Positions 1 through 64,000 of a stretch of 64,000 nt of DNA are shown here, in pieces. The position numbers and the translations under genes were made by a program. The DNA is from Neobacillus sp. YX16 (GTDB lineage Bacteria > Bacillota > Bacilli > Bacillales > Cytobacillaceae). How positions within the stretch are numbered: the first letter of the stretch is position 1; each line of letters begins with the position of its first letter. Below the pieces are notes generated by a model, which was not told the DNA's origin, did no database searches, and worked only from the letters and a program-made list of their open reading frames with translations. The DNA lies in contig NZ_CP126115.1 in NCBI RefSeq assembly GCF_030123505.1, positions 3,548,001 to 3,612,000 on the forward strand, written 5' to 3'.

Positions 1-1470
1 GAACAACTCGTTACCAGCATTAACGGTTATTTATGGAGTGCGCCGCTCATCATCTTTATTTGTGCAGTTGGATTGTACTTTAGTGTACGGACAAGATTTC
101 TGCAGATTCGTCATGTAAAGGAAATGGTTCGTCTACTATTTTCTGGCAAAAGCTCCAATGAGGGTGTCTCTTCCTTTCAAGCATTGGCAATGTCTTTATC
201 AGGTCGTATTGGTGTCGGGAATATCGCCGGAACCGCAACGGGGATTGCCTTCGGAGGGCCAGGAGCTGTATTTTGGATGTGGATAATCACCTTTATCGGT
301 GCAGCATCTGCATTTGTTGAGTCTACCCTTGCCCAAATCTATAAAGAAAAGCAAGATGGAGAGTATCGAGGCGGTCCTGCCTTCTATATTGAAAAGGGAC
401 TTGGGTGGAAATGGTTTGCCGTGATTTTTGCCGTTGCGACACTCCTCGCAATGGCTGTACTCATGCCAGGTATTCAGGCGAATGCAATTGCTGAGGGTGT
501 TAGCAATGCTTTTGGAATTGAAAGTTCCATTACTGGTTTAGTAGTAGTCTTACTTATGGGACTTATTATTTTTGGCGGCGTTAAGCGGATCGCGAGAGTT
601 GCGGAATTTCTCGTGCCTTTTATGGCGGCCGGATATTTACTTGTCGCCATAGCAATTATTGCGGTGAATTTCGATAGAATTCCAGAAGTATTTACTCTGA
701 TTTTTAAAAGTGCATTTGGCGCTGAGGGAATGTTCGGTGGTATTCTAGGTTCAACCATTATGTGGGGTGTAAAACGTGGTCTATATGCGAATGAAGCAGG
801 ACAAGGAACAGGTGCTCACCCTGCAGCCGCCGCAGAAGTATCACACCCAGCAAAACAAGGATTAGTACAAGCATTCTCCATTTATCTAGATGTGTTCTTA
901 ATCGTTACAGCGACTGCTTTTATGATTTTATTTACAAATTCGTACAATACCGTAAATGAAAAAACGGGTGAAGTCTTAGTGGAAAATCTGAAAGGCGTTG
1001 AAAGTGGTCCTGCTTACACTCAGGCAGCCGTTGATACAATTATTCCAGGGTTCGGATCAGGATTTATTGCGTTGGCATTATTCTGCTTTGCCTTCACGAC
1101 GATTTTTGCTTATTACTATATTGCAGAAACCAATCTTGCTTATCTAGTTAAAGGCAAACATAGAAAATCAGCTATGACCATATTAAAAATTGTTCTCTTA
1201 GGTTCCACTTTCTATGGATCAATAAAGACGGCAGGGACAGCTTGGGCAATGGGTGATATCGGACTTGGAATCATGGTATGGTTGAATTTAATTGCTATAC
1301 TTTTATTATTCAAACCAGCGAATATTGCTCTAAAGGATTATGAAGCCCAGCTGAAGCAAGGCCTGGACCCTAAATTTAATTCTACAAAATTAGGTATTAA
1401 GAATGCAGAATTCTGGGCTGACGGTTATCAAACAGATAAAAAAGATGAAAGAAAACGTGCTGCAAACTAA
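1..1470 (+). CDS. Na+/alanine (AGCS family) symporter, 5' end outside window
   Basis: Multi-pass membrane protein of the alanine or glycine:cation symporter family, which imports alanine or glycine with sodium. The reading frame is open from base 1, so the N-terminus lies outside the window; 489 codons are visible. Seen: the family block with GRIGVGNIAG, then GGPGAVFWMW, EYRGGPAFYIEKGLG, KRGLYANEAGQGTGAHPAAAAE, and about ten further hydrophobic segments. The C-terminus is short and polar. It ends just before a bidirectional terminator and converges on the MFS gene. Family assignment is secure; which amino acid is carried is inferred from the family only. Confidence 0.93.
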   Translation, partial: EQLVTSINGYLWSAPLIIFICAVGLYFSVRTRFLQIRHVKEMVRLLFSGKSSNEGVSSFQALAMSLSGRIGVGNIAGTATGIAFGGPGAVFWMWIITFIGAASAFVESTLAQIYKEKQDGEYRGGPAFYIEKGLGWKWFAVIFAVATLLAMAVLMPGIQANAIAEGVSNAFGIESSITGLVVVLLMGLIIFGGVKRIARVAEFLVPFMAAGYLLVAIAIIAVNFDRIPEVFTLIFKSAFGAEGMFGGILGSTIMWGVKRGLYANEAGQGTGAHPAAAAEVSHPAKQGLVQAFSIYLDVFLIVTATAFMILFTNSYNTVNEKTGEVLVENLKGVESGPAYTQAAVDTIIPGFGSGFIALALFCFAFTTIFAYYYIAETNLAYLVKGKHRKSAMTILKIVLLGSTFYGSIKTAGTAWAMGDIGLGIMVWLNLIAILLLFKPANIALKDYEAQLKQGLDPKFNSTKLGIKNAEFWADGYQTDKKDERKRAAN

Positions 1471-1489
1471 TAATTTATAGAATCTATCG

Positions 1490-1530
1490 CAAAAAGCCGT
1501 TTTCTTTTTAAAAGAAAACGGCTTTTTGTA
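1490..1530. terminator. Bidirectional rho-independent terminator
   Basis: A near-perfect inverted repeat (AAAAAGCCGTTTTCTTT and its complement) with a 3-4 base loop and A/T runs on both sides sits between two convergent genes. It can serve both strands. Confidence 0.9.
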
Positions 1531-1537
1531 TTTCCTT

Positions 1538-2785
1538 CTAATTTGTGCTTTCTTTTACTAATGGTTTACCAGCTTCAAGTAGAACCTTACTGCCAACCAA
1601 GAAGAATCCTTGGATAAACATTAGAATTCCAGTCCCAATCAGCAGCCATTCTATGTCGATAATGTCTGAGATTGGTCCAAATATGAGCATTCCTAGTGGC
1701 ATCATGGAGGTTGAAATCATTCCTAGTACACCAAAGACTCTTCCTAAATAATCTCCCTCCACTTTTTCTTGTAACAGTACAGTGGATGGTGTGTTAAAGA
1801 TTGGCATCGCCACACCTACGAATCCCATGAACACGATATAAATCCAAAAGTTAGGGATAATGCCTAGCGCAAACGTACAGGCACCCATTACTAGGGCAGC
1901 TAATGTCATCGTATGAATCTTGTTTTTAAAGCCACCCCACGATGCCATAAGCACACCACCTAGCATCATTCCAATTGAAAAGGTAATTTCGATGGCAGTT
2001 AATCGCCATACATCGTCACCGAAGCTGCGTGTGACCTGAAGTGGAGTTAGAAAAGCGACCGGTGCAGCTAATACAAAGAAAAACGCAAAGAACGCAAAAA
2101 ACTTTTTAACAAAAGCGTGGTTTTGAATATAGATAAAGCCTTGTTTTAAGTCGCTGAAATAACTGGTCGTTTGCTTTTCTGCAGCTTTTGCATGGATTGG
2201 AATATGCAAAAAAGTGAGTAAGATAAAAACAGCGATTGCTGCAGTGATTACATCTATAAAGAAGATTGCTTCCATTGAAGCCATTGTCAGCAATGCCGCA
2301 CTGACCATAGGCGCTACAAGCATGATTAGCGCCTGTATACTCCCATTTGTTCCGTTCACCTTTGTCAGTTTATCCTCTGGTACAAGCTGAGGAAGAATAG
2401 CCCCAACCGCTGGACCTTGAATTCCAGTTCCTATCGCCCGGATGGCTGACATAAGAAATAATAACCAAAGTGCCTCGTACCCCATTAAAAACAAGATGGC
2501 TAAAATTAAAGTTGAAATGGCTATCAAAGAATCTGATAGGATAATCAGTATTTTTCTGTTGTAGCGATCTGCCCATACTCCTGCAAATGGAGAAAGAAAA
2601 AAGGTTGGGACAAAGCCGCAGATGATGGAAATCGTCATCATCACACCCGACTGAGTGTTCAAGGTGATATACCACATAATTGCATACTGAACCAACGCTG
2701 ATCCAAAAAGCGATATAGTTTGACTCCCTAAAAAGAGAATCGTATTCCTCTTCCAATTATTCATTTCTTGTTTTGGTGTTTCCAT
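1538..2785 (-). CDS. MFS drug efflux transporter, DHA3 (macrolide efflux, Mef-like) family
   Basis: A 415-residue, 12-TM proton-driven efflux protein. Seen: the MFS motif A region GVWADRYNRK after TM2 and hydrophobic segments typical of DHA3 antiporters such as Mef proteins. The ATG at 2785 is preferred over an upstream GTG at 2794, because the only Shine-Dalgarno-like GGAC touches that GTG and is correctly spaced from the ATG. The long leader (2795-3070) carries a 14-codon peptide closely like the ErmD leader and an intrinsic terminator, so expression is probably induced by ribosome-stalling macrolides. Efflux of macrolides is an inference from the family plus this leader; other drugs are possible. 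Confidence 0.88.
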   Translation of the reverse strand: METPKQEMNNWKRNTILFLGSQTISLFGSALVQYAIMWYITLNTQSGVMMTISIICGFVPTFFLSPFAGVWADRYNRKILIILSDSLIAISTLILAILFLMGYEALWLLFLMSAIRAIGTGIQGPAVGAILPQLVPEDKLTKVNGTNGSIQALIMLVAPMVSAALLTMASMEAIFFIDVITAAIAVFILLTFLHIPIHAKAAEKQTTSYFSDLKQGFIYIQNHAFVKKFFAFFAFFFVLAAPVAFLTPLQVTRSFGDDVWRLTAIEITFSIGMMLGGVLMASWGGFKNKIHTMTLAALVMGACTFALGIIPNFWIYIVFMGFVGVAMPIFNTPSTVLLQEKVEGDYLGRVFGVLGMISTSMMPLGMLIFGPISDIIDIEWLLIGTGILMFIQGFFLVGSKVLLEAGKPLVKESTN

Positions 2786-2875
2786 AGAATACACGTCCTA
2801 TAAATTATTTTTATTTGTCTAGTATCGGTCAAGGACATTTTTAATAGAAACTGAAATTACATCTAAAAAAAGACA

Positions 2876-2906
2876 GCAAAAAAGAGGGCAGAATCGTCCC
2901 CTCTTG
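2876..2906 (-). terminator. Transcription attenuator in the leader of the MFS efflux gene
   Basis: On the minus strand an AAGAGGG / CCCTCTT stem with a 10-base loop is followed by a run of six T. It lies between the leader peptide (2997-3041) and the efflux gene start at 2785, so it would stop transcription before the gene. Upstream segments can compete: 3040-3054 (RBS and start of the leader peptide) is complementary to 2926-2940 apart from one bulge. This is the expected geometry for antibiotic-responsive attenuation. Confidence 0.75.
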
Positions 2907-2996
2907 TTTTACATCACCGTAAAATAAAGGTTTCCCTAAAAATAGACAGACCACTCCCGTCACTCTGCAAAAAGCAAAGTCCTTGAACCTATTCAA

Positions 2997-3041
2997 TTAA
3001 CAGTTCAAAGCAGGAAATCGTAGTCTCATAGACGCAGTCAA
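2997..3041 (-). CDS. ErmD-type macrolide-stalling leader peptide (14 aa)
   Basis: The short ORF reads MTASMRLRFPALNC, starting at TTG with GGAGG 8 bases upstream (3050-3054). From memory, the ErmD leader is MTHSMRLRFPTLNQ; 11 of 14 residues agree, including MRLR, the known macrolide-dependent arrest motif (R-L-R, a '+x+' motif). It is the first ORF after a good promoter and precedes an intrinsic terminator and a drug efflux gene. The likely role is to sense macrolide-bound ribosomes: stalling near Leu7/Arg8 would refold the leader and allow read-through. It is too short for normal gene callers. Confidence 0.8.
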   Translation of the reverse strand: MTASMRLRFPALNC

Positions 3042-3074
3042 AGGGAAAACCTCCATTTCTTATAAGTTAAATTT

Positions 3075-3103
3075 AGTTTAGCATATCCGTTAACTAATAT
3101 CAA
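3075..3103 (-). promoter_or_regulatory. Sigma-A promoter of the leader peptide / MFS transcript
   Basis: On the minus strand, TTGATA (3098-3103), a 17-base spacer and TAAACT (3075-3080). The predicted start at about 3068 gives a leader of roughly 280 nt before the MFS ATG. Confidence 0.6.
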
Positions 3104-3180
3104 AGAGGTTACTTTTTCAATTGGCTATGTTAAATTGGTCTGTTGATTTGTGCTCCACTAAGGAAAGCTTCTTTGAATAA

Positions 3181-3500
3181 TCACCGCAGTGACAGGCTGT
3201 CTCTGCCTGTCACGAGGCGCTTCGCTTTCCGCAGGCGGTTCGGGGAAGCCTGTCTAGCTGCAGCGCCTAGCCCCTCGAGTCGCTTCGGTCCCAACGATGA
3301 AGTCAAAGAACGACTTCATCGTCAGGCCCTCCAGCGCTTGTCGGGGCTGTACAAGGCGCTTCCGCTTTTCCTACTCCTCGGCGCTAAGTGATAAGCGGGG
3401 TCTCCCCTGTCCCGTCCTCCTGCAGGACACTGATTTTTACATCCTCGAATCCGCCCACGCACGAAGAAAATGCGATAGCATTTTCGAGGAGTCTCGCGCC
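3181..3500. repeat. GC-rich cluster of palindromic repeat elements (noncoding)
   Basis: A block clearly richer in GC than its flanks, with no credible gene. It contains several inverted repeats: 3189-3213 (9-bp arms GTGACAGGC, 7-base loop), 3294-3322 (ACGATGAAGTC arms) nested in a longer imperfect fold from about 3265 to 3362 (AGCGCC...GGCGCT and AGCCCC...GGGGCT), and 3466-3485 (GAAAATGC, GATA loop) inside a TCCTCGA/TCGAGGA stem. Phrases such as CAGCGCCTAGCCCCTCGAG are familiar as dispersed repeats in many Bacillaceae genomes. The central fold seems to interrupt a second repeat type, which suggests one element inserted into another. Open frames across it are by-products of GC content. Confidence 0.65.
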
Positions 3501-3552
3501 TTCCGCACAAATCAACAAGGTGCCAAAATCAGTAATTACATACCCCTGCCTT

Positions 3553-4470
3553 TCAATAGGTACTTTCAATGGATTTAATGGTGTCATATAGTTTTTTATT
3601 TACAGGGGTTGGTACTCGATGTTTTTCACCCATCTCCAATACTGCTCCTGCAAACAAAGATACTTCACTATAACGCCGCGCTTCCAAATCCTGCGCCATT
3701 GAAGGTTTCCCTTCTGGGCTTAGTACAGCTAATACGCTTAACCAATAATTCAGGTCTGCCTCCGTTAGATTGACTCCCTCATATTCAGATAAGGTAATTA
3801 CCTCTCTCATTGCAGCAATCAAAGTCTCCCGCGCTTCGCCTTCACGTTGAACTTCACCATAATTGCTCTTATAAACAGCAACGGTTTGATTGACTCCAAC
3901 ATTCAGCATAAATTTTCCCCATAGCCGATTATTCATATTGGTGTCAACCTCATATGGCAAATCAATTTTATCAAAAAAAGCCGCAACACTCTTAACCTTG
4001 TCAGAAATCCCACCCGACTTTTGATCACCAAAGCAAAGCATTCCCATATGGTCATATGTAAGTTTATTTCCTACCTTTACCGCATCCATTCCTTGGGCCA
4101 CGCTATAAAGAACTTTATCCAATCCATATACTTGGCCAATAATCCCCTCACTTGTAATGCCATTTAAAGCGGATAGTATGATAGTGTCCTTTCCCACATG
4201 ATGTTGAACAGCCTGTATAGCATCATATAACCCTTCGTATTTCACTGTGAAAATCAGTAAATCCGCTGGTTCACAGGGCTCTTCAGGTGTTACATAGTGG
4301 AAGTCGCAAAGTTCACCATTACAATAAACATGTTCTTCTTTATATTTATCGATACGCTTACGGTCTGCAATAATTCTTACATCTTCCTTAGGCATTCTCT
4401 TGGCTAAATGGTTCCCAAATAATATCCCTAAAGCTCCTAATCCAATAATAGATACTTTTTTTATTTCCAT
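3553..4470 (-). CDS. 2-dehydropantoate 2-reductase (ketopantoate reductase) family protein
   Basis: A 305-residue NADPH-dependent reductase of the ApbA/PanE family, which converts ketopantoate to pantoate in CoA synthesis. Seen: Rossmann motif GLGALG at residues 11-16, FTVKY (family lysine region), NRLWGKFMLNVGVNQ (catalytic Lys/Asn region), and the C-terminal PSMAQDLEARRYSEV segment. The start has a GGAGAGGA ribosome site. It stands alone between the repeat cluster and a divergent protease gene; no panB, panC or panD is next to it. Bacilli often hold several paralogues, so the pantothenate role is likely but not proved. Confidence 0.85.
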   Translation of the reverse strand: MEIKKVSIIGLGALGILFGNHLAKRMPKEDVRIIADRKRIDKYKEEHVYCNGELCDFHYVTPEEPCEPADLLIFTVKYEGLYDAIQAVQHHVGKDTIILSALNGITSEGIIGQVYGLDKVLYSVAQGMDAVKVGNKLTYDHMGMLCFGDQKSGGISDKVKSVAAFFDKIDLPYEVDTNMNNRLWGKFMLNVGVNQTVAVYKSNYGEVQREGEARETLIAAMREVITLSEYEGVNLTEADLNYWLSVLAVLSPEGKPSMAQDLEARRYSEVSLFAGAVLEMGEKHRVPTPVNKKLYDTIKSIESTY

Positions 4471-4595
4471 TTGTTAAGTCCTCTCCGCTTTTTATTTAAA
4501 TTTTATCATGAAGTTTTGGTTGATTAATAATGATTAGTTTTTCGTTCATCATTGATATAATAGAGATATAGAAAATTCGTAATGAGGGATAAAAC

Positions 4596-5411
4596 GTGAA
4601 TAACGAAAATAACGGCCCAAAACAAACAGAAGACGAAATCGACTGGGAGACCTTTTTTAATCCGGAAGATAAGCAGGAATGGGAAAAAGAGAAGCTTCAA
4701 AAGAAAAAGCAGAAAAAGTTTATGGTTAAAATCATTAGTTCTCTGCTTGTGGTCGCGCTTCTGATAAGTGGATTAGAGGTTTGGATTAACGTATTCAATC
4801 TACCGGCCATCAACTTTGTGAAAGTGTCAAACAGATTATCAAAAGAGCCTGATGTAAAAGAGTATAAGAAATCCGTTGTGACAATCGAATGGGATGGAAC
4901 AAAAGGAACGGGTTTTACAGTCACAGCTGATGGATTAATTGTTACCAATGAACACGTTGTCGAGCGCACAAATAGAGTAAATGTCCATTTCAAATCTGGA
5001 GATTCATATGTTGGCAAAGTAATCGCGAAACACCCACATCTGGATGTTGCGATTATTGATATCGAAGCTGATAACCTGCCTTACCTCCAGTTATCTACCG
5101 AAAAAGAATGGGAAAGATGGACAGATGAGAAAATCATCTTTATCGGAAATCCGTTAGCTTTTACCCAAATAGCCAATGAAGGTAAAATCATAGGAAAAGC
5201 TCACTTAACCGACTGGGATGTTCCGGTTATGATGATTGAAGCCCCTATTTATAAGGGGAATAGCGGAAGCCCAATACTTAATCAAAATGGTGAAGTCGTT
5301 GGAGTGATTTTTGCCACCTTGCAAAATCCTCAAATAGAATCCAAAGAAATTGTTGGCGTCGCCATCCCCTCATACCACATAAAGGAAATCGTAAATCAGT
5401 TATCAGAATAA
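4596..5411 (+). CDS. Membrane-anchored trypsin-like (HtrA-type, S1C) serine protease without PDZ domain
   Basis: A 271-residue protein with an acidic cytoplasmic N-terminus (1-40), one TM helix (about 43-62) and an extracytoplasmic chymotrypsin-fold protease domain. The triad is visible: H120 in TNEHVVE, D150 in HLDVAIIDIE, S223 in GNSGSP. There is no room for a C-terminal PDZ domain, unlike HtrA/HtrB. The start is GTG with GAGGGA upstream, and a TATAAT lies at 4556-4561. A quality-control or signal-cleaving protease at the outer face of the membrane is inferred. Confidence 0.85.
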   Translation: MNNENNGPKQTEDEIDWETFFNPEDKQEWEKEKLQKKKQKKFMVKIISSLLVVALLISGLEVWINVFNLPAINFVKVSNRLSKEPDVKEYKKSVVTIEWDGTKGTGFTVTADGLIVTNEHVVERTNRVNVHFKSGDSYVGKVIAKHPHLDVAIIDIEADNLPYLQLSTEKEWERWTDEKIIFIGNPLAFTQIANEGKIIGKAHLTDWDVPVMMIEAPIYKGNSGSPILNQNGEVVGVIFATLQNPQIESKEIVGVAIPSYHIKEIVNQLSE

Positions 5412-5416
5412 TAAAT

Positions 5417-5445
5417 AGACCTCATGATGTGTTAATGAGGTCTAC
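5417..5445 (+). terminator. Stem-loop terminator after the protease gene
   Basis: Perfect 10-bp stem TAGACCTCAT / ATGAGGTCTA with a 9-base loop directly after the stop codon. The T tract is weak (CACTCTTT). Confidence 0.6.
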
Positions 5446-5509
5446 ACTCTTTCCATATCCACTTATAAATTAAATCTATTTGGGAGGTTCCTTTTAAAAA
5501 TGTCAAAGA

Positions 5510-6868
5510 CTACCGATTCCTTCCTGCTCTAGAAAAAATCTTTATTTGAAACCTATTATATTTACCTTCTTTGCGTTCTATGGCGTGGACGAAGCTGCTT
5601 ACGACGATTAACTCCGCTAAAAATCCAAGTGAAAGTGCTATCGCGCCAATTGACCCATTCCATTGTGAGACAAAATTAACGCCAATGATTAACGCAATCA
5701 CTGTAACGACAAAATTGGCAGACTGAGAAAAAATCGTTACTTTTGTTTGCTTATATACCATTAGTAAACCATTAAAGAAATCTACAAACGGAAACACAAG
5801 GGCCATTAACATTGTAACTTGGAGCACTTGTAAACTTGCATCCAATAGTCTCCCGTTCACCCCAATCACATGCTCTAAAAATAGTCCTCCTAGCGGGGTA
5901 AATGATAATATCCCCACCAATATAAAAGGGACAAAACCAACTACTAGCAAAAACTTTTTCACAATGGCGTTATGATCTCCATAAAAATTGATGACAATTT
6001 GATGGATATAGGTGAAAAAACTTAAAATCAATTGGGTCACACTCATGGCGATAGCGTAACTCGCAATGGCGAGCTCAATATTATCTGTTTTCCCTAAAGA
6101 AATATTAATAGCTGGTCCAATCATAACGACGATAACAGAAGAAAACATAAGTGGGCTATAAAATTTAAAAATAGTTCTCTTTGACTCTATTTGTTGTTCG
6201 TGTTTCTCAGGCATTTTCCGAATTAACTTCCTAGCTTCAATGAAACTGATGATACATTCAATGATCATCCCTAATAAAAAGATAATCGCACCTGATTTTC
6301 CTGTTATTTGACCACTCTGAATAAAATATAAGGACAACAAATACATCGCAGCAAGCCTTATGACCATACCAATCGTTAACCATTTCGTTTGTCGGTTATA
6401 GATAATAATTCCCTGGGCTAAACAACGGAGTGCAGAAAATATTGTAACAAAGATTAGGACTTGGTAAATGCTCTTAATATCGTCCACCATATTCGCTTTA
6501 GCACCGAAAATTTTCGCAAAAATAAAATCTCCTACAGGTGTATAGGCAACTGAAATGGCCACCAACATTAAACTAATGATGAGATAAAAAGCAAAATGGG
6601 ACATTAATTTATACGAATCTCTATCTCTCACCAATGAAGAACAAGTTTGTCGAAGCAAATTTCCCAGCCGTTCCGTAATGACAAACAGACTCATTGCAAT
6701 CGCATAGCCTGCCAAAATAAATTCTGAATTATCTGCTCTTACTAATGTACTGTTGATAATAATATGAGATATCGTAACAAGACTGGCAGACAATCCTAAA
6801 GGAATAAAGAATATAAACAAGGATTTCATACTCAGGTTTTCATCTATCTTTTTCATTTTCTCCAACAC
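5510..6868 (-). CDS. Multi-pass MATE/MOP-superfamily-like membrane protein
   Basis: A 452-residue integral membrane protein with about 12 predicted helices in two similar halves, the arrangement of MATE exporters and Wzx-like flippases. No short signature fixes the substrate. Its helices include polar positions such as TERLGNLLRQT and YNRQTKW in the N-terminal half. Two starts are possible: TTG at 6868 (AAAGG 4 bases upstream) or ATG at 6856 (GGAG close by). It is a single gene with its own terminator context. Role unassigned: an exporter or lipid-linked flippase is the best guess from the fold. Confidence 0.6.
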   Translation of the reverse strand: MLEKMKKIDENLSMKSLFIFFIPLGLSASLVTISHIIINSTLVRADNSEFILAGYAIAMSLFVITERLGNLLRQTCSSLVRDRDSYKLMSHFAFYLIISLMLVAISVAYTPVGDFIFAKIFGAKANMVDDIKSIYQVLIFVTIFSALRCLAQGIIIYNRQTKWLTIGMVIRLAAMYLLSLYFIQSGQITGKSGAIIFLLGMIIECIISFIEARKLIRKMPEKHEQQIESKRTIFKFYSPLMFSSVIVVMIGPAINISLGKTDNIELAIASYAIAMSVTQLILSFFTYIHQIVINFYGDHNAIVKKFLLVVGFVPFILVGILSFTPLGGLFLEHVIGVNGRLLDASLQVLQVTMLMALVFPFVDFFNGLLMVYKQTKVTIFSQSANFVVTVIALIIGVNFVSQWNGSIGAIALSLGFLAELIVVSSFVHAIERKEGKYNRFQIKIFSRAGRNR

Positions 6869-6979
6869 ACCTTTTAGTTAGAATATCTTCCTAAACTTAT
6901 TTCGATACTCTAAATTTATTCCAATTTATTATAACTCTTCTGGTTTCATGGGGATACTTAATTTTTAGAAAAATAAAAA

Positions 6980-7012
6980 AACACCGACATTTACTCGTAG
7001 AATGCCGGTGTT
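6980..7012 (-). terminator. Rho-independent terminator of the DUF4145 gene
   Basis: AACACCGGCATT / AATGTCGGTGTT hairpin (one mismatch) followed on the minus strand by a long T run, immediately after the stop at 7020. Confidence 0.88.
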
Positions 7013-7019
7013 AAAAAAA

Positions 7020-8558
7020 TCAATTGTCACTTTCGAGTAATGGAATTTTCACCTCAACTCCTAAACGTGTAAGAAGTTTCGCTAGTGTTTCGAGTCCGGA
7101 TTTAGGATTGATTTTGGTTTCAAGGTAATAGGTAGTCTCTGTTAGTTTAGATTGATAGGTATGCATTTGGGTAAATGGTCGCTTATCTTTATGTATGGGT
7201 TTAAGCGCTACAGCAAAGCGTTTACCATTGTCCGTTGCCCCAAGGACAACACCTTCTTCTACTAGTTGATGAAGAGGAAGATGGTGATCTTCAATCCAAT
7301 TTAAACCTTCTTTCCAAAGTGCAGGTACACTTTCACCACGAATAACCGTGTTCCCTTTTCCAAGCTTTACATTGATATACAAGGATTCCCACTTTTTATA
7401 ACTTGGCCGACTAGACTCCTCCACCTCTAGTGTTATGGTTTTTTCATTTACTTTTTTCTTTAACTGCTCAAATAGCTTTTCAACGGTTCCAATACCAACA
7501 TTTTCGTATTTTGCAAGAATCACAAGTTCCTTTGGAAGCTGCCCCACACTTTCAATTTGATCCTCGTTTAATTGTCTTAATAAACTTGGAATCCCAGTGA
7601 ATTCTACTGAGGTAAGCAGGACCTTTGAAAGTTCCTCCGTAACAACGATATGGTCAGCCTTGTAAAAGAAAAACAGTTCCCCTGAACGTTCGAGTGAAAG
7701 CTTCCTTCTGATTTTTTCTTCCTCAATATAGATCCTTAACTCCTCAAAGAGTATTTCATCATTCTTACCACTGTATCGTTTTACATGTTTGTGAAGACCA
7801 TCCAAATTACTTGGGAGCTCACTCATAATCCGACCTTGTTGCTCTGCTCCTAGTCTTATTAGGAAAGTTTCGGATTTTTCAAATCTTTGCGGAAGTAAGA
7901 AGGCATCCCGAAGAAAGTATGGAACCTCTAGTTGTCTGCCATTATACGATAGCGTACGAATAGGCGTGATTCCTGGATTTACCTCTTTGCTTATTTCTGG
8001 AGGAGTTTCAACACTTACCGCGGTTTCCGCTAGTGCAGTCTCAGTGGTAAGTTTTTGAACAGAATTTGAAAGAAGCTCTTCAAGTGACTTGAGTCTTATT
8101 TCAAGCTCAGACATATCATATCCTTTTTCCATAATAGGAGATGGATCTTGATAATCTGGAACAGTAATATCTACTGGACCATACACCTCTACATACCATT
8201 TAACGATTTTGTATAATGCCTCCCATGATAGCAGTGCCTCAGAAAAACGGAACATTCTCGAATTATGGGCAGCTTGGTTTCCATTTTGGCGAATTAAATG
8301 CAATGCATCTTGAACTTCTTTCATTAAATAACCTTTATCACTTAGCATATCAAGTTGATCTTTTAAATTAGCACGAGGATCAGTAGGCAATTGTTCCACA
8401 TTAATGACCTGCTGCAAAATATTTTCCACAAAGACACGAGCATGTGTCAGCATGGTTCTTGGGCTCGAAAAAATACTATTTTCTAATTCTCTTGCTACAA
8501 GGGCTAATTCTTTGGAGATAGGCTCCATAAATTGATAGAAATAGGATTGATGTTCCAT
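7020..8558 (-). CDS. DUF4145-domain protein (512 aa)
   Basis: The N-terminal 100 or so residues match the DUF4145 domain, seen at the N-terminus of type I restriction HsdR subunits and in stand-alone proteins: SSPRTMLTHARVFVE, LDMLSDKGYL and the closing IRQNGNQAAH. A putative coiled coil follows (around residues 150-180 of the trimmed protein). The C-terminal 300 residues are not recognised; no helicase or nuclease motif is visible. ATG 8558 is chosen because AAGGAG lies 7 bases upstream, whereas the frame upstream of it has no ribosome site. It is a single gene with no restriction genes beside it. Function unknown. Confidence 0.7.
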   Translation of the reverse strand: MEHQSYFYQFMEPISKELALVARELENSIFSSPRTMLTHARVFVENILQQVINVEQLPTDPRANLKDQLDMLSDKGYLMKEVQDALHLIRQNGNQAAHNSRMFRFSEALLSWEALYKIVKWYVEVYGPVDITVPDYQDPSPIMEKGYDMSELEIRLKSLEELLSNSVQKLTTETALAETAVSVETPPEISKEVNPGITPIRTLSYNGRQLEVPYFLRDAFLLPQRFEKSETFLIRLGAEQQGRIMSELPSNLDGLHKHVKRYSGKNDEILFEELRIYIEEEKIRRKLSLERSGELFFFYKADHIVVTEELSKVLLTSVEFTGIPSLLRQLNEDQIESVGQLPKELVILAKYENVGIGTVEKLFEQLKKKVNEKTITLEVEESSRPSYKKWESLYINVKLGKGNTVIRGESVPALWKEGLNWIEDHHLPLHQLVEEGVVLGATDNGKRFAVALKPIHKDKRPFTQMHTYQSKLTETTYYLETKINPKSGLETLAKLLTRLGVEVKIPLLESDN

Positions 8559-8645
8559 ATGATTGCTCCTTCGTACATAATAATAGATTAATTTTATCAT
8601 ATCGAAGCATTCTTGGAATATACTAGTAGATTCAACTATTAAGAA

Positions 8646-8671
8646 AAGCCGTCTCAAATTGAGAGCGGCTT
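8646..8671 (-). terminator. Terminator downstream of the MltG-like gene
   Basis: Palindrome AAGCCGCTCTC / GAGACGGCTT with T-rich tail on the minus strand, directly after the stop at 8685. Confidence 0.8.
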
Positions 8672-8684
8672 AATTTTTGACTTA

Positions 8685-9167
8685 TTAATTTGTAAAAATA
8701 GTCGCAATGATTTGGTCGTAGGACATGTCGCTATTAACTGTATATGAACCTGGTCTTAATGCGTTTTGCAGCCCTCTAGCTTCAATATCCTGAGTGAATT
8801 TGAAAGCGTCTGGAATTAATTTTGCTTGAAAGAGTGCGTTAGCGACATCGATACTAGTCATCCCATCAGCAACATTAACTAAGACTTGGGTTACAGCCTT
8901 TTCCTTTTTTTTAGAATCAGCTGGTTTTGTTTCAGTGCTCTTCGCAGCCTGTAAAGTCTTTTCAAGTTCTTCCTTTGTTTGTACGACATAACCTTCAGAT
9001 TCCAGTTTATCCTTCATCTCTGGTGCAGTTAGCTGGACTTTTTCGGAAGATTTAGCTGATGCTTTTTGTGTGGTATTATCATCGGTGAAGTAAACAACAC
9101 CACAAATCGTTGTAGTAATAAGTATTCCTGCTGCAAAGCTGCTCAATAAGTTAATTCGCATTGGCAA
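8685..9167 (-). CDS. Single-TM protein with a short MltG/YceG-like domain
   Basis: A 160-residue protein with one N-terminal TM helix (residues 5-26), a Lys/Glu/Ser-rich linker (about 30-88), and a C-terminal region resembling the N-terminal LysM-like part of endolytic transglycosylase MltG: VNVADGMTSIDVANAL, LIPDAFKFTQDIEARGLQNALRPGSYTV. The catalytic MltG domain is absent, so it is more likely a cell-wall-associated accessory protein than an enzyme. Its start overlaps the end of the upstream gene by 17 bases (translational coupling). The start is TTG with AGGGGG 5 bases upstream; an ATG two codons in is the alternative. Confidence 0.65.
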   Translation of the reverse strand: MPMRINLLSSFAAGILITTTICGVVYFTDDNTTQKASAKSSEKVQLTAPEMKDKLESEGYVVQTKEELEKTLQAAKSTETKPADSKKKEKAVTQVLVNVADGMTSIDVANALFQAKLIPDAFKFTQDIEARGLQNALRPGSYTVNSDMSYDQIIATIFTN

Positions 9168-9534
9168 CTAGTCCCCCTTCATCCTTTATTTTCAGATAAG
9201 GTGTTAGCAGCTGTTCAATTTCAGTTTCTGGTACTTCCTTTTTCTCGGCGATGCTTTCAATAGAGTAATTACGTCTATATAAGTCTATGACTTCACGCAT
9301 AAAAAGCTTTTCGTCTGCAGAAAGATGAATCCCAGCTTCATTTATGACCACTTCTATATCAAGCTCGATATCACGGATTGAGTCTTGAATGCTATTGATT
9401 TCTTTCATAATAGATACATGTACTAAATCAATTTGCTTTTTCTCTACTTTGGAGTCACGATATGACTTAACTAATGAAAACCCTAGCAATATTGCGGAAA
9501 TTAGAAACAATCCAAATAAAGTCCATTCCATCAA
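9151..9534 (-). CDS. Small membrane protein with coiled coil and HTH-like C-terminus
   Basis: A 127-residue protein: TM helix at 3-22, a heptad-like stretch (about 30-70: VEKKQIDLVHVSIMKEINSI), and a C-terminal segment NYSIESIAEKKEVPETEIEQLL that looks like a helix-turn-helix of the sigma-70 region 4 / YozG type. GGAGG precedes TTG (9534) and ATG (9531). It is co-transcribed with the MltG-like gene, whose start overlaps its end. Function unknown; a membrane-bound regulator is possible. Confidence 0.6.
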   Translation of the reverse strand: MMEWTLFGLFLISAILLGFSLVKSYRDSKVEKKQIDLVHVSIMKEINSIQDSIRDIELDIEVVINEAGIHLSADEKLFMREVIDLYRRNYSIESIAEKKEVPETEIEQLLTPYLKIKDEGGLVANAN

Positions 9535-9707
9535 AATATTACCTCCTTGTTTTTAATAGAACAACACAAGAATCTATTATACATCCAAAATAAATAAATT
9601 TCGATTTTATTCTACAAAATACATCAAAAGTCTGAGGGATTTGTCAAAAATCGGAGAATAAGGAATTCAATTGTTATATTTTTTTGAGCTTTTGTTTAGA
9701 CAAAGAA

Positions 9708-9730
9708 AAGCACCCAGAAACTGGGCGCTT
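9708..9730 (-). terminator. Terminator of the DinB-family gene
   Basis: AAGCGCCCAG TTT CTGGGTGCTT hairpin followed by TTTCTTTG on the minus strand, just after the stop at 9755. Confidence 0.85.
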
Positions 9731-9754
9731 ACCTATAAAAAGACTATGTCATTC

Positions 9755-10258
9755 TTAGATAGTCGGTGCTTCCATTCCCATCAGGCTCCATTCTTCTCTT
9801 GAAGGACCATAAATTCCAGGAACCTGTATACCTGCTTGACGCATTAGCACTGTCATTTGCCCGCGATGATGAACAATATGCTTGATGAGCATATTAAGCA
9901 TTGCGGCCCTTGGCAGTTCCATTCCAAATACGTTTTTCATTTCACTTAAAGTTTGATCTGTCCATTGTTCACCTATAGCCTTACTGGTGTTAGCACTAAC
10001 ATTTCTAAATGTCTCAGCAATCTCCCTAGCAGAGGTCGGAATATTGTTTTCGTCTTTTACCGCTTCAACGGTTACACCAAATTCCATGAGCATTCCTGGT
10101 GTACTTGAAACAATATGCCAAGCGATTGCACCTAATGTGCGGTCGTCTGCTGAAACTTTTTGTTGTAGCGACTCATCTGTTAAGGCATCTAACACCTTTT
10201 GAGTTGAAGCTGCTTCTTGATTCCATTCATCGATAAAATGTGAGATTGAAGTATACAT
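9755..10258 (-). CDS. DinB family (DinB/YfiT-like) metal-binding protein
   Basis: A 167-residue four-helix bundle protein. The three histidines expected to bind a divalent metal are visible: AWHIV in the N-terminal half and KHIVHHRGQM near the C-terminus. Relatives include DinB, YfiT and bacillithiol S-transferase BstA; the exact reaction cannot be read from the sequence. The ATG at 10258 is used because TGGAGG lies just upstream; the longer frame lacks a ribosome site. Single-gene unit. Confidence 0.85.
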   Translation of the reverse strand: MYTSISHFIDEWNQEAASTQKVLDALTDESLQQKVSADDRTLGAIAWHIVSSTPGMLMEFGVTVEAVKDENNIPTSAREIAETFRNVSANTSKAIGEQWTDQTLSEMKNVFGMELPRAAMLNMLIKHIVHHRGQMTVLMRQAGIQVPGIYGPSREEWSLMGMEAPTI

Positions 10259-10438
10259 TCTTTTTCCTCCATAACAATTTGTTTTTATGTACAGTAGCAT
10301 AATATACCATTTCTACCCATTACACAAAATTTCTCACCTAGATTTCTTTTGATTCCCAAAAAGTACGCACCATGTTAGAATCATTACGTTGTAAATGTTG
10401 CTACAAATCTATCAAACACAGATTAACGGTGGTGTCGT

Positions 10439-11590
10439 GTGAAAGAGTCTGTATTAATTCAAAATAAAAGAAGACTTAAGCTTAATCTAAGCTTTCTAAA
10501 AAAGGACATAGTTTTTACCATTTCTCTTGTTTTAGCAATGGGAAGCTGTTTGTTTCAATCTCCTAAAATTGACTATCTTAATTTTCCTGTATTGATTAGT
10601 TTATTTAACCTTATGTTAGCCATCAAGGCTTTCGAGGAATTAAGAGTATTAGACAAATTCGCTATTTCGATAATAAATAAGTGCAATAATAGTAAATCGG
10701 TATCTGCCATTCTTATCTTGTTATGTTTTTTCAGCTCCATGCTTGTCACAAATGATGTGGCGTTACTAACATTCGTGCCACTGACCCTTGTTATTAGCAG
10801 GAAAACGAAAATGCCCATGTTAGATACCGTTATCCTTCAAACCATTGCTGCAAATATCGGCAGCAGTCTAACGCCCATGGGAAATCCGCAAAATTTGTTT
10901 ATTTATACTTTTTATGGAATTAAACCGGTGCCCTTTTTCATGACGGTTCTTTCACTAGCTATTCTTGGTATTATCTCCCTATATTTCTTCATGCGAAGAC
11001 TAGAAAGAAAAGAATTGAAGGTAGAAATGGCTCCGATCCAGATGACGGATTCAAAGAAAACATTAGCTTGGAGCGTGATTTTACTCATCATCCTCGCCTC
11101 CATTTTTGGTGTAATCCCTTCCGAGGCTGCATTTATTATTACATTAATGACTGCTGTGATTTTGAATCATCAACTTTTGTTTAAAATGGATTATTTGCTA
11201 CTGTTAACCTTTATCTGTTTTTTCATTTTTGTAGGAAATATATCCAATACAAATGCCGTCCATACACTGGCAAATGCTAATTTGAAAGACTCTGCATCGA
11301 TTTTTTTCAATTCTATTCTTTTAAGCCAATTTATTAGTAATGTCCCTGCTTCCATTCTTTTGGCAGAATTCACACCTAATTGGAAACCGTTATTATTGGG
11401 AGTAAATATCGGGGGATTAGGGACGATTATTGCTTCGATGGCAAGTGTGATTTCCTATAAATTGTATATTCAATCCTATCCACACGAAGGTAAAAAATAT
11501 TTACTAAAGTTTAGCTTATACAACTTTTCTTTTTTAGCCTTTTTTACCTTGATTCCATACGTAATTTTTAAAATCCTAAAAATCTTCTAA
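10439..11590 (+). CDS. SLC13/CitMHS-type anion permease
   Basis: A 383-residue membrane protein with about ten helices, of the ion transporter superfamily (SLC13 / citrate-transporter-like). Seen: TNDVALLTFVPL in the first half and the mirrored FISNVPASILL in the second, the Asn-rich hairpin signatures (SNT/NVP) that bind sodium and carboxylate in this fold, plus SSLTPMGNPQN. Start is GTG with a weak ribosome site, so the N-terminus is uncertain. The substrate (dicarboxylate, citrate, arsenite or other anion) is not determined. Confidence 0.8.
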   Translation: MKESVLIQNKRRLKLNLSFLKKDIVFTISLVLAMGSCLFQSPKIDYLNFPVLISLFNLMLAIKAFEELRVLDKFAISIINKCNNSKSVSAILILLCFFSSMLVTNDVALLTFVPLTLVISRKTKMPMLDTVILQTIAANIGSSLTPMGNPQNLFIYTFYGIKPVPFFMTVLSLAILGIISLYFFMRRLERKELKVEMAPIQMTDSKKTLAWSVILLIILASIFGVIPSEAAFIITLMTAVILNHQLLFKMDYLLLLTFICFFIFVGNISNTNAVHTLANANLKDSASIFFNSILLSQFISNVPASILLAEFTPNWKPLLLGVNIGGLGTIIASMASVISYKLYIQSYPHEGKKYLLKFSLYNFSFLAFFTLIPYVIFKILKIF

Positions 11591-11598
11591 TTCCATTT

Positions 11599-11721
11599 AT
11601 GGCAAAAGGAACAAGAAAGATTGCAGAAGAAATGGGTACTGATCATATTGATACGGTCGGTGAACAAAATGTCTTCAACGTAAACGAAGATACTAATTGT
11701 TTAATAATTTATCCACTATAA
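11599..11721 (+). pseudogene. Remnant of a GMC oxidoreductase C-terminal region (40 codons)
   Basis: The short frame translates to a piece with RKIAEEMGTDHIDTVGE, which matches KEIMKEMGADHIDTMEE in the intact GMC dehydrogenase at 56451-58166 of this window, then diverges after a few residues. No ribosome site and no FAD motif are present, so it is read as a gene relic left when a dehydrogenase gene was lost. It lies 0.75 kb upstream of a c-type cytochrome gene, the usual partner of such dehydrogenases. The match is short; chance similarity is unlikely but possible. Confidence 0.6.
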
Positions 11722-11766
11722 ACCATTTGCTTTCCTTATTTTTAGGAATGCAAATGGTTTTTTATT
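11720..11766 (+). terminator. Terminator after the SLC13 gene / GMC remnant
   Basis: AAACCATTTGC / GCAAATGGTTT stem with an internal TCCT/AGGA pairing and a T6 tract. Confidence 0.82.
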
Positions 11767-11859
11767 TGTAAAAATTTACACAATCAGTTTTTCGACTAAA
11801 AACATCACATACGTACATAGTAAAAATATTCCCAATAAAATGATGCGAGGAGTAATCAT

Positions 11860-12138
11860 ATGAAAACCATATGGAAAATAACATTATTAACTATACTTTC
11901 AATAGGTTTATTATCAGGATGTAACTCTGCAGAAAAGAGAGATTCATTAAATCAAGAAAATGATGTAAATTTCCGTCCTGTTCGGAATGAACGTAAAACA
12001 AACGTAAATGAAAGTAACAATGATTATAAAAATCAAGAAAACAGACGTTTCTTACATGATGAAAGCCCTGAGCAAACAGATGATGAAATGGAAAAAGGCA
12101 ACGATCTTGAATTTAATAAAAACAGAGGTGCGGAATAA
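11860..12138 (+). CDS. Small lipoprotein, unknown function
   Basis: A 92-residue protein with a signal peptide (1-20) and lipobox LLSGC, then a very polar Asn/Glu/Asp/Lys-rich tail without recognisable domain. The ribosome site GAGGAG is well placed. Its order (lipoprotein, small membrane protein, cytochrome c) suggests a three-gene unit reading rightwards. Exported lipoprotein; role unknown. Confidence 0.75.
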   Translation: MKTIWKITLLTILSIGLLSGCNSAEKRDSLNQENDVNFRPVRNERKTNVNESNNDYKNQENRRFLHDESPEQTDDEMEKGNDLEFNKNRGAE

Positions 12139-12177
12139 ACCTTTGAATGTAAGCCGTACTATGGCAGGAGGAAAAAA

Positions 12178-12450
12178 ATGAGCAGTCATATAGAATCCGA
12201 ATTATCATTGTTAAGTGAGCTCTTCTTATCAATCTTGTTAACAGCATGTGTAGCCATTTATTTATTCAAAACTTTTGAGACTTTTCCCTGGCTACCCTTT
12301 ATTGGGATTCCCATAGGGTTAGCAATAATTGTAGCTTGTTGGGAGAGGAAAAAACACAGTTGGAATATGTTTATTACTGGGTTATTGCTAAGTAGCGTTG
12401 TCTGGTCTATCGCATTCAATTTGTCCTCTCTTCTAGAAATATTTCATTAA
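12178..12450 (+). CDS. Small membrane protein (90 aa), unknown function
   Basis: Three predicted TM helices (about 14-30, 36-53, 64-85) and no known motif. GGAGG lies 6-8 bases before the ATG. It sits 39 bases after the lipoprotein gene and 21 before the cytochrome gene, so it is probably co-transcribed with them. Confidence 0.7.
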   Translation: MSSHIESELSLLSELFLSILLTACVAIYLFKTFETFPWLPFIGIPIGLAIIVACWERKKHSWNMFITGLLLSSVVWSIAFNLSSLLEIFH

Positions 12451-12471
12451 AAAACCTGTGGGGGATTTCAC

Positions 12472-12825
12472 ATGAAAAAACTATTGGCCACTTCTGGAAT
12501 CAATATCCTATTAGCAGGATGTCTTGTATTTTTACTCTTTTATTACGAAGGACCTGAGCATGCTGCCAAAGCGGGCGGTAAAACAGCGGGTGGCGAAACC
12601 GCCTCTATTGAGAAAGCCGAAGAAATTGCAAGCACCTCCTGTATGACCTGTCATGGAGAAAATCTAAAAGGTGGAGCTGGTCCTGCTTTAGATAAAATTG
12701 GTTCAAAGTATGCCCAAAACGATATCGAAAACATTATTAAAAATGGGAAAGGCGCTATGCCTGGTGGCGTAATCACCCCAGATGAAGCAAAAATTGTTGC
12801 AGAATGGTTGGTACAGAAAAAGTAA
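12472..12825 (+). CDS. Membrane-anchored small cytochrome c (c550/c551 type)
   Basis: A 117-residue class I cytochrome c. Seen: an N-terminal hydrophobic anchor (about 7-25), a Gly/Lys/Ala linker, the heme site C57-M-T-C60-H61 and the distal ligand M96 in GAMPGG. The N-terminus contains LLAGC, but it is followed by more hydrophobic residues, so a TM anchor is more likely than a lipid anchor. It would carry electrons at the outer face of the membrane to an oxidase, like CccA/CccB of B. subtilis. A decayed GMC dehydrogenase lies upstream, which may have been its donor. Confidence 0.88.
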   Translation: MKKLLATSGINILLAGCLVFLLFYYEGPEHAAKAGGKTAGGETASIEKAEEIASTSCMTCHGENLKGGAGPALDKIGSKYAQNDIENIIKNGKGAMPGGVITPDEAKIVAEWLVQKK

Positions 12826-12939
12826 CATTATTTTTTTATTAACAAATCTCACCTCGTTAACATAACGGGTTCCGTTGTGAGGGAGAAAACATTAATTTAA
12901 CAAATGAATAAACATTCTAATTATTAGTAAAATTGAATG

Positions 12940-12970
12940 AAAAAAGGCAACTGTACTGTCTGCCTTTTTT
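12940..12970. terminator. Bidirectional terminator
   Basis: AAAAAAGGCA / TGCCTTTTTT stem with an 11-base loop; T tracts on both strands. It follows the cytochrome c unit. Confidence 0.82.
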
Positions 12971-13010
12971 GAATAATGCCTTAATTGTTTGTTAAAACGA
13001 AATTTTACAG

Positions 13011-13113
13011 GTATCGTTCCAATTACACTCCGTTTTCTCCATTTAAGGGAACGATTCTCGAAGTATTGTTCCCTATAACCTCCTTTTCGCCTTTCAAGGG
13101 AACGATTCCTAAC
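13011..13113. repeat. Two tandem copies of a ~51-bp hairpin repeat
   Basis: Unit 1 (13011-13062) and unit 2 (13063-13113) align along their length, sharing GTATcGTTCC at the left and AAGGGAACGATTC at the right. Within each unit the ends are inverted (ATCGTTCC / GGGAACGAT), so each can form a hairpin with a pyrimidine-rich loop. No coding potential. Confidence 0.65.
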
Positions 13114-13291
13114 AAGAAATCTTTAAAGTTTTTTTATTTAGCCCTTCGATTCGTTTAGCAGAAAAATTAGAAAGTAGATTAACAAACCAATTTAATACCG
13201 ACTAATATTTATTATCAACCATAAAAAATCTTAAGTTGTATAAATGTTGGTTAATGATGATTTTTTGATGGAATTATTTAATATAAGGATT

Positions 13292-13792
13292 TTACCAATC
13301 GGCACAGTACACCATATAGTGGGTATCAAAATTGAAATTTTTGAGGAGATTTTCAAGAATCGTTTTGGTCCTGTCTACTTCCCAGTAATAATAATCATCA
13401 TAAGAGGTACTTCCGAAAAATGGACCTGTCCTTGTGGGTAATTCATTATGTGGTGTTTTTCGCTTTAATAAAACGTCTACGCATGAGGTATATAATTCCT
13501 GCAGGTTTTCCTTTGATACTTCATAGGAGCACATATCATCTTTTCCATTTTGGACAGTTTCAACAAACCAATGATGAATTTGATTTGCTTTTCGCCATGT
13601 AGCAATTTCAGTTCGAAGACACCGCCAGGAGAAATCTAATTCCTCAAAGTGCTTAATGTGATCCTTTATCTTCTCATAGATAGCGCCCTTTGCTGCTTCT
13701 AGCTCACTTAGATGGATGTCAGCTGAACGAATTTCAGTCAATTTCATTCCTTCAATCCTTGGAAAAGAATATAAATGCATATCAAGTCCCAT
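13292..13792 (-). CDS. Conserved hypothetical protein (MGLDM / WRKANxIHxWFV family)
   Basis: A 166-residue soluble protein. It begins MGLDMHLY and contains the motif ATWRKANQIHHWFVETVQ near residue 65, followed by a DDMCSYEVSKENLQEL segment. This combination is familiar from uncharacterised proteins of phages and bacteria. The start has GGAGG 6 bases upstream. The stop lies close to the tandem repeat. Function unknown. Confidence 0.7.
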   Translation of the reverse strand: MGLDMHLYSFPRIEGMKLTEIRSADIHLSELEAAKGAIYEKIKDHIKHFEELDFSWRCLRTEIATWRKANQIHHWFVETVQNGKDDMCSYEVSKENLQELYTSCVDVLLKRKTPHNELPTRTGPFFGSTSYDDYYYWEVDRTKTILENLLKNFNFDTHYMVYCADW

Positions 13793-14145
13793 TATTATCC
13801 TCCAAAAAATATAATTTTTAAATAGAAAATCTTCTAGTAAACTTGTATGATTTTTTTGATAAACACCTCCTATAAATAAAGAAAGATTTTAATTGGATAA
13901 ACATGATAAAAAAAGGAAATGAGAATCAGCTTTTTAAAATACGTTGGAAATCAAAATGAAGATATTTAGAGGAGTAATTGAAGAGTACTGAATAATAACA
14001 GAAGTATAGCACTATAAGATTAGATCGGATATATAATAATTAATAATTCACAAAACTGTAAAACTTCAGAGCATAAACTATCCACCCATGGACAAAAAAT
14101 AGCGCTTTGTCCAAGGGCGGTGTCAGCAGCACTTGAAGGAACTTT
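13793..14145. other. AT-rich intergenic region with a small repeat element
   Basis: There is no convincing gene; two frames of 11 and 18 codons lack support. The right end (about 14083-14135) has a GGACAAA / TTTGTCC inverted repeat followed by TCCAAGGGCGGTGTCAG, which resembles the element at 16577-16644. The promoter of the leftward gene at 13792 must lie here but is not clear. Confidence 0.4.
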
Positions 14146-14622
14146 TTATATCGTTAGTCCCTTCTTCTTTGCGTTCTCATCTAATGCTACTCCAATAGCC
14201 ACCCCAAAAATCATACCTAAAGGGAATCCCATGGCAAGATTATCTAAAAGGAGCAGTCCAAATACCAAACCTAAACTCATACCGATGGACATGTAAATTG
14301 CCAAATAGGTACCTTCTCTTACCAATTTATGTTCTTTTTGTAAATGCAAAATAATTTTAGTCACTCTCTGTTGATATTCCTTAAATTCTTGTTTTTCAAG
14401 ATGACCGTGTTTATTCTTCAGTTCCTCAACTAGTCTACTTAACTCCAAAAGGTTGTCCCTACACTCTTCACAGTCCTCCGAAAAAGATTCCAATCTTTTT
14501 ATGATACGTATTAATTGACTAATATTTAGCCTTTTACTGTTTTTATCCCCTATTTCACCAGATAATTCTTCAAGATCTTGGATGAGCCTATCAAATAATT
14601 TTTTATCCATTATTCTCGGCAC
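14146..14622 (-). CDS. Coiled-coil protein with C-terminal glycine-rich membrane hairpin
   Basis: A 158-residue protein. Residues 1-105 are charged and helical with a CEEC motif near 55-58. Residues 108-150 form two hydrophobic helices rich in glycine (SIGMSLGLVFGLLL and GFPLGMIFGVAIGVAL, glycine-zipper-like). The tail is KKKG. Start uncertain: GTG at 14622 has AGAGG only 2 bases upstream, while the ATG at 14610 has it too far away. Function unknown. Confidence 0.6.
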   Translation of the reverse strand: MPRIMDKKLFDRLIQDLEELSGEIGDKNSKRLNISQLIRIIKRLESFSEDCEECRDNLLELSRLVEELKNKHGHLEKQEFKEYQQRVTKIILHLQKEHKLVREGTYLAIYMSIGMSLGLVFGLLLLDNLAMGFPLGMIFGVAIGVALDENAKKKGLTI

Positions 14623-14850
14623 TTCCTCTCTACTATTTCTTCTTTACTTAACAAAACATAAGCAGGTCTATGGAAATGAATAAATTCAAATTCACAAAAC
14701 CACCCCCATATTAATTCTACTCCTTTTACTTGAATCATTTCATTTGAAAACTTAGAAATACTCAAAAACTTTGAAACCATGATTTATTTCACATACAACT
14801 CATTCTTGATAATTTAGAATATTCTTTAAAAATAGAAATCAGGTGAAGGA

Positions 14851-16512
14851 ATGACATTAGTAAAAGCATATTCGGATGTAGAGGTATTATTAAACTCTTT
14901 TAGCTCTCTTGGCATGGACTGTTTCTTTGGCAGTGATACCCAAGTATTTATGGTCTCAAAAGATTCTAAAGTCCGATATTATCAGATGATGCATGAGCAG
15001 GCTGCCGTTCACGCTGCTGATGGTTACGCACGAACAACAGGTAAGCCAGGGGTAGTCCTGCTTACATCCGCTTCCGGTATCACCAATGGAATTACAGGGA
15101 TTGCAACCGCCTTTAGTGACTCCGTACCGTTAGTCATTATAGCAGGTCAACTTGGGCAGGATACGCTAAAAAAAGAAGCACTTCAAGAATTAGATATTTC
15201 AGGTCTCACAATAGCCATTACTAAGCACGCATTTAAAATTAACGCCATTAATGGTCTTAAAGATGTTCTAAAAAAAGCAAGAGCGATAGCAGCTAATGAC
15301 AGACCAGGTCCTGTTTTAATTGAACTCACCACGGATACTACTGTAAAGGATCTTCCAAACCAGCGTCATAGTCCAACAAAAGTTCATCAGACCAATTTAG
15401 AAAAATCAATTGAAATCGCAAAAAATTTAATTGAAAATGCCAGAAAACCTGTACTCTTTGTCGGTGGCGGTATTATTGCTTCGGGAGCAGCACACGAATT
15501 AAGAGAGATAGTGGAACGGTCTCGAATCCCGGTCGTAAGTTCCCTTTTGGGAATTGGCTCAATGGAAGCAGGAAACCCATTATACTTAGGGATGTTAGGG
15601 ATGCATGGGACATTCGCTGCCAATAAAGCTGTACACCATGCTGACCTTTTAATTTGTATTGGAGTTCGTTTTAGTGACCGTGTGACAGGAAGAATTAGCG
15701 GTTTTTCACCACAGTCGAAAAAGATTCATGTTGATATTGACCCTGCTGAAATCAATAAAATTATTGCTGTAGATTTACCTGTTGTCAGCGATGCAAAAGA
15801 GTTCATTCTTAATATAAAAAATAAACTAGATTATCAACAAATAAAAAGAAATACGGAAATTTGGACAAACGAACTGGTGGAATGGAAACGGACAGTTCCT
15901 CGATTTGATAAATCAAATAGTCTGCTTAAACCTCAAACGGTAATCCGATTATTAAATGACTATTCCAATCAAGATACCGTGGTAGTTACAGATGTGGGAC
16001 AGCATCAAATATGGACCGCTCATCATTATGCATTTACTCAGCCTAGAACTCTCATTACATCCGGCGGTTTAGGAACGATGGGCTACGGACTGCCGGCAGC
16101 TATTGGAGCAGCGGCCGCGCATCCTGGAAAATCCATTATTTGTGTATCTGGAGATGGAAGCTTTCAAATGAACCTCCAGGAGTTAATTACAATAGCAAAG
16201 TATCAGCTTCCGATTAAAATTGCAATTCTAAATAATGGCTATCTAGGTATGGTGCGTCAATGGCAGGAACTGTTTTATCAGGGAAGATATTCAGCAGTCA
16301 AAATGATTTCTCCTGAATTCGCACAGCTCGCTCAAGCTTATGGTGTAGCAGGTTTTAAAGCCAAGACTGAAGAAGAAGCCCGTGCGATAATTGCGGAGGG
16401 CTTTCAGCGTACAGGACCTGTTCTCCTGGAGTTTAATATAATAGAAGAAGAAAACGTCTATCCGATGGTACCACCAAACCAAAACAACCATCAAACCATA
16501 CTATCTCACTAA
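14851..16512 (+). CDS. Acetolactate synthase large-subunit-like ThDP enzyme (stand-alone)
   Basis: A 553-residue thiamine-diphosphate enzyme. Seen: catalytic Glu49 in MHEQAAVHAADGYAR; the ThDP/Mg motif SGDGSFQMNLQEL; and NNGYLGMVRQWQELFYQGRYS, which is diagnostic of acetohydroxyacid synthases (pyruvate to acetolactate). The usual N-terminal FGYPGG segment is replaced by FFGSDTQVFMV, so the active-site entry differs from housekeeping IlvB. No ilvN, ilvC or alsD is nearby and no T-box was seen upstream. It may be a paralogue with a different 2-oxoacid substrate or a catabolic acetolactate synthase. The ATG is preceded by AGGTGAAGGA. Confidence 0.82.
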   Translation: MTLVKAYSDVEVLLNSFSSLGMDCFFGSDTQVFMVSKDSKVRYYQMMHEQAAVHAADGYARTTGKPGVVLLTSASGITNGITGIATAFSDSVPLVIIAGQLGQDTLKKEALQELDISGLTIAITKHAFKINAINGLKDVLKKARAIAANDRPGPVLIELTTDTTVKDLPNQRHSPTKVHQTNLEKSIEIAKNLIENARKPVLFVGGGIIASGAAHELREIVERSRIPVVSSLLGIGSMEAGNPLYLGMLGMHGTFAANKAVHHADLLICIGVRFSDRVTGRISGFSPQSKKIHVDIDPAEINKIIAVDLPVVSDAKEFILNIKNKLDYQQIKRNTEIWTNELVEWKRTVPRFDKSNSLLKPQTVIRLLNDYSNQDTVVVTDVGQHQIWTAHHYAFTQPRTLITSGGLGTMGYGLPAAIGAAAAHPGKSIICVSGDGSFQMNLQELITIAKYQLPIKIAILNNGYLGMVRQWQELFYQGRYSAVKMISPEFAQLAQAYGVAGFKAKTEEEARAIIAEGFQRTGPVLLEFNIIEEENVYPMVPPNQNNHQTILSH

Positions 16513-16513
16513 C

Positions 16514-16556
16514 AAAAAACGCCAAACCCTCGTATATTTAAGGTTTGGCGTTTTTC
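16514..16556 (+). terminator. Rho-independent terminator of the acetolactate synthase gene
   Basis: AAAAACGCCAAACC / GGTTTGGCGTTTTT stem with a 12-13-base loop starting directly after the stop codon. Confidence 0.9.
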
Positions 16557-16576
16557 TTAGTGATAAAGAATGCGCA

Positions 16577-16644
16577 ATCCAACTGTCCACCTCAGGCGGA
16601 CAATGTCCACGGACGGTGACAGGCACCAAAATAGGCACCAAAAT
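16577..16644. repeat. Small dispersed repeat with 12-bp tandem duplication
   Basis: Contains the palindrome TGTCCACCTCAGGCGGACA, then TGTCCACGGACGGTGACAGGCACC, ending in two exact copies of AGGCACCAAAAT (16621-16632 and 16633-16644). The TGTCCAnGGnCGGTGnCAG part recurs at about 14107-14126 in this window. Confidence 0.5.
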
Positions 16645-16657
16645 AAATGGCATTCAA

Positions 16658-17635
16658 TCATTCAGTCCCTAGTGTAACCCCAAGTTTCTTTAAATATTTT
16701 CGGTAAGCAATGCTCATACGGTCGCATTTCAATGAAAGTTCTACCTGGAGATCAAGTGGTAAGAGCTCTGGTTTTTGATTTTCGACGATTGGTTTGTCTT
16801 GAGCAAAGATCATATCCTGAAAATCTATTGTTTCTTGGTCTGTTGTACCAGTTTCATAGTTAAAGGACATAATGCCATAAGCAATTGATTTACCTTCTGT
16901 AACCGGAAGAATGGTTAGTAAAATCGTCATTCTATTGTCTGTATCTGGGTCTCTTTTCGTGAAACGGACTGTTAAAGGACGAACGATTTCATAGGTGTAA
17001 TAAACATCCTTGGCAACTCCAGTACCATCCGGGTCTGGCTGGAAGATAGCTATTTCATCTGAGAAGATTCTATCTCCTTCTGTATGAACGTCATAATCAC
17101 CAATTTCCGGATGCTCTGGTACTCCAAGAAAGCCTTCATGAATAAAGGAAAGATGACCTACATCAAGAAAGTTCTCGACTACTCTTGGCGGATTCGCATT
17201 CACTTCCTGCGGTCCCCAGAGGATATTACGGTAACTACTATCACTGAATTCTGGATAAGGTAGAAATTCAGGATTGTTATTTTCAAGATTAATCCAAACA
17301 AATCCAAACTCTGCTCTACATGTATATTTAATCGCTCTAGCTTTAAGAGGAATGGATTTCCCTTCAGGAAGCTGTGGAATTTTTGTACATGTACCCTCAT
17401 CATTATATTCCCAGCCATGATATGGGCAAACAAGATTTCCGTCTCTCACGCAGCCTAGAGAAAGTGCAGCTCCTCGATGAATACATAAATCCTTAAAGGC
17501 ATGAATGCCTTGTTCATTTTGGAATAAAACAACTCTTTCGCCCATTACCACTACTTGTATTGGCTCTTCTTTTACATCTTCAATTTTACAAGCAACGATC
17601 CAATCACTACGTAAAACGGTATCATTGATTATCAT
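16658..17635 (-). CDS. Rieske non-heme iron oxygenase (VanA / N- or O-demethylase-like)
   Basis: A 325-residue oxygenase subunit. The Rieske 2Fe-2S centre is visible as C51-x-H53 and C70-x2-H73 (CIHRGAALS, CPYHGWEY). The mononuclear iron site is in ENFLDVGHLSFIHEG (N155, D158, H161, H166). Length and layout fit the three-component ring-hydroxylating or demethylating group (vanillate demethylase VanA, methylxanthine N-demethylases). No reductase or ferredoxin gene is adjacent, so it must borrow electrons. It is divergent from a purine permease around a PurR-like operator, which suggests a purine or N-heterocycle substrate; that is inference. The ATG is the first in frame. Confidence 0.88.
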   Translation of the reverse strand: MIINDTVLRSDWIVACKIEDVKEEPIQVVVMGERVVLFQNEQGIHAFKDLCIHRGAALSLGCVRDGNLVCPYHGWEYNDEGTCTKIPQLPEGKSIPLKARAIKYTCRAEFGFVWINLENNNPEFLPYPEFSDSSYRNILWGPQEVNANPPRVVENFLDVGHLSFIHEGFLGVPEHPEIGDYDVHTEGDRIFSDEIAIFQPDPDGTGVAKDVYYTYEIVRPLTVRFTKRDPDTDNRMTILLTILPVTEGKSIAYGIMSFNYETGTTDQETIDFQDMIFAQDKPIVENQKPELLPLDLQVELSLKCDRMSIAYRKYLKKLGVTLGTE

Positions 17636-17671
17636 TTTTACATCCCCTTCTGCTAACCTTGTACAACCTTT

Positions 17672-17700
17672 ATTTTAAAAAGAATAGATTTTAAAGTCAA
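17672..17700 (-). promoter_or_regulatory. Promoter of the Rieske oxygenase gene
   Basis: On the minus strand TTGACT (17695-17700), 17-base spacer, TAAAAT (17672-17677), 37 bases before the ATG. The -35 lies 10 bases from the PurBox-like operator. Confidence 0.6.
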
Positions 17701-17709
17701 CCCAAAACA

Positions 17710-17743
17710 CGAACGATATTTTAGTATAAATATAAATTATTCG
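17710..17743. promoter_or_regulatory. Candidate PurR operator (inverted PurBox pair)
   Basis: CGAACGATATT and, inverted, AATTATTCG are arranged so that CGAA to TTCG spans 34 bp. As I recall it, the B. subtilis pur operon control region has the same CGAAC...GTTCG arrangement and span. The pair sits almost midway between the two divergent -35 elements (10 and 11 bp away), an ideal position to control both the Rieske gene and the purine permease. Confidence 0.6.
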
Positions 17744-17754
17744 TTATTTATATA

Positions 17755-17783
17755 TTTACAATCAGAGAGTCCTTCATTATAAT
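17755..17783 (+). promoter_or_regulatory. Promoter of the NCS2 purine permease gene
   Basis: TTTACA (17755-17760), 17-base spacer, TATAAT (17778-17783). The leader of about 125 nt has no recognisable guanine riboswitch. Confidence 0.65.
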
Positions 17784-17914
17784 TCAAATAGGGTTTATAA
17801 CATCTGCGCAGTATTAACTCCCTAACAAACTATTTAATAGCCATTTTTTTATAACATTATCGAGTTTGATTTCATTACTTTTTACATAATCTAAAAATAA
17901 AGGAGCATGGTTCC

Positions 17915-19258
17915 GTGGCAAAAAATGAGCAAAACACGAACATTATAGTAGGAGTAGATGAAAAAATTGGCTGGGGTAAAGCATTACTGCTTGGTATGCA
18001 GCATGTACTGGCAATGGATTTATATATCGCTCCAATCATTATTGCGGGATTACTCGCGTTAGATACCATGAATACTACTTTCTTCATTCAAATGTGTTTC
18101 TTGGCTGCGGGAATTGCTACTCTCATTCAAACAATTGGCGGCCTCAGGTTGCCGGTTGTTCAAGGTCCTTCTTATGTGCCTATAGGTGCTTTAGCTGCGA
18201 TTGGCGGTAAGCTCGGAATGGGAGCCGTATTTGGTAGCCTGCTTCCAGGAGCGTTACTAATTGCCATCCTTGGCTATCCTCTGAAATGGTTTGCAAAATC
18301 GGTCAAAAAAATTATCCCGCCTCTAGTTGGAGGAACAGTTATTGTTATTGTGGGAATTTCCTTAATGCCATCTGCCTTTAATAGTATTTACAATGCACCA
18401 GGAAATGTAGGTCACAACGTACTAATCGCATTTGTTTCGGCAGCAGTCTTAATAATTTGTATCCTTCTTGGTCGAAAGAAAAAAGGTTATGGAACATTTT
18501 TCCGACTAGTTTCTGTTATTCTTGCGATTGTCGCAGGGACGATTACAGCTTCACTATTTGGTTCAGTTGATTTCTCCACAGTAAAAGAAGCAGCATGGTT
18601 TTCATTACCTAGCTTTTTCCCATTTGGAAAACCTGTCTTTGATTTACAAGCGATCCTAACAATGGTATTTATCTATCTTGTTATTTTAATAGAAACAACT
18701 GGTACTTGGTTCGTCGTTTCAACGGTAACGGGCAGTGAATTAGATGAAAAGAGATTGAACAGAGCATCAGTCGGTGAAGGGCTTGGTTGTTTTGTAGGAT
18801 CACTTTTCGGTGGTACCCCGATGACTGGGTATTCTTCTAACGCTGGAATTATTGCGATTACCGGAGTAGCAAGCAGAATGGCAATCATTAGCGCTGGGAT
18901 TATTTTAATCGCGTTAGGATTAATTCCAAAACTATCAGCAGTCATTACATGTGTACCTGAACCAGTAATCAATGGAATTTTCGGAGTTGTGTGTGTGGCG
19001 ATTGTCATGAATGGGATGAAAGTCATTCAGCACGTGGTAATCGATGATCGAAATATGATGGTAATCGGTGTCCCGATTCTATTAACAATTGGTACAATCG
19101 TTCTTCCAAAAGAAATTTTATACAGTGTCCCAGACTTTGCAAATTACATCTTATCTTCTGGAACAGCCGTTGGGGCTCTGGCTACGGTCATTCTAAATCT
19201 AGTTATTCCACAGGAACGGAAAAAAGTAGTTCCCACAAAACAAGAGTCACTAACTTAA
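17915..19258 (+). CDS. NCS2 family xanthine/uric acid (purine) permease
   Basis: A 447-residue, 14-helix nucleobase:cation symporter. Seen: GMQHVLAMDLYIAPI in TM1, GPSYVPIGA in TM3, the TM8 acidic residue in VILIETTGTW, the TM10 signature TGYSSNAGIIAITGVASR, and PEPVINGIFGVV. These place it with bacterial xanthine/urate transporters (PbuX/PucJ/PucK type). The start is GTG with AAGGAG 9 bases upstream. It is divergent from the Rieske oxygenase and shares its PurR-like operator. The purine class is likely; the exact base is not set. Confidence 0.88.
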   Translation: MAKNEQNTNIIVGVDEKIGWGKALLLGMQHVLAMDLYIAPIIIAGLLALDTMNTTFFIQMCFLAAGIATLIQTIGGLRLPVVQGPSYVPIGALAAIGGKLGMGAVFGSLLPGALLIAILGYPLKWFAKSVKKIIPPLVGGTVIVIVGISLMPSAFNSIYNAPGNVGHNVLIAFVSAAVLIICILLGRKKKGYGTFFRLVSVILAIVAGTITASLFGSVDFSTVKEAAWFSLPSFFPFGKPVFDLQAILTMVFIYLVILIETTGTWFVVSTVTGSELDEKRLNRASVGEGLGCFVGSLFGGTPMTGYSSNAGIIAITGVASRMAIISAGIILIALGLIPKLSAVITCVPEPVINGIFGVVCVAIVMNGMKVIQHVVIDDRNMMVIGVPILLTIGTIVLPKEILYSVPDFANYILSSGTAVGALATVILNLVIPQERKKVVPTKQESLT

Positions 19259-19263
19259 AGAGA

Positions 19264-19297
19264 AAGGACTGGCGAATATTTGCCAGTCCTTCTTCTT
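19264..19297. terminator. Bidirectional terminator between permease and GNAT genes
   Basis: AAGGACTGGC / GCCAGTCCTT stem (10 bp, 8-base loop) with TTCTTCTTT beyond, placed between convergent genes. Confidence 0.88.
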
Positions 19298-19299
19298 TC

Positions 19300-20052
19300 T
19301 TAATCATCAACTTTTTGGGTGTAATATTGATAGCCAAGATATTGATAGTTTTGCCTCTTATACATTTCTTTTGGGGTATCCTGACCATCCGCGACGAGGA
19401 TGACGGTCTTATCATGGAAGGTATCCATCACAAATTTTTGTATTCTGCTTCCGATTCCTTTCTTTTGAAAGGCCTCATCGACACCTAAATTATCAATTTC
19501 GGCTGTATCCTTCGAAATGATTACATCCACTGCCCCCGCAGGCGTACCTTTATATAAAGCTAGTAGCTGCATGATTGTTGGGTCTTCAAAGATACGTTTA
19601 TTTAACTCTACCTTTCGATTGGCAAAATCACTGCCAAATACAATATCCTGCTGATACTGTAAGGAAAGAAAATCCCTCAGGTTTTTTTCTGTTACGATTT
19701 GAACCTCAATGTCTGGGTTATCCTTCACTTCTGGAAACCGATTTGGTTGAATAGCATATAGTTCGAGAAAACCAATATCATAATCTGCTTGATTTAAGTA
19801 ATTTACTAACTCTGCTGGGACTTTTTTATCAACAGGAAATTTGAATTTTACGTGTTTCTGACCATTTCTTTGATGATACTCTCTTAAATAACTTTCTGCG
19901 TTTTTAAATTCACCCAGTGAAGGAAAGGTTTTAAACTCAATATAATTACTATCATATCTTGATAACATTTCTGGAAAGTGAAAATGTTTAAATAGATTAT
20001 TCTCAGCTACTACATGACTATGAATAAAGATATTTTCAAATGTAATTTGCAT
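19300..20052 (-). CDS. GNAT family N-acetyltransferase (250 aa)
   Basis: The N-terminal half (1-130) is a divergent GNAT-like fold; the C-terminal half carries the acetyl-CoA site DNLGVDEAFQKKGIGSRIQKFV (Q/RxxGxG/A type) and a closing MYKRQNYQYLGYQYY strand. The ATG at 20052 is used because AAGGGGA is 8 bases upstream; the upstream ATG would place that site inside the gene. It follows the Nudix gene closely, so the two are likely co-transcribed. Substrate unknown. Confidence 0.82.
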   Translation of the reverse strand: MQITFENIFIHSHVVAENNLFKHFHFPEMLSRYDSNYIEFKTFPSLGEFKNAESYLREYHQRNGQKHVKFKFPVDKKVPAELVNYLNQADYDIGFLELYAIQPNRFPEVKDNPDIEVQIVTEKNLRDFLSLQYQQDIVFGSDFANRKVELNKRIFEDPTIMQLLALYKGTPAGAVDVIISKDTAEIDNLGVDEAFQKKGIGSRIQKFVMDTFHDKTVILVADGQDTPKEMYKRQNYQYLGYQYYTQKVDD

Positions 20053-20090
20053 GAACCAGGTCCCCTTCTGCATGAAGAATAAACAAAATA

Positions 20091-20780
20091 CTATAAATTT
20101 TTTATCAAATGAATTAAACGCATCAAATCGTCTTTGGATACGGACAACTTTAAGATACCGCTTTTTTGGAAGTCGATGATTGCTTGAAGTGTGAGAATGG
20201 TAGGTGGTGCAAGTTTTATTTCTTTATTTTGAAATGCAGCTAATGCTTCTTCTGGCTTGATCCAGGCGGCTTCATCAATTTCCTTTTGATCTGGTTCTGG
20301 ATTTTGACCTTTTGGTAGCTTCGCTAGAAAGAAACGGGTATCAAAACGAATCGGACTTTCCTCTGGTGTGATAATTTGACCGAAATATGTTAAACATTGA
20401 GGATCAAAATAAAGATTTTCTTGTTCTAACAATCGAATAAAAGGTATTTCACCTTCTAGAAGATCTTTTCGATATTTTTCTACCTTTTCCTTTGGCAATT
20501 GAACAGGTGAACCGTCTTTCTTGTTACCCAACAAAATCCCAACTTCTTCAAATAATTCTCTTGCTGCAGCGACATAATATGAAAGACTAATAGAAAGCTG
20601 TGTTTCATTGGTATTCACATAATCATTTTCAACAAATGCATCATATTTTTCTACGGCTCCTCCGGGAAAAACGTGAAATCCCCCCATAAACCTCATCGTG
20701 GTTGGCCGTTTTGTTAAATACACCCTTGATGATTCGTCCATCAATACAACGGTTGAAGCCGGTTTTGGTGTTGCTGCCAT
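20091..20780 (-). CDS. Nudix hydrolase with long insertion in the Nudix box (NUDT19-like)
   Basis: A 229-residue hydrolase of nucleoside-diphosphate-linked compounds. The fold starts at PKPASTVVLMD and carries RFMGGFHVFPGGAVEK, an insertion of about 30 residues, then the Nudix core AAARELFEEVGILLG (RExxEExG). The insertion is typical of the NUDT19/RP2 subgroup, whose known members hydrolyse acyl-CoA or CoA; whether this one does is inference. GGGGGTGG precedes the ATG. It lies in a run with the GNAT (38 bases downstream) and a hypothetical gene upstream. Confidence 0.85.
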   Translation of the reverse strand: MAATPKPASTVVLMDESSRVYLTKRPTTMRFMGGFHVFPGGAVEKYDAFVENDYVNTNETQLSISLSYYVAAARELFEEVGILLGNKKDGSPVQLPKEKVEKYRKDLLEGEIPFIRLLEQENLYFDPQCLTYFGQIITPEESPIRFDTRFFLAKLPKGQNPEPDQKEIDEAAWIKPEEALAAFQNKEIKLAPPTILTLQAIIDFQKSGILKLSVSKDDLMRLIHLIKNL

Positions 20781-20818
20781 CGAAGTTCCACCCCCACTAT
20801 TTTTTTAAAACACTCATT

Positions 20819-21316
20819 TCATTCCTGCTTTTTCAAATATTCAGATATAAACTCTTGCATTAATTCATTTAAACTCGCCTTTTTTTGCCTTTTTAACCAT
20901 TCGACCTGATTGATGGGCAGATTTAATTTTAGGTTAATGTTCTCATTAGGCATTTCTACTTTTCTAATTTCTTCTAACGTTACTCCCTCTTCTACATTGG
21001 GAAACCATGAACTACTTTCATTCACCCGATCAAGCTCTCCATACTCATCTATCTCATGGAGGTCACAGAATAAATTAAGCTGCGGCAATCCTCCAGACAG
21101 TGTTTTTAGATGCATGATGGAATCTATCAGTCTGCCATTTTCTAGCTCTATCTCAATAATTAGATTTTGCTCTTTTTTATATTTTCTCTCTGTCACTTCA
21201 CTTACAACCAAATCCAATTCAAGCGTATATCCCGAATGTGATTCAAAGATATAAATCGCACTATTAAAGACATGTATATTCTCCCCATCAATTTTTACGG
21301 ATTTAACAACAGCCAT
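20819..21316 (-). CDS. Hypothetical protein (165 aa)
   Basis: A beta-rich N-terminal part (DGENIHVFNSAIYIFE, GYTLELDLVVSE) is followed by an amphipathic C-terminal helix rich in Lys and Glu (QVEWLKRQKKASLNELMQEF), which resembles a ribbon-helix-helix or oligomerisation helix. ATG 21316 has GGAGG 8 bases upstream. First gene of the run with the Nudix and GNAT genes. Not recognised. Confidence 0.65.
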   Translation of the reverse strand: MAVVKSVKIDGENIHVFNSAIYIFESHSGYTLELDLVVSEVTERKYKKEQNLIIEIELENGRLIDSIMHLKTLSGGLPQLNLFCDLHEIDEYGELDRVNESSSWFPNVEEGVTLEEIRKVEMPNENINLKLNLPINQVEWLKRQKKASLNELMQEFISEYLKKQE

Positions 21317-21513
21317 AAACCATTCCTCCAAAAAGCAGTACCAATATTAATAATCTAATTTTATACCAAAATTGGGGACTTGTTAACTGAATAAAAAACC
21401 GCATTAAAGAATATCCACCCTGCGAAAAAAACAACTTAATAATTCATAAATAAAGTTAAAGAAATGTTCACAGCTTATTGTGCTTTATTGCGTTAAAATA
21501 AAGGCAAATAAAT

Positions 21514-21531
21514 ATGTGATAAACTTCACAA
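21514..21531 (+). promoter_or_regulatory. Rex operator-like site upstream of the formate/nitrite transporter gene
   Basis: ATGTGATAAACTTCACAA matches the Rex consensus TTGTGAA-N4-TTCACAA at 12 of 14 fixed positions. B. subtilis ywcJ, of the same transporter family, is a known Rex (NADH-sensing repressor) target. The core TGTGA-N6-TCACA also fits Fnr, but the site lies only 29 bases before the start codon, which suits a repressor better than an activator. Confidence 0.6.
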
Positions 21532-21559
21532 TATATGCAGTTAGAAAGGAAAAACGGTC

Positions 21560-22387
21560 ATGTCACTACACAAACCCGATCAGATACTAGAAATATCAAT
21601 TAAAAATGGAATAAAAAAGACCAGTTATCCGTTATTAACCACCCTTCTATTAGGATTCCAAGCAGGTGCATTTATTTCATTAGGATTCCTGCTATATATA
21701 CGTGTGACAGCACCGCTATCCGAAGGTTTATCCGGGCTTAGCGCGATTTTAGGTGCCTCAGTCTTCCCAATCGGACTAATCCTTACATTAATTGCAGGTG
21801 GAGAGCTGCTCACTGGGAATATGATGGTAGTTCCTCTGGCGAGATTTTCAAATAAAATTAAAACGAAGCAGGTTCTGCAAAATTGGTTTCTTATCACCGT
21901 CAGTAATTTTCTAGGCGCCATCTTCGTGGCATACTTTTTTGGACATATTGTAGGTTTAACGGAAACAGGCGTCTATTTGGAAAGTACAGCTCATATTGCT
22001 GAACACAAAATAGATGCAACCTTTCTTCAAGCTTTTGTCTCAGGTATCGGCTGTAACTGGCTTGTAGCTGCAGCTGTGTGGCTATCCTATGGAAGTGAAG
22101 ATATGATTGGAAAAATTGCAGGCATTTGGTTTCCAACTATGGCATTTGTCGCGATTGGATTTCAACACGTCGTTGCCAACATGTTTGTCATCCCAGCAGC
22201 AATATTTGCTGGACACCTTACCTGGATGGATTATATAAATAATTTCATCCCTGTCTTCTTAGGGAATGCTGTTGGCGGAGCTCTGTTTATCGGTATGGCG
22301 TATTGGTTTGCCTATAAAAAGAATGAATACACCGTAATTGAAGGATCTAAAAAGCCAGGAATATTTGAGAAGAAAATTGGATTATAA
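21560..22387 (+). CDS. Formate/nitrite transporter (FNT) family channel, YwcJ-like
   Basis: A 275-residue protein with six TM helices forming the pentameric FNT pore. Seen: AGAFISLGFLLY after TM1, GGELLTGNMM, and IGFQHVVANMFVIPA (family signature with the central histidine). It moves formate, nitrite or related anions. The start has AAAGGA 9 bases upstream. A Rex-type operator upstream suggests induction when NADH is high (oxygen limitation or fermentation). It is a monocistronic unit ending at a bidirectional terminator. Confidence 0.9.
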   Translation: MSLHKPDQILEISIKNGIKKTSYPLLTTLLLGFQAGAFISLGFLLYIRVTAPLSEGLSGLSAILGASVFPIGLILTLIAGGELLTGNMMVVPLARFSNKIKTKQVLQNWFLITVSNFLGAIFVAYFFGHIVGLTETGVYLESTAHIAEHKIDATFLQAFVSGIGCNWLVAAAVWLSYGSEDMIGKIAGIWFPTMAFVAIGFQHVVANMFVIPAAIFAGHLTWMDYINNFIPVFLGNAVGGALFIGMAYWFAYKKNEYTVIEGSKKPGIFEKKIGL

Positions 22388-22474
22388 AAGGTCGATAAAA
22401 ATGTCAGAATCCAGCTAATCGGTCAGGTACTTTATGTATTTTAAACTATTTTAATGATAGGAAAGCCTATACAA

Positions 22475-22504
22475 AAGAGCCGTGTTCATCAACACGGCTT
22501 TTTC
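22475..22504. terminator. Bidirectional terminator
   Basis: AGCCGTGTT CATC AACACGGCT stem-loop with A- and T-runs on both sides, between convergent FNT and PRPP synthetase genes. Confidence 0.9.
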
Positions 22505-22513
22505 TATATTTTC

Positions 22514-23464
22514 CTATTCAAACAATGGACTCACTGCTCTTTCATTATGAATTCGGTCAATTGCGTCTGCTAGTAATGGGGCTACCGACAACATCGTAAT
22601 TTTATTAATCATCTTTTCTTCGGTCTGCTCAATCGTGTTCGTTATCACTAATTCTTGAATAGCTGATGATTTAATTTTTTCAACAGCAGATTGTGAGAGA
22701 ACAGCATGTGTACAGCAAGCGTAAACTGCTTTTGCCCCATGCTCTACTAGGGCATTGGCAGCTAAAGTCTGCGTGGTAGCAGTATTAATTAAATCATCAA
22801 CAATAATCGTATTTTTCCCTTCAACATTCCCAATGATCTCAAATATTTCGGAAACATTAGGTTCAGGACGTCGTCGATCAATGAGGGCAATGGGGGCATT
22901 TAAAATATTGGCCATTTTCCTTGCTCTCCCAACAGCACCATTATGTGGTGCAACAACAACCACATCCTCAAGTCCCTTTTTCTCAAAATACTCGGTTAGA
23001 ATCGGAATTCCAACTAACTGATCCACTGGAATATCAAAAAAGCCCTGGACCTGTGGTGAATGGAAGTCCATCGTCAATACCCTGGTTGCACCTGATTTTT
23101 CTAGAAGGTTCGCAATTAATTTGGCTGTAATTGGTTCCCTTGATCTTGCTTTACGATCCTGACGTGCATAGCTGTAATAAGGGATAACAACGTTAATCAT
23201 TTTGGCTGAAGCTCTTTTCAAAGCATCAATCATAATGAGCAGTTCCATGATATGATCATTATTTGGATGTGAAGTCGATTGAACAACATATACATCACAG
23301 CCCCGCACGCTTTCCTCTATGTTCACCTGGATTTCCCCATCACTAAATTGTTTGACCGAGCTCTTCCCAACCTCACAGCCTAAATGTGCAGCTATTTCTT
23401 TTGCCAGACTTTGATTTGAATTTAATGAAAACAATTTAAACTTTTTATTCAATTGATACGACAC
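22514..23464 (-). CDS. Ribose-phosphate pyrophosphokinase (PRPP synthetase) paralogue with altered active-site loops
   Basis: A 316-residue protein clearly homologous to Prs along its length: [34 protein letters not shown] (ATP site), [16 protein letters not shown]. But key loops differ from canonical Bacillus Prs, as I recall it: SPDHGG is A172-P-H-N-G-A, the flexible-loop DKRRP is DRRRP (K197 to R), and the PRPP loop DDIIDTAGT is DDLINTATT (D to N227, G to T230). It is not beside glmU as housekeeping prs usually is. It is probably a second copy, possibly of changed activity or regulatory. The start is GTG with GGGGGA upstream. Confidence 0.85.
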
Positions 23465-23668
23465 TTTATGTCCCCCATGCTTTGTTTATTTACAATTAAT
23501 ATTTTAGTCCATCTACTTATTCTACATGAAATGGGGTCTTCAGAACAATATTTACAACTAAATGAATAATAAAACACAACCGATGTGTCCCAGCTTAGGA
23601 ATTTATTAACAATAAGCATGATTGGTCTCATATAATTTTACGAACCCTTCACCTATTTAAAAATTAGA

Positions 23669-24421
23669 TTATGACAAGTACTTTTTTTGCGTAAACTCCC
23701 TTGCTTCGTGATCACATTCCTCGAGAAATGGACATATATTGCATTCATTTACATTGTTCGTCTTAAAGTAGTTAGAAGAATCCTCAATTGAATACTTCAT
23801 TACTTGCAGGTAGTTAAGACCTTCCTGTAAATCCTCTTTGGTGGGGGTAAAGACATGCTTCATTCCATCCAAAAGTGTAACCACTTCTACTCGCTTCGGA
23901 GTTCTTTTTAATACCTTCTCAGAAAAAACGATTGACAAATGATAGTAAAGCGTCAACATTTCTGGCGAAGCGTCGACTAAGTACTTTTTTATTACAAAGG
24001 AAGAATCAGACCACTCAGCAACATCAAACGTTAATGATAAATCAACTTCCAGTTCCTCAATATATGTATTTAGTTTTTCAAACAAAAATAAGGGTGGTGT
24101 TCTCTTCGATTCGGCTGTGATATTTTCCATTAGATAATCTGTTATTTTTGCGATGACCAAATAATATTGAATCCTTGATTCAAATATTTGGGGAGAGACC
24201 TTACTCCAATATTCATCAATCAACCTTAACACTTTACCTGAATGACGGTGTTCGGCTGGAAGCTGGTAAAAGGAATACACCACTTTATTCACGACGTGTT
24301 GGGCGACTTGCCTCCAGTTTATCGATTTTTTTCTCTTCTCAATAAACTCAAAATAAAATTTATAGGGACAGGTGATGAAATCTTTTAAGTTCTCTTCTGT
24401 TATTGTCTGTATTTGATTCAT
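23669..24421 (-). CDS. Cas4/AddB-like 4Fe-4S protein of the PD-(D/E)XK nuclease superfamily, Fur-box regulated
   Basis: A 250-residue protein. It has the cysteine pattern of AddB/Cas4 iron-staple nucleases: one Cys near the N-terminus (C18 in FITCPYKFYFEF) and CNICPFLEEC at the C-terminus (C227, C230, C236). The region VDASPEMLTLYYHLSIVF resembles the Q/DxxLxxY helix after the nuclease core. The D...ExK catalytic residues are not obvious (FVIKKYL stands where they are expected), so it may be an inactive relative. A perfect Fur box overlaps its promoter. RBS GGGGG is 6 bases before the ATG. Function unknown. Confidence 0.72.
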   Translation of the reverse strand: MNQIQTITEENLKDFITCPYKFYFEFIEKRKKSINWRQVAQHVVNKVVYSFYQLPAEHRHSGKVLRLIDEYWSKVSPQIFESRIQYYLVIAKITDYLMENITAESKRTPPLFLFEKLNTYIEELEVDLSLTFDVAEWSDSSFVIKKYLVDASPEMLTLYYHLSIVFSEKVLKRTPKRVEVVTLLDGMKHVFTPTKEDLQEGLNYLQVMKYSIEDSSNYFKTNNVNECNICPFLEECDHEAREFTQKKYLS

Positions 24422-24453
24422 TTACATCCCCCGCAAAAAATCTATTTGATTTG

Positions 24454-24483
24454 ATAATAATTGATAATGATTATCAATGTCAA
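24454..24483 (-). promoter_or_regulatory. Promoter with embedded perfect Fur box
   Basis: On the minus strand TTGACA (24478-24483), 18-base spacer, TATTAT (24454-24459). The spacer contains TGATAATGATTATCA (24462-24476), an exact 7-1-7 Fur box (TGATAAT-N-ATTATCA). Fur-Fe(II) bound there would block RNA polymerase. The site may also affect the divergent small gene at 24595. Confidence 0.82.
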
Positions 24484-24594
24484 TCAATTTCATAAATTTA
24501 GATACTAAATTAATTGAATTATTAAATTTTTGGCAAGAATTTGTTCGAGGCACATATATTTTTGGCAGGATGATATTGAAGGAGGACATGAAAA

Positions 24595-24828
24595 ATGATG
24601 ACATCTGAGGGTATGCGCTTACGAAAAATCCAGAGGCTTGCTCATGAAATTATGGATGAGGTAAATTTGAGAGAAGTACAAATTCCGCCTGAACTCCTAA
24701 CAATGGTAATCGATAACCTATCCCGTGCTGTTGGTGACTTAACAGACCCTTCCGGAAACTACTCTTTAAGTTACCTTGAAGAAAAAGTCGGAAATGCTCA
24801 TTCTCTATTAGTAAAAAAGAAACAATGA
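24595..24828 (+). CDS. Small hypothetical protein (77 aa)
   Basis: A helical, soluble 77-residue protein (MRLRKIQRLAHEIMDEVNLRE...) with no known motif. GGAGG lies 9 bases before the first ATG. It is divergent from the Fur-box gene, with 173 bases between them, and is followed by its own terminator. Confidence 0.65.
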   Translation: MMTSEGMRLRKIQRLAHEIMDEVNLREVQIPPELLTMVIDNLSRAVGDLTDPSGNYSLSYLEEKVGNAHSLLVKKKQ

Positions 24829-24863
24829 ATTTACTAGTTTATCAGCCGAAATAAACCTTTATT

Positions 24864-24902
24864 AGAGCCCACTAAATGGACCGCTGCAGTGGGTTCTTTT
24901 TT
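24864..24902 (+). terminator. Terminator after the small hypothetical gene
   Basis: AGAGCCCACT / AGTGGGTTCT stem, 14-base loop, followed by TTTTT. Confidence 0.85.
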
Positions 24903-24963
24903 ATAAAAGTGAAACATAAACACTCGGGTATTCGTACTAATGGTATGGAAGGATGTGGGAGCA

Positions 24964-25665
24964 TTGAGCAGATACTCAATTGAAGAATTTATCAAGCAAA
25001 CGGAGCAGAAAGATAAAGGAGAAGGTTTTTTTGAGTTAGAGACTCCTCGAATGTTGGAGGTAAACCTAGACGGGATGGTATGGGCTAAAGCTGGATCAAT
25101 GGTAGCTTATCACGGAGAGATAAAGTTTGTCCGTGAAGGAATTTTAGAACATGGGCTCGGAACTGCCTTCAAGAAGGCGTTTACGGGTGAAGGCGCCTCT
25201 TTGATGAAAGCGAACGGGAGAGGTAAATTATATCTTGCCGATAGTGGAAAGAAAATTATTATCCTAAATTTACAAAACGATTCCATCTTCATAAATGGGA
25301 ATGACCTATTAGCCTTTGAACCTAGTATTAAATGGGAAATTAAATTAATGAAGCGTATTGCCGGGATGCTTGCTGGCGGATTATTTAATGTTCGCTGCGA
25401 AGGAACTGGAATGATTGCCTTTACTGCGCATTATGAACCAATCACTTTAAGGGTAACTCCAGGAAGCCCAGTTATTACTGATCCAAATGCAACAGTAGCA
25501 TGGTCTGGTAATCTCATGCCAACCTTCCAAACTGATATTACATTAAAAACATTTTTGGGAAGAGGCAGTGGCGAGTCGATTCAAATGAAATTCGAGGGTG
25601 ACGGCTTTGTTGTTATCCAACCGTACGAAGAGGTCTACATGAAGGCTAAACAAAATATTACATAA
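24964..25665 (+). CDS. AIM24 family (TRAP/Tryptophan-rich-attenuator-like beta-barrel) protein
   Basis: A 233-residue, all-beta protein of the AIM24 family: EGFFELETPRMLEVNLDG, VWAKAGSMVAYHGEIKF, FNVRCEGTGMIAFTAHYEPITL, and the closing GRGSGESIQMKFEGDGFVVIQP. Members are widespread in bacteria and mitochondria, with no defined reaction. TTG at 24964 is preferred: GGATGTGGGAG is just upstream, whereas the in-frame ATG at 24940 has no ribosome site. Confidence 0.82.
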   Translation: MSRYSIEEFIKQTEQKDKGEGFFELETPRMLEVNLDGMVWAKAGSMVAYHGEIKFVREGILEHGLGTAFKKAFTGEGASLMKANGRGKLYLADSGKKIIILNLQNDSIFINGNDLLAFEPSIKWEIKLMKRIAGMLAGGLFNVRCEGTGMIAFTAHYEPITLRVTPGSPVITDPNATVAWSGNLMPTFQTDITLKTFLGRGSGESIQMKFEGDGFVVIQPYEEVYMKAKQNIT

Positions 25666-25670
25666 TTAAT

Positions 25671-25740
25671 AAAATAGTCCTCCTGTCTTATGACATGGGG
25701 ACTATTTACTTTGTAAAAAGCTGCTCTAAAGTTAGAGCAA
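25671..25740. terminator. Pair of terminators between convergent AIM24 and LysM genes
   Basis: First hairpin AAATAGTCC / GGGACTATTT (25671-25708). Second hairpin TGCTCTAA / TTAGAGCA (25722-25739), which on the minus strand is followed by TTTTT and fits termination of the leftward LysM gene. Confidence 0.75.
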
Positions 25741-25759
25741 CTCGATTTATAATAACATC

Positions 25760-27574
25760 TTACAGAAATGTAAGTGATGTACTAATTTCCCTTATATGGT
25801 TCTGATCTGCCCAAAGAATAAAGTAATTATATTCTGTTCCATTTATTAATATTGGTGTTGGATATTCAATGAAGAGTGCTGCTTGATTTCTCATTTCTGC
25901 TGGCTGGTCTTGGGACGGATAAATAAAGCAGGCCGGTTGATTTTGGAATTGTGTGTGTTGGATGCCCGGTTGGGTACCATATGGGTTCAGCTGGTGGAAG
26001 GCTTCATTTTGACAAACCACCTCAATCGATTGGGCAGAGGCTATGGCTGCAATTTGAAAGAAACCATCTGCTCCTTCGTATCTTTCATCGTTCACTCGCT
26101 GCCAATGGGATGGATATTGGAAATGAACTTTATAGTGAGAATTAGAGTATGTTTTTTTGAGGAAAGTAATTGGTAATGGTGACCATTGCAATGCGGTAAT
26201 CAATCCACCTTCTACAAGTTGAATCGGGACAGGATGAGTTAAATCTATCAGCCAGATTTCACTGGAGCTACCTTGTTGTTTACACCCAGAAAGATAGGCA
26301 ATTTTCCTGTTATCTGGCGACCAGGTCAAAGGTGTGGCAAAGCAATCGGAAATCGCTCTCGTTACTTCGTTCATTCCCTGTCTGCCCGCTGTCCTTATCA
26401 GCGAGAAATATCCAAGGTTTTCAAAAGCGGTTGCACTAAATGCGATGCTTGAAGAATCAGGTGACCAGGTTGGGAAGTAATTTTTCGCTAATGGACCTCC
26501 TTTTACTTCTATTACGTTTCCAGTTGCAAGGTTTACACTGTAAATGATAGAGATACTAGCACCTGGGGTCGTATATAAAGCATAGGTTCCGTCAGGAGAT
26601 AGTCGAACATTATTAAGTCCTCCACCTGTATTTCTAGTGACTTGGACCTTCCCTGTTCCATTGGTTTTGATGCGAAAAAGCTGGCTTACTCCCTTGGTAT
26701 CTGCTTGCTGAAAAAGTAATTCCGTCCCGCTCGGAAACCATTGTGTGTCTGTTGCACCAGAGGCATTTAGGATACGGGCTCGATGTGTGATTACATTGTA
26801 AATTACCAAACCATTTGGTTTTGCATAAACGATCTCTTGGCTATTCGGAGACCAATCTAGGAAAACACCCAAGCCGTCAGCAAACTGATCAATTTGAGCG
26901 ATACGGTTATCAGCTAAATTAAGAATCATAAGGATTGCATTTTTTCCGATAAAGGCGATCTTTGTGCTGTCAGGTGACCAAAACGGAGTTGAATAAGATT
27001 CTGCTAATCCATTCGTGATCTGTTGGTTCACACCGTTACTAGGATTATAGATCCAAATATCATAGCTGCCACTTCGATTGGTGGTATAAGCAATTAAACC
27101 TCTGTCACCAGGAGGAGCGTATGGAATGATGAGTTGCATACCTGGTGAAATAACGTTAGAAGACAGGTTATTAACTTTCATTAGTAACTCGAAGTTGCTA
27201 TGGTCTCCTGTTATGACGTTAAAGCGGCTTGCGATTTGGAATAAGGTATCTCCCGGCTGAACCACGTAATATGGAACACCAGGTGGTACTTTCAACAATT
27301 GACCAGTTTGGATTAGGTAAGGCGGCTGTAGCTGATTGTTTTGGATAATAACCGAAGTTGGAACCCCAAAGTTTTTAGAAATTTGATACACCGTATCTCC
27401 TGGTTTCACACGAATGACATTAACACCAGGAGGAACGGAAAGCTGCTGCCCCGCGAATATCGAGTTTGGCGAGGAAAGATTATTCGCAGCAATCAGCGAC
27501 TCTACCGGCAGCTCCCAGCGTCTCGCAATCTGATAAAGTGTATCCCCATGACGGACTGTGTAAAATAACTGCAT
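25760..27574 (-). CDS. Triple LysM domain protein with TolB/WD40-like beta-propeller
   Basis: A 604-residue protein. Three LysM modules occupy about residues 3-155 (YTVRHGDTLYQIARRW, IRVKPGDTVYQISKNF, YVVQPGDTLFQIASRF). A six-bladed propeller follows with repeated WSPDSTKIAF, WSPNSQEIVY, LSPDGTYALY, WSPDSSSIAF and WSPDNRKIAY blades (about 160-460). The C-terminal 140 residues are not recognised. There is no signal peptide, which in bacilli points to assembly on the spore coat or cortex from the mother cell, or to non-classical release; that is inference. The ATG at 27574 has GGAGG 7 bases upstream. Confidence 0.85.
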   Translation of the reverse strand: MQLFYTVRHGDTLYQIARRWELPVESLIAANNLSSPNSIFAGQQLSVPPGVNVIRVKPGDTVYQISKNFGVPTSVIIQNNQLQPPYLIQTGQLLKVPPGVPYYVVQPGDTLFQIASRFNVITGDHSNFELLMKVNNLSSNVISPGMQLIIPYAPPGDRGLIAYTTNRSGSYDIWIYNPSNGVNQQITNGLAESYSTPFWSPDSTKIAFIGKNAILMILNLADNRIAQIDQFADGLGVFLDWSPNSQEIVYAKPNGLVIYNVITHRARILNASGATDTQWFPSGTELLFQQADTKGVSQLFRIKTNGTGKVQVTRNTGGGLNNVRLSPDGTYALYTTPGASISIIYSVNLATGNVIEVKGGPLAKNYFPTWSPDSSSIAFSATAFENLGYFSLIRTAGRQGMNEVTRAISDCFATPLTWSPDNRKIAYLSGCKQQGSSSEIWLIDLTHPVPIQLVEGGLITALQWSPLPITFLKKTYSNSHYKVHFQYPSHWQRVNDERYEGADGFFQIAAIASAQSIEVVCQNEAFHQLNPYGTQPGIQHTQFQNQPACFIYPSQDQPAEMRNQAALFIEYPTPILINGTEYNYFILWADQNHIREISTSLTFL

Positions 27575-27718
27575 CAACTTACCTCCAATCTATCCATTAC
27601 TTTTTGATGGACTCACCTCAATTCCAGTTCTGCTGACTGAACAACATGGGCGATCCCTTTTGCCTACATGCTATTCACCTGTATGCGAAAAGTTTCGTAT
27701 AATAAGAGTAAACTGAAC

Positions 27719-27755
27719 TAAAAAACCAACAGCATGAATAATACTTGCTGTTGGT
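27719..27755 (-). terminator. Terminator of leuA
   Basis: ACCAACAGCA / TGCTGTTGGT stem with an 11-base loop, followed on the minus strand by TTTTTT, after the leuA stop. Confidence 0.87.
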
Positions 27756-27775
27756 TCTATTTTATAATCTAGGTT

Positions 27776-29482
27776 TTATCTTCTTTTATTTAGTGAAAAT
27801 CCTTTTCCTATTGGTACATTGAGGGTGGTTATCATGTTGTTAACGGCACTAAACAAAGCTTTTACAGAGGACGTCATAATATCAGCGTCAATCCCGCAGC
27901 CCCAATATTCAGCACCATCCATAGAAGTAATACCTACATAAGAAACAGCGTTTGATCGGGACCCACTTTCTAGTGCATGCTCCTTATAAACTAAATCTTT
28001 ATATTCGATATCCAGTTGAGTTTGAAGAATGTTACTGATGGCGTCAAGTCTTCCATTCCCGTCACCCGTGAATTCATGCTCTACGTTATCTATACTGATT
28101 GATACAATCGTTTCATAATGAGTACCTTGGGTAGGGCGGTAATTGATAAACGTGAGCGGAGCACTAATATTCACATATTCATGAGTAAAAATTTCATAGA
28201 TTTCATCTGGCTTAATTTCCTTGTGCATTCGGTCAGATTCATCCTTCACTTTATATCCGAAGTTTTCACGCATTTTTGCAGGCATATCAAGCCCATAATG
28301 TTGCTCAAGGATATAGCCAATACCCCCCTTACCAGATTGGCTGTTAATTCGGATGATATCTCCTTCATACTCTCTGCCAATATCCTTTGGATCAATTAAA
28401 AGATATGGGACTGTCCAGTACTGACGTTCTTCTTCCTCTCGCCATTTCATCCCCTTGGAAATAGCGTCCTGATGGGAACCTGAGAATGCAGTAAAAACGA
28501 GGTCGCCGCCGTATGGATGTCTTTCATGAACTTTCATTTTTGTCAATTTTTCACACTTCTTAATAATTTCACGGATATTATCAAAATTAAGCTGAGGATC
28601 GACCCCATGTGAATACATGTTTAATGCAAGGGTCACAATGTCTACGTTACCTGTTCTTTCACCATTTCCAAACAGTGTACCTTCGACCCTCTGCGCTCCT
28701 GCAAGCATTCCCAGCTCCGCATCAGCAACTCCCGTTCCTCGATCATTATGTGGATGCAGAGAAAGAATTACATTATCACGGTAGTTTAGATGATCAACCA
28801 TAAACTCTATTTGGCTAGCGTAAACGTGAGGCATTGACATGGATACAGTAGCTGGCAGATTAATAATCACCTTGTTTTGGGCAGTCGGCTGCCAAATATC
28901 AAGTACCGAGTTACAAATCTCCAGTGCAAACTCCATCTCTGTACCCGTGAAGCTTTCTGGTGAATACTGAAACTGGAAGTTCCCTTCTGTCTCAGCTGCA
29001 TATTTTTTAAGCAATTTCGCACCTGTTACGGCAATATCGATTATCTCTTCATTCGATTTTTTAAATACCTGCTCACGCTGTGCTACTGATGTAGAATTAT
29101 ATAGGTGCACCACCGCTTTGTTCACACCTTCAAGTGCTTCAAAAGTCTTTTTAATAATCGCTTCTCTAGATTGTGTTAAAACTTGGACCGTAACATCCTC
29201 TGGAATCAAATCCTGTTCAATCAATGTACGTAAAAACTGAAATTCTGTTTCGGATGCAGCAGGAAAGCCAACTTCGATTTCCTTGAAACCTACTTCCAAC
29301 AGCAGCTGAAAATATTCTAGCTTTTCCTCTAAGCTCATCGGTACCACTAACGCTTGATTTCCATCTCGCAAATCGACACTGCACCAAGTAGGCGCCTCCG
29401 TTATGTATTCCTTCTCTGTCCATTTCAAACTTTTGACTGGGGGCATAAAATAACCTCTAGAGTACTTTTCAATATTTCTCAT
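27776..29482 (-). CDS. leuA: 2-isopropylmalate synthase (long, LeuA2 type)
   Basis: A 568-residue enzyme that condenses 2-oxoisovalerate with acetyl-CoA, the first step of leucine synthesis. Seen: the DRE-TIM barrel SVDLRDGNQALV, SLHPHNDRGTGVADAELG, GTLFGNGERTGNVD, and a C-terminal leucine-binding regulatory domain (from about 430). It is of the long type (550-570 residues) with the SVDLRDGNQAL variant, distinct from the short LeuA of the B. subtilis ilv-leu operon. Expression is under a leucine T-box just upstream. No leuB, leuC or leuD is adjacent. AAAGGTGG precedes the ATG. Confidence 0.93.
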   Translation of the reverse strand: MRNIEKYSRGYFMPPVKSLKWTEKEYITEAPTWCSVDLRDGNQALVVPMSLEEKLEYFQLLLEVGFKEIEVGFPAASETEFQFLRTLIEQDLIPEDVTVQVLTQSREAIIKKTFEALEGVNKAVVHLYNSTSVAQREQVFKKSNEEIIDIAVTGAKLLKKYAAETEGNFQFQYSPESFTGTEMEFALEICNSVLDIWQPTAQNKVIINLPATVSMSMPHVYASQIEFMVDHLNYRDNVILSLHPHNDRGTGVADAELGMLAGAQRVEGTLFGNGERTGNVDIVTLALNMYSHGVDPQLNFDNIREIIKKCEKLTKMKVHERHPYGGDLVFTAFSGSHQDAISKGMKWREEEERQYWTVPYLLIDPKDIGREYEGDIIRINSQSGKGGIGYILEQHYGLDMPAKMRENFGYKVKDESDRMHKEIKPDEIYEIFTHEYVNISAPLTFINYRPTQGTHYETIVSISIDNVEHEFTGDGNGRLDAISNILQTQLDIEYKDLVYKEHALESGSRSNAVSYVGITSMDGAEYWGCGIDADIMTSSVKALFSAVNNMITTLNVPIGKGFSLNKRR

Positions 29483-29518
29483 TCAAAACAACCACCTTTT
29501 TAGATAATTTTATAAACA

Positions 29519-29778
29519 TAAAAAAGCCTATCTTCTCATAAGAGACGATAGGCTTTGCCTTCGTGGTACCACTCTTTTTGGTTCGAATTAGAAACAAACG
29601 AACCCACTTTAAGACTTAGTGACGGGGGTCAACCGTTAAGACCTACATATCAGCCTTACCACTCCTGGGCGAGTTGGGGAATTTATTGACTGTCTTTCAC
29701 CATCCGACAGCTCTCTGGGCAATAAATATTCCTTATTACTCCCAATCATTGTGTTTTCATTATTTGAATTTTATTATT
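29519..29778 (-). ncRNA. T-box riboswitch, leucine (CUC specifier), upstream of leuA
   Basis: On the minus strand: a Stem I with AGTA and AGAGAGCTGTCGG...GGTGAAAGACAG apical motifs; specifier loop CCAACTCGCCC with CTC (complement at 29671-29673), a leucine codon; the T-box sequence AGAGTGGTACCACG (29562-29575); and a terminator AAAGCCTATC / GATAGGCTTT plus T6 (29519-29556). Uncharged tRNA-Leu would stabilise the antiterminator and let leuA be read. The predicted RNA begins near 29778. Confidence 0.92.
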
Positions 29779-29784
29779 TTCTCT

Positions 29785-29813
29785 ATTTTATAGTAAATTC
29801 AGATAATTTCCAA
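29785..29813 (-). promoter_or_regulatory. Promoter of the T-box/leuA transcript
   Basis: On the minus strand TTGGAA (29808-29813), 17-base spacer, TAAAAT (29785-29790), followed by the start of the T-box fold. Confidence 0.6.
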
Positions 29814-29972
29814 GACATATTGTTCAATTTTTGAAAATTATCGTAAAACTGATTTTTCTGGCCTTAACTATTTAAGAAAAATTTAATACTTAGTTTAGAA
29901 TCCTTTTATATTTTCCTATTAGACTAGTGATTGTAGAACAAATCATTCATTTTATTAAAGGAGCAATTCTAA

Positions 29973-30326
29973 ATGACACATGTCCACTTAACATCACTTG
30001 TCTTGTCGCTAATTTTTTTAATTATCATTGCGGTTCTTCAAAACAAAGGAAAAAATATTAAAGTATGGCATATGGTTTTGCGAGCAACATACATTCTTAT
30101 TATCGTAACGGGAGGTATTCTCTTCTTTGCAGCTTATTCCATTCCGCTATCTTACTATTTAAAGGCAATACTCGGTATTGTAATGATTGGTCTATTTGAA
30201 ATGGTGATTGTCCGGAAACAAAAAGGAAAGAAAACAGACGTAATTTGGATTGCTTTCTCCATCGTCTTTGTTATCCTCTTTGTTCTTGGTTTTACACTCC
30301 CACAGGGATTTGATCTAATAAAATAA
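29973..30326 (+). CDS. yisL: YisL family (DUF1516/UPF0344) membrane protein
   Basis: A 117-residue protein with four TM helices and a His near the N-terminus (MTHVHLTSLVLSL), KVWHMVLRATYILIIVTGGILF, and KGKKTDVIWIAFSIVFVILFVLGFTLPQG. This matches YisL of B. subtilis and relatives, whose function is unknown. RBS AAGGAG. Monocistronic, with a terminator right after it. Confidence 0.88.
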   Translation: MTHVHLTSLVLSLIFLIIIAVLQNKGKNIKVWHMVLRATYILIIVTGGILFFAAYSIPLSYYLKAILGIVMIGLFEMVIVRKQKGKKTDVIWIAFSIVFVILFVLGFTLPQGFDLIK

Positions 30327-30331
30327 TAAAA

Positions 30332-30375
30332 AGGAGTGTTTTACGGCTTTAGATACCGATGAAACACTCCTATTC
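30332..30375. terminator. Bidirectional terminator, family shared with 59873-59917
   Basis: AGGAGTGTTT / AAACACTCCT stem with internal ACGG...CCGAT pairing; T5 on the minus strand and TATTCTAT on the plus strand. It closes yisL and the 11-gene leftward operon. Confidence 0.78.
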
Positions 30376-30435
30376 TATAAGATTTCACTATTTAGCGACT
30401 TAAGGTATAGATGGTGTCAGTCTTAAGTGCCTAAT

Positions 30436-31965
30436 CTATTTTTTATCTTTATAGTTTTGACGAAGAATGTTTTTTTGGATCTTCCCAATGGAGGTCCTTG
30501 GGAATTCTTTTACAAATCTAAATTCCTGAGGAATCTTAAAATTAGATAATACCTTCGTACAATATAACCTAATCTCTTCTAGAGAAATGTTTGTTCCATT
30601 GGTTAAAATAAAAGCGATAATGGCTTCTTCTCTTAATTTGTCAGGAACGCTAATAACGGCACAATCAGCAACACCAGGATAACTTAAAAGGACATTTTCT
30701 ATTTCTATTGATGATATATTTTCACCAGCTCTTTTAATTAAATCCTTATCCCGATCAACAAACCAAAAAAAACCTTCATCATTTCGATATCCCTTGTCCC
30801 CTGTGTAAAGCCAGCCATTTCTAAGTGTTTTATTTGTCTCTGATTCATTTTTATAATAGCCTTTCATTAAAGATGGGCTTTTGATTATGATTTGCCCTAC
30901 GGTTAAAGGAGGAAGCTCATTTGAGTTTTCGTCTACAATTTTTATCTCATTCCCTAACCCTGGTTTGCCTATAGCAAGAATACCTGTTTCCGGGTCGGCA
31001 GGCATTTCCTCATATAATGGGGTAACAATATTGGTTGTGATTGATTCGGTCATCCCATACCATTGAAAAAGCTTGATTCCAAAGCGTTGCTTAAATATGT
31101 CTATATCATGTTTATTCACAAATAAACCATAACCCACCTGTCTAATTTTATGTTTTTTTTCATAAGGATGTACCGGTAGTTCTAGTAGAATCTTAATAAT
31201 GGTAGCTACGAAACTTGAAACCGTTGGGTTTAATTTTTGAACATCCTCCCAAAACGTAGAAGCACTGAACTTATCTAGAAGCAGAATCGTTCCACCGACA
31301 ACTAATGTTGCCATCGATGTATAATACTGTGAATTCACATGAAACAAAGGTAAAAAAATCAAGTAACGATCCTCTGGCATTAGCCCTTGATAAACAGCGG
31401 AAGAATGCCCTGCAAATAAGTAATTCTCATGTGTAATGAGCACACCTTTGGGCTTTGAAGTTGTTCCCGATGTATACATCATCGCACATACATCAGAGGG
31501 CAAAACATCAATATGATGATCTTCATCTTCCAATATGGAACGTTCAGAGACCCATTCTTTTGAAAGATTTTGATAGATAGTTAGAGGTAGATGATCAAGT
31601 ATTTCTAAATGACTTGCTGTAATGAGAGAATCATCATAAAGAAATACCTTACTATCTGAATGGTCAAGAAAATATTCTAACTCTCTAGCAGTTGATGCAG
31701 TGTTAATAGGCAATAGAATGGCACCTATTGCTGCACACCCGAACCACAAATCATAGAATATGGGGGAATTGACATGCATTACAGCAACTGTATTCCCTTG
31801 TTTAATTCCCTGCTTTTGCAGCCAGCGTGCAGTTTGATTGCTTCTTTTTAACATTTCTATATAACTAATCTCTTTTTCTAAATAACAAATAAAAGGCTTT
31901 TTTTGATGTTTTCTTGCTTGCTTCTGAAGATAGGTGTATATGGTGTGATCACCGTGAGTCAGCAT
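30436..31965 (-). CDS. AMP-dependent acyl-CoA ligase (ANL superfamily, CaiC-like)
   Basis: A 509-residue ligase that activates a carboxylic acid to acyl-AMP and then acyl-CoA. Seen: P-loop YTSGTTSKPKG at about 165, the A5 motif YGMTES, the A7 motif YTGDKGYRNDEG, the A8 hinge RAGENISSIEIENVL, and the catalytic lysine of A10 in TSIGKIQKNILR. AAAGGAG precedes the ATG. It is the last gene of the BVMO catabolic operon. Its acid is unknown; by context it could be a hydroxy- or dicarboxylic acid from ring cleavage, giving a second activation route beside the CaiB transferase. Confidence 0.9.
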   Translation of the reverse strand: MLTHGDHTIYTYLQKQARKHQKKPFICYLEKEISYIEMLKRSNQTARWLQKQGIKQGNTVAVMHVNSPIFYDLWFGCAAIGAILLPINTASTARELEYFLDHSDSKVFLYDDSLITASHLEILDHLPLTIYQNLSKEWVSERSILEDEDHHIDVLPSDVCAMMYTSGTTSKPKGVLITHENYLFAGHSSAVYQGLMPEDRYLIFLPLFHVNSQYYTSMATLVVGGTILLLDKFSASTFWEDVQKLNPTVSSFVATIIKILLELPVHPYEKKHKIRQVGYGLFVNKHDIDIFKQRFGIKLFQWYGMTESITTNIVTPLYEEMPADPETGILAIGKPGLGNEIKIVDENSNELPPLTVGQIIIKSPSLMKGYYKNESETNKTLRNGWLYTGDKGYRNDEGFFWFVDRDKDLIKRAGENISSIEIENVLLSYPGVADCAVISVPDKLREEAIIAFILTNGTNISLEEIRLYCTKVLSNFKIPQEFRFVKEFPRTSIGKIQKNILRQNYKDKK

Positions 31966-32018
31966 GATCCATAATCTCCTTTCAAATTTACCTGGAGTAC
32001 CATTCCCTGTATAAAAGT

Positions 32019-32318
32019 TTATTCCAAGACTGGGAAATCCAAAATAATGATATCTGTCATACCAACATCCTTTAAATAAGATACAACTTCCTGGTGCTTA
32101 GGATGCGGTCCATAATTTTCAAATGCATGTCTGTCTGAAAACAATACAGTCAGACCAATGTCAAAACCACTATTATTCGGTGAAAAATTTAAACCTGCAA
32201 ATATATCAATAATTCCTGATATTTCTTCTTTTAATGATTTCAGTCTTATAATGACTTCTTCTTTTTGTTCGTTAGATGTTTGTTCACTAAATTTTAATAA
32301 AACAATGTGTTTAATCAT
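32019..32318 (-). CDS. Dabb (stress-responsive A/B barrel) domain protein
   Basis: A 99-residue ferredoxin-like barrel protein: MIKHIVLLKFSE, LKSLKEEISGI, and DIGLTVLFSDRHAFENYGPHPKHQEV, which is the Dabb signature. Some relatives are small cyclases or decarboxylation helpers, but most are uncharacterised. ATG 32318 is used (GGGGG upstream); a longer frame would overlap the preceding gene and has no better site. It lies between the MDR reductase and ligase genes of the operon. Confidence 0.82.
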   Translation of the reverse strand: MIKHIVLLKFSEQTSNEQKEEVIIRLKSLKEEISGIIDIFAGLNFSPNNSGFDIGLTVLFSDRHAFENYGPHPKHQEVVSYLKDVGMTDIIILDFPVLE

Positions 32319-32350
32319 CTTTTTGCCATCCCCCACATCATAGATCCCGT

Positions 32351-33346
32351 TTACCAATCCATTTTCAAACAAATTTTCCCAAAATGACTACCCTCGTTCA
32401 TACGAAGAATAGCTTCTTTACTGTCAGCATGGTGAAATACTTTGTCAAGCACAGGTTTTATTTGATGTTTTCCGATAAATTTAAGCATTTCCTTAAATTC
32501 CTCCGTACTTCCCATCGTTGTACCCAATAGGTTGTATTGACCAAAGTATAAATTTCTAAGATTAATTTTTACTTCATCCCCTGTTGTTGCACCAAAATTC
32601 ACTAATGTCCCACCAATGCGTAGAACAGATAAGGCTTTCTCCCAAATTGCTGGCCCAACACTATCAATAATTAAATCAATTTTTTCATCCACTAAACCTT
32701 TCTTCCAATCATTATCACTTTTAATCGCGATATCAGCTCCAAGCTGGATAGCCCTCTCACATTTCTTTTCACTTCTGGAGGTCACAATAACACGTGCTCC
32801 AGCTGCTTTAGCCATTAATAAGAGAAATGTCGCTACTCCACTCCCAATACCAGGAATTAAAACAGTTTGCTCAGCCATAAGCCTACCTCTTGTAAACAAA
32901 GCCCTAAAGGCAGTCAAAGCTGCCAAGGACAGAACACCTGATTCTTCCCAAGATAAATATCTTGGTTTAGGTTCTATGTTAATAACAGGAATGGTTATAT
33001 ATTCAGCAAATGTTCCGTGTCCTGGCACCCCTAGGATTTCAAAATCACCAGGGGGTGAGTCACTTTTCACCTGCCAATTTAGGCTTGGATTGATGATAAC
33101 TTCATCCCCAATTTGGATATTTGTTACTTCTTTCCCAATGGCTTCAATCACACCTGCACCATCAGACCCCAACACAACAGGGGGAGCATCCTCACTTCTA
33201 CGGTACAAATTCCAAATATCACGGTGGTTTAAACCTGCAGTTTTAAGCCGAACTCTTACTTCACCATCCTGTGGTTCAACCTTTTCTACGCTGGTAAGAT
33301 ACGTATTCTCAAGACCTGGTTTCCCGCTATGCACGAATGCTCTCAA
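32351..33346 (-). CDS. Zinc-independent MDR family oxidoreductase (quinone reductase-like)
   Basis: A 331-residue NAD(P)H-dependent medium-chain dehydrogenase/reductase. Seen: AGLNHRDIWNLY, VVLGSDGAGVIEAIG, the GroES-like fold, VLIPGIGSGVATFLLLMAKAAGARVIVTSRS (cofactor loop), and GTLVNFGATTG. Zinc-binding cysteines are absent. The TTG at 33346 gives the family-typical MRAFVHSG start and has AGGTGA 8 bases upstream; the GTG at 33358 overlaps that site. In this operon it may reduce an enone or enoyl intermediate before the Baeyer-Villiger step or in beta-oxidation. Confidence 0.85.
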   Translation of the reverse strand: MRAFVHSGKPGLENTYLTSVEKVEPQDGEVRVRLKTAGLNHRDIWNLYRRSEDAPPVVLGSDGAGVIEAIGKEVTNIQIGDEVIINPSLNWQVKSDSPPGDFEILGVPGHGTFAEYITIPVINIEPKPRYLSWEESGVLSLAALTAFRALFTRGRLMAEQTVLIPGIGSGVATFLLLMAKAAGARVIVTSRSEKKCERAIQLGADIAIKSDNDWKKGLVDEKIDLIIDSVGPAIWEKALSVLRIGGTLVNFGATTGDEVKINLRNLYFGQYNLLGTTMGSTEEFKEMLKFIGKHQIKPVLDKVFHHADSKEAILRMNEGSHFGKICLKMDW

Positions 33347-33396
33347 ATGTAATTTCACCTGCCTTCTAATTGATATTATTCTTAATATCTTTAAAA

Positions 33397-33846
33397 CTAT
33401 GATTTCAACATTAAAGCTACTCGTTTAGCCTTACAGACACATTCACCTTTTTGGTTATATCCTCTATGTTCGAACCATACAATCCCCCTACTTGGATTAG
33501 AATTAGATCCTCGCTTTTCAACCACTTCTGTTACACCTCTTAATGTATCTCCAATTCGCACAGGTGCTGGGAATGTTATATTCTCATAACCTAAATTTCC
33601 TAGAGTAGTACCTAAGGTTAAATCAGAGACAGAAACTCCTACCACAAAAGACAAAGTAAACATACTATTTACAATAATGCTTCCATGTATGGAGGCCTTT
33701 CCAAATTCTGCATCCAAATGGAGAGGCTGCGTATTATGGGTTAAGGTTGTAAACAACAAATTATCCGTTTCTGTAACAGTGCGTGTAATAGGGTGCTCAT
33801 AAACATCCCCAATACTCAGTTCTTCAAAATATTTTCCACTAATCAT
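33397..33846 (-). CDS. MaoC-like hydratase (itaconyl/mesaconyl-CoA hydratase type)
   Basis: A 149-residue single hot-dog hydratase. Seen: GKYFEELSIGDVYEHP, TVTETDNLLFTTLTHNTQPLHLDAEFG (hydratase-2 motif with D and H), GLYVNSMFTL-like and FPAPVRIGDTL segments. This subgroup commonly sits with CaiB-type CoA-transferases and CitE-like lyases and hydrates branched enoyl-CoAs such as itaconyl- or mesaconyl-CoA. ATG 33846 has GGGAG 8 bases upstream. It lies 61 bases after the lyase gene, consistent with consecutive steps. Confidence 0.87.
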   Translation of the reverse strand: MISGKYFEELSIGDVYEHPITRTVTETDNLLFTTLTHNTQPLHLDAEFGKASIHGSIIVNSMFTLSFVVGVSVSDLTLGTTLGNLGYENITFPAPVRIGDTLRGVTEVVEKRGSNSNPSRGIVWFEHRGYNQKGECVCKAKRVALMLKS

Positions 33847-33907
33847 GAATCTCACTCCCATTTCATTTGTTTTAAGGAAAAATCCTATATTTCGTGATTT
33901 CTACTCA

Positions 33908-34789
33908 TTAGGATGTTTCTTTGAAGCTTTCTGCGAATTTTAGCATCTGCCTTGCCGTATTCAGATGAGCATTATCGATATGCTCTCCTTCAAATAAAAC
34001 AGCACCTGTACCTTCTCTTAAAGCAGTTTCAAATGTTTCAATCATCCTCTTATAGTGGTCAATTTCTTGTTCTGAAGGGGAATATACTTTATTAATGACA
34101 GGTACATTCGAAGGATGGACAATCATTTCGCCAGCGAATCCCAATTGTCTATTAAAAGTCGCAGCTTCTTTTAATCCCTTCAAGTCATGAACATCCTGCC
34201 AAAGCCCGCCAATAGGAATAATTTCTGCAGCACGAGCTGCGAGGACGACATGTGACCTTATGTAAATTCTTTCAAGGCCTTCCTTTGTCCATTGATAACC
34301 TACCGAACGTGCTACATCCCCGTTTGCAGGACTAACTCCAGCCAATGCTACCACTCGATCCTTTATCCCAATTTCATAAGCTAAATAGATAGAACGAGCA
34401 GTTTCTAAAGTAGCAATAAATTTTGTTGTACCTATTTTAATATTTTTTTTATGTTCTATCTCAGAAACAATACTAGATAAGGTATCTACATCCTCAGGAC
34501 CATTTAATTTCGGCAATACGATTCCTTCGAGTTCTGGTTGTATGATTGCTTCTACATCTTCAATGTCAAATCCATATGGGCCCCTATTAATTCTTACGTA
34601 AATCCGTTGATTCTTACTAGCAAATGGAGAAATAACTTGTGCAACACTTTTTCTTGCTGTTTCTTTCAGATTGTTCGGCACGCTATCTTCTAAATCAAGA
34701 ATTATTGTGTCTGATCCGTATTCAGGAATTTTATTAAACCAATTCTCTTTAGACCCAGGGACAAATAACATACTACGGATTGGTTTCAT
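33908..34789 (-). CDS. HpcH/HpaI aldolase family CoA-ester lyase (CitE-like: citramalyl-/malyl-CoA lyase)
   Basis: A 293-residue TIM-barrel lyase. Seen: RSMLFVPGSKENW, DTIILDLEDSVP (metal-binding acidic residues), VRINRGPYG, EGIVLPKLNG, ATLETARSIYLAYE, and AGVSPANGDVARSVGYQW. Relatives split (S)-citramalyl-CoA into acetyl-CoA and pyruvate, or malyl/beta-methylmalyl-CoA into acetyl- or propionyl-CoA and glyoxylate. It is a stand-alone lyase, with no citD or citF nearby. GGAGG is 7 bases before the ATG. It would be the final C-C cleavage of this pathway. Confidence 0.87.
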   Translation of the reverse strand: MKPIRSMLFVPGSKENWFNKIPEYGSDTIILDLEDSVPNNLKETARKSVAQVISPFASKNQRIYVRINRGPYGFDIEDVEAIIQPELEGIVLPKLNGPEDVDTLSSIVSEIEHKKNIKIGTTKFIATLETARSIYLAYEIGIKDRVVALAGVSPANGDVARSVGYQWTKEGLERIYIRSHVVLAARAAEIIPIGGLWQDVHDLKGLKEAATFNRQLGFAGEMIVHPSNVPVINKVYSPSEQEIDHYKRMIETFETALREGTGAVLFEGEHIDNAHLNTARQMLKFAESFKETS

Positions 34790-34829
34790 TCATTTCCCTC
34801 CCTTAATAATACTTACATAATATTCTGAA

Positions 34830-35996
34830 TTAATAAGACCTAGGCAACCCTAAAACCTTCTCGGCAACAAAACTCTTTACCAGTTCATTTGTAATTGGTG
34901 CTAATCTTGGAAGTCTTGCCATACGATAAATTCTTTCAATATTATATTCTTTGGCATACCCATAACCGCCAAAAGTCTGAAATGCTGAATCCACTGCCAT
35001 GAACCCTGCCTCTGACCCACGCAATTTCGCCATATTGGCTTCTGCACCACAAGGCTTGCCATTTTCATATAACCAGCATGCTTGATAAATTAATGCTTCA
35101 GCTGCTCTTAAATGCGAGTATGCATCTGCTAACGGAAATTGAACTCCTTGATTTTTGCCAATGGGTCGTCCGAATACAACACGTTCATTTGCATATTTCA
35201 CTGCTCTTTCGATAGCTCCATATCCCATACCCACTGCTTCAGCAGCGATTAACATTCTCTCTGGGTTTAAGCCATCTAGAAGATAATAGAAACCTTTTCC
35301 CTCTTCACCTATTAAATCAAACTCATCAATTTCAAGGTTCTCAATGAAAAGCTCATTGGTGTCGATTCCATTACGGCCCATTTTTTCAATTTCCTTAATT
35401 GTAATGGCGGATTTGTCGACAGGAGCAAAGAATATGGACATGCCATCTGTCTTTTTCTCCACCTCATCATAAGGAGTCGTTCTTGCAAGGAGCAACATCC
35501 TATCTGCTTTTTGTGCTTTTGTAATAAACACTTTATGTCCATTTACGATATATTTATTGCCTTGTTTTCTAGCAAAAGTAGTGATTCTTGCTGTATCTGT
35601 CCCTGGGTTTGGTTCCGTTACACCGAAGCAAACATGAAGCTTTCCACTCGCTACATCTGGCAAATATTTTTGTAGCTGTTCTTTATTCCCGTGATAAAAT
35701 AATGGGTTTGCCCCAAACATGGACAAATGAATACTGGATGCACCATCCATTCCTGCAGCAGACTTTGCTATTTCCATTAGAATTATGACTGCATCAGTAA
35801 TATTGAGCCCTGTACCACCATATTCCTCAGAGATTAATACACCAATTAATCCTGCTTCCGCACATGCATTCCAAAATTCAGTTGGAAAAATATGTTCTTT
35901 TTCGATTGTTCTCCAATATTCATCATCAAAATTCTTACAAATGTCACGAGTTACCTTTCTTAACATTTCTTGTTCTTGAGTAAATTCAAAATTCAT
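34830..35996 (-). CDS. Acyl-CoA dehydrogenase
   Basis: A 388-residue FAD flavoprotein. Seen: CFGVTEPNPGTDTARI (flavin/substrate loop), ADRMLLLART, VFGRPIGKNQGVQFPLAD, FQTFGGYGYAKEYNIERIYR. The usual C-terminal catalytic-base motif YEGTxxIQ is not present; LAPITNELVKSF stands in its place, as in a subgroup often found with CaiB transferases. The base may therefore lie elsewhere. It would introduce a C2-C3 double bond in the CoA ester made by the neighbouring CoA-transferase or ligase. AGGAGG precedes the ATG. Confidence 0.9.
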   Translation of the reverse strand: MNFEFTQEQEMLRKVTRDICKNFDDEYWRTIEKEHIFPTEFWNACAEAGLIGVLISEEYGGTGLNITDAVIILMEIAKSAAGMDGASSIHLSMFGANPLFYHGNKEQLQKYLPDVASGKLHVCFGVTEPNPGTDTARITTFARKQGNKYIVNGHKVFITKAQKADRMLLLARTTPYDEVEKKTDGMSIFFAPVDKSAITIKEIEKMGRNGIDTNELFIENLEIDEFDLIGEEGKGFYYLLDGLNPERMLIAAEAVGMGYGAIERAVKYANERVVFGRPIGKNQGVQFPLADAYSHLRAAEALIYQACWLYENGKPCGAEANMAKLRGSEAGFMAVDSAFQTFGGYGYAKEYNIERIYRMARLPRLAPITNELVKSFVAEKVLGLPRSY

Positions 35997-36016
35997 ATAC
36001 TTTCCTCCTCGCTTTT

Positions 36017-37192
36017 TTAGATGATTCCTTTTTCTCTTAGATTATCAATTTCATTTTGTGTGTATCCGAATTCTTCAAGCATCTCACTTGTATGTTCACC
36101 CAGTTTTGGAACAGGACTTTTTATTTTCGAGGTCGAGTTAAGGAATTTGTATGGAAAATTTAAACCTGGCACTTCACCTATATTATCCTGCTCCCACCTA
36201 ACAATAAGATCCCGTGCCTTAGTTTGTTCACTATTTAAAACCTGATCTAGACTATTAATTAAAGAACATGGGACCCCTATCTCATTAAATATTTTCATCC
36301 ATTCTTTTCCTGTTTTGGTTGATAATACATTTTGGATGATCTCATCGATTTCCTCACGGTGCTCGAGCCTTCCTAAATCAGAAGTATATGGTTCTCGCTT
36401 ATATTTTTCTTCTAAATTAAGTGCATTACATAGTTTTAACCATTGACTATGATTGCAAATAACATGTATATAAGTACCATCACTAGTTTCAAAGTTTCTA
36501 CTTGGAACACGATGAGGGTGTTCTGAACCTAAACGTTTTGGTATTTCATTTTTAAAAAATGGAATGGCTGTAAGAATACCCATCAATGAAACGACTGAAT
36601 CGTATAGAGCTATATCGATGTATTCACCTTCCTGTCTAACTGATCGCTTGTATAGTGCTGCAGCAATGGCAAATGCTCCATATAAGCTAGAAGAAATATC
36701 TGCGATTGGAAACATGGTCTTAACAGGTGGACCCTCTTTTTCACCCGTCAAACTCATGACACCTGCATCCGCCTGAATAATCGGATCATATCCTTTAATG
36801 TTTTTGTTTGGGCCAGTCTGTCCATAAGCGGATAAACTAAGGTAAATGATATTTGGATTTATTTTTATTAAATCCTCATAGGATATCCCAAGTCTTTGAA
36901 CTACACCAGGTGCAAAGTTTTCAACCACCACATCACATGTACTAACAAGCTTCTTAACAATTTCTATTGCTTCTTCATTTTTCAAATTCAATGTAAGTGA
37001 CTTTTTACTTCGGTTTAAGGCCATAAAATAGCCACTCCAATTTTTTTCAAGTGGGTACCACCCCCTTGTTTCGTCCCCACTTTTTGGCTCCTCAATCTTA
37101 ATAACCTCAGCACCAAGTTCGGCAAGCATTTGAGTACAAAAGGGACCTGAGAATACTCGAGTAAAATCTAATATCTTAATGTTTTCAAACAC
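36017..37192 (-). CDS. CaiB/BaiF family (class III) CoA-transferase
   Basis: A 391-residue enzyme that moves CoA from a donor thioester to a carboxylic acid. Seen: KILDFTRVFSGPFCTQMLAELGAEVIKIE, WSGYFMALNRSKKSLTL, the catalytic aspartate in FPIADISSSLYG, and VVVENFAPGVVQRLG. GTG at 37192 is preferred over that at 37201, because the AAAGGG site abuts the latter. It is 20 bases upstream of the acyl-CoA dehydrogenase. In Pseudomonas the same family (Ict) activates itaconate with succinyl-CoA beside MaoC, CitE and TRAP genes; a dicarboxylate substrate is inferred here. Confidence 0.9.
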   Translation of the reverse strand: MFENIKILDFTRVFSGPFCTQMLAELGAEVIKIEEPKSGDETRGWYPLEKNWSGYFMALNRSKKSLTLNLKNEEAIEIVKKLVSTCDVVVENFAPGVVQRLGISYEDLIKINPNIIYLSLSAYGQTGPNKNIKGYDPIIQADAGVMSLTGEKEGPPVKTMFPIADISSSLYGAFAIAAALYKRSVRQEGEYIDIALYDSVVSLMGILTAIPFFKNEIPKRLGSEHPHRVPSRNFETSDGTYIHVICNHSQWLKLCNALNLEEKYKREPYTSDLGRLEHREEIDEIIQNVLSTKTGKEWMKIFNEIGVPCSLINSLDQVLNSEQTKARDLIVRWEQDNIGEVPGLNFPYKFLNSTSKIKSPVPKLGEHTSEMLEEFGYTQNEIDNLREKGII

Positions 37193-37285
37193 GTTAGTCA
37201 CCCTTTCTATTGCCTATCCCTTTTTCCTTGTAAACAATCAATCCAATGTCCTGATAGTGAAACAAAGGTATCGTTTTACTATCAA

Positions 37286-38041
37286 TTACAAAGCTCCCTT
37301 TCCCCCATCAATCCGATACTGAGCTCCAGTAATGAAAGCACTTTCATCACTAGCCAGAAATAAGACTAAATTTGCAATATCATACGTCGTTCCATAACGT
37401 CCCAATGGTATACCTTTTGCAATAGTTTCTTGTTTAACTCCCATTCCCTCTTCTAAAGAGCGCATCATTCTTGAATCGACTGCAGTAGGATGAATAGAAT
37501 TTACTCTTACATTTGCATTCGCTGATCCAATGGCTGCAGATTTTGTAAGTCCCACAACTGCATGTTTTGATGCGATATATGGTGAAATATTGGGACTGGC
37601 ATCTAAGCCTGCACCTGAGGAAGAGTTAATGATACTACCACAACCTTGGGCTATCATATTGGGAAGAACATATTTCAATCCTAAGAAGACTCCTCGTACA
37701 TTAACATTCATAACCGCATCAAAATCCTCTAGGTTTTGTTGCACAAGTGGGGCAACTTTCCCTTCAATTCCAGCATTGTTAAAAAAAACATCAATTCTCC
37801 CAAAATGTTCAACACAGGTATTTACGTAATTCTTTACATCGGATTCCTTTGATACATCCGCAATAACCGTTATGATTTCACCAGAAAGTTCTAATTCTTC
37901 TTTCGCTTTTTTCATAGCATCTTCGTTTATATCAACTAGAACCAATTTTGCTCCTTCTTTTAGAAATTTTTCCGCAGTTCCTTTTCCTATCTCTCCAGTT
38001 GCACCTGTTATGATAGCAACTTTACCCGAAAGCTTGCCCAT
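37286..38041 (-). CDS. Short-chain dehydrogenase/reductase (SDR)
   Basis: A 251-residue classical SDR: TGATGEIGKG cofactor motif at 12-21, NNAG, INSSSGAG (catalytic Ser), SPYIASKHAVVG (Tyr-x3-Lys), and a C-terminal ITGAQYRIDGG. An acidic residue after strand 2 (LVLVDINEDA) favours NAD+. It is in the BVMO operon, 69 bases from a second SDR; both could oxidise alcohols (cyclic alcohol to ketone, hydroxyacid to oxoacid). The actual substrate is unknown. Confidence 0.88.
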   Translation of the reverse strand: MGKLSGKVAIITGATGEIGKGTAEKFLKEGAKLVLVDINEDAMKKAKEELELSGEIITVIADVSKESDVKNYVNTCVEHFGRIDVFFNNAGIEGKVAPLVQQNLEDFDAVMNVNVRGVFLGLKYVLPNMIAQGCGSIINSSSGAGLDASPNISPYIASKHAVVGLTKSAAIGSANANVRVNSIHPTAVDSRMMRSLEEGMGVKQETIAKGIPLGRYGTTYDIANLVLFLASDESAFITGAQYRIDGGKGAL

Positions 38042-38110
38042 ACTCTTCCCTATCTCCCTTTATAAATCTTAGGATATCTCAATACTTTTTCTTTAACGTC
38101 CTGAGTTTTT

Positions 38111-38833
38111 TTATATGGCAGTATATCCTCCATCCACTGCAATACATGCTCCTGTTACGAAGGAGGCCGCGTCACTTGCTAAAAAATTGATTACATTCGC
38201 TACCTCTTCGGGCTGTCCTATTCGCCCCATTGGATGCTTCTTAGCGAAAACCCTGCGTGTTTCCTCAGAGGTTAATGGTGTAGCAATAACTCCTGGACAA
38301 ACTGCATTAACTCTAATATTATGTTTTGCATGAGAAGTCCCTGCAGCTCGAGTTAAATTAACCACTCCACCTTTTGAACCTGAATATGGAGCATGACTTG
38401 AAACGCCGACCAGTCCGAACATAGAGGCTATATTGATGATAGCCCCCCCGCTCCCCTGCTTTAACATTTGGGACATTGCATATTTATTTGTTAAAAAGGT
38501 ACCATTATAGTTAATGTCATTTACTTTAAGCCATTTATCGTAGCCTACCTCCACAATATTTCCTGGTCCCAAACTAACGCCTGCACTTGCCACTGCAATA
38601 TCAAGCTTCCCATATTTTTCAATGGTTTTAGTGACCATCAACTTTATGTCTTCTTCTTTTGTTACATCAACCTTTACAAATGATGCACCAAAATCCCAGG
38701 CAATATTTTCACCTTCCTCATTGATGTCTGCAATCATAACCTTTGCACCGTTTTCAATAAAATTCTTAACTGTGGCTAAACCTAGTCCACTAGCCCCTCC
38801 AGTTACAATAGCTACTTTTTCTATTAAATTCAT
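38111..38833 (-). CDS. Short-chain dehydrogenase/reductase (SDR)
   Basis: A 240-residue classical SDR: TGGASGLGLATVKNF, VMIADINEEG (Asp favouring NAD+), ASAG, INIASMFG, HAPYSGSKGGVVNLTRA (Tyr-x3-Lys), VTGACIAVDGGYTA. GGAGG precedes the ATG by 4 bases. It lies between the esterase and the other SDR of the operon, which fits alcohol or hydroxyacid oxidation around a Baeyer-Villiger step. Confidence 0.88.
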   Translation of the reverse strand: MNLIEKVAIVTGGASGLGLATVKNFIENGAKVMIADINEEGENIAWDFGASFVKVDVTKEEDIKLMVTKTIEKYGKLDIAVASAGVSLGPGNIVEVGYDKWLKVNDINYNGTFLTNKYAMSQMLKQGSGGAIINIASMFGLVGVSSHAPYSGSKGGVVNLTRAAGTSHAKHNIRVNAVCPGVIATPLTSEETRRVFAKKHPMGRIGQPEEVANVINFLASDAASFVTGACIAVDGGYTAI

Positions 38834-38884
38834 AAATCCTCCGTTTTTCTATGAATTTCCATATGGTAGAATTACAGCTTTATT

Positions 38885-39817
38885 TCACTGTTCTAGTGTA
38901 CTTATAAAGTCTCTTATACTCTCGCAGGTCTTTTCAATTCTTTCCTTAAAAAATGCATAGTTTGAAAAATAACCATGGACTAAACCGTTTTCATTTTTAT
39001 ATATCACTTTTACCTCAGCTTCCATGAGACGTTCTGCATAGGCAATTCCTTCATCTCGGAGTACATCGTTTTCAGCAGTGATAATAAATGCTTGTGGAAG
39101 ATCATGTAAATCTACACTAATGAGCGGTGCTGCATAAGGATTTGTCCTATCCTCTTCGTTCCTAATATAATGATTACCAAACCATTTCATTAAATTTCGA
39201 TTAAGGGCATAACCTTCTGCAAATTCATAATAGGTTTCTGTGTTATAGGATAAGTCTGTTACAGGATAAAGTAATACCTGTGCAGCGATGTCAGGTCCCT
39301 TTCGGTCCCGAGACATCATGGCCACAACTGTTGCAAGGTTTCCACCAGCACTATCTCCAGCTACAATAATCTCCGAGTCATTTCCATTAATGTTCGAAGC
39401 ATTATTCTTTACCCACTCTAAAGCGGCATATGAATCTTCTGCAGGTATTGGAAATTTAAACTCTGGTGCAAGTCTATAATCAACGGAAACGACCACACTA
39501 TTAGTTTTATTAGCAAGCACTCTGCAGCTTGGGTCAGCTCCATCAAGGTTACCTAAAACCCAGCCCCCTCCATGATAGTAAATAATAATTGGGAAAGGCC
39601 CATTACCCTCTGGAGTAAATATCCTTAAACGAATATAATCGCTCGGACTAACAGATATATCGCGATCCTTCACGCTAGCAACTGATGCAAGTTCCATCTC
39701 TAGATTTTTTGCCTGGTCCAGTATTGCTCTCACATCAATAGGATCCATTGTTGTAAAATCTGGTAATTGATTAAACGCAGCGACATATTCCTGTGCTTCT
39801 GGTACTAACTTAGCCAT
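38885..39817 (-). CDS. Alpha/beta hydrolase, hormone-sensitive-lipase family esterase/lactonase
   Basis: A 310-residue family IV esterase. Seen: oxyanion motif HGGGW at 82-86, nucleophile S156 in GDSAGG, acid in ITAENDVLRDEG, and His in NGLVHGYFSNY. It immediately follows the Baeyer-Villiger monooxygenase gene. In cyclic-ketone pathways the enzyme at this position hydrolyses the ester or lactone product to a hydroxyacid, so that role is inferred. No signal peptide: cytoplasmic. Confidence 0.9.
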   Translation of the reverse strand: MAKLVPEAQEYVAAFNQLPDFTTMDPIDVRAILDQAKNLEMELASVASVKDRDISVSPSDYIRLRIFTPEGNGPFPIIIYYHGGGWVLGNLDGADPSCRVLANKTNSVVVSVDYRLAPEFKFPIPAEDSYAALEWVKNNASNINGNDSEIIVAGDSAGGNLATVVAMMSRDRKGPDIAAQVLLYPVTDLSYNTETYYEFAEGYALNRNLMKWFGNHYIRNEEDRTNPYAAPLISVDLHDLPQAFIITAENDVLRDEGIAYAERLMEAEVKVIYKNENGLVHGYFSNYAFFKERIEKTCESIRDFISTLEQ

Positions 39818-39903
39818 TCAGCCTCTTCCTTCCAAAATATTTTTACTTACTGCCATAAGATACTAATATCCATATCATTATAAATTTCTAATAGAATAGC
39901 TAA

Positions 39904-41547
39904 CTATTTATAAGAAACTGTATTTGATGCAGCTGTCAAAATAAAGCCTTCATAATTCTTTGAAGCTATTTCATCACATATATTTCTATAATGACCATAT
40001 CCGCCCACATAAATTGGAAATCTCTTAGCTTTGCCTTCAATATTAGCACCGTTATACCAGGATTCAGATTTCATATAGAGCGTTTTTTCTGCCATCTCTC
40101 TACAGTGCTTGCTCCATTCTTCTTCAGCTTTCACTTCTGCTTCAATCTTTTCAATGCCGTGTTTTCTGAGGTACTCGATACAATCCGCAACCCATTCTAC
40201 GTGCTGTTCAATCGCAACTGGCACATTACCTAATACAGATGGGCTCTCTGGACCGGTTATCATAAAGTAATTTGGAAAACCTGCATTAGCTACTCCAAGA
40301 TACGTTCTAGTCTGGGCGCCGTTATCCCACTTTTCTCTTAATGAGACACCTCCTTTTCCCCGAATATCCATTTTCAACAAAGGTCCAGTCATTCCATCAA
40401 ATCCAGTTGCGAAAATAAGAATGTCAAGATCATATTCTGCTTCACTAGTTTTAACTCCCTTTGATGTTATTTCTTGTATAGGTGCCTTTTTGACATCTAC
40501 TAAAGTGACATTATTACGGTTATATGTCTCAAAATAATTCGTATCAATAACTATTCGTTTGGTTCCAATGGGATAGGATGGAGTTAGTTTTTGAGCAATT
40601 TCGTTGTCCTTAACCATTTCACGTATCTTCTTCCTAACAAATCTGGCTACAGCCTCGTTTGTTACCTCATTCGTAATAACATCCATAAATGAAGCTACAA
40701 CTAAGTCTGGTCCGCCTTTTTCCCATAGTTCCTCCATTACTTTTTCTCTTTCTTCAGGTGTTGCCTGTTGAAGACTTTCATACTTATATTCACGTGGTGA
40801 TCCAGCCCTAGACTCTCTCATGCTTTTTCTTATTTCTGGAAAATTGTTTTTTACTTGTTGAATTTCACTTTGTTCAAGTAATCTATTCCTTGCAGGAATC
40901 GAATATTGTGGAGTACGTTGAAATACAGTCAAATGATCAGCTTCTTTTGCAATGACTGGAATGGCTTGAATTCCTGATGATCCTGTTCCAATAATTCCGA
41001 CTTTTTTTCCTTTGAAATCAACCTTTTTATGTGGCCAGTGTGCCGTGTGATACCATTCCCCTTCAAAGGATTCTAGACCTTTAAAATTTGGAATATTAGA
41101 TGCTGAAATACAACCTACACCTGTAATGAAGTACTTTGCTTCAATTCTGTCACCTTTGTCTGTTTCTATTAGCCATTTATTCCCTTCTTCGAGATAGTGT
41201 GCAGAAACGACTTTTGTTTCAAATTGGATATCCTCCCTGAGATCTAAAGTATCAGCAACATAATTCAAGTACCGTAAAATTTCTGGTTGTTCAGGATACT
41301 TTTTTGTCCAAGTCCAACCTCTATATAATTCTTCTGAAAAAGTATAGTTATAGTAAATACTTAGGGAATCACATCGTGCGCCTGGATATCGATTCCAATA
41401 CCAAACTCCACCAACACCATTTGCTGCTTCAATAACGGTTGTTGAAAATCCTGCCTCTTTTAATCGATGAAGCATATACATCCCAGAAAACCCAGCACCT
41501 ACGACCACTGCATCCAATTGCCTAACCCTTGTTTTTGTATTTTCCAA
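39904..41547 (-). CDS. Baeyer-Villiger monooxygenase (flavin-dependent, type I)
   Basis: A 547-residue enzyme that uses FAD, NADPH and O2 to insert oxygen next to a ketone. Seen: GAGFSG (17-22, FAD), GGVWYWNRYPGARCD (54-60, type I BVMO feature), the fingerprint F161-x-G-x3-H167-x3-W171-P172 (FEGEWYHTAHWP), GTGSSG (187-192, NADPH), and FATGFDGMTG. Length is typical for cyclohexanone-type BVMOs. The start is TTG with AGGAGG 8 bases upstream. It is the first gene of an 11-gene leftward operon and divergent from a LysR regulator. Confidence 0.95.
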   Translation of the reverse strand: MENTKTRVRQLDAVVVGAGFSGMYMLHRLKEAGFSTTVIEAANGVGGVWYWNRYPGARCDSLSIYYNYTFSEELYRGWTWTKKYPEQPEILRYLNYVADTLDLREDIQFETKVVSAHYLEEGNKWLIETDKGDRIEAKYFITGVGCISASNIPNFKGLESFEGEWYHTAHWPHKKVDFKGKKVGIIGTGSSGIQAIPVIAKEADHLTVFQRTPQYSIPARNRLLEQSEIQQVKNNFPEIRKSMRESRAGSPREYKYESLQQATPEEREKVMEELWEKGGPDLVVASFMDVITNEVTNEAVARFVRKKIREMVKDNEIAQKLTPSYPIGTKRIVIDTNYFETYNRNNVTLVDVKKAPIQEITSKGVKTSEAEYDLDILIFATGFDGMTGPLLKMDIRGKGGVSLREKWDNGAQTRTYLGVANAGFPNYFMITGPESPSVLGNVPVAIEQHVEWVADCIEYLRKHGIEKIEAEVKAEEEWSKHCREMAEKTLYMKSESWYNGANIEGKAKRFPIYVGGYGHYRNICDEIASKNYEGFILTAASNTVSYK

Positions 41548-41777
41548 AATAAAATCCTCCTAATAATTATTATAATTTAAAAAATATTCTTTATTTTCAT
41601 TTTATTAATAGTCCTTTTTAATGTAAAATAAGTATATGTTTATCTATCGCTTAAGAAAATGTTATAGGAACTACCTCTTTTCACGTAACCATACATAAAG
41701 TTTGTTTGATACACGCTTAAGTATGAACTTATGATTGATAATAAATATTCTATTTCTAGATTGGAGGGCTATAATAA
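41548..41777. promoter_or_regulatory. Divergent control region between BVMO operon and LysR gene
   Basis: A 230-base AT-rich region that must hold both promoters. It contains two exact copies of CGCTTAAG (41648-41655 and 41714-41721), spaced 66 bp, which could be sites for the LysR regulator or an accessory factor. Promoter elements are not clear-cut. Confidence 0.4.
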
Positions 41778-42683
41778 ATGAACATATCACAATTAGAATA
41801 CCTAATAGAGGTTGCAAGAGTTGGAAATATTTCTGTTGCATCTCAAAACCTATTCGTCTCTCAAGCTGGTATTAGTCAAGCCATAACGAGTCTTGAAGAA
41901 GAATTAGGTGTAAAAATTTTTAAACGATCACGTGCTGGCGCAATACTTACTGAAAGTGGAAAAGAAATAGTCAAAAAAGCAGAAGAGATTTTAGAAAAAG
42001 TTCAAGAGTTAAAAGATTTACCTACAATACCAAATACAATAAGGCAAGAAGAAATCAAAGTAGCTTTGACCCCTGGAGTGTACCCAGTTCTTCAGAAGAA
42101 CCTATCATTATTTAAATCGAAATATCCAGATATATCTATTCGGTTTAATGAAGGTGAATCAATGGCACTTTATGATGATATCAAAACTTTCAAATCCGAT
42201 ATAGGTGTTATTGGCTCTTACAAATATACAAATTTAAATACTAGTGATATATTCTTCGAAGAAATCTTCAAGACAAAGATAAAAATCCTGGTTAGCAAAA
42301 ATTCACCCTTCGCCTCAGTTGGTAAAATGACTCCACAAGAATTTGTAAATCAACCTGTTGTCCTTTATAACAGTCAAACTTTCATGAACTTCTTAAAGCC
42401 ATTCAAATCAAAGTTTGGTGATGTAAAGGACTTATTTATTTCCAATAACTTAGACACCGTAAAAAATCTAATTATCGAAGAGGATGCTGTATCCCTTTTT
42501 ACAGAGGTATTTATAAAAACAGATCCAGACATACTTAAAGGAAACCTAATTCCTATCACCTTAATGAATTTTGACCAAGAATATATTTCCTACGGGATAG
42601 TCTATTCTAGAAAAAATAACCAATCTACTGCAATGAAGCAATTATTAAAATTCCTTAAGGAGGAACTTGTCGTTTTCTGTTAA
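41778..42683 (+). CDS. LysR-type transcriptional regulator of the catabolic island
   Basis: A 301-residue LTTR: N-terminal winged HTH (MNISQLEYLIEVARVGNISVASQNLFVSQAGISQAITSLEEELG region, shown here only in part) and an effector-binding domain from about 90 with VALTPGVYPVLQKNL. Divergent orientation toward the BVMO operon is the classical LysR layout. On the other side it converges on the TRAP operon. The inducer is unknown; by context it is an acid or CoA-pathway intermediate. GGAGG is 10 bases before the ATG. Confidence 0.9.
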   Translation: MNISQLEYLIEVARVGNISVASQNLFVSQAGISQAITSLEEELGVKIFKRSRAGAILTESGKEIVKKAEEILEKVQELKDLPTIPNTIRQEEIKVALTPGVYPVLQKNLSLFKSKYPDISIRFNEGESMALYDDIKTFKSDIGVIGSYKYTNLNTSDIFFEEIFKTKIKILVSKNSPFASVGKMTPQEFVNQPVVLYNSQTFMNFLKPFKSKFGDVKDLFISNNLDTVKNLIIEEDAVSLFTEVFIKTDPDILKGNLIPITLMNFDQEYISYGIVYSRKNNQSTAMKQLLKFLKEELVVFC

Positions 42684-42702
42684 GGACAGGTAAAAAAATA
42701 GT

Positions 42703-42731
42703 GGCTGACTAAAAAATAGTTTTAGTCAGCC
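42703..42731 (-). terminator. Terminator of the ALDH-TRAP operon
   Basis: GGCTGACTAAA / TTTAGTCAGCC, 11-bp stem with a 7-base loop, followed on the minus strand by a T-rich tail with TTTTTTT. It also separates the convergent lysR gene. Confidence 0.88.
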
Positions 42732-42744
42732 CTATTCAGTTCCA

Positions 42745-43821
42745 TTATGGTCTAGTGTTTTCTATTTCATCGAGTAATTCCTGACCGCCTTTAACCGTTT
42801 TTGACCATTTGTCATGTAAAGGTAAAAGGACTTCCTTAAACTCATTGTGTTCTTCCTCAGTTGGAAAATAGACTTCAATGCCTTTCTCTTTCGCACCTTT
42901 ATCATAAAGTTCTTCCAAATTCTTCAATGAAACACCATCAAGATATTTATCTAAATCCTTACCAGCCTCAACCATAATGTCCTGTAAATCTTTAGGAAGT
43001 GAATCAAATTTCTTTAAAGACATCATTACAGTCAACGTATAAGAATTTATTGGAACGGAAGTCCAAGTTTTGATAGGATAGTTGCCAAGTGCATAGTAGG
43101 CGGATGAGGCTAAACCATCGATAACGCCTTGTTGGACAGCAGTTACTACTTCTGTTGCATCCACCACAGTTGCACTGGCTCCTAAGGCAGAAATCGTGTC
43201 ATTTAGCATGGTACCACCGGTTGACCGAATTTTCAGACCTTTAGCACTCTCTAAATCTGTAATCATATTATCTTTACCAGTAGTAAATATTTCACTGTAA
43301 TAATCTTGAGACATTGAGATTACCTTTAATCCATGTTCTTCTGTTTTCGCTTTGATAACCCCTCCACCTTTTTCACTATCTGAGAAAGCTCTTTTATGTT
43401 TGAAATAGAGAGAAGGATCATCCTTACTGAAATCAAACAAATAAGGTAATTCAAATAGGTACCAAATTGGATCGATACTTCCAATTACAGATGAAATCGG
43501 CAAAGCCATATCAATTTGTCCATTTATCAATGCTGGAATTTCTTGCCCAGGCGGCATTAATTGACCACTTGGATAAATTTCAAGAGATAATTTTCCATCA
43601 CTCCGTTTTTCAATTTCATCATTGTACCATTCAAGCGTGTGTTGTTGCAGAGATGTTGGTGGATATGGATGAGATACTTTGAAAACATACTTTTCACCAC
43701 TAGACTTTTTGGAATCATTATTTCCCTTGGATGCCTCTTGGCTCGTTTCATTAGCTCCTCCACAGGCTGTTACAATGAGCATCATCAGGATGAACACTCC
43801 AATAAAAAAATGTTTTTTCAA
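42745..43821 (-). CDS. dctP: TRAP transporter solute-binding lipoprotein DctP (copy 1)
   Basis: A 358-residue DctP-type receptor. Signal peptide with lipobox IVTAC, then the binding domain: KVSHPYPPTSLQQHTLEWYNDEI, SGQLMPPGQEIPALINGQIDM, KGLKIRSTGGTMLNDTISALGAS (the conserved substrate-arginine region), EVVTAVQQGVIDG. TTG at 43821 (GGGGG 9 bases upstream) is chosen: the longer frame would overlap the next gene and bury the signal peptide. It is strongly similar to the adjacent copy, so it arose by tandem duplication. It binds an organic acid outside the cell. Confidence 0.9.
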   Translation of the reverse strand: MKKHFFIGVFILMMLIVTACGGANETSQEASKGNNDSKKSSGEKYVFKVSHPYPPTSLQQHTLEWYNDEIEKRSDGKLSLEIYPSGQLMPPGQEIPALINGQIDMALPISSVIGSIDPIWYLFELPYLFDFSKDDPSLYFKHKRAFSDSEKGGGVIKAKTEEHGLKVISMSQDYYSEIFTTGKDNMITDLESAKGLKIRSTGGTMLNDTISALGASATVVDATEVVTAVQQGVIDGLASSAYYALGNYPIKTWTSVPINSYTLTVMMSLKKFDSLPKDLQDIMVEAGKDLDKYLDGVSLKNLEELYDKGAKEKGIEVYFPTEEEHNEFKEVLLPLHDKWSKTVKGGQELLDEIENTRP

Positions 43822-43870
43822 AATAGATTTCCCCCTAAATTTGAATGGTCTATGGATCTGTGCATTTCTA

Positions 43871-44935
43871 TTACGGTCTAGTGTTTTCAACCTCATGAAG
43901 TAATTCTTGTCCATCTTCTACTGTTTTGGCCCATTTTGCTTGTAGCGGTACTAGAACTTCCTTAAACTCATCATGTTCTTTTTTCGTTGGGAAATAGACT
44001 TCCACCCCTTTTTCTTTTGCTCCTTTCTCATATATCTCTTTAATAGCTGCTAATGAAATTTCATCAAGATATTTATCTAAATCTTTTCCAGTTTCAACAA
44101 GAATTTCTTGTAAATCGGCAGGAAGCGTTTGAAATTTCTTTTGAGACATCATGACAGTCAACGTGTAATTATTCATAGGGGCTGATGTCCAGGTTTTAAT
44201 AGGATAATTGGCAAGCGCGTAAAAGGCTGTCGTGGTTACACCATCAATAACCCCCTGCTGGATAGCCGTTACAACTTCTGAAGGGTCAACGACCGATGCA
44301 CTTGCTCCTAATGCTTCGATGGTGTCATTTAGAATGGTACCTCCTGTAGATCTAATTTTCAGACCTTTTGCACTCTTTAAATCAGTAATCATTTTATCCT
44401 TATCCGCTGTAAAAAATGAGCTGTAATAATCTTGAGACATGGATAGTACTTTTAACCCATGCTCCTCTGTTTTCGCTTTTATTACCCCACCACCTTTTTC
44501 ACTATCAAAAAAGGCTCGCTTATGCTTAAAAATTACTGAAGGATCATCATTATCGAATTCAAATAAATAAGGTAATTCAAAAAGATACCAAATTGGATCG
44601 ATGCTGCCAATGACGGAGGAAATAGGTATGGCCATATCAATTTGACCATTGAGCATTGCTTGAAGTTCTTGCCCAGATGGCATTAATTGACCGCTTGGGT
44701 AAATTTCCAGCGATAATCTCCCATTACTTCGTTTGCTAATTTCATCGTTGTACCATTCAAGCAGTTTATGTTGGTGGGAGGTTGGTGGATGACCATGAGA
44801 TACTTTTAACACATATTTTTCGTCCTTAGATCCGTTATTTTCCTTCTGAGGACCATTATTTGTTTCAGATGTTCCACTACAAGCCGTCATGATACATACC
44901 ATTAGAATCAAGATCCCACTTAATACCTTTTTCAA
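43871..44935 (-). CDS. dctP: TRAP transporter solute-binding lipoprotein DctP (copy 2)
   Basis: A 354-residue receptor with signal peptide and lipobox CIMTAC. It aligns with copy 1 over the whole length; both end in ENTRP and share PIWYLFELPYLF, KHKRAF-DSEKGGGVIKAKTEEHGLKV and KGLKIRSTGGT. Differences lie mainly in the linker and surface. TTG start with GGGGG 7 bases upstream. It lies directly downstream of dctM. Two receptors for one membrane pair may widen the substrate range or raise expression. Confidence 0.9.
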   Translation of the reverse strand: MKKVLSGILILMVCIMTACSGTSETNNGPQKENNGSKDEKYVLKVSHGHPPTSHQHKLLEWYNDEISKRSNGRLSLEIYPSGQLMPSGQELQAMLNGQIDMAIPISSVIGSIDPIWYLFELPYLFEFDNDDPSVIFKHKRAFFDSEKGGGVIKAKTEEHGLKVLSMSQDYYSSFFTADKDKMITDLKSAKGLKIRSTGGTILNDTIEALGASASVVDPSEVVTAIQQGVIDGVTTTAFYALANYPIKTWTSAPMNNYTLTVMMSQKKFQTLPADLQEILVETGKDLDKYLDEISLAAIKEIYEKGAKEKGVEVYFPTKKEHDEFKEVLVPLQAKWAKTVEDGQELLHEVENTRP

Positions 44936-45012
44936 TTGTTATCCCCCTTGATTAAAAGTTCTGTTTTACTGCAAATTATTTTTTTCCCCTTAAGACAGAC
45001 GTCTTCAAGGGC

Positions 45013-46281
45013 TTATCCTACTAAAGCTGTACTTAGCCAAGGTACATATAAAAGGACGAGAGCAGCAATGATTAGAGCATACAAGTAAGGCATTGATCCT
45101 TTTACTACAACACCAACATTTTCTTTAAAATAACTTGATAATGCGAAAAGACTTCCTCCTACTGGTGGGGTTATTTGTGAGATCATCATCAATGCGCAAG
45201 TCACAACACCAAAATGGATGGCATTAAAACCTAAACTAGTTACCACAGGATAGAGGATAGGCATTGTAATGAAAAGGATCGGTATTGGTTCCAAGAATGT
45301 CCCTAGAACAAAGAAAAGCACTAAAATTAAGAGCATGATGACCCATGGAGACACTGATAGCTCAGTTAAAGCTCTAGTAATTCCTTGTGGAAGTTGTGTA
45401 TACATTAGGGCGGTTGAAAACAATTGAGCTCCACCTAAAATAATGTATATAACTGCAGTCGTCATCATAGAGCTCTTAATACTTTTCACTAAATTTTCAC
45501 GTGTAAAGTCTTTCCTATTAAAAATGAAGCTTATGATCAGTACATATAAAACGGCAACGGCCGCAGATTCTGTTGGGGTAAATTTTCCTGAATAGATTCC
45601 GCCTAGTACAATAACAGGCATTAGCAAAGATGGAATCGCCTCTAAGAAAGACCTTTTAATAACTGCAAACGAACTTTTCTCTTTTACCGCGGCATTTTCT
45701 TTTGAGCTAACTAGCACAGCCGTAATGACTAAAATGATTGATATGAAAACACCTGGGATAATTCCTGCAATAAACAGATCTCCCACATCGGCTCCAACCA
45801 TAGAAGCATACAAAACGAAGAATATACTAGGAGGGATCATAGATCCTAATGTTCCAGCAGAAGCCACAATTCCCATACTATTTTGCATCGAGTAGCCTAG
45901 AGCTTTCATTTGTGGAATCATCAAAGTTCCTACAGCTACAACCGTTGCAATTGACGACCCTGAAAGGGCTCCAAAAATGGCACATGTGATAACGGTAGCA
46001 GCAGGAATTCCACCTCGAAAATGGCCGACTAAATCATTGACAACTTTTAACATTTTGTAGGCAGGTCCCATATAGGTCATAAGGTTTCCTGCTAGTAAGA
46101 AATAAGGTATAGCTAATAAAAGCCAACTATCAATTGAAATGAAAAATTGAGTTGGAATGCTTTCTAGCGGTAACCCCGTCAAAAAGATACCCCAAAATAC
46201 CCCACCGATTCCCAACGATAACCAAATAGGAACTCCAATTAATAGTAAAATCAAGAAGACGATAAAACCTAGTAAAATCAA
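45013..46281 (-). CDS. dctM: TRAP transporter large permease DctM
   Basis: A 422-residue, 12-helix permease subunit. Seen: PIWLSLGIGGVFWGI, TYMGPAYKMLKVVNDLVGHFRGG, IFGALSGSSIATVVAVG, LGSMIPPSIFFVLYA, FTPTESAAVAVLYVL, and QITPPVGGSLFALSSYFKE: the hallmarks of DctM. It couples sodium entry to uptake of the acid delivered by DctP. TTG start with AAGGAGG 7 bases upstream. The gene follows dctQ by 30 bases. Confidence 0.94.
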   Translation of the reverse strand: MILLGFIVFLILLLIGVPIWLSLGIGGVFWGIFLTGLPLESIPTQFFISIDSWLLLAIPYFLLAGNLMTYMGPAYKMLKVVNDLVGHFRGGIPAATVITCAIFGALSGSSIATVVAVGTLMIPQMKALGYSMQNSMGIVASAGTLGSMIPPSIFFVLYASMVGADVGDLFIAGIIPGVFISIILVITAVLVSSKENAAVKEKSSFAVIKRSFLEAIPSLLMPVIVLGGIYSGKFTPTESAAVAVLYVLIISFIFNRKDFTRENLVKSIKSSMMTTAVIYIILGGAQLFSTALMYTQLPQGITRALTELSVSPWVIMLLILVLFFVLGTFLEPIPILFITMPILYPVVTSLGFNAIHFGVVTCALMMISQITPPVGGSLFALSSYFKENVGVVVKGSMPYLYALIIAALVLLYVPWLSTALVG

Positions 46282-46311
46282 ATATATTCCCTCCTTTTCA
46301 ATTTTTTAATT

Positions 46312-46854
46312 TTACATTTGGAGTTCCTTTATTTCGTTTGTGTTGTTACTCTCATCATAATTTCCACGAATTTTCATTATATCTATGATGATTAAGAGAA
46401 TAGAATAAAGACACGCAAATAACATTCCAAGTGGTATGGCTATAGAAGGAAGTGCAAGTAGCATGGTCCCCGAAGTTGTTTTAATACCTAATTGAAATAA
46501 TGAAATGACCCATTGTGTTCCCGTCCAAAATAGAACCGCACAGGAAGCCAATAAAATGATATTAATTAGTAGTCTATTAATTTGTAAAAATTTACCTTTT
46601 AATACACTATTAAGAAAATCCATCTTAATATGTTCATCCTTTTTTATTAAAGGACCGAGATACATGAAAGTTCCATAAATGATTGTGTAGCGGCACAGTT
46701 CTTCAACCAATGAGTAAGAAGTATCAAAAAAGACTCTACTGCCCATATTAAAAAGTGCAAGAACTGTACTAACAACTAGTAAGGACAACGCCGATACTTC
46801 TAGAATTTTATCTAGTAATTTGGTACACGATTCTAGCTTTTTGATCCTATTCAT
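46312..46854 (-). CDS. dctQ: TRAP transporter small permease DctQ
   Basis: A 180-residue, four-helix subunit that docks with DctM. Seen: NMGSRVFFDTSYSLVEELCRYTIIYGTFMYLGPLIKKDEHIKMDFL, which is the DctQ signature (E-E-x2-R and KxxxHIxxD), shown in part here, and a late VLFWTGTQWVISLFQL helix. AAAGGGG precedes the ATG. Second gene of the ALDH-TRAP operon. Confidence 0.9.
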   Translation of the reverse strand: MNRIKKLESCTKLLDKILEVSALSLLVVSTVLALFNMGSRVFFDTSYSLVEELCRYTIIYGTFMYLGPLIKKDEHIKMDFLNSVLKGKFLQINRLLINIILLASCAVLFWTGTQWVISLFQLGIKTTSGTMLLALPSIAIPLGMLFACLYSILLIIIDIMKIRGNYDESNNTNEIKELQM

Positions 46855-46953
46855 AATTGGCCCCTTTCCCCTGTTTTTAAAGAAATGGAGAACACTAATG
46901 TTTGGTCTCCATTTCCTTTTCGTAAGCTAGCGATTATCGATGCTTTTTCAATA

Positions 46954-48399
46954 TCAACCTTCTAAATCAACGACAACGGTCTTTACCTGCGTAAATTCTT
47001 TTATCGACTCCAATCCATTCTCCCTGCCAACTCCACTAGATTTATAGCCGCCATACGGAGTGACCCATCGTGTATAGCGATAGGTATTCAACCAAACCAT
47101 CCCTGATTGCAAGGCTTTCGCCATTCTATGTCCTCTTGCGATGTCCTTCGTCCACACAGCAGCTGTTAACCCATAAGAAACACCATTGGCAATTTCAATC
47201 GCTTCCTCTTCAGAAGAAAATGGAATCACACTCACTACTGGTCCAAATATCTCCTCTTGGGCAATCCTCATCGTTGGCTTAACATTCACGAAAAGAGTTG
47301 GGTTCACATAGTATCCCTTTTTCAAATGACGAGGTCGATCTCCACCTAAAACTAATTCGGCCCCTTCTTCTTTTCCTATTTGTATATAGCTCAACGTTTT
47401 TTCCAATTGTTGCTTATGAGCATGTGGACCAATGTCCACCTGTTCATGAGGATTACCAACTTTAATCTGGGCAGCTTTTTCTTTAAATTTCACAATAAAA
47501 TCATCATAAATATCTCGATGTACAAGAACTCTTGAAGATAAGGCACAAGACTGACCAGTAATGGCAAATCCATGTTCAACAGCAGCATTAAGTGCTTTAT
47601 CTATATCCGCATCTGGAAAAATAATGTTTGGAGATTTCCCACCTAATTCGAAAGAAAATCTTTTAATATTACTAGATTCAGCAGCTGATTTCATAATTTT
47701 CCGAGCTGTATCTCCATATCCAGTAAAGGCAATCTTATCTACATCAGGATGGGAACTTAGTCGATCGCCAACGACTGATCCATAACCTGTCACAACATTA
47801 ATAACTCCTGGAGGAAAACCAGCTAGTTCAGTAAGTTTGGCTATTTCTAATGCTGTTACAGGTGATGTTTCAGCAGGTTTGACGACAATGGTATTTCCTG
47901 TTGCTAACGCTACCGTCAATTTCCACGTTAGTAATTGGATTGGGCCATTCCATGGAATGATTGCAGCTACCACCCCAATCGGTTCTCTTATTGTGAAAAT
48001 ATGCTTATGGTCCTCAAATGGGATTGTTTCTCCATGAATTTTGTCAGTGATACCGGCGTAATAGTACCACCATTGGTTATACATTTTTGCTTCTCTTGTC
48101 GTAATGTGGAGGGGCTTTCCATTTTCTTTTGTTTCAAGACCCGCAAGGAAATTGGCATTTTCCTCCATTAAATCGCCCATTTTCCTTAATATTGCTGAAC
48201 GTTTATACGTACTCATTCTTTTCCAAGGACCATTAAAAGCCTTTTGTGCAGCTTTTACAGCACAATCAACATCTTCAACCGTTCCTTCAGGAACTTGTGC
48301 CCAAACCTCCTCGGTTGCAGGATTTAGGATATCCATCTGCTTTTCAGTACTACTATTTACCCATTCACCGTCGATAAATAATTTATTATAAATCTCCAT
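46954..48399 (-). CDS. NAD(P)+-dependent aldehyde dehydrogenase
   Basis: A 481-residue ALDH superfamily enzyme that oxidises an aldehyde to its acid. Seen: IIPWNGPIQLLTWKLTVALATGNTIV (cofactor loop, in part), FTGYGDTARKIM, FELGGKSPNII with the catalytic Glu, and the nucleophile Cys in TGQSCALSSR. ATG 48399 has GGAGG 6 bases upstream; the longer frame lacks one. It heads the TRAP operon and is preceded by a perfect cre box. In this island it could make the dicarboxylate from the oxoacid formed after lactone cleavage. Confidence 0.9.
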   Translation of the reverse strand: MEIYNKLFIDGEWVNSSTEKQMDILNPATEEVWAQVPEGTVEDVDCAVKAAQKAFNGPWKRMSTYKRSAILRKMGDLMEENANFLAGLETKENGKPLHITTREAKMYNQWWYYYAGITDKIHGETIPFEDHKHIFTIREPIGVVAAIIPWNGPIQLLTWKLTVALATGNTIVVKPAETSPVTALEIAKLTELAGFPPGVINVVTGYGSVVGDRLSSHPDVDKIAFTGYGDTARKIMKSAAESSNIKRFSFELGGKSPNIIFPDADIDKALNAAVEHGFAITGQSCALSSRVLVHRDIYDDFIVKFKEKAAQIKVGNPHEQVDIGPHAHKQQLEKTLSYIQIGKEEGAELVLGGDRPRHLKKGYYVNPTLFVNVKPTMRIAQEEIFGPVVSVIPFSSEEEAIEIANGVSYGLTAAVWTKDIARGHRMAKALQSGMVWLNTYRYTRWVTPYGGYKSSGVGRENGLESIKEFTQVKTVVVDLEG

Positions 48400-48577
48400 C
48401 TTTTCCTCCTCGATTAAAAAAATCCCTTTTTTGGCCATCAATATTAAATACCCTTCCCCCGTAAGGTTTAAAGAAGAAAAATAGTTAGAAGAGAGGTTTT
48501 ATCCAACCCCTAATTATCATTATTTTTTGAATGTTTGTCGTTATTTCCGATATTCTTTAAGCCTGCATATGTTTGAT

Positions 48578-48591
48578 TGTAAACGTTATCA
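48578..48591 (-). promoter_or_regulatory. Catabolite-responsive element (CcpA cre box) upstream of ALDH-TRAP operon
   Basis: TGTAAACGTTATCA matches the cre consensus TGWAANCGNTNWCA at every position. It lies about 180 bases before the ALDH start, in the only gap before that operon, so it probably mediates glucose repression of it. Confidence 0.7.
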
Positions 48592-48601
48592 TTTTAAGAA
48601 A

Positions 48602-49366
48602 TTAGGCAGTGTAAGCTCCATCTACAGGTAGATTTACACCACTTATATATGCTGATTCATTTGATGCAAGAAATAGAGCAGCACTTGCTATATCATTTGG
48701 TCGTGCAAATCTACCTAAAGGAATTTTGTCCAATATAAATTGCTTATTTTTTTCGAGATCATCATCCTCAGACCTTGTCATAAACTGGACCAACATTGGC
48801 GTCTCTGTAAGACCAGGGCAAATACCGTTTACTCGAATATTATCCTTTGACAAATTAACTGCAAGAGATCGAACGAGGTTAACTACCGCACCTTTTGCCG
48901 CTGAATAAACAACACTATATGGAGAAGCAATAAGTCCAGAAACGGAAGAGGTGAAGATAATGGATCCCCCGCCAGCTTCTCTCATCGCTGGGAGTACATA
49001 TTTAGTAGTAAAAAATCCACTTTTCAAGTTTAGTCCCATTGCAAAGTCATAGTCTTTTTCCTCCACATCCTCTACACCACTTGGACCGGGAGTACCTACA
49101 TGATTCCATAAGATATCTATCTTGCCGTACTGTTCTGTTATTCTTTCAATAACTTGTTTTATAGCAACTAAATCTAATAAATCCGTTTTGAAAAATTGTG
49201 CGTCTCCACCATTTTGTTTAATCTCATCAACCACTGCATCACCATGTTCTTGGTTGATATCTAAAATAATAACCTTCGCACCTTCTTTGGCAAAAAGATT
49301 AGCACCAGCTCGCCCCATTCCAGAAGCAGCTGCAGAAATCACTGCTACTTTTCCATCCAATTTCAT
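48602..49366 (-). CDS. Short-chain dehydrogenase/reductase (SDR)
   Basis: A 254-residue classical SDR: ISAAASGMGRAGANLF cofactor loop, VIILDINQEHG (NAD+-type acidic residue), NHVGTPG, FTSSVSG, VVYSAAKGAVVNLVRS (Tyr-x3-Lys) and ISGVNLPVDGAYTA. ATG 49366 has AGGTGG 8 bases upstream; the GTG at 49378 would put that site inside the gene. It lies upstream of the ALDH operon on the same strand, with a cre box on each side, and probably belongs to the same pathway as a dehydrogenase. Confidence 0.87.
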   Translation of the reverse strand: MKLDGKVAVISAAASGMGRAGANLFAKEGAKVIILDINQEHGDAVVDEIKQNGGDAQFFKTDLLDLVAIKQVIERITEQYGKIDILWNHVGTPGPSGVEDVEEKDYDFAMGLNLKSGFFTTKYVLPAMREAGGGSIIFTSSVSGLIASPYSVVYSAAKGAVVNLVRSLAVNLSKDNIRVNGICPGLTETPMLVQFMTRSEDDDLEKNKQFILDKIPLGRFARPNDIASAALFLASNESAYISGVNLPVDGAYTA

Positions 49367-49409
49367 ACGATCGACCACCTTCTCTTCAGATTAATATTAA
49401 AGTATTTTA

Positions 49410-49423
49410 TTTAAACGCTTACA
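49410..49423 (-). promoter_or_regulatory. Second cre-like site, upstream of the SDR
   Basis: TTTAAACGCTTACA matches the cre consensus TGWAANCGNTNWCA at all but one fixed position (T for G at position 2). It lies about 45 bases before the SDR start, where CcpA would block initiation. Confidence 0.55.
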
Positions 49424-49658
49424 TTTTAAGTTATTTAAAATAAAACTCATTTCTTACTATCCAATTAGGAACAAACCTCATTTCTACTATCCTCCTTTTG
49501 TACCTATTTCAGAAAAAATAGAATTTTCTAAATTTAAATTCATTATAATTAATATATTATCCACTGTAAAATAACTAAAAGTTTATGAAATAGTAAACAA
49601 ATTGTTTAGTAAACACTATCTAACCATTGTTATTCACATATTTTTATCCATAAAAAGA

Positions 49659-49683
49659 GCATTTCTCCTGTATGAAGAAATGC
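49659..49683 (-). terminator. Terminator of the GNAT gene
   Basis: GCATTTCT / AGAAATGC stem with a 9-base loop and TTTTT on the minus strand. Nearly the same hairpin occurs at 53262-53286. Confidence 0.82.
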
Positions 49684-49732
49684 GTATCAGCATTATTTAG
49701 TAGGTTTGAAAAATTTGAAAATCCTGAGTCGG

Positions 49733-50215
49733 TTACTCCCACAAAGACAAAGCCATAATGAATTGCTCCCCAATCCTTCCGACTTTCCTTCTCCCTGTAT
49801 CTTGAAAACCAACCTTCATATAGAGCTTTTGTGCAGGGATATTTTTATGATTAACAGCTAACACAATTTCATTGCACTCAGGGAATTCTTTTTGTACAAA
49901 TTCACTTAATAACAACATACCTTGCTTGGCATAGCCTTTTCCTTGATGAACATAATTAATCGAAAATGCGGTAAGCAGCATCGCTCTTGGATTATCTGAG
50001 TACTCCTTTACCCTATCGGTTGTGTGTAAAAGAAAGAACCCAACAGGCTCATGTTCACTGAGAATAACAATCCGGTACTGACCATCAGCTACTTCTGTAA
50101 CCTTTTTCGGTAAAGCCGTAAATTTCTCTTGCTCCTCAGGAAGTTCAAAAGAATGTAACTGAGTTTCATACTCCTTAGAGAAATGGACAAGTTCAACGGC
50201 TTTCATTTTTTCCAC
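49733..50215 (-). CDS. GNAT family N-acetyltransferase (160 aa)
   Basis: A full GNAT domain with AFSINYVHQGKGYAKQGMLLL (acetyl-CoA pyrophosphate loop Q/GxGxA/G) and NIPAQKLYMKVGFQDTGRRKVG, typical of RimI/RimL-like enzymes. Start GTG with GGGGGA 7 bases upstream. Substrate unknown. Neighbour of a second GNAT on the same strand. Confidence 0.86.
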   Translation of the reverse strand: MEKMKAVELVHFSKEYETQLHSFELPEEQEKFTALPKKVTEVADGQYRIVILSEHEPVGFFLLHTTDRVKEYSDNPRAMLLTAFSINYVHQGKGYAKQGMLLLSEFVQKEFPECNEIVLAVNHKNIPAQKLYMKVGFQDTGRRKVGRIGEQFIMALSLWE

Positions 50216-50295
50216 ATCATATCCCCCTTGGTATTCACATATAAATCGTTCAACACCAGGATACTTTTCCCCACTATTCTCAAGCCGTTCATCTC

Positions 50296-50754
50296 CTAAA
50301 TGCTAGTGCTTTTTTCATAAATCTTGAGATGCCCGCCGCTTGGTCCATAGGCAATCCCGTTTTGTACCCATCCGTATTTTTCATAATAATTTTCAAGATC
50401 AGTAGTCAAATAAAGCTTCTTATAGCCCTTTTTGTCGGCCTCACTCAAACCGTGTTCCAAAAGCTTCGCACCGATTTCTTGCCCCCGGTATTCTTTATCG
50501 ACGAATAGGCATGCAAGCCACGGACATAAATCCTGACGGCTATTAATATCATTTCTCAAGATAGCATACGAGCCAATAATATTTCGATTATCTACTGCGA
50601 CATAGAATCTTGGAAGGTCTTCTGATGTTTCAGCGGAATGAAGAATACAATCCTCGTAAAACTTATAATTATCTTCTGTCCCCCAAACGTTCCAAAATAC
50701 CTCAATGCCTTCCTTCAAAAATTCATTCCCCTTTCGAAGCTCAACAATTTTCAT
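50296..50754 (-). CDS. GNAT family N-acetyltransferase (152 aa)
   Basis: GNAT domain with FYVAVDNRNIIGSYAIL, PWLACLFVDKEYRGQEIGAKLLEHGL (acetyl-CoA loop) and NYYEKYGWVQNG. ATG 50754 has AAGGGGG upstream; the longer frame runs toward the preceding gene. The substrate is unknown. It follows the MFS gene closely and may be co-transcribed with it. Confidence 0.86.
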   Translation of the reverse strand: MKIVELRKGNEFLKEGIEVFWNVWGTEDNYKFYEDCILHSAETSEDLPRFYVAVDNRNIIGSYAILRNDINSRQDLCPWLACLFVDKEYRGQEIGAKLLEHGLSEADKKGYKKLYLTTDLENYYEKYGWVQNGIAYGPSGGHLKIYEKSTSI

Positions 50755-50811
50755 AAACAAATCCCCCTTGTACCTATCTTGCTTTTGAAAAGTAACGAAT
50801 TCTGTTATCAA

Positions 50812-52080
50812 TTATAAAGCATTTAAAACTATTTTTTCTTCCGTTTTTTCCTCTTTGATCATAATGACTCCTACCACTCCCATCAAAGAAAACAGAACAG
50901 GAATGATAAATCCATAATGATATCCAATATTGATAGAATCCTGAGGAAAAAAATCTAGTACCTTTCCGAAAACAATCGGCAGCAAAACAGCACTTATAAA
51001 TCCACCCATATTGGAGAATCCTGTCACAACCCCTACCTCTTCAATAGGAAAGGATTTACGCACCACGGCAAATGTCAGTGCACTTGCACCATTTCCAAAA
51101 CCTATGAGGAAAAACAAAATGACTACTAGTATAAATGAAGGGTTCACTCCTGATAGAACCAATCCTCCCCAACTTAAAAAGGTAACGATGTGAACAAAGG
51201 TATAAACTTTTTTCATAGCCCCTAGTCTGCTTGTAATCCAGCTAATTAAAGGGCCGCCAAGAATGGCTCCAAAAAGACCATACATCATTAGCTGGCTCGC
51301 TTCTGAGCGGGATAAATCCAGTACATGGATTCCATACGGAACTCCCCATGAACCGATAAATCCCACATACGCTCCAACTAGCCCAAAGTGACATAGAAAC
51401 GTTGCCCAAGCTTGACGTGCGGCAATAGTTCGACGAAGAATCACCCAAACACTTTCTCTATTTTTTGCACTTTTCCTTTTCATTTCGATATCAACTTTAA
51501 AGATTCTTTTAGGTTTCAATACAAGGACTGTATATAGAAAATAAGATAATAATACTAAAATGATACCTATCGTAAGAAAAGGTGTTCTCCAACCTGCGAA
51601 TGAAATCCACACAGAAAATGGAACAGTAGCCATTAATGAGCCTAGGCTCGAAAAAAGCGAGATCACACCCAATAATTTTACAAATTCGTTGGCTTTAAAC
51701 CACTGGCTCAAAATGATAACCAGATTGACAAAAATCATCGAATCTCCTATACCAACCAAAAATCGAGAGAAAATCAATACATATTCATTTGGCGAAAAAT
51801 TGTAAATAATGCAGCCTATTCCAGTAAGAATGGTACCCAAAATAAGAAATCGATTGGGACCATACCTGTCTGATAATAAGCCGACCGGAATTTGAAATCC
51901 TGCATATGCAAAAAATTGAAAACTACTCATTAGACCTATAACAGCTGCTGAAACATGAAAATCCTTCATTAAATGATCCGTTATAAGTCCTGGAGCAGTT
52001 CTCTGGCTTATTATGATAAAGTAAGCCAATAAGACGGTACTAAAAACGACCCATCTATAACTGCTTTCCTGTTTGTTCAT
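50812..52080 (-). CDS. MFS transporter
   Basis: A 422-residue, 12-TM major facilitator. Seen: RTAPGLITDHLMKDFHVSAA at the first loop, PVGLLSDRYGPNR (motif A), FSRFLVGIGDSMIF, and a central basic loop (about 200-215). The pattern resembles anion:cation symporters or NarK/GlpT-like carriers rather than drug exporters, but no substrate can be named. AGAGGA precedes the ATG. Confidence 0.85.
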   Translation of the reverse strand: MNKQESSYRWVVFSTVLLAYFIIISQRTAPGLITDHLMKDFHVSAAVIGLMSSFQFFAYAGFQIPVGLLSDRYGPNRFLILGTILTGIGCIIYNFSPNEYVLIFSRFLVGIGDSMIFVNLVIILSQWFKANEFVKLLGVISLFSSLGSLMATVPFSVWISFAGWRTPFLTIGIILVLLSYFLYTVLVLKPKRIFKVDIEMKRKSAKNRESVWVILRRTIAARQAWATFLCHFGLVGAYVGFIGSWGVPYGIHVLDLSRSEASQLMMYGLFGAILGGPLISWITSRLGAMKKVYTFVHIVTFLSWGGLVLSGVNPSFILVVILFFLIGFGNGASALTFAVVRKSFPIEEVGVVTGFSNMGGFISAVLLPIVFGKVLDFFPQDSINIGYHYGFIIPVLFSLMGVVGVIMIKEEKTEEKIVLNAL

Positions 52081-52224
52081 TTTTAAAATCCTCTTCCGTT
52101 TGTATTTTTCAACACTATCTAACTGTTAAAAACATTATAAACTAAACAAACCTCTATTAGGGAATATCTGTCATTACTTGAAGGTTATATTATATTATTT
52201 CTCTATCCCGGATTCAATAAGAAA

Positions 52225-52257
52225 GCAGAGCAAAATCATAGATATGAATTACTCTGC
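52225..52257 (-). terminator. Terminator of the methyltransferase gene
   Basis: GCAGAG / CTCTGC stem with a partly paired AT-rich interior and TTTCTT after it on the minus strand, downstream of the stop at 52292. Confidence 0.65.
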
Positions 52258-52291
52258 TAATAAATTGTTTATGGATTGATATTTATTTACC

Positions 52292-53047
52292 TTACACTTT
52301 ACCTAGATAACTTCGAGTATAATTCGGCATGAAGATTTTTCCATTATGGCTGTATTTTTCAAATAGATTTGTGATGGCTTCAACAAAGAATTCAAATTCC
52401 TTGTCTGATTCTTTAAGTGAATAGGAAGCTGAGAGATTCCTGCCCAAGAATCCTTCAAAATCCATGACTAAATCATTGGGAAACTTTTTAAATTCAAATT
52501 CATCATGCCGAAAAAATTGATTAAATAATTCTTCACCCTCTCCAATTCCACCGCTAAACCCATAAAAATTCGGACAATATTTTTTAAAAATCTCAGCATT
52601 TTCCTTAATCAGCGGGCTGGTAAAATCCCTGCTATTCCAAACCAGCGACACCTTTGCTTCCTGCTTCAAAATCCGTTTACATTCGAATTTGAACTTCTTT
52701 TGGTCAAACCAATGAAATGCCTGAGCTGCTATAACTAGGTCGATACTTTTGTCCGGTAAAGAGGTTGCTTCAGCTGACCCTTTTATAGAAGTAAAATGTT
52801 CATACTGTTTTAAGTCTTGTTCAGCTTTTGTTCTCATGTCATCATTCGGTTCCACCGCTACAACGCTAACTCCTCTCTCGAGTAGCTGCCGGGTTAGAAT
52901 GCCTGTGCCTGAACCAATATCTGCAACCCTACTACTCTCATTCAAAGAATTTACTGAAAGTAAATAATCGATATACTCAGTTGGGTAACTAGGTCGAGAT
53001 TTTGAATACACATCTGCCTTCCCGCTGAATTTATCTGTTGGTTTCAT
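52292..53047 (-). CDS. Class I SAM-dependent methyltransferase
   Basis: A 251-residue Rossmann methyltransferase: SRVADIGSGTGILTRQLLERG (motif I), VAVEPNDDM (acidic strand 2), IKGSAEATSLPDKSIDLVIAAQAFHWFD (motifs II/III). The opening KFSGKADVYSKSRPSYP is typical of a widespread UbiE/YcgJ-like group of unknown substrate. AAGGAGG precedes the ATG. Single-gene unit. Confidence 0.88.
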   Translation of the reverse strand: MKPTDKFSGKADVYSKSRPSYPTEYIDYLLSVNSLNESSRVADIGSGTGILTRQLLERGVSVVAVEPNDDMRTKAEQDLKQYEHFTSIKGSAEATSLPDKSIDLVIAAQAFHWFDQKKFKFECKRILKQEAKVSLVWNSRDFTSPLIKENAEIFKKYCPNFYGFSGGIGEGEELFNQFFRHDEFEFKKFPNDLVMDFEGFLGRNLSASYSLKESDKEFEFFVEAITNLFEKYSHNGKIFMPNYTRSYLGKV

Positions 53048-53261
53048 ATGAAATTCCTCCTTCGCATGATAAGGTCCTCGATTAACGAAAATTCCATAAA
53101 AACGGAATAACTAATATTAAAACTCTATCAGATTAATTATATATAGAAGTTATACACTTAAGGTCATACTCGTATTTAGTTTTGTTTCGCTCTCTCAATC
53201 ATTTTGCCTTTCCTCCTAAAAAATTAAAGTACTAACATGTTCCTTTACTTCTACAAAAAAA

Positions 53262-53286
53262 GCATTTCTCCTTCATGAAGAAATGC
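53262..53286 (-). terminator. Terminator of the MDR oxidoreductase gene
   Basis: GCATTTCT / AGAAATGC stem with a 9-base loop and T7 on the minus strand; sister of the hairpin at 49659-49683. Confidence 0.85.
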
Positions 53287-53330
53287 TTCCGTTAGCTATT
53301 TGATAGCTATATTGTGATCTTATTGTGATC

Positions 53331-54317
53331 TTAGGATTTATTATGATCTTCTACAGTTATGACGACATTTCCCTTTTTGTGTCCTTGCTCGACATATCTA
53401 TGGGCTTCAACGATTTCTTCGAACCTATAGTTTCTATCAATGACCACTTTTACATTGCCGTTTTTCACAAGTTCTTTAAGGAAGTTTAGTGCTTCTGCAG
53501 TCTCAGGTGAATTTCGACTCAATATTAATTTCTTGCTGGTTGTCAATTGAGTCCATAGCATTCTAGCACTTGGCAGCGGTTCAGTGACATTAATATAGGT
53601 ACCGTCTTTCTTTAACAGTTTCATACAATCTGTAAAGGAGCTCTTGTTTACCGCTTCAAAGATGACATCATACGTTTCACTGTTACTAGAAAAATCTTCT
53701 GTGGTGTAATCTATTACCTGATCAGCGCCAAGTGATTTTACTAACGCTAGATTCGAAGTACTGCAAACCCCTGTAACTTTTGCTCCAAAATACTTTGCAA
53801 GTTGTACTGCATAACTCCCTACACTTCCTGAAGCACCATAGACCAGAACCTTTTGTCCTCTCTGAATGTCAGCTTTTCTCAGAAAAAATAAAGCTGTACG
53901 GGCACCTATTGGAATGGCAGCTGCTTCCTCATAAGTGATATTGGAAGGTTTTATTGTGACAGGACCATCTTCCGGCAGACACTTATATTCAGCATAAGCA
54001 CCAAAACCTGCTAGAGATGCTGCAAAAACCTGGTCACCTTCCTTAAATCTTTTGACATCCTTCCCTACTGACTCGACTACTCCCGCTAACTCCATCCCCA
54101 ATACCTCTTTTTTCGGTTGTTTGAACCCAAGAGTTATACGTGCCGGCAGCCAAAAAGCCGAGGGAACAATAAAACCTCTTGACCGAATATCTGCTACTGT
54201 TACAGTTGTCGCTTTTATTTTGACCAATATTTCATTTTCTTTAGGAATAGGTTTATCTATCTCTTTCAGTTGAAGAACGTCGGGGGGACCATACTTTGTA
54301 TAAACAATGGCTTTCAT
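53331..54317 (-). CDS. NAD(P)-dependent MDR oxidoreductase (quinone reductase-like)
   Basis: A 328-residue zinc-independent MDR enzyme: [20 protein letters not shown] opening, [61 protein letters not shown] (NADPH site), [14 protein letters not shown]. Such proteins reduce quinones or enones. AGGAGG precedes the ATG. Single-gene unit, separate from the MDR gene of the BVMO operon and not closely similar to it. Confidence 0.88.
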
Positions 54318-54403
54318 TCATCTGCCTCCTAATCGCTATAGTTATAAATATCTATAGTTACAATTAAATAGAACAATGGTTTTATAGTATTTGGAATTGA
54401 ATA

Positions 54404-54455
54404 TAAAAAAGCAGAAAATTTACAAGTTGTTAATAAAAACCTGCAAATTTTCTGC
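54404..54455 (-). terminator. Terminator of mqo
   Basis: GCAGAAAATTTGCAGG / TTGTAAATTTTCTGC long stem with an AT-rich loop, followed on the minus strand by TTTTTT. Confidence 0.82.
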
Positions 54456-54495
54456 TCTTTGATTATTTTGCTCATTATTTTCAGCAGCAAATGAC

Positions 54496-55995
54496 CTAAC
54501 TATAAGCCAGCTCTTTTTCTGTTAGACCGAGCGACTGCTCAGTCGATGAATGAATTTCTTGTAGCAAATCTGGGTTTTTCATTAGTGACACGCCGTAAGA
54601 AGGAATCATTTCTTTGATTTTCGATTCCCACTCATTAATATGTTGTGGGAAGCATTTTTTGATTACTTCAAGCATTACCTGAACGGCAGTAGAAGCACCC
54701 GGAGAAGCTCCTAGTAATGCTGCGATCGAGCCATCAGAAGAAGTTATGACTTCCGTACCAAATTGAAGAGTTCCTTTTCCTGCCTCAGTATCTTTAATAA
54801 CTTGTACACGCTGACCCGCTACTACTAAATCCCAATCCTCACTTTTAGCGCTTGGGATAAATTCACGTAACTCTTCGATGCGCTGTTCTTTTGATAACAT
54901 CACTTGCTGAATCAAGTATTTGGTCAAAGGCATTTCTTTTGCGCCTGCAGCTAACATCGTTAACACATTATTCGGCTTTACAGAGGTTACTAAATCGAGC
55001 ATTGAACCTGTTTTCAAGAATTTTGGTGAGAATCCGGCAAATGGTCCAAATAACAAAGATTTCTTATTGTCGATAAATCTTGTGTCAAGATGAGGCACAG
55101 ACATTGGCGGGGCGCCAACCTTCGCTTTTCCGTATACTTTTGCATGATGCTGCTCTACAACATCAGGATTGTTACATACCATAAATATTCCGCTTACCGG
55201 GAAACCGCCAATATTTTTCCCTTCAGGAATACCGGACTTTTGCAGTAAATGCAGGCTTCCTCCACCGCCTCCGATAAAGACGAATTTTGCAGTATGGCGT
55301 TTGACAGTACCGCTAAATTGATTCTGCACTTTCACTTCCCATAAGCCTTCACTCGTACGTTTCAGATCATTAACACTATGATTGTATTTAATTTCTACAT
55401 TTTTATTTTCTAAATGAGTAAACAACATCCGCGTTAACGCACCAAAGTTGACATCCGTTCCAGAGTCGATTTTTGTTGCCGCAATAGGTTCATTCCATGC
55501 TCGCCCTTCCATAATTAGCGGAATCCAGTCCATTAGTTTTTCCGGATCTTCAGAAAACTCCATCCCTTGGAAAAGTGGGTTTTTTGTGAGCGCTTCAAAA
55601 CGTTTCTTTAAAAAACTAACATTTTGTTCCCCTAGTACCAAACTCATATGAGGCAATTGTCTGATGAATTCCTGCGGATTATGTACCAGCCCGCTGTTTA
55701 CTAGGTAAGACCAAAACTGCATGGAAACCTGGAACTGCTCATTTATACTTATTGCTTTACTAATATCTAAAGATCCATCAGGTTTTTCGGTCGTGTAGTT
55801 AAGCTCGCACAGTGCTGCATGCCCGGTTCCCGCATTATTCCATTCGTTCGAGCTTTCTTCTCCCGGGTTTTCGAGTTTCTCAAATACTTTTATTTCCCAT
55901 TCTGGTACTAATTCTTTTAAGATGGTCCCTAAAGTGGCACTCATGATTCCGGCGCCAATTAATATGACGTCTGTTTTAGTTTCTCCGTTGCTCAT
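54496..55995 (-). CDS. mqo: Malate:quinone oxidoreductase
   Basis: A 499-residue membrane-associated FAD enzyme that oxidises malate to oxaloacetate and feeds electrons to the quinone pool. Seen: [20 protein letters not shown] (FAD), [58 protein letters not shown] and [18 protein letters not shown] 55995 has AAAGG 9 bases upstream; the TTG at 56004 touches that site. It can replace or bypass NAD malate dehydrogenase. Single-gene unit. Confidence 0.95.
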
Positions 55996-56183
55996 TTTTA
56001 TCAACCTTTACACTAAAATTTGAAAAATATAGGTGTTACACGCCTTTTTCAGCTTCTTTTACCACTATATTAAAGTGTATTACATGATTTATAAATTAAT
56101 TATATACTATTATATGATAATTATAAATTATTTAAAAGATTTAAAAAGAGAGAAGTCCTCAACAAGTTCTAAGAACAAAAAAA

Positions 56184-56226
56184 ACCAAAGTCTAAACCAA
56201 GCTTTTGCAATGGTTAAGTCTTTGGT
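56184..56226 (-). terminator. Terminator of the GMC dehydrogenase-tatA operon
   Basis: ACCAAAGACTTAACCA / TGGTTTAGACTTTGGT stem with an 11-base loop and T8 on the minus strand. Confidence 0.88.
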
Positions 56227-56236
56227 CTCCCTATGG

Positions 56237-56428
56237 TTATGGCTGCTGATTTTTACTATTTTCGAGGATTTCCTCTTCTTCATCGATGATTGAAGTGGCT
56301 GTTCGTCTAAATTCGGATAATGTCTTTCCAAACGCTGACCCGATTTCAGGAAGCTTTTTAGGACCAAAAATGATTAAGGCGATGATTAAAATGAGAATTA
56401 ATCCTGGGATGCCTATATTCGAAAGCAT
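56237..56428 (-). CDS. tatA: Twin-arginine translocase subunit TatA/TatE
   Basis: A 63-residue protein with an N-terminal TM helix ([23 protein letters not shown]), the invariant FGPKKLPE hinge, an amphipathic helix ([15 protein letters not shown]) and an acidic tail. It forms the Tat pore. No tatC is next to it. It is the last gene of an operon whose first gene product bears a Tat signal, so it probably supports that export. GAGGAGG precedes the ATG. Confidence 0.93.
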
Positions 56429-56450
56429 ATGTTCCTCCTCTTAGCGTGAT

Positions 56451-58166
56451 TTAAGCTAATATGCCACCTTTTTGACTATAGGATAAAATCCCTTCAGCTG
56501 CTCGGTATGAGAATGCCCCGACCGTGCCGGTTGGATTATAGCCGCTATTATGTGCGAACGCTGAGGCGCCAACTACAAACACATTTTCAGCTTCCCACAT
56601 TTGCGAATAATTATTTACGGCAGATGTATTTGGGTCTGCGCCCATGATGATACCGCCTGTGTTATGAGTGGATTGATAGGTGGTAATATCATAAGGACCC
56701 AGTTCCTCCATCGTATCGATATGATCCGCGCCCATTTCTTTCATGATTTCTTTGCATCGTTCCGATAAATACTTGGCTAGTTGGCGGTCTTGCTCTTCAA
56801 AATCATAGGTAATCCGAATTAACGGATCGCCAAATTCATCCTTGTATGTCGGATCAAGGTCAATATAATGATGCTTAAATGGCATACTTGCTCCTTGTCC
56901 GCCAACGGATAAAACCCGATTTGCATATTTGACCGAATTGGCTTTAAATTCTTTACCCCATGAAGGAGTACCTTTTGGGACCGTGTTATTTGAAATCGGC
57001 CGAAGACCGGTTTGAGAAATGGCAATCGAGCCACCATGAATAAAATTAAGATTGGAGTGATCAAAGTTATCGCCATTAAAATCATCTACTGTCATGCCGA
57101 GTGCACCTGCACCAGCAAAAGTATTAAATTCTTCCTTTTCAAAGAAGCCGGTTGCATTTCCTTTTTGGACTTGGTAGGCATAATTTTTCCCAATCACCCC
57201 AGTCCCAGACACCGGGTCATATGGACGGCCAATGCCCGATTGTAATAATAACCGAACATTATTAAATACATAGCTTGTTAACACCACAATATCAGCAGGC
57301 TGTTCAATTTCTTCCCCCGTTGTTGTATCCACATACATGACTCCGGTTGCTTTATTGCCAGATTTCAACACTCGCCTGACATTGGAATGCGTGCGAATTT
57401 CAAATTTTCCAGTCTTTTTTGCTACTGGAATAACGGTCACAACAGGGTCTGCTTTTGCCCCATATTCACAGCCGAACCTCTCACAATAAGCACAATATTG
57501 ACATGCTGCACGCGCTACCCCATCCGGATTTGTGTACGCCTCTGAAAGATTTGCGGAAGGGCGATTATAGGGATGAAGCTTTAAGTTGGTAGCCGCCTTC
57601 TTAAATTTTTCAAGTGCTGGTGTTGTTTTCATCGGCGGGGTTGGATACGGACTGGACCTTTTCCCAGCTAGAGGGTTTTCTTCCCCTGAAATCCCAGCCA
57701 TTTTTTCAAATTTATCGAAATATGGCTCCAATTCATCATAGGTAATTCCCCAATCTTGAATGGTCATATCCTTTGGAATCTTTTTTTCACCGTATCTTTC
57801 AATGGTTTTGCTGCGAATTTCAAAATCGTATGGGAGGAAGCGGTAGGTTTGTCCGTTCCAATGAACACCCGAGCCCCCTAGTCCCTCCCCTAATAGAAAG
57901 GAACCGTACTGCCGCATTGGCAGAGCACGGATTTTTTCATTTCCTCTGAACGTAATCGTCTCGTTCGAAAGATTCTGCATCAGGTCGTACCTTAGGGCAT
58001 AACGAAGTTCATCATGTATCATAAAATAATCTTCTGTTTTTCGTTCTTTTCCTCTTTCCAATCCGACACAATTTAAGCCTTGTTTCGTTAACTCGGCTGC
58101 AATAATCCCACCAGCCCAGCCTACTCCAACAATGACAACATCAATTTTCGGTAATTTCTTTACCAC
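56451..58166 (-). CDS. GMC oxidoreductase, gluconate/glucose dehydrogenase flavoprotein subunit-like
   Basis: A 571-residue FAD dehydrogenase: VVIVGVGWAGGIIAAELT (FAD), GEGLGGSGVHWNG, the C-terminal STHNTGGIIMGADP and NPTGTVGAFSYRAAEGIL (active-site region). A cysteine group C222, C225, C228, C233 (ACQYCAYCERFGCEYG) resembles the 3Fe-4S site of FAD-glucose dehydrogenases. It lacks its own signal peptide; partner subunits carry such enzymes out by the Tat route. GTG start with GAGGTG upstream. The substrate (sugar acid, sugar or polyol) is not determined. A decayed relative is at 11599. Confidence 0.88.
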   Translation of the reverse strand: MVKKLPKIDVVIVGVGWAGGIIAAELTKQGLNCVGLERGKERKTEDYFMIHDELRYALRYDLMQNLSNETITFRGNEKIRALPMRQYGSFLLGEGLGGSGVHWNGQTYRFLPYDFEIRSKTIERYGEKKIPKDMTIQDWGITYDELEPYFDKFEKMAGISGEENPLAGKRSSPYPTPPMKTTPALEKFKKAATNLKLHPYNRPSANLSEAYTNPDGVARAACQYCAYCERFGCEYGAKADPVVTVIPVAKKTGKFEIRTHSNVRRVLKSGNKATGVMYVDTTTGEEIEQPADIVVLTSYVFNNVRLLLQSGIGRPYDPVSGTGVIGKNYAYQVQKGNATGFFEKEEFNTFAGAGALGMTVDDFNGDNFDHSNLNFIHGGSIAISQTGLRPISNNTVPKGTPSWGKEFKANSVKYANRVLSVGGQGASMPFKHHYIDLDPTYKDEFGDPLIRITYDFEEQDRQLAKYLSERCKEIMKEMGADHIDTMEELGPYDITTYQSTHNTGGIIMGADPNTSAVNNYSQMWEAENVFVVGASAFAHNSGYNPTGTVGAFSYRAAEGILSYSQKGGILA

Positions 58167-58212
58167 TTCTTACACCTCATTCATTGTCGATTTAGTGCAA
58201 ATTCTCTTTACA

Positions 58213-58968
58213 TTAATGTCCAAGGTGATCCTTTAGACTTTTTGGAGGAATGGCTTTAAATTCTTTATCAATGATTTCTGTATAAGTCATTTGACTTCCG
58301 GGGTAATTTCGCATTTTCCAGCCCTCCATGTTCCGATTTCCACTGTACAAAGGGTCACTAAAGGCCCCTTCTAATGTACTGCTCCGCAGCATGTTGAAAA
58401 AGCCACTTGGAGAAAGGGTCGTAAGGTTAACCTTGTCCTCTGCAAAATCCTTTAATATATCGTCTTGTTCCTCTTCGCTTAGCTCAACAAAATTCTTTTT
58501 ATACTTTGTTAAACTGTGATTTTGCAATTCTCGTAAACCAATATCGAAAATTTCACGTCTTCTAAGACGACCTTGATAGCCTTGGACTTTTTCTCCTTTG
58601 AAGAAAGGAGGCTGCATGTATTCCCTTGAATTAAAGCCCCAGTCCCCACTTAATTGGTGATCAATAAAATAGGCAACACCTAAATCCTTCGCACCTGGAC
58701 CATTATCATCAGCAGGAAAAATCCGCTCCGTTGCGGCCTCAACCAAGTCAAATTGCTCTCGAGAAAAATACATCAATGCAAGATTATAGTTTTCGGCCAC
58801 CCGCTGATTTTTAACATCTAGATTATTTGTTGTTTTGTCTTTAAAGGGAAGTAAACTGCCTAATGCACCGCCTACAGCCAATCCTCCAACCGCAATTCCA
58901 GAACTCTTGAGGAATTTGCGACGAGAAAGTGATTCCTTCTTTTCTTGTTGCTTGTAGTTTTCTGCCAT
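58213..58968 (-). CDS. Gluconate 2-dehydrogenase subunit 3 family protein with Tat signal
   Basis: A 251-residue small subunit of a membrane-linked dehydrogenase. The twin-arginine signal SRRKFLKSSGIAVGGLAVGG is clear, and the remainder matches the subunit 3 family (FDLVEAATERIFPADDNGPGAKDLGVAYFIDHQL, shown in part). It would fold with the GMC subunit and carry it across the membrane. ATG 58968 has GGAGG 8 bases upstream. First gene of the operon with the flavoprotein and tatA. Confidence 0.88.
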   Translation of the reverse strand: MAENYKQQEKKESLSRRKFLKSSGIAVGGLAVGGALGSLLPFKDKTTNNLDVKNQRVAENYNLALMYFSREQFDLVEAATERIFPADDNGPGAKDLGVAYFIDHQLSGDWGFNSREYMQPPFFKGEKVQGYQGRLRRREIFDIGLRELQNHSLTKYKKNFVELSEEEQDDILKDFAEDKVNLTTLSPSGFFNMLRSSTLEGAFSDPLYSGNRNMEGWKMRNYPGSQMTYTEIIDKEFKAIPPKSLKDHLGH

Positions 58969-59017
58969 AAAATCCACCTCCTACATTTTAAGGATAGATT
59001 ACCCCAAAAAAATCCAT

Positions 59018-59046
59018 TCATACGTAAAAAAAATTTGGGCATGATA
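59018..59046 (+). promoter_or_regulatory. Sigma-G-like (forespore) promoter
   Basis: TCATA, 17-base spacer, CATGATA, close to the sigma-G pattern gHATR-N17/18-CATnnTA. It lies 33 bases before a YhcN/YlaJ-type spore lipoprotein gene, which is the expected target. Confidence 0.5.
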
Positions 59047-59078
59047 ACATTAATTCTATTTTTTTGAGGTGGTAAAAA

Positions 59079-59804
59079 ATGAAAATTATGTGGAAAAATG
59101 CGGCTATTTTCAGTGCAGCCTTATTCCTCACAGCGTGCTCAGGTCAACAAAATGTACTTGATGATTCTGTTAAAGCCGAAGAAGGCCAGCATGACAATCA
59201 TGGAGCACACCAAACAAGCGTCTATGATAAAAGTATTTCAGCAAGAAATATGAATGATGGCTTAATTATTCCTAGTGAAAACGGGGAAAAAAGACAAACA
59301 ACGGATGAACATGGGGGGACCTCTCATGGAGCGGGAACAAATGTTTACAGCTTGATTGGAAGCTCAGGTTTAAATGATGGCGGGATTTCTTCTCATCTTG
59401 AATCTAGATTAGGCGGTGAAGGAATCAATGGTATAAAGGTGTTTGTATTAGACGACACGGTCATCCTTGCGCGCGCAACCCCTGAAGTGACTTCCAATCA
59501 ATACGATTCCATGCAGGAGCATGTCCTCAACGGTGTAGATGGAATGTCAAGAAAAGACCTGAACAAAAAAGATCCAGCTAATATGAACAATACAGCTGCT
59601 CAAGATGTGGATGATAACCTCGAGAAAGCAAAAAATTATATGAACAAGGTCTTCAATGGCAATGTCCAGACACTTACCGTAACAAATCCGGAAGCAATGG
59701 TGCTTATTGAAAAGATTAAAAACAATTTAAAAGCAGACTCCGTTCCATATGATACCGTTTCACAAGATATTATTACGCTCGTAAAAATGACGAGGGAAAA
59801 ATAA
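59079..59804 (+). CDS. YhcN/YlaJ family sporulation lipoprotein
   Basis: A 241-residue lipoprotein: signal peptide, lipobox FLTAC, a His/Gly/Asn-rich region (about 25-90), and the C-terminal domain with LESRLGGEGINGIKVFVLDDTVILARATPEVTS (in part), which matches YhcN/YlaJ spore proteins. These are placed in the forespore inner membrane and affect germination or outgrowth. GAGGTGG precedes the ATG and a sigma-G-like promoter is upstream. Confidence 0.85.
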   Translation: MKIMWKNAAIFSAALFLTACSGQQNVLDDSVKAEEGQHDNHGAHQTSVYDKSISARNMNDGLIIPSENGEKRQTTDEHGGTSHGAGTNVYSLIGSSGLNDGGISSHLESRLGGEGINGIKVFVLDDTVILARATPEVTSNQYDSMQEHVLNGVDGMSRKDLNKKDPANMNNTAAQDVDDNLEKAKNYMNKVFNGNVQTLTVTNPEAMVLIEKIKNNLKADSVPYDTVSQDIITLVKMTREK

Positions 59805-59840
59805 GCAATATTGGAAGTGCGGGGATAATAAATTGCAGCG

Positions 59841-59867
59841 ATTTTCTAAGGTTCGACCTTAGAAAAT
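59841..59867. terminator. Perfect 12-bp hairpin after the YhcN-like gene
   Basis: ATTTTCTAAGGT TCG ACCTTAGAAAAT is a perfect palindrome with a 3-base loop but no real T tract. It forms a tandem with the next hairpin. Confidence 0.55.
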
Positions 59868-59872
59868 AAAAA

Positions 59873-59917
59873 CGAGTGTTTCACGGTTTTCTTGATACCG
59901 ATGAAGCACTCATTTTT
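59873..59917. terminator. Bidirectional terminator, sister of 30332-30375
   Basis: GAGTGTTTCACGG / CCGATGAAGCACTC stem with T5 on the plus strand and T-rich flank on the other. It separates the convergent YhcN and BadF-like genes. Confidence 0.8.
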
Positions 59918-59944
59918 CATAACCCTCATTCATCTCTTTCCCAC

Positions 59945-60898
59945 TTACTCCAGACTGCTACAGTAATTCAAACCACGCTTGATAATATAACAAATCGGTT
60001 CTTCTATGGTCGTGATAATTTTAACGTTTGGAGTGATTAGTTGAATTCTTTCACTTACTTGTTCTTTTATATAAGCATTGTGATGGAAGACGCCGCCTTG
60101 CAAAATTATTTCAAAATTGTCCTGTTCGATACCAACTTTAACAATAGCTGTTTTTAGGAGCAGTATTAGTTCATTCACTGCATGATCTAAGATTCGTATA
60201 CTAACTGCATCACCTAACCGATAGGCCTCATCCACTACAGTAGCAAGGGCTCCAACATCGTCAACAGAGTAGGAATCACTATAAGTCCAATTATATAAAT
60301 CTTCAATTTTATCGAAACTAAATTTATCCAATACAAGCCGAGACAAAATCGTTTCTTCTCCACGTCCATCCTGCATTTTTAAGACAGACTGAATGGCTTG
60401 TTTTCCAATCCAATAGCCGCTTCCTTCATCACCGACTCGGTGTCCCCACCCGCCTGAACGAACAATTTGTTTATTCCCGTCATGAGCGTACACAATAGAG
60501 CCTGTTCCGGCGATTAAGAGGATGCCAGCTTTATCTTGGGTAGCTCCTAATAAGGCGGATAGGCAATCATTTTCTACTACTAAACTTCCAATCTCGATCG
60601 ACAATCCATTAACTGCATGCTGAACCATACCTGCTACGACTTTTTCATCCTTTGCCGTATCAATTCCAGCTAGTGCAAATACTGCTTTTTCCACAGCCAT
60701 CAAACCACCTGCGTCTTGAAAAGCAGCAAGAATGGCTTCAACTAAAGCCTCTTTGGCAGCTTCCGCCCCTACTACCTGATAATTAGAAGCCCCGGCCTTT
60801 CCTTTACCAAGAATTGTTCCATCTTCATTAACAAGGACAGCCAATGTTTTCGTGCCGCCACCATCGACCGCGAGCAGTTTGATGGGGTTCTTATTCAT
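59945..60898 (-). CDS. BadF/BadG/BcrA/BcrD-type ATPase, N-acetylglucosamine kinase-like
   Basis: A 317-residue ASKHA-fold sugar-kinase-like protein: phosphate-1 motif AVDGGGTKTLAVLV, FALAGIDTA, VVENDCLSALLGAT, IAGTGSIVYA (phosphate-2), GWGHRVGDEGSGYWIGKQAI, and ILQGGVFHH. This fits NAG kinase and MurNAc-like kinases rather than benzoyl-CoA reductase subunits. Its start overlaps the end of the upstream lyase gene by 8 bases, so the two are coupled. The substrate is unknown. Confidence 0.85.
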   Translation of the reverse strand: MNKNPIKLLAVDGGGTKTLAVLVNEDGTILGKGKAGASNYQVVGAEAAKEALVEAILAAFQDAGGLMAVEKAVFALAGIDTAKDEKVVAGMVQHAVNGLSIEIGSLVVENDCLSALLGATQDKAGILLIAGTGSIVYAHDGNKQIVRSGGWGHRVGDEGSGYWIGKQAIQSVLKMQDGRGEETILSRLVLDKFSFDKIEDLYNWTYSDSYSVDDVGALATVVDEAYRLGDAVSIRILDHAVNELILLLKTAIVKVGIEQDNFEIILQGGVFHHNAYIKEQVSERIQLITPNVKIITTIEEPICYIIKRGLNYCSSLE

Positions 60899-62414
60899 GT
60901 GCTCCAGTCCAATTCGTAATAATCTCCTTAACCTTTAAAGCAGATGTAGTAAGGTGATCTTGTCTTTCATTTAACCAGCTTGCTAATTCTTCCTGTTCCT
61001 GTATTCGGACTTGAATTGTTTTTTCCATTCTGCTTGGGCTAGGTCCACCTTGTAAATCACGGATTTGAACAAAGTATTCAGGGCTTAGGCATTGTTTTAA
61101 TTCTTCTTCTGTTAGAACAGATTTCTTTCCTGCTACATTTTTTGATTGATCGTTTAAAAGTTCCAAAGTTAAGGATTCTAATGATGTTTTTCCGTTTTTC
61201 ATCAATTCCTTAACCGTTAAACTAACCACATGGTGGGCCTGACGGAAGGATAATCCATCTTTTCGGACAATGGTATCGGCTAATTCAGTCACATTTGCAA
61301 AGCTTTCTTTTGCTCTTTTCAGAAGGGTTTCTTTATTAACCTCCATCGTGAGTAAAACAGACGTTAATAAATCATAAATGCCGCCTAATCTTTCAATTGC
61401 TTTCCAGATATAAGGCTGCATATCATCCTCAGTATCAACAATATCTCCAAAGGGTGTATTATGGACCATTAGTAAGACTGTTTGACAATCCCCTGCTACA
61501 CTAGATAAAAGGGCCCTCATATGCTCAATCGAAACAGGATTTCGTTTTTGCGGCATGATTGAACTAATTTGCACATAAGGTGCCGAAAGAAGAAATGCAC
61601 CATACTCCTGTGTACCCCATAATAAGAAGTCTTGCATGGATCTTCCTAAATTTAGTGCTGATAACTGAACAGCGGTCGCACTCTCCGCTATATAATCTGC
61701 GCCTGCAACAGCATCCCAAGCATTATCAATCATCTCCTCGAAACCAAGGAGTTCTTTCATACGTTCTCGATTAATCGCAAATCCTGATGTTGTTAAGGCA
61801 GCTGCTCCCATACTGCTGCGATTGACCGTTTTGTAGGCTGCCTGCATCCGATAGATATCACGTGTAAGCATATCGGTCATCGCATTTAAATAATGACTCA
61901 ATGTTGTTGGCTGCGCCTGCTGGGTATGTGTGTAACCGATCATCACGGTCTCTTTATGTTCATCTGTCAATTCGATAATGGCCTCGCGAAGGTTTAACGC
62001 CTTTTCCACCAATACTAAAAGCTTCTTTCGCAGTGTCATACGGTAAATAGCAATGCCCATATCATTTCGGCTTCTTGCTATATGAAGATTTCCAGCAATA
62101 TCACCTGCATCTTCAATTAAAGAATGCTCAACTTCAAAAAATAAGTCCTCAAATTCACCGGTGTAGCTTCTTCTTTTAACATCTTCCATATCCAAGTTAG
62201 AAACGGCTTTCGCAATTTTTTGTGCCTCTTCACTTTCAACAAGCCCTTGTTCCACGAGCATGATCAAATGGGCATTATGAATCTCCACCATTGATTCAAT
62301 AAATTGTTGCTTTGCCTCATCATAGGCTGGTTCAAGAACCATGGATGTATAGGTTTTAGAAGGAAAAGTTGTACCTTCTTTTTTTAAGATTTGCTCTCTA
62401 AGTGAGGGTTTCAC
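60891..62414 (-). CDS. Argininosuccinate lyase-like enzyme (ASL/fumarase superfamily)
   Basis: A 507-residue lyase: NLHIARSRNDMGIA, GYTHTQQAQPTTLSHYL, and the superfamily signature SSIMPQKRNPVSIEH. It is longer than normal ArgH (about 460) and has no argG beside it. Genes for an ABC permease, creatininase-family amidohydrolase and NAG-kinase-like protein surround it, so a C-N lyase acting on an imported amino-dicarboxylate conjugate is more likely than arginine synthesis. GTG 62414 is chosen (AAGGG 10 bases upstream) over TTG 62423, which touches that site. Confidence 0.85.
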   Translation of the reverse strand: MKPSLREQILKKEGTTFPSKTYTSMVLEPAYDEAKQQFIESMVEIHNAHLIMLVEQGLVESEEAQKIAKAVSNLDMEDVKRRSYTGEFEDLFFEVEHSLIEDAGDIAGNLHIARSRNDMGIAIYRMTLRKKLLVLVEKALNLREAIIELTDEHKETVMIGYTHTQQAQPTTLSHYLNAMTDMLTRDIYRMQAAYKTVNRSSMGAAALTTSGFAINRERMKELLGFEEMIDNAWDAVAGADYIAESATAVQLSALNLGRSMQDFLLWGTQEYGAFLLSAPYVQISSIMPQKRNPVSIEHMRALLSSVAGDCQTVLLMVHNTPFGDIVDTEDDMQPYIWKAIERLGGIYDLLTSVLLTMEVNKETLLKRAKESFANVTELADTIVRKDGLSFRQAHHVVSLTVKELMKNGKTSLESLTLELLNDQSKNVAGKKSVLTEEELKQCLSPEYFVQIRDLQGGPSPSRMEKTIQVRIQEQEELASWLNERQDHLTTSALKVKEIITNWTGAHE

Positions 62415-62437
62415 ATTGGTCAATCCCTTCGATTTGA

Positions 62438-63169
62438 TTAATATTCAAGCCAGTTTTTGATTAAATCATTCATATTTACAGATGCTTTTTCAACAATTAT
62501 CTTGCCCTTTTCATAAGAGGTTTGCTGAATAAGCCCTGTATAACCATCCCATGCCTTCGGAGTTCCTTCTACAAGAATGTATGGGTAATTAGAGAGAGGA
62601 TGCTCCTCTTTAAACTCTTTATCCTCTTCTTCTACATGTACTAAATCAGGACGAAACGCTTTCACAGCAGACATTTCGTATGGTCCGCCATGCCCTCTGC
62701 CTTTTGTACCTTCAAAACCAATTTCTTCTGCAGCGTCGATTGCAACCATTTGCCACCAGTTCACTAATAAGAAGCTTGTATCCGGATGCTTGCCTGTTAC
62801 ATATTCCGCTACCGTTCGAGAAACACCCATATTGCCATCATGGGCATTTAATAAAATTATTTTCTTAATGCCTTGTTCAATAATACCCATCGTAATATCA
62901 ATCAAGTATTCGTGAATAATGCTTGGTCGAATCGGAATGGTCCCTTTATATTTGTTGGTTTTTCCAGGACAGGCTGTATAAGGAACCGTTGGGAACACGG
63001 CACCCCCTAAGCTCGTATCAATCAAATTCGCAAAACCTTCTGCTAAAACAATATCCGTACCTAAAGGAGAATGTGGACCGTGATACTCAAAGCTCCCTAA
63101 TGGAACAACAGCAAATGTTGCCTGCGCAAGCGAATGTAGGTCTCTTCCATGAACATCACATGCTTTCAA
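62438..63169 (-). CDS. Creatininase (creatinine amidohydrolase) family protein
   Basis: A 243-residue metal-dependent hydrolase: VVPLGSFEYHGPHSPLGTDIVLAEG (metal ligands E, H, D), LLNAHDGNMGVSRTVAEY, and GRGHGGPYEMSAVKAF with further His/Glu. The family cleaves cyclic amides or C-N bonds (creatinine, formamide intermediates, mycofactocin precursors). TTG start with AAGGGGGG 6 bases upstream. It lies between the ABC permease and the ASL-like lyase genes, in one operon. Confidence 0.86.
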   Translation of the reverse strand: MKACDVHGRDLHSLAQATFAVVPLGSFEYHGPHSPLGTDIVLAEGFANLIDTSLGGAVFPTVPYTACPGKTNKYKGTIPIRPSIIHEYLIDITMGIIEQGIKKIILLNAHDGNMGVSRTVAEYVTGKHPDTSFLLVNWWQMVAIDAAEEIGFEGTKGRGHGGPYEMSAVKAFRPDLVHVEEEDKEFKEEHPLSNYPYILVEGTPKAWDGYTGLIQQTSYEKGKIIVEKASVNMNDLIKNWLEY

Positions 63170-63184
63170 TGAGATCCCCCCCTT

Positions 63185-64000
63185 TTAAATGGCTGATCCT
63201 GCTTTTCCATCTGTTATTTTTTGCGAAACAAAAAGTACTATAATAATCAGAATGATTTGCAGCACACCGTATGCGCAAGCTGTTCCGAATTGGAAGGCAT
63301 ACATTTTTTGGAATATCGCAACAGATAACGGCATAGTAGAGGTACTATAAATTAAGATGGAGGCAACAAATTCCCCTATCCCTTGAACCAAGGCCAGCAA
63401 GGTTCCTGCTAAAATACCCGAGAAAGCCATCGGAACAACCACTCTTCTAAACGTATACCACCAGTTTGCACCTAAGCTTCGTGCCGCTTCCTCTATAGAT
63501 TCATCCATTTGCATCAATGCTGCTGAGGTCGAACGGAAAATAAGTGGTAAATGCCGGACAAAATACGCTAATGGTAAAATCCAAAAAGTACCAATTAAGA
63601 CTTGATTAAAGCTGAATACACTAGGTTCACTAAATGCAGCAATTAAGTTAACCGCTACAACGGTACCAGGAAGTGCCCATGGAACCATAATTAAAATATC
63701 CAGTAAGGCTTTTCCTTTAAACCTCGTACGTACCATGGCATAGGCAGCCGCCACACCGAACAAAATATTTCCGGCTGTTGCCACAAAACTCATCTGTAAA
63801 CTGTTCCATATTGGACGCCAGGTTCGCTCATCCGTAAACAAATCAATATAGTGCTGCAATGTATAAGCAGTTGGAATCACTTGAACCGTCCATTCTCCGT
63901 CTACGGAAAAAGAAATCAGGACAAGAACAAGAATTGGAAGCATTAATATAATGACTCCTATAAATGAAAGAAACATAGACATGTATTTTGCAAATTGGGA
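63185..64000 (-). CDS. ABC transporter permease (Fe3+/spermidine/phosphonate-type), 5' end outside window
   Basis: An inner-membrane permease with six helices and the EAA loop IEEAARSLGANWWYTFRRVVVP. Related permeases serve ferric iron, putrescine/spermidine or 2-aminoethylphosphonate importers. The frame is open through base 64000 (SQFAKYMSMF), so the true start is probably beyond the window although an ATG exists at 63982. Further transporter genes are expected to the right. It lies 15 bases before the creatininase-family gene. Confidence 0.87.
   Translation of the reverse strand, partial: SQFAKYMSMFLSFIGVIILMLPILVLVLISFSVDGEWTVQVIPTAYTLQHYIDLFTDERTWRPIWNSLQMSFVATAGNILFGVAAAYAMVRTRFKGKALLDILIMVPWALPGTVVAVNLIAAFSEPSVFSFNQVLIGTFWILPLAYFVRHLPLIFRSTSAALMQMDESIEEAARSLGANWWYTFRRVVVPMAFSGILAGTLLALVQGIGEFVASILIYSTSTMPLSVAIFQKMYAFQFGTACAYGVLQIILIIIVLFVSQKITDGKAGSAI

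Follow-up and report, generated by a model that had tools for sequence, protein, structure and literature searches.

The leader region ahead of a DHA3 MFS transporter gene in Neobacillus sp. YX16 carries a conserved RNA which, judged from covariance models, is homologous to the leaders of Erm, ABC-F, Mph, HflX, RlmA and LmrB genes, and the locus is very probably a transcription attenuator that responds to macrolides and controls a putative macrolide exporter. This function is assigned by homology; the locus has an ErmD-type leader and belongs to a wide RNA family. What is new here is the conserved RNA around the leader; the link between such a peptide and a pump was already known, because papers on MefEL and on the RLR signature had been published. 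The window, meaning the whole stretch of DNA analysed, comprises 64,000 nt (NZ_CP126115.1, 3548001-3612000, assembly GCF_030123505.1) of the single-contig, 6.23-Mb genome of this soil bacterium, and the features under study lie on its minus strand (Table 1).

Table 1. Features of the leader, its RNA and the efflux gene, in positions of the window.
Feature	Position	Strand	Details
Promoter-like site	3103..3075	-	-35 TTGATA (3103-3098), 17-base spacer with TGn, -10 TAAACT (3080-3075); from a consensus scan
Conserved RNA element (R1/R2 match)	3061..2937	-	Leader RBS, RLR ORF, hairpins C and D, helix B:E
Arm A (RBS region)	3058..3043	-	Partner of arm F, 2936-2921
Shine-Dalgarno GGAGG of leader	3054..3050	-	8 bases before the start codon
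Leader ORF	3041..2997	-	TTG start, 14 codons, MTASMRLRFPALNC, stop 2999-2997
Arm B, AGACUAC	3026..3020	-	Codons Arg6-Leu7 and first base of Arg8; pairs with E
Hairpin C	3010..2981	-	CUUUGAAC (3010-3003) with GUUCAAGG (2988-2981); stop codon in loop
Hairpin D	2979..2963	-	CUUUGC (2979-2974) with GCAGAG (2968-2963)
Arm E, GUGGUCU, then GUCUAUUUUU	2954..2948	-	Pairs with B
Arm F	2936..2921	-	Pairs with A; the 3' part can alternatively pair with the terminator 5' side in Neobacillus
Intrinsic terminator	2905..2878	-	AAGAGGG/CCCUCUU, U6 tail
Possible hairpin over efflux-gene RBS	2838..2793	-	AUGUCCU (2838-2832) with AGGACGU (2799-2793); predicted
DHA3 MFS transporter gene	2785..1538	-	415 aa from ATG 2785; GTG 2794 in frame

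The hidden 14-codon ORF with GGAGG 8 bases upstream that a first-pass annotation had proposed was recovered on the minus strand, with a TTG start rather than ATG; an in-frame ATG upstream of it, at 3056, lacks an RBS. As that annotation had stated, the peptide agrees with the ErmD/ErmK leader MTHSMRLRFPTLNQ at 11/14 residues, with Arg-Leu-Arg (RLR) at the same positions, 6-8, and Leu-Asn near the end (ErmDL sequence as printed in PMC10314930; erm(K) leader in the accessible text of PMC4335068). These three residues are encoded by AGA CTA CGA (3026-3018, minus strand). As read from its sequence, the short ORF has the Shine-Dalgarno (SD) sequence and the Arg/Lys-x-Arg/Lys at the stall position by which short ORFs of the +x+ macrolide-arrest leader class are recognised. 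In A2, an alignment of the untranslated regions (UTRs) of 45 MFS genes of the closer set, four of the five columns of the leader GGAGG are invariant and the A column is above 90%.

In promoter scans of related UTRs, the best site placed its -10 box 15-18 bases ahead of the aligned UTR in 37/45, with TGn in 35 of these 37, and scored at least 9 in 29/45 against 8.1 expected from shuffles. Between this leader promoter and an upstream ketopantoate-reductase-like gene sits a G+C-rich dispersed repeat (3258-3290, within about 3190-3530), of which the genome holds 31 core copies with at most three mismatches. We think it very improbable that this strain keeps the leader only as a relic and transcribes the pump from a promoter beyond the terminator: a candidate at 2832-2804 on the minus strand (TTGACC-17-AATAAT) has 10/12 consensus bases, but transcription from it would start on the MFS RBS, its TTGACC overlaps a possible RNA arm, and the leader peptide and its pairs are maintained among Neobacillus relatives. 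In the attenuator that we favour, the distance between the leader stop and the MFS start (2785) is 211 bases, and the 281-base UTR has a folding energy z of -3.5.

The claim that a DHA3 efflux gene, and no erm methylase, lies behind the attenuator held. Its product scored above the cut-off for Pfam MFS_1, and in NCBIfam it reached 236 bits for TIGR00900, 228 of 800 for Mef(B) and 206 of 675 for Mef(A), all below the curated cut-offs, on which we rejected a Mef identity of the pump. Its nearest named relatives occur in Bacillus sp. 7884-1 (99%) and, at 94-96%, in Neobacillus species. We fetched 80 named loci of the same MFS family (upstream sequence incomplete in L002, L015 and L022) and detected an R-[LIVMF]-R leader with an RBS of at least 5/6 within 1 kb upstream in 33 of them, compared with 1/80 downstream, 0/80 on each reverse strand and 0-3/80 in five shuffles. 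With an RBS of at least 4/6, the counts were 37/80 upstream vs 5 downstream, 1 and 1 on the reverse strands and 2-11 in shuffles. On a tree of 78 of the MFS proteins, leaders occurred in 32/47 rows of one branch and 3/31 of the other, and this distribution took 11 changes vs 30.6 in shuffles; the leader labels on this tree predate the RNA model, and five rows labelled as having none (L012, L033, L053, L055 and L061) carry the RNA element.

The covariance model R1, described below, found the element in 38/80 MFS loci (39 matches in 85 sources; L298, among these matches, lies on a Niallia megaplasmid). Related genomes with the pump and without the peptide had been named as grounds for rejecting the sensor, and such relatives do exist in part: 42/80 loci have no R1 match (E ≤ 0.1), comprising 28 of the 31 rows of one branch, 12 of the 47 of the other and two loci with incomplete upstream sequence. 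Two Desulfosporosinus loci (L025 and L046) have an RLR leader without an R1 match; these leaders, near MFS genes, are 8 residues long and end right after RLR (MSAFWRLR and MTAAIRLR), as in mef(E). A distant MFS relative annotated beside hflX on a Paraclostridium bifermentans plasmid (L299) gave only noise-level R1 matches. A strict leader pattern was present in 39/193 genomes of the family and 11/397 of the order, with no matches in controls. MFS was the next gene in 29 of the 30 family loci examined that had a leader, the remaining one being cut by a contig end, and the MFS frame was short in L143 and L147. Nine new loci from the order had an MFS gene in eight cases and a macrolide 2'-phosphotransferase (Mph) gene in one (L164). 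A looser RLR pattern, found across the genus in 58/61 genomes, was discarded, since its reversed control matched in many genomes too.

The proposed structure joins arm A to arm F and arm B to arm E, and includes hairpins C and D and the terminator. Both structural elements that the first-pass annotation had placed here are present: the RBS and start region is complementary to a segment that it put at 2926-2940 and that we locate at 2936-2921, where it forms a helix in the predicted fold, and an intrinsic terminator stands between leader and gene, at 2905-2878. The terminator went unlisted in a pattern scan, whose limit its 10-base loop exceeds, but is paired in the predicted fold. Across A2, 92.2% of 1741 cells were paired, and covariation was 0.150 vs 0.115 when shuffled (0/500) and at most 0.077 when slid. 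Pairs changed on both sides numbered 10 vs 6.6 in shuffles (22/500 as high), and A:F, B:E, hairpin D and the terminator each had at least one. The A:F helix had 89.9% of its cells paired, with U-A replaced by C-G at columns 24:139 in 7 sequences, and its pair 14:148 was broken in 26 sequences.

Arg8, whose codon contributes to both peptide and helix, was kept in all 45 A2 rows, as AGA in 30 and CGN in 15. AGA faces U in 30 rows, CGA faces G in 8, and CGN faces U and is unpaired in 7, such that the pair is formed in 38/45 rows. As proof of covariation, however, the Arg8 codon is weakened, the compensated change (CGA with G, 8 rows) being confined to the Neobacillus clade. Further downstream, the predicted hairpin over the MFS RBS may possibly add a translational layer of control. 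By visual inspection, and in some of the 45 UTRs only, this hairpin reads GUCCU/AGGAC in the window and GACCU/AGGUC in Psychrobacillus, Domibacillus and Paenisporosarcina.

The single Mph locus led to other Mph genes, for which 55/299 genomes of the order gave a match; an RLR leader with an RBS of at least 5/6 was present in 8 of the 30 Mph loci examined. The Mph leaders and those of divergent MFS genes are embedded in the same surrounding RNA as the window leader, with a shared core in the order RBS, RLR ORF, hairpin C around the stop codon, hairpin D, GGGAUNRGUCUGYC and a U-rich sequence. From 45 of 75 MFS and Mph leader cores we made an alignment, A3, as the basis of the covariance model R1. 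In A3, 88.3% of 908 cells were paired, and covariation was 0.222 vs 0.182 shuffled (0/500) and at most 0.078 slid. Its B:E helix was paired in 86.3% of cells, with the GUCUG of arm E invariant; the first five pairs were formed nearly always and the last two were broken in 19 and 21 of the 45 sequences. Searches with R1 gave 114 matches in 100/398 genomes of the class, spread over 53/146 genera, and matches in 12/299 genomes of the phylum, four of the 12 in the window's own class. The window, whose sequence is in the R1 training set, scored 131.8 bits (E 1.6e-27; the covariance-model E-values come from a shortened calibration).

A second model built without MFS or Mph sequences also recognised the window. 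The alignment behind it, A4, holds 57 elements that precede ABC-F, HflX, Erm, RlmA and LmrB genes only; it was fitted with R1 and so leans to the R1 structure, and 16 of its 21 pairs changed on both sides, in 96 such cells vs 32 in shuffles (0/500 as high). Its covariation score was 0.280 vs 0.151 shuffled (0/500) and at most 0.089 slid. Hairpin C was paired in 89.0% of A4 cells, with changes on both sides in 7/8 pairs, hairpin D in 96.7%, with such changes in 6/6 pairs, and B:E, the weakest A4 helix, in 75.3%. The resulting model, R2, which has 17 Erm loci in training, gave the window a score of 112 bits (E 2.1e-23), compared with 12.9 bits for the next best site in the 64 kb. The proposal that an ErmD-type sensor has been attached to an efflux pump is thus supported by R1 and R2 through homology of the whole RNA, beyond the peptide.

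We found no known Rfam family to which this RNA belongs: Rfam 15 has no family covering the element in the window at gathering score, and ten R1 loci searched at E ≤ 1 had six matches listed, none covering the element. The sole Rfam gathering match in the window is a T-box leader at 29538-29758 on the minus strand (125 bits). Among the openly accessible papers listed by literature searches, we recognised none that treats RLR leaders as one RNA family.

To characterise the genes behind the element, we examined 90 of the 114 R1 matches in the class (all 90 re-found), took the longest ORF starting within 700 bases downstream, clustered these ORFs, and typed them with NCBIfam (E ≤ 1e-50 for ABC-F, E ≤ 1e-20 for the 70 other members). 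The partners were ABC-F (20), HflX (17), Erm (17), Mph (13), Mef-like MFS (10), RlmA-like (6), LmrB-like (3) and other genes (4). All 20 members of the ABC-F cluster matched the ABC-F ribosomal-protection family and 19 matched the Msr family; in the non-ABC-F set the HflX, Erm, Mph and Mef-like MFS members were typed at their threshold, and two members each of the RlmA cluster (L210 and L246) and the LmrB cluster (L228 and L272) were typed. Seven families, typed or clustered, thus account for the partner in 86/90 loci; the scores are mostly below allele-level cut-offs, and the types are therefore family assignments. The remaining four partners were a Tet(A/B/C)-like MFS gene (L277), a short-chain dehydrogenase (L279) and two genes with no family (L203 and L213). 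L277 and L279 fall outside the usual partners, and no leader was recognised at L279. A short [RK]x[RK] ORF behind an SD was present in 76/90 loci, as RLR (55), RFR (5), KFR (5), RIR (4), KLR (3), RVR (3) or RSR (1); weak ABC-F matches (L281-L283) lack a +x+ leader.

Erm, Mph and Msr-type ABC-F proteins act on or against macrolides, and these are the commonest typed partners besides HflX. This favours a macrolide sensor over one that is real but responds to another ligand or serves a pump with another substrate, be it lincosamides, ketolides, tylosin-like or other tunnel/PTC drugs, with the MFS protein exporting something else. We consider this alternative possible, though on balance unlikely: LmrB-like and HflX genes, and in one case a Tet-like MFS gene, also lie behind the element, and the MFS protein shares no more than about 30-33% identity with Mef(A)/Mef(B), but leader residues 1-8 are identical to MefEL as given in the accessible text of PMC4335068. 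In related systems, the accessible text of PMC6310831 connects Listeria hflXr and its RLR leader with lincomycin as well as erythromycin, and that of PMC6851288 reports that the Bacillus subtilis tlrB leader (RYR) responds to tylosin and not to erythromycin.

The macrolide-responsive attenuator that we prefer resembles several known systems. It differs from ErmD/ErmK in its effector, an efflux pump, and in its TTG start codon, and what R2 shows is RNA homology with the Erm-family loci of related genomes rather than with the erm(D)/erm(K) type genes; erm(K) itself is described as transcriptionally attenuated (PMC4335068, accessible text). According to the same text, macrolides induce mef(E)/mel by attenuation in a way that requires MefEL (MTASMRLR), which is compared there with the erm(K), msr(A) and msr(C) leaders, so that an RLR leader before the mef(E)/mef(A) pump is known. 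That system shares with the window the first eight leader residues, a pump of the same broad MFS group and the transcription attenuation that we propose here, but MefEL stops at Arg8 whereas the window leader runs 14 codons, and the MFS proteins are about 30% identical. In the 5' region of mef(A) from a streptococcal phage (L165), whose leader we confirmed, R1 gave no match at the leader with filters off and R2 gave none at E ≤ 1; a close RNA kinship with the mef(A) UTR is supported by neither model.

Other likenesses rest on published features. The hflXr/rli80 locus of Listeria has a 14-residue RLR leader like that of the window, together with a terminator/antiterminator, and the hflXr paper, in its accessible text, calls RLR a signature of macrolide-resistance leaders (PMC6310831). 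Its effector differs from the window pump, but the YX16 genome holds a second copy of the element (568503-568627; L226:204-328), with leader MKYRRLRFQILNR, before an hflX gene. Similarly, tlrB (yxjB) of B. subtilis has a +x+ leader (MIIQFIRYR), a terminator and an SD hairpin, and differs in having RYR at the peptide end and in being tylosin-specific (PMC6851288, accessible text); RlmA/TlrB-like genes follow the R1 element in 6/90 loci.

By analogy with ErmDL and MefEL, we infer that the window leader senses macrolides by stalling. Without drug, the leader would be translated to its stop, B:E would pair, and the terminator would end transcription. If a macrolide occupied the tunnel, the ribosome would stall, Leu7 being in the P site and Arg8 in the A site, cover arm B and release E, perhaps also F; the freed strand would pair with the terminator 5' side, and with the terminator blocked RNA polymerase would continue into the efflux gene. 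The position on arm B follows that of ErmDL, in whose stall the P site holds Leu7 and the A site Arg8 (PMC8298421, accessible text).

The resting structure is supported, and the switch itself we infer. It had been suggested that the RBS complementarity forms a ribosome-driven switch; the pairing is indeed conserved, but folding with a strict footprint breaks neither A:F nor the terminator. With a footprint of +4..+34 the fold of the window copy retains both, which counts against a simple switch in which a ribosome at codon 7-8 frees 2926-2940. At equilibrium the terminator persists in every state tried in the window fold, and an F:G antiterminator reaches 0.7 only with the RBS also covered, and only before the terminator is complete. 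Pairing of F with the terminator was rejected as a general mechanism, reaching at least 3 pairs in 27/45 UTRs and being mostly weak outside Neobacillus. Arm E pairs with the terminator 5' side at a mean of -9.85 kcal/mol vs -6.9 for shuffled E (23/70 loci at or below 5%), but it pairs as well with terminators of other families (mean -9.95 kcal/mol), so this preference may be one of composition; in the window copy the E:terminator pairing is no better than shuffles (0.32 of shuffles as low).

With a clear antiterminator missing in silico, a stalled ribosome might instead mainly protect the transcript or open the hairpin predicted over the efflux RBS. The stability of mef(E) mRNA is leader-dependent (PMC4335068, accessible text), and in the accessible text of PMC6851288 tlrB has a terminator and an SD hairpin, with no overlapping antiterminator identified. 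We nevertheless rate this route as unlikely, because the terminator kept between element and gene is hard to account for unless antitermination takes place: one of -10 kcal/mol or lower follows arm E in 59/76 R1 loci, compared with 11-14 after dinucleotide shuffling and 31 after plain reversal of the sequence.

RLR leaders have hitherto been described gene by gene (erm, mef, msr, hflXr). The shared RNA unites them in one family, and suggests why the Arg codons and their flanking bases stay together. We consider it fairly probable that a single old RNA sensor, made up of a leader peptide and a covarying scaffold of two hairpins, acts as an exchangeable control cassette before seven or more unrelated macrolide, lincosamide and ribosome-protection gene families in Bacilli and some other Bacillota, that the RLR codons are both arrest signal and switch strand, and that the presence of this sensor marks the genes that follow it, this DHA3 family among them, as resistance genes. 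The element can then be used as a search tool, a gene behind the RNA being a candidate resistance or ribosome-protection gene. It also suggests that drugs induce the pumps of an MFS family that is chromosomal, uncharacterised and spread from Neobacillus to Desulfoscipio, and that a pump and an HflX protein may be induced in one cell through the same sensor.
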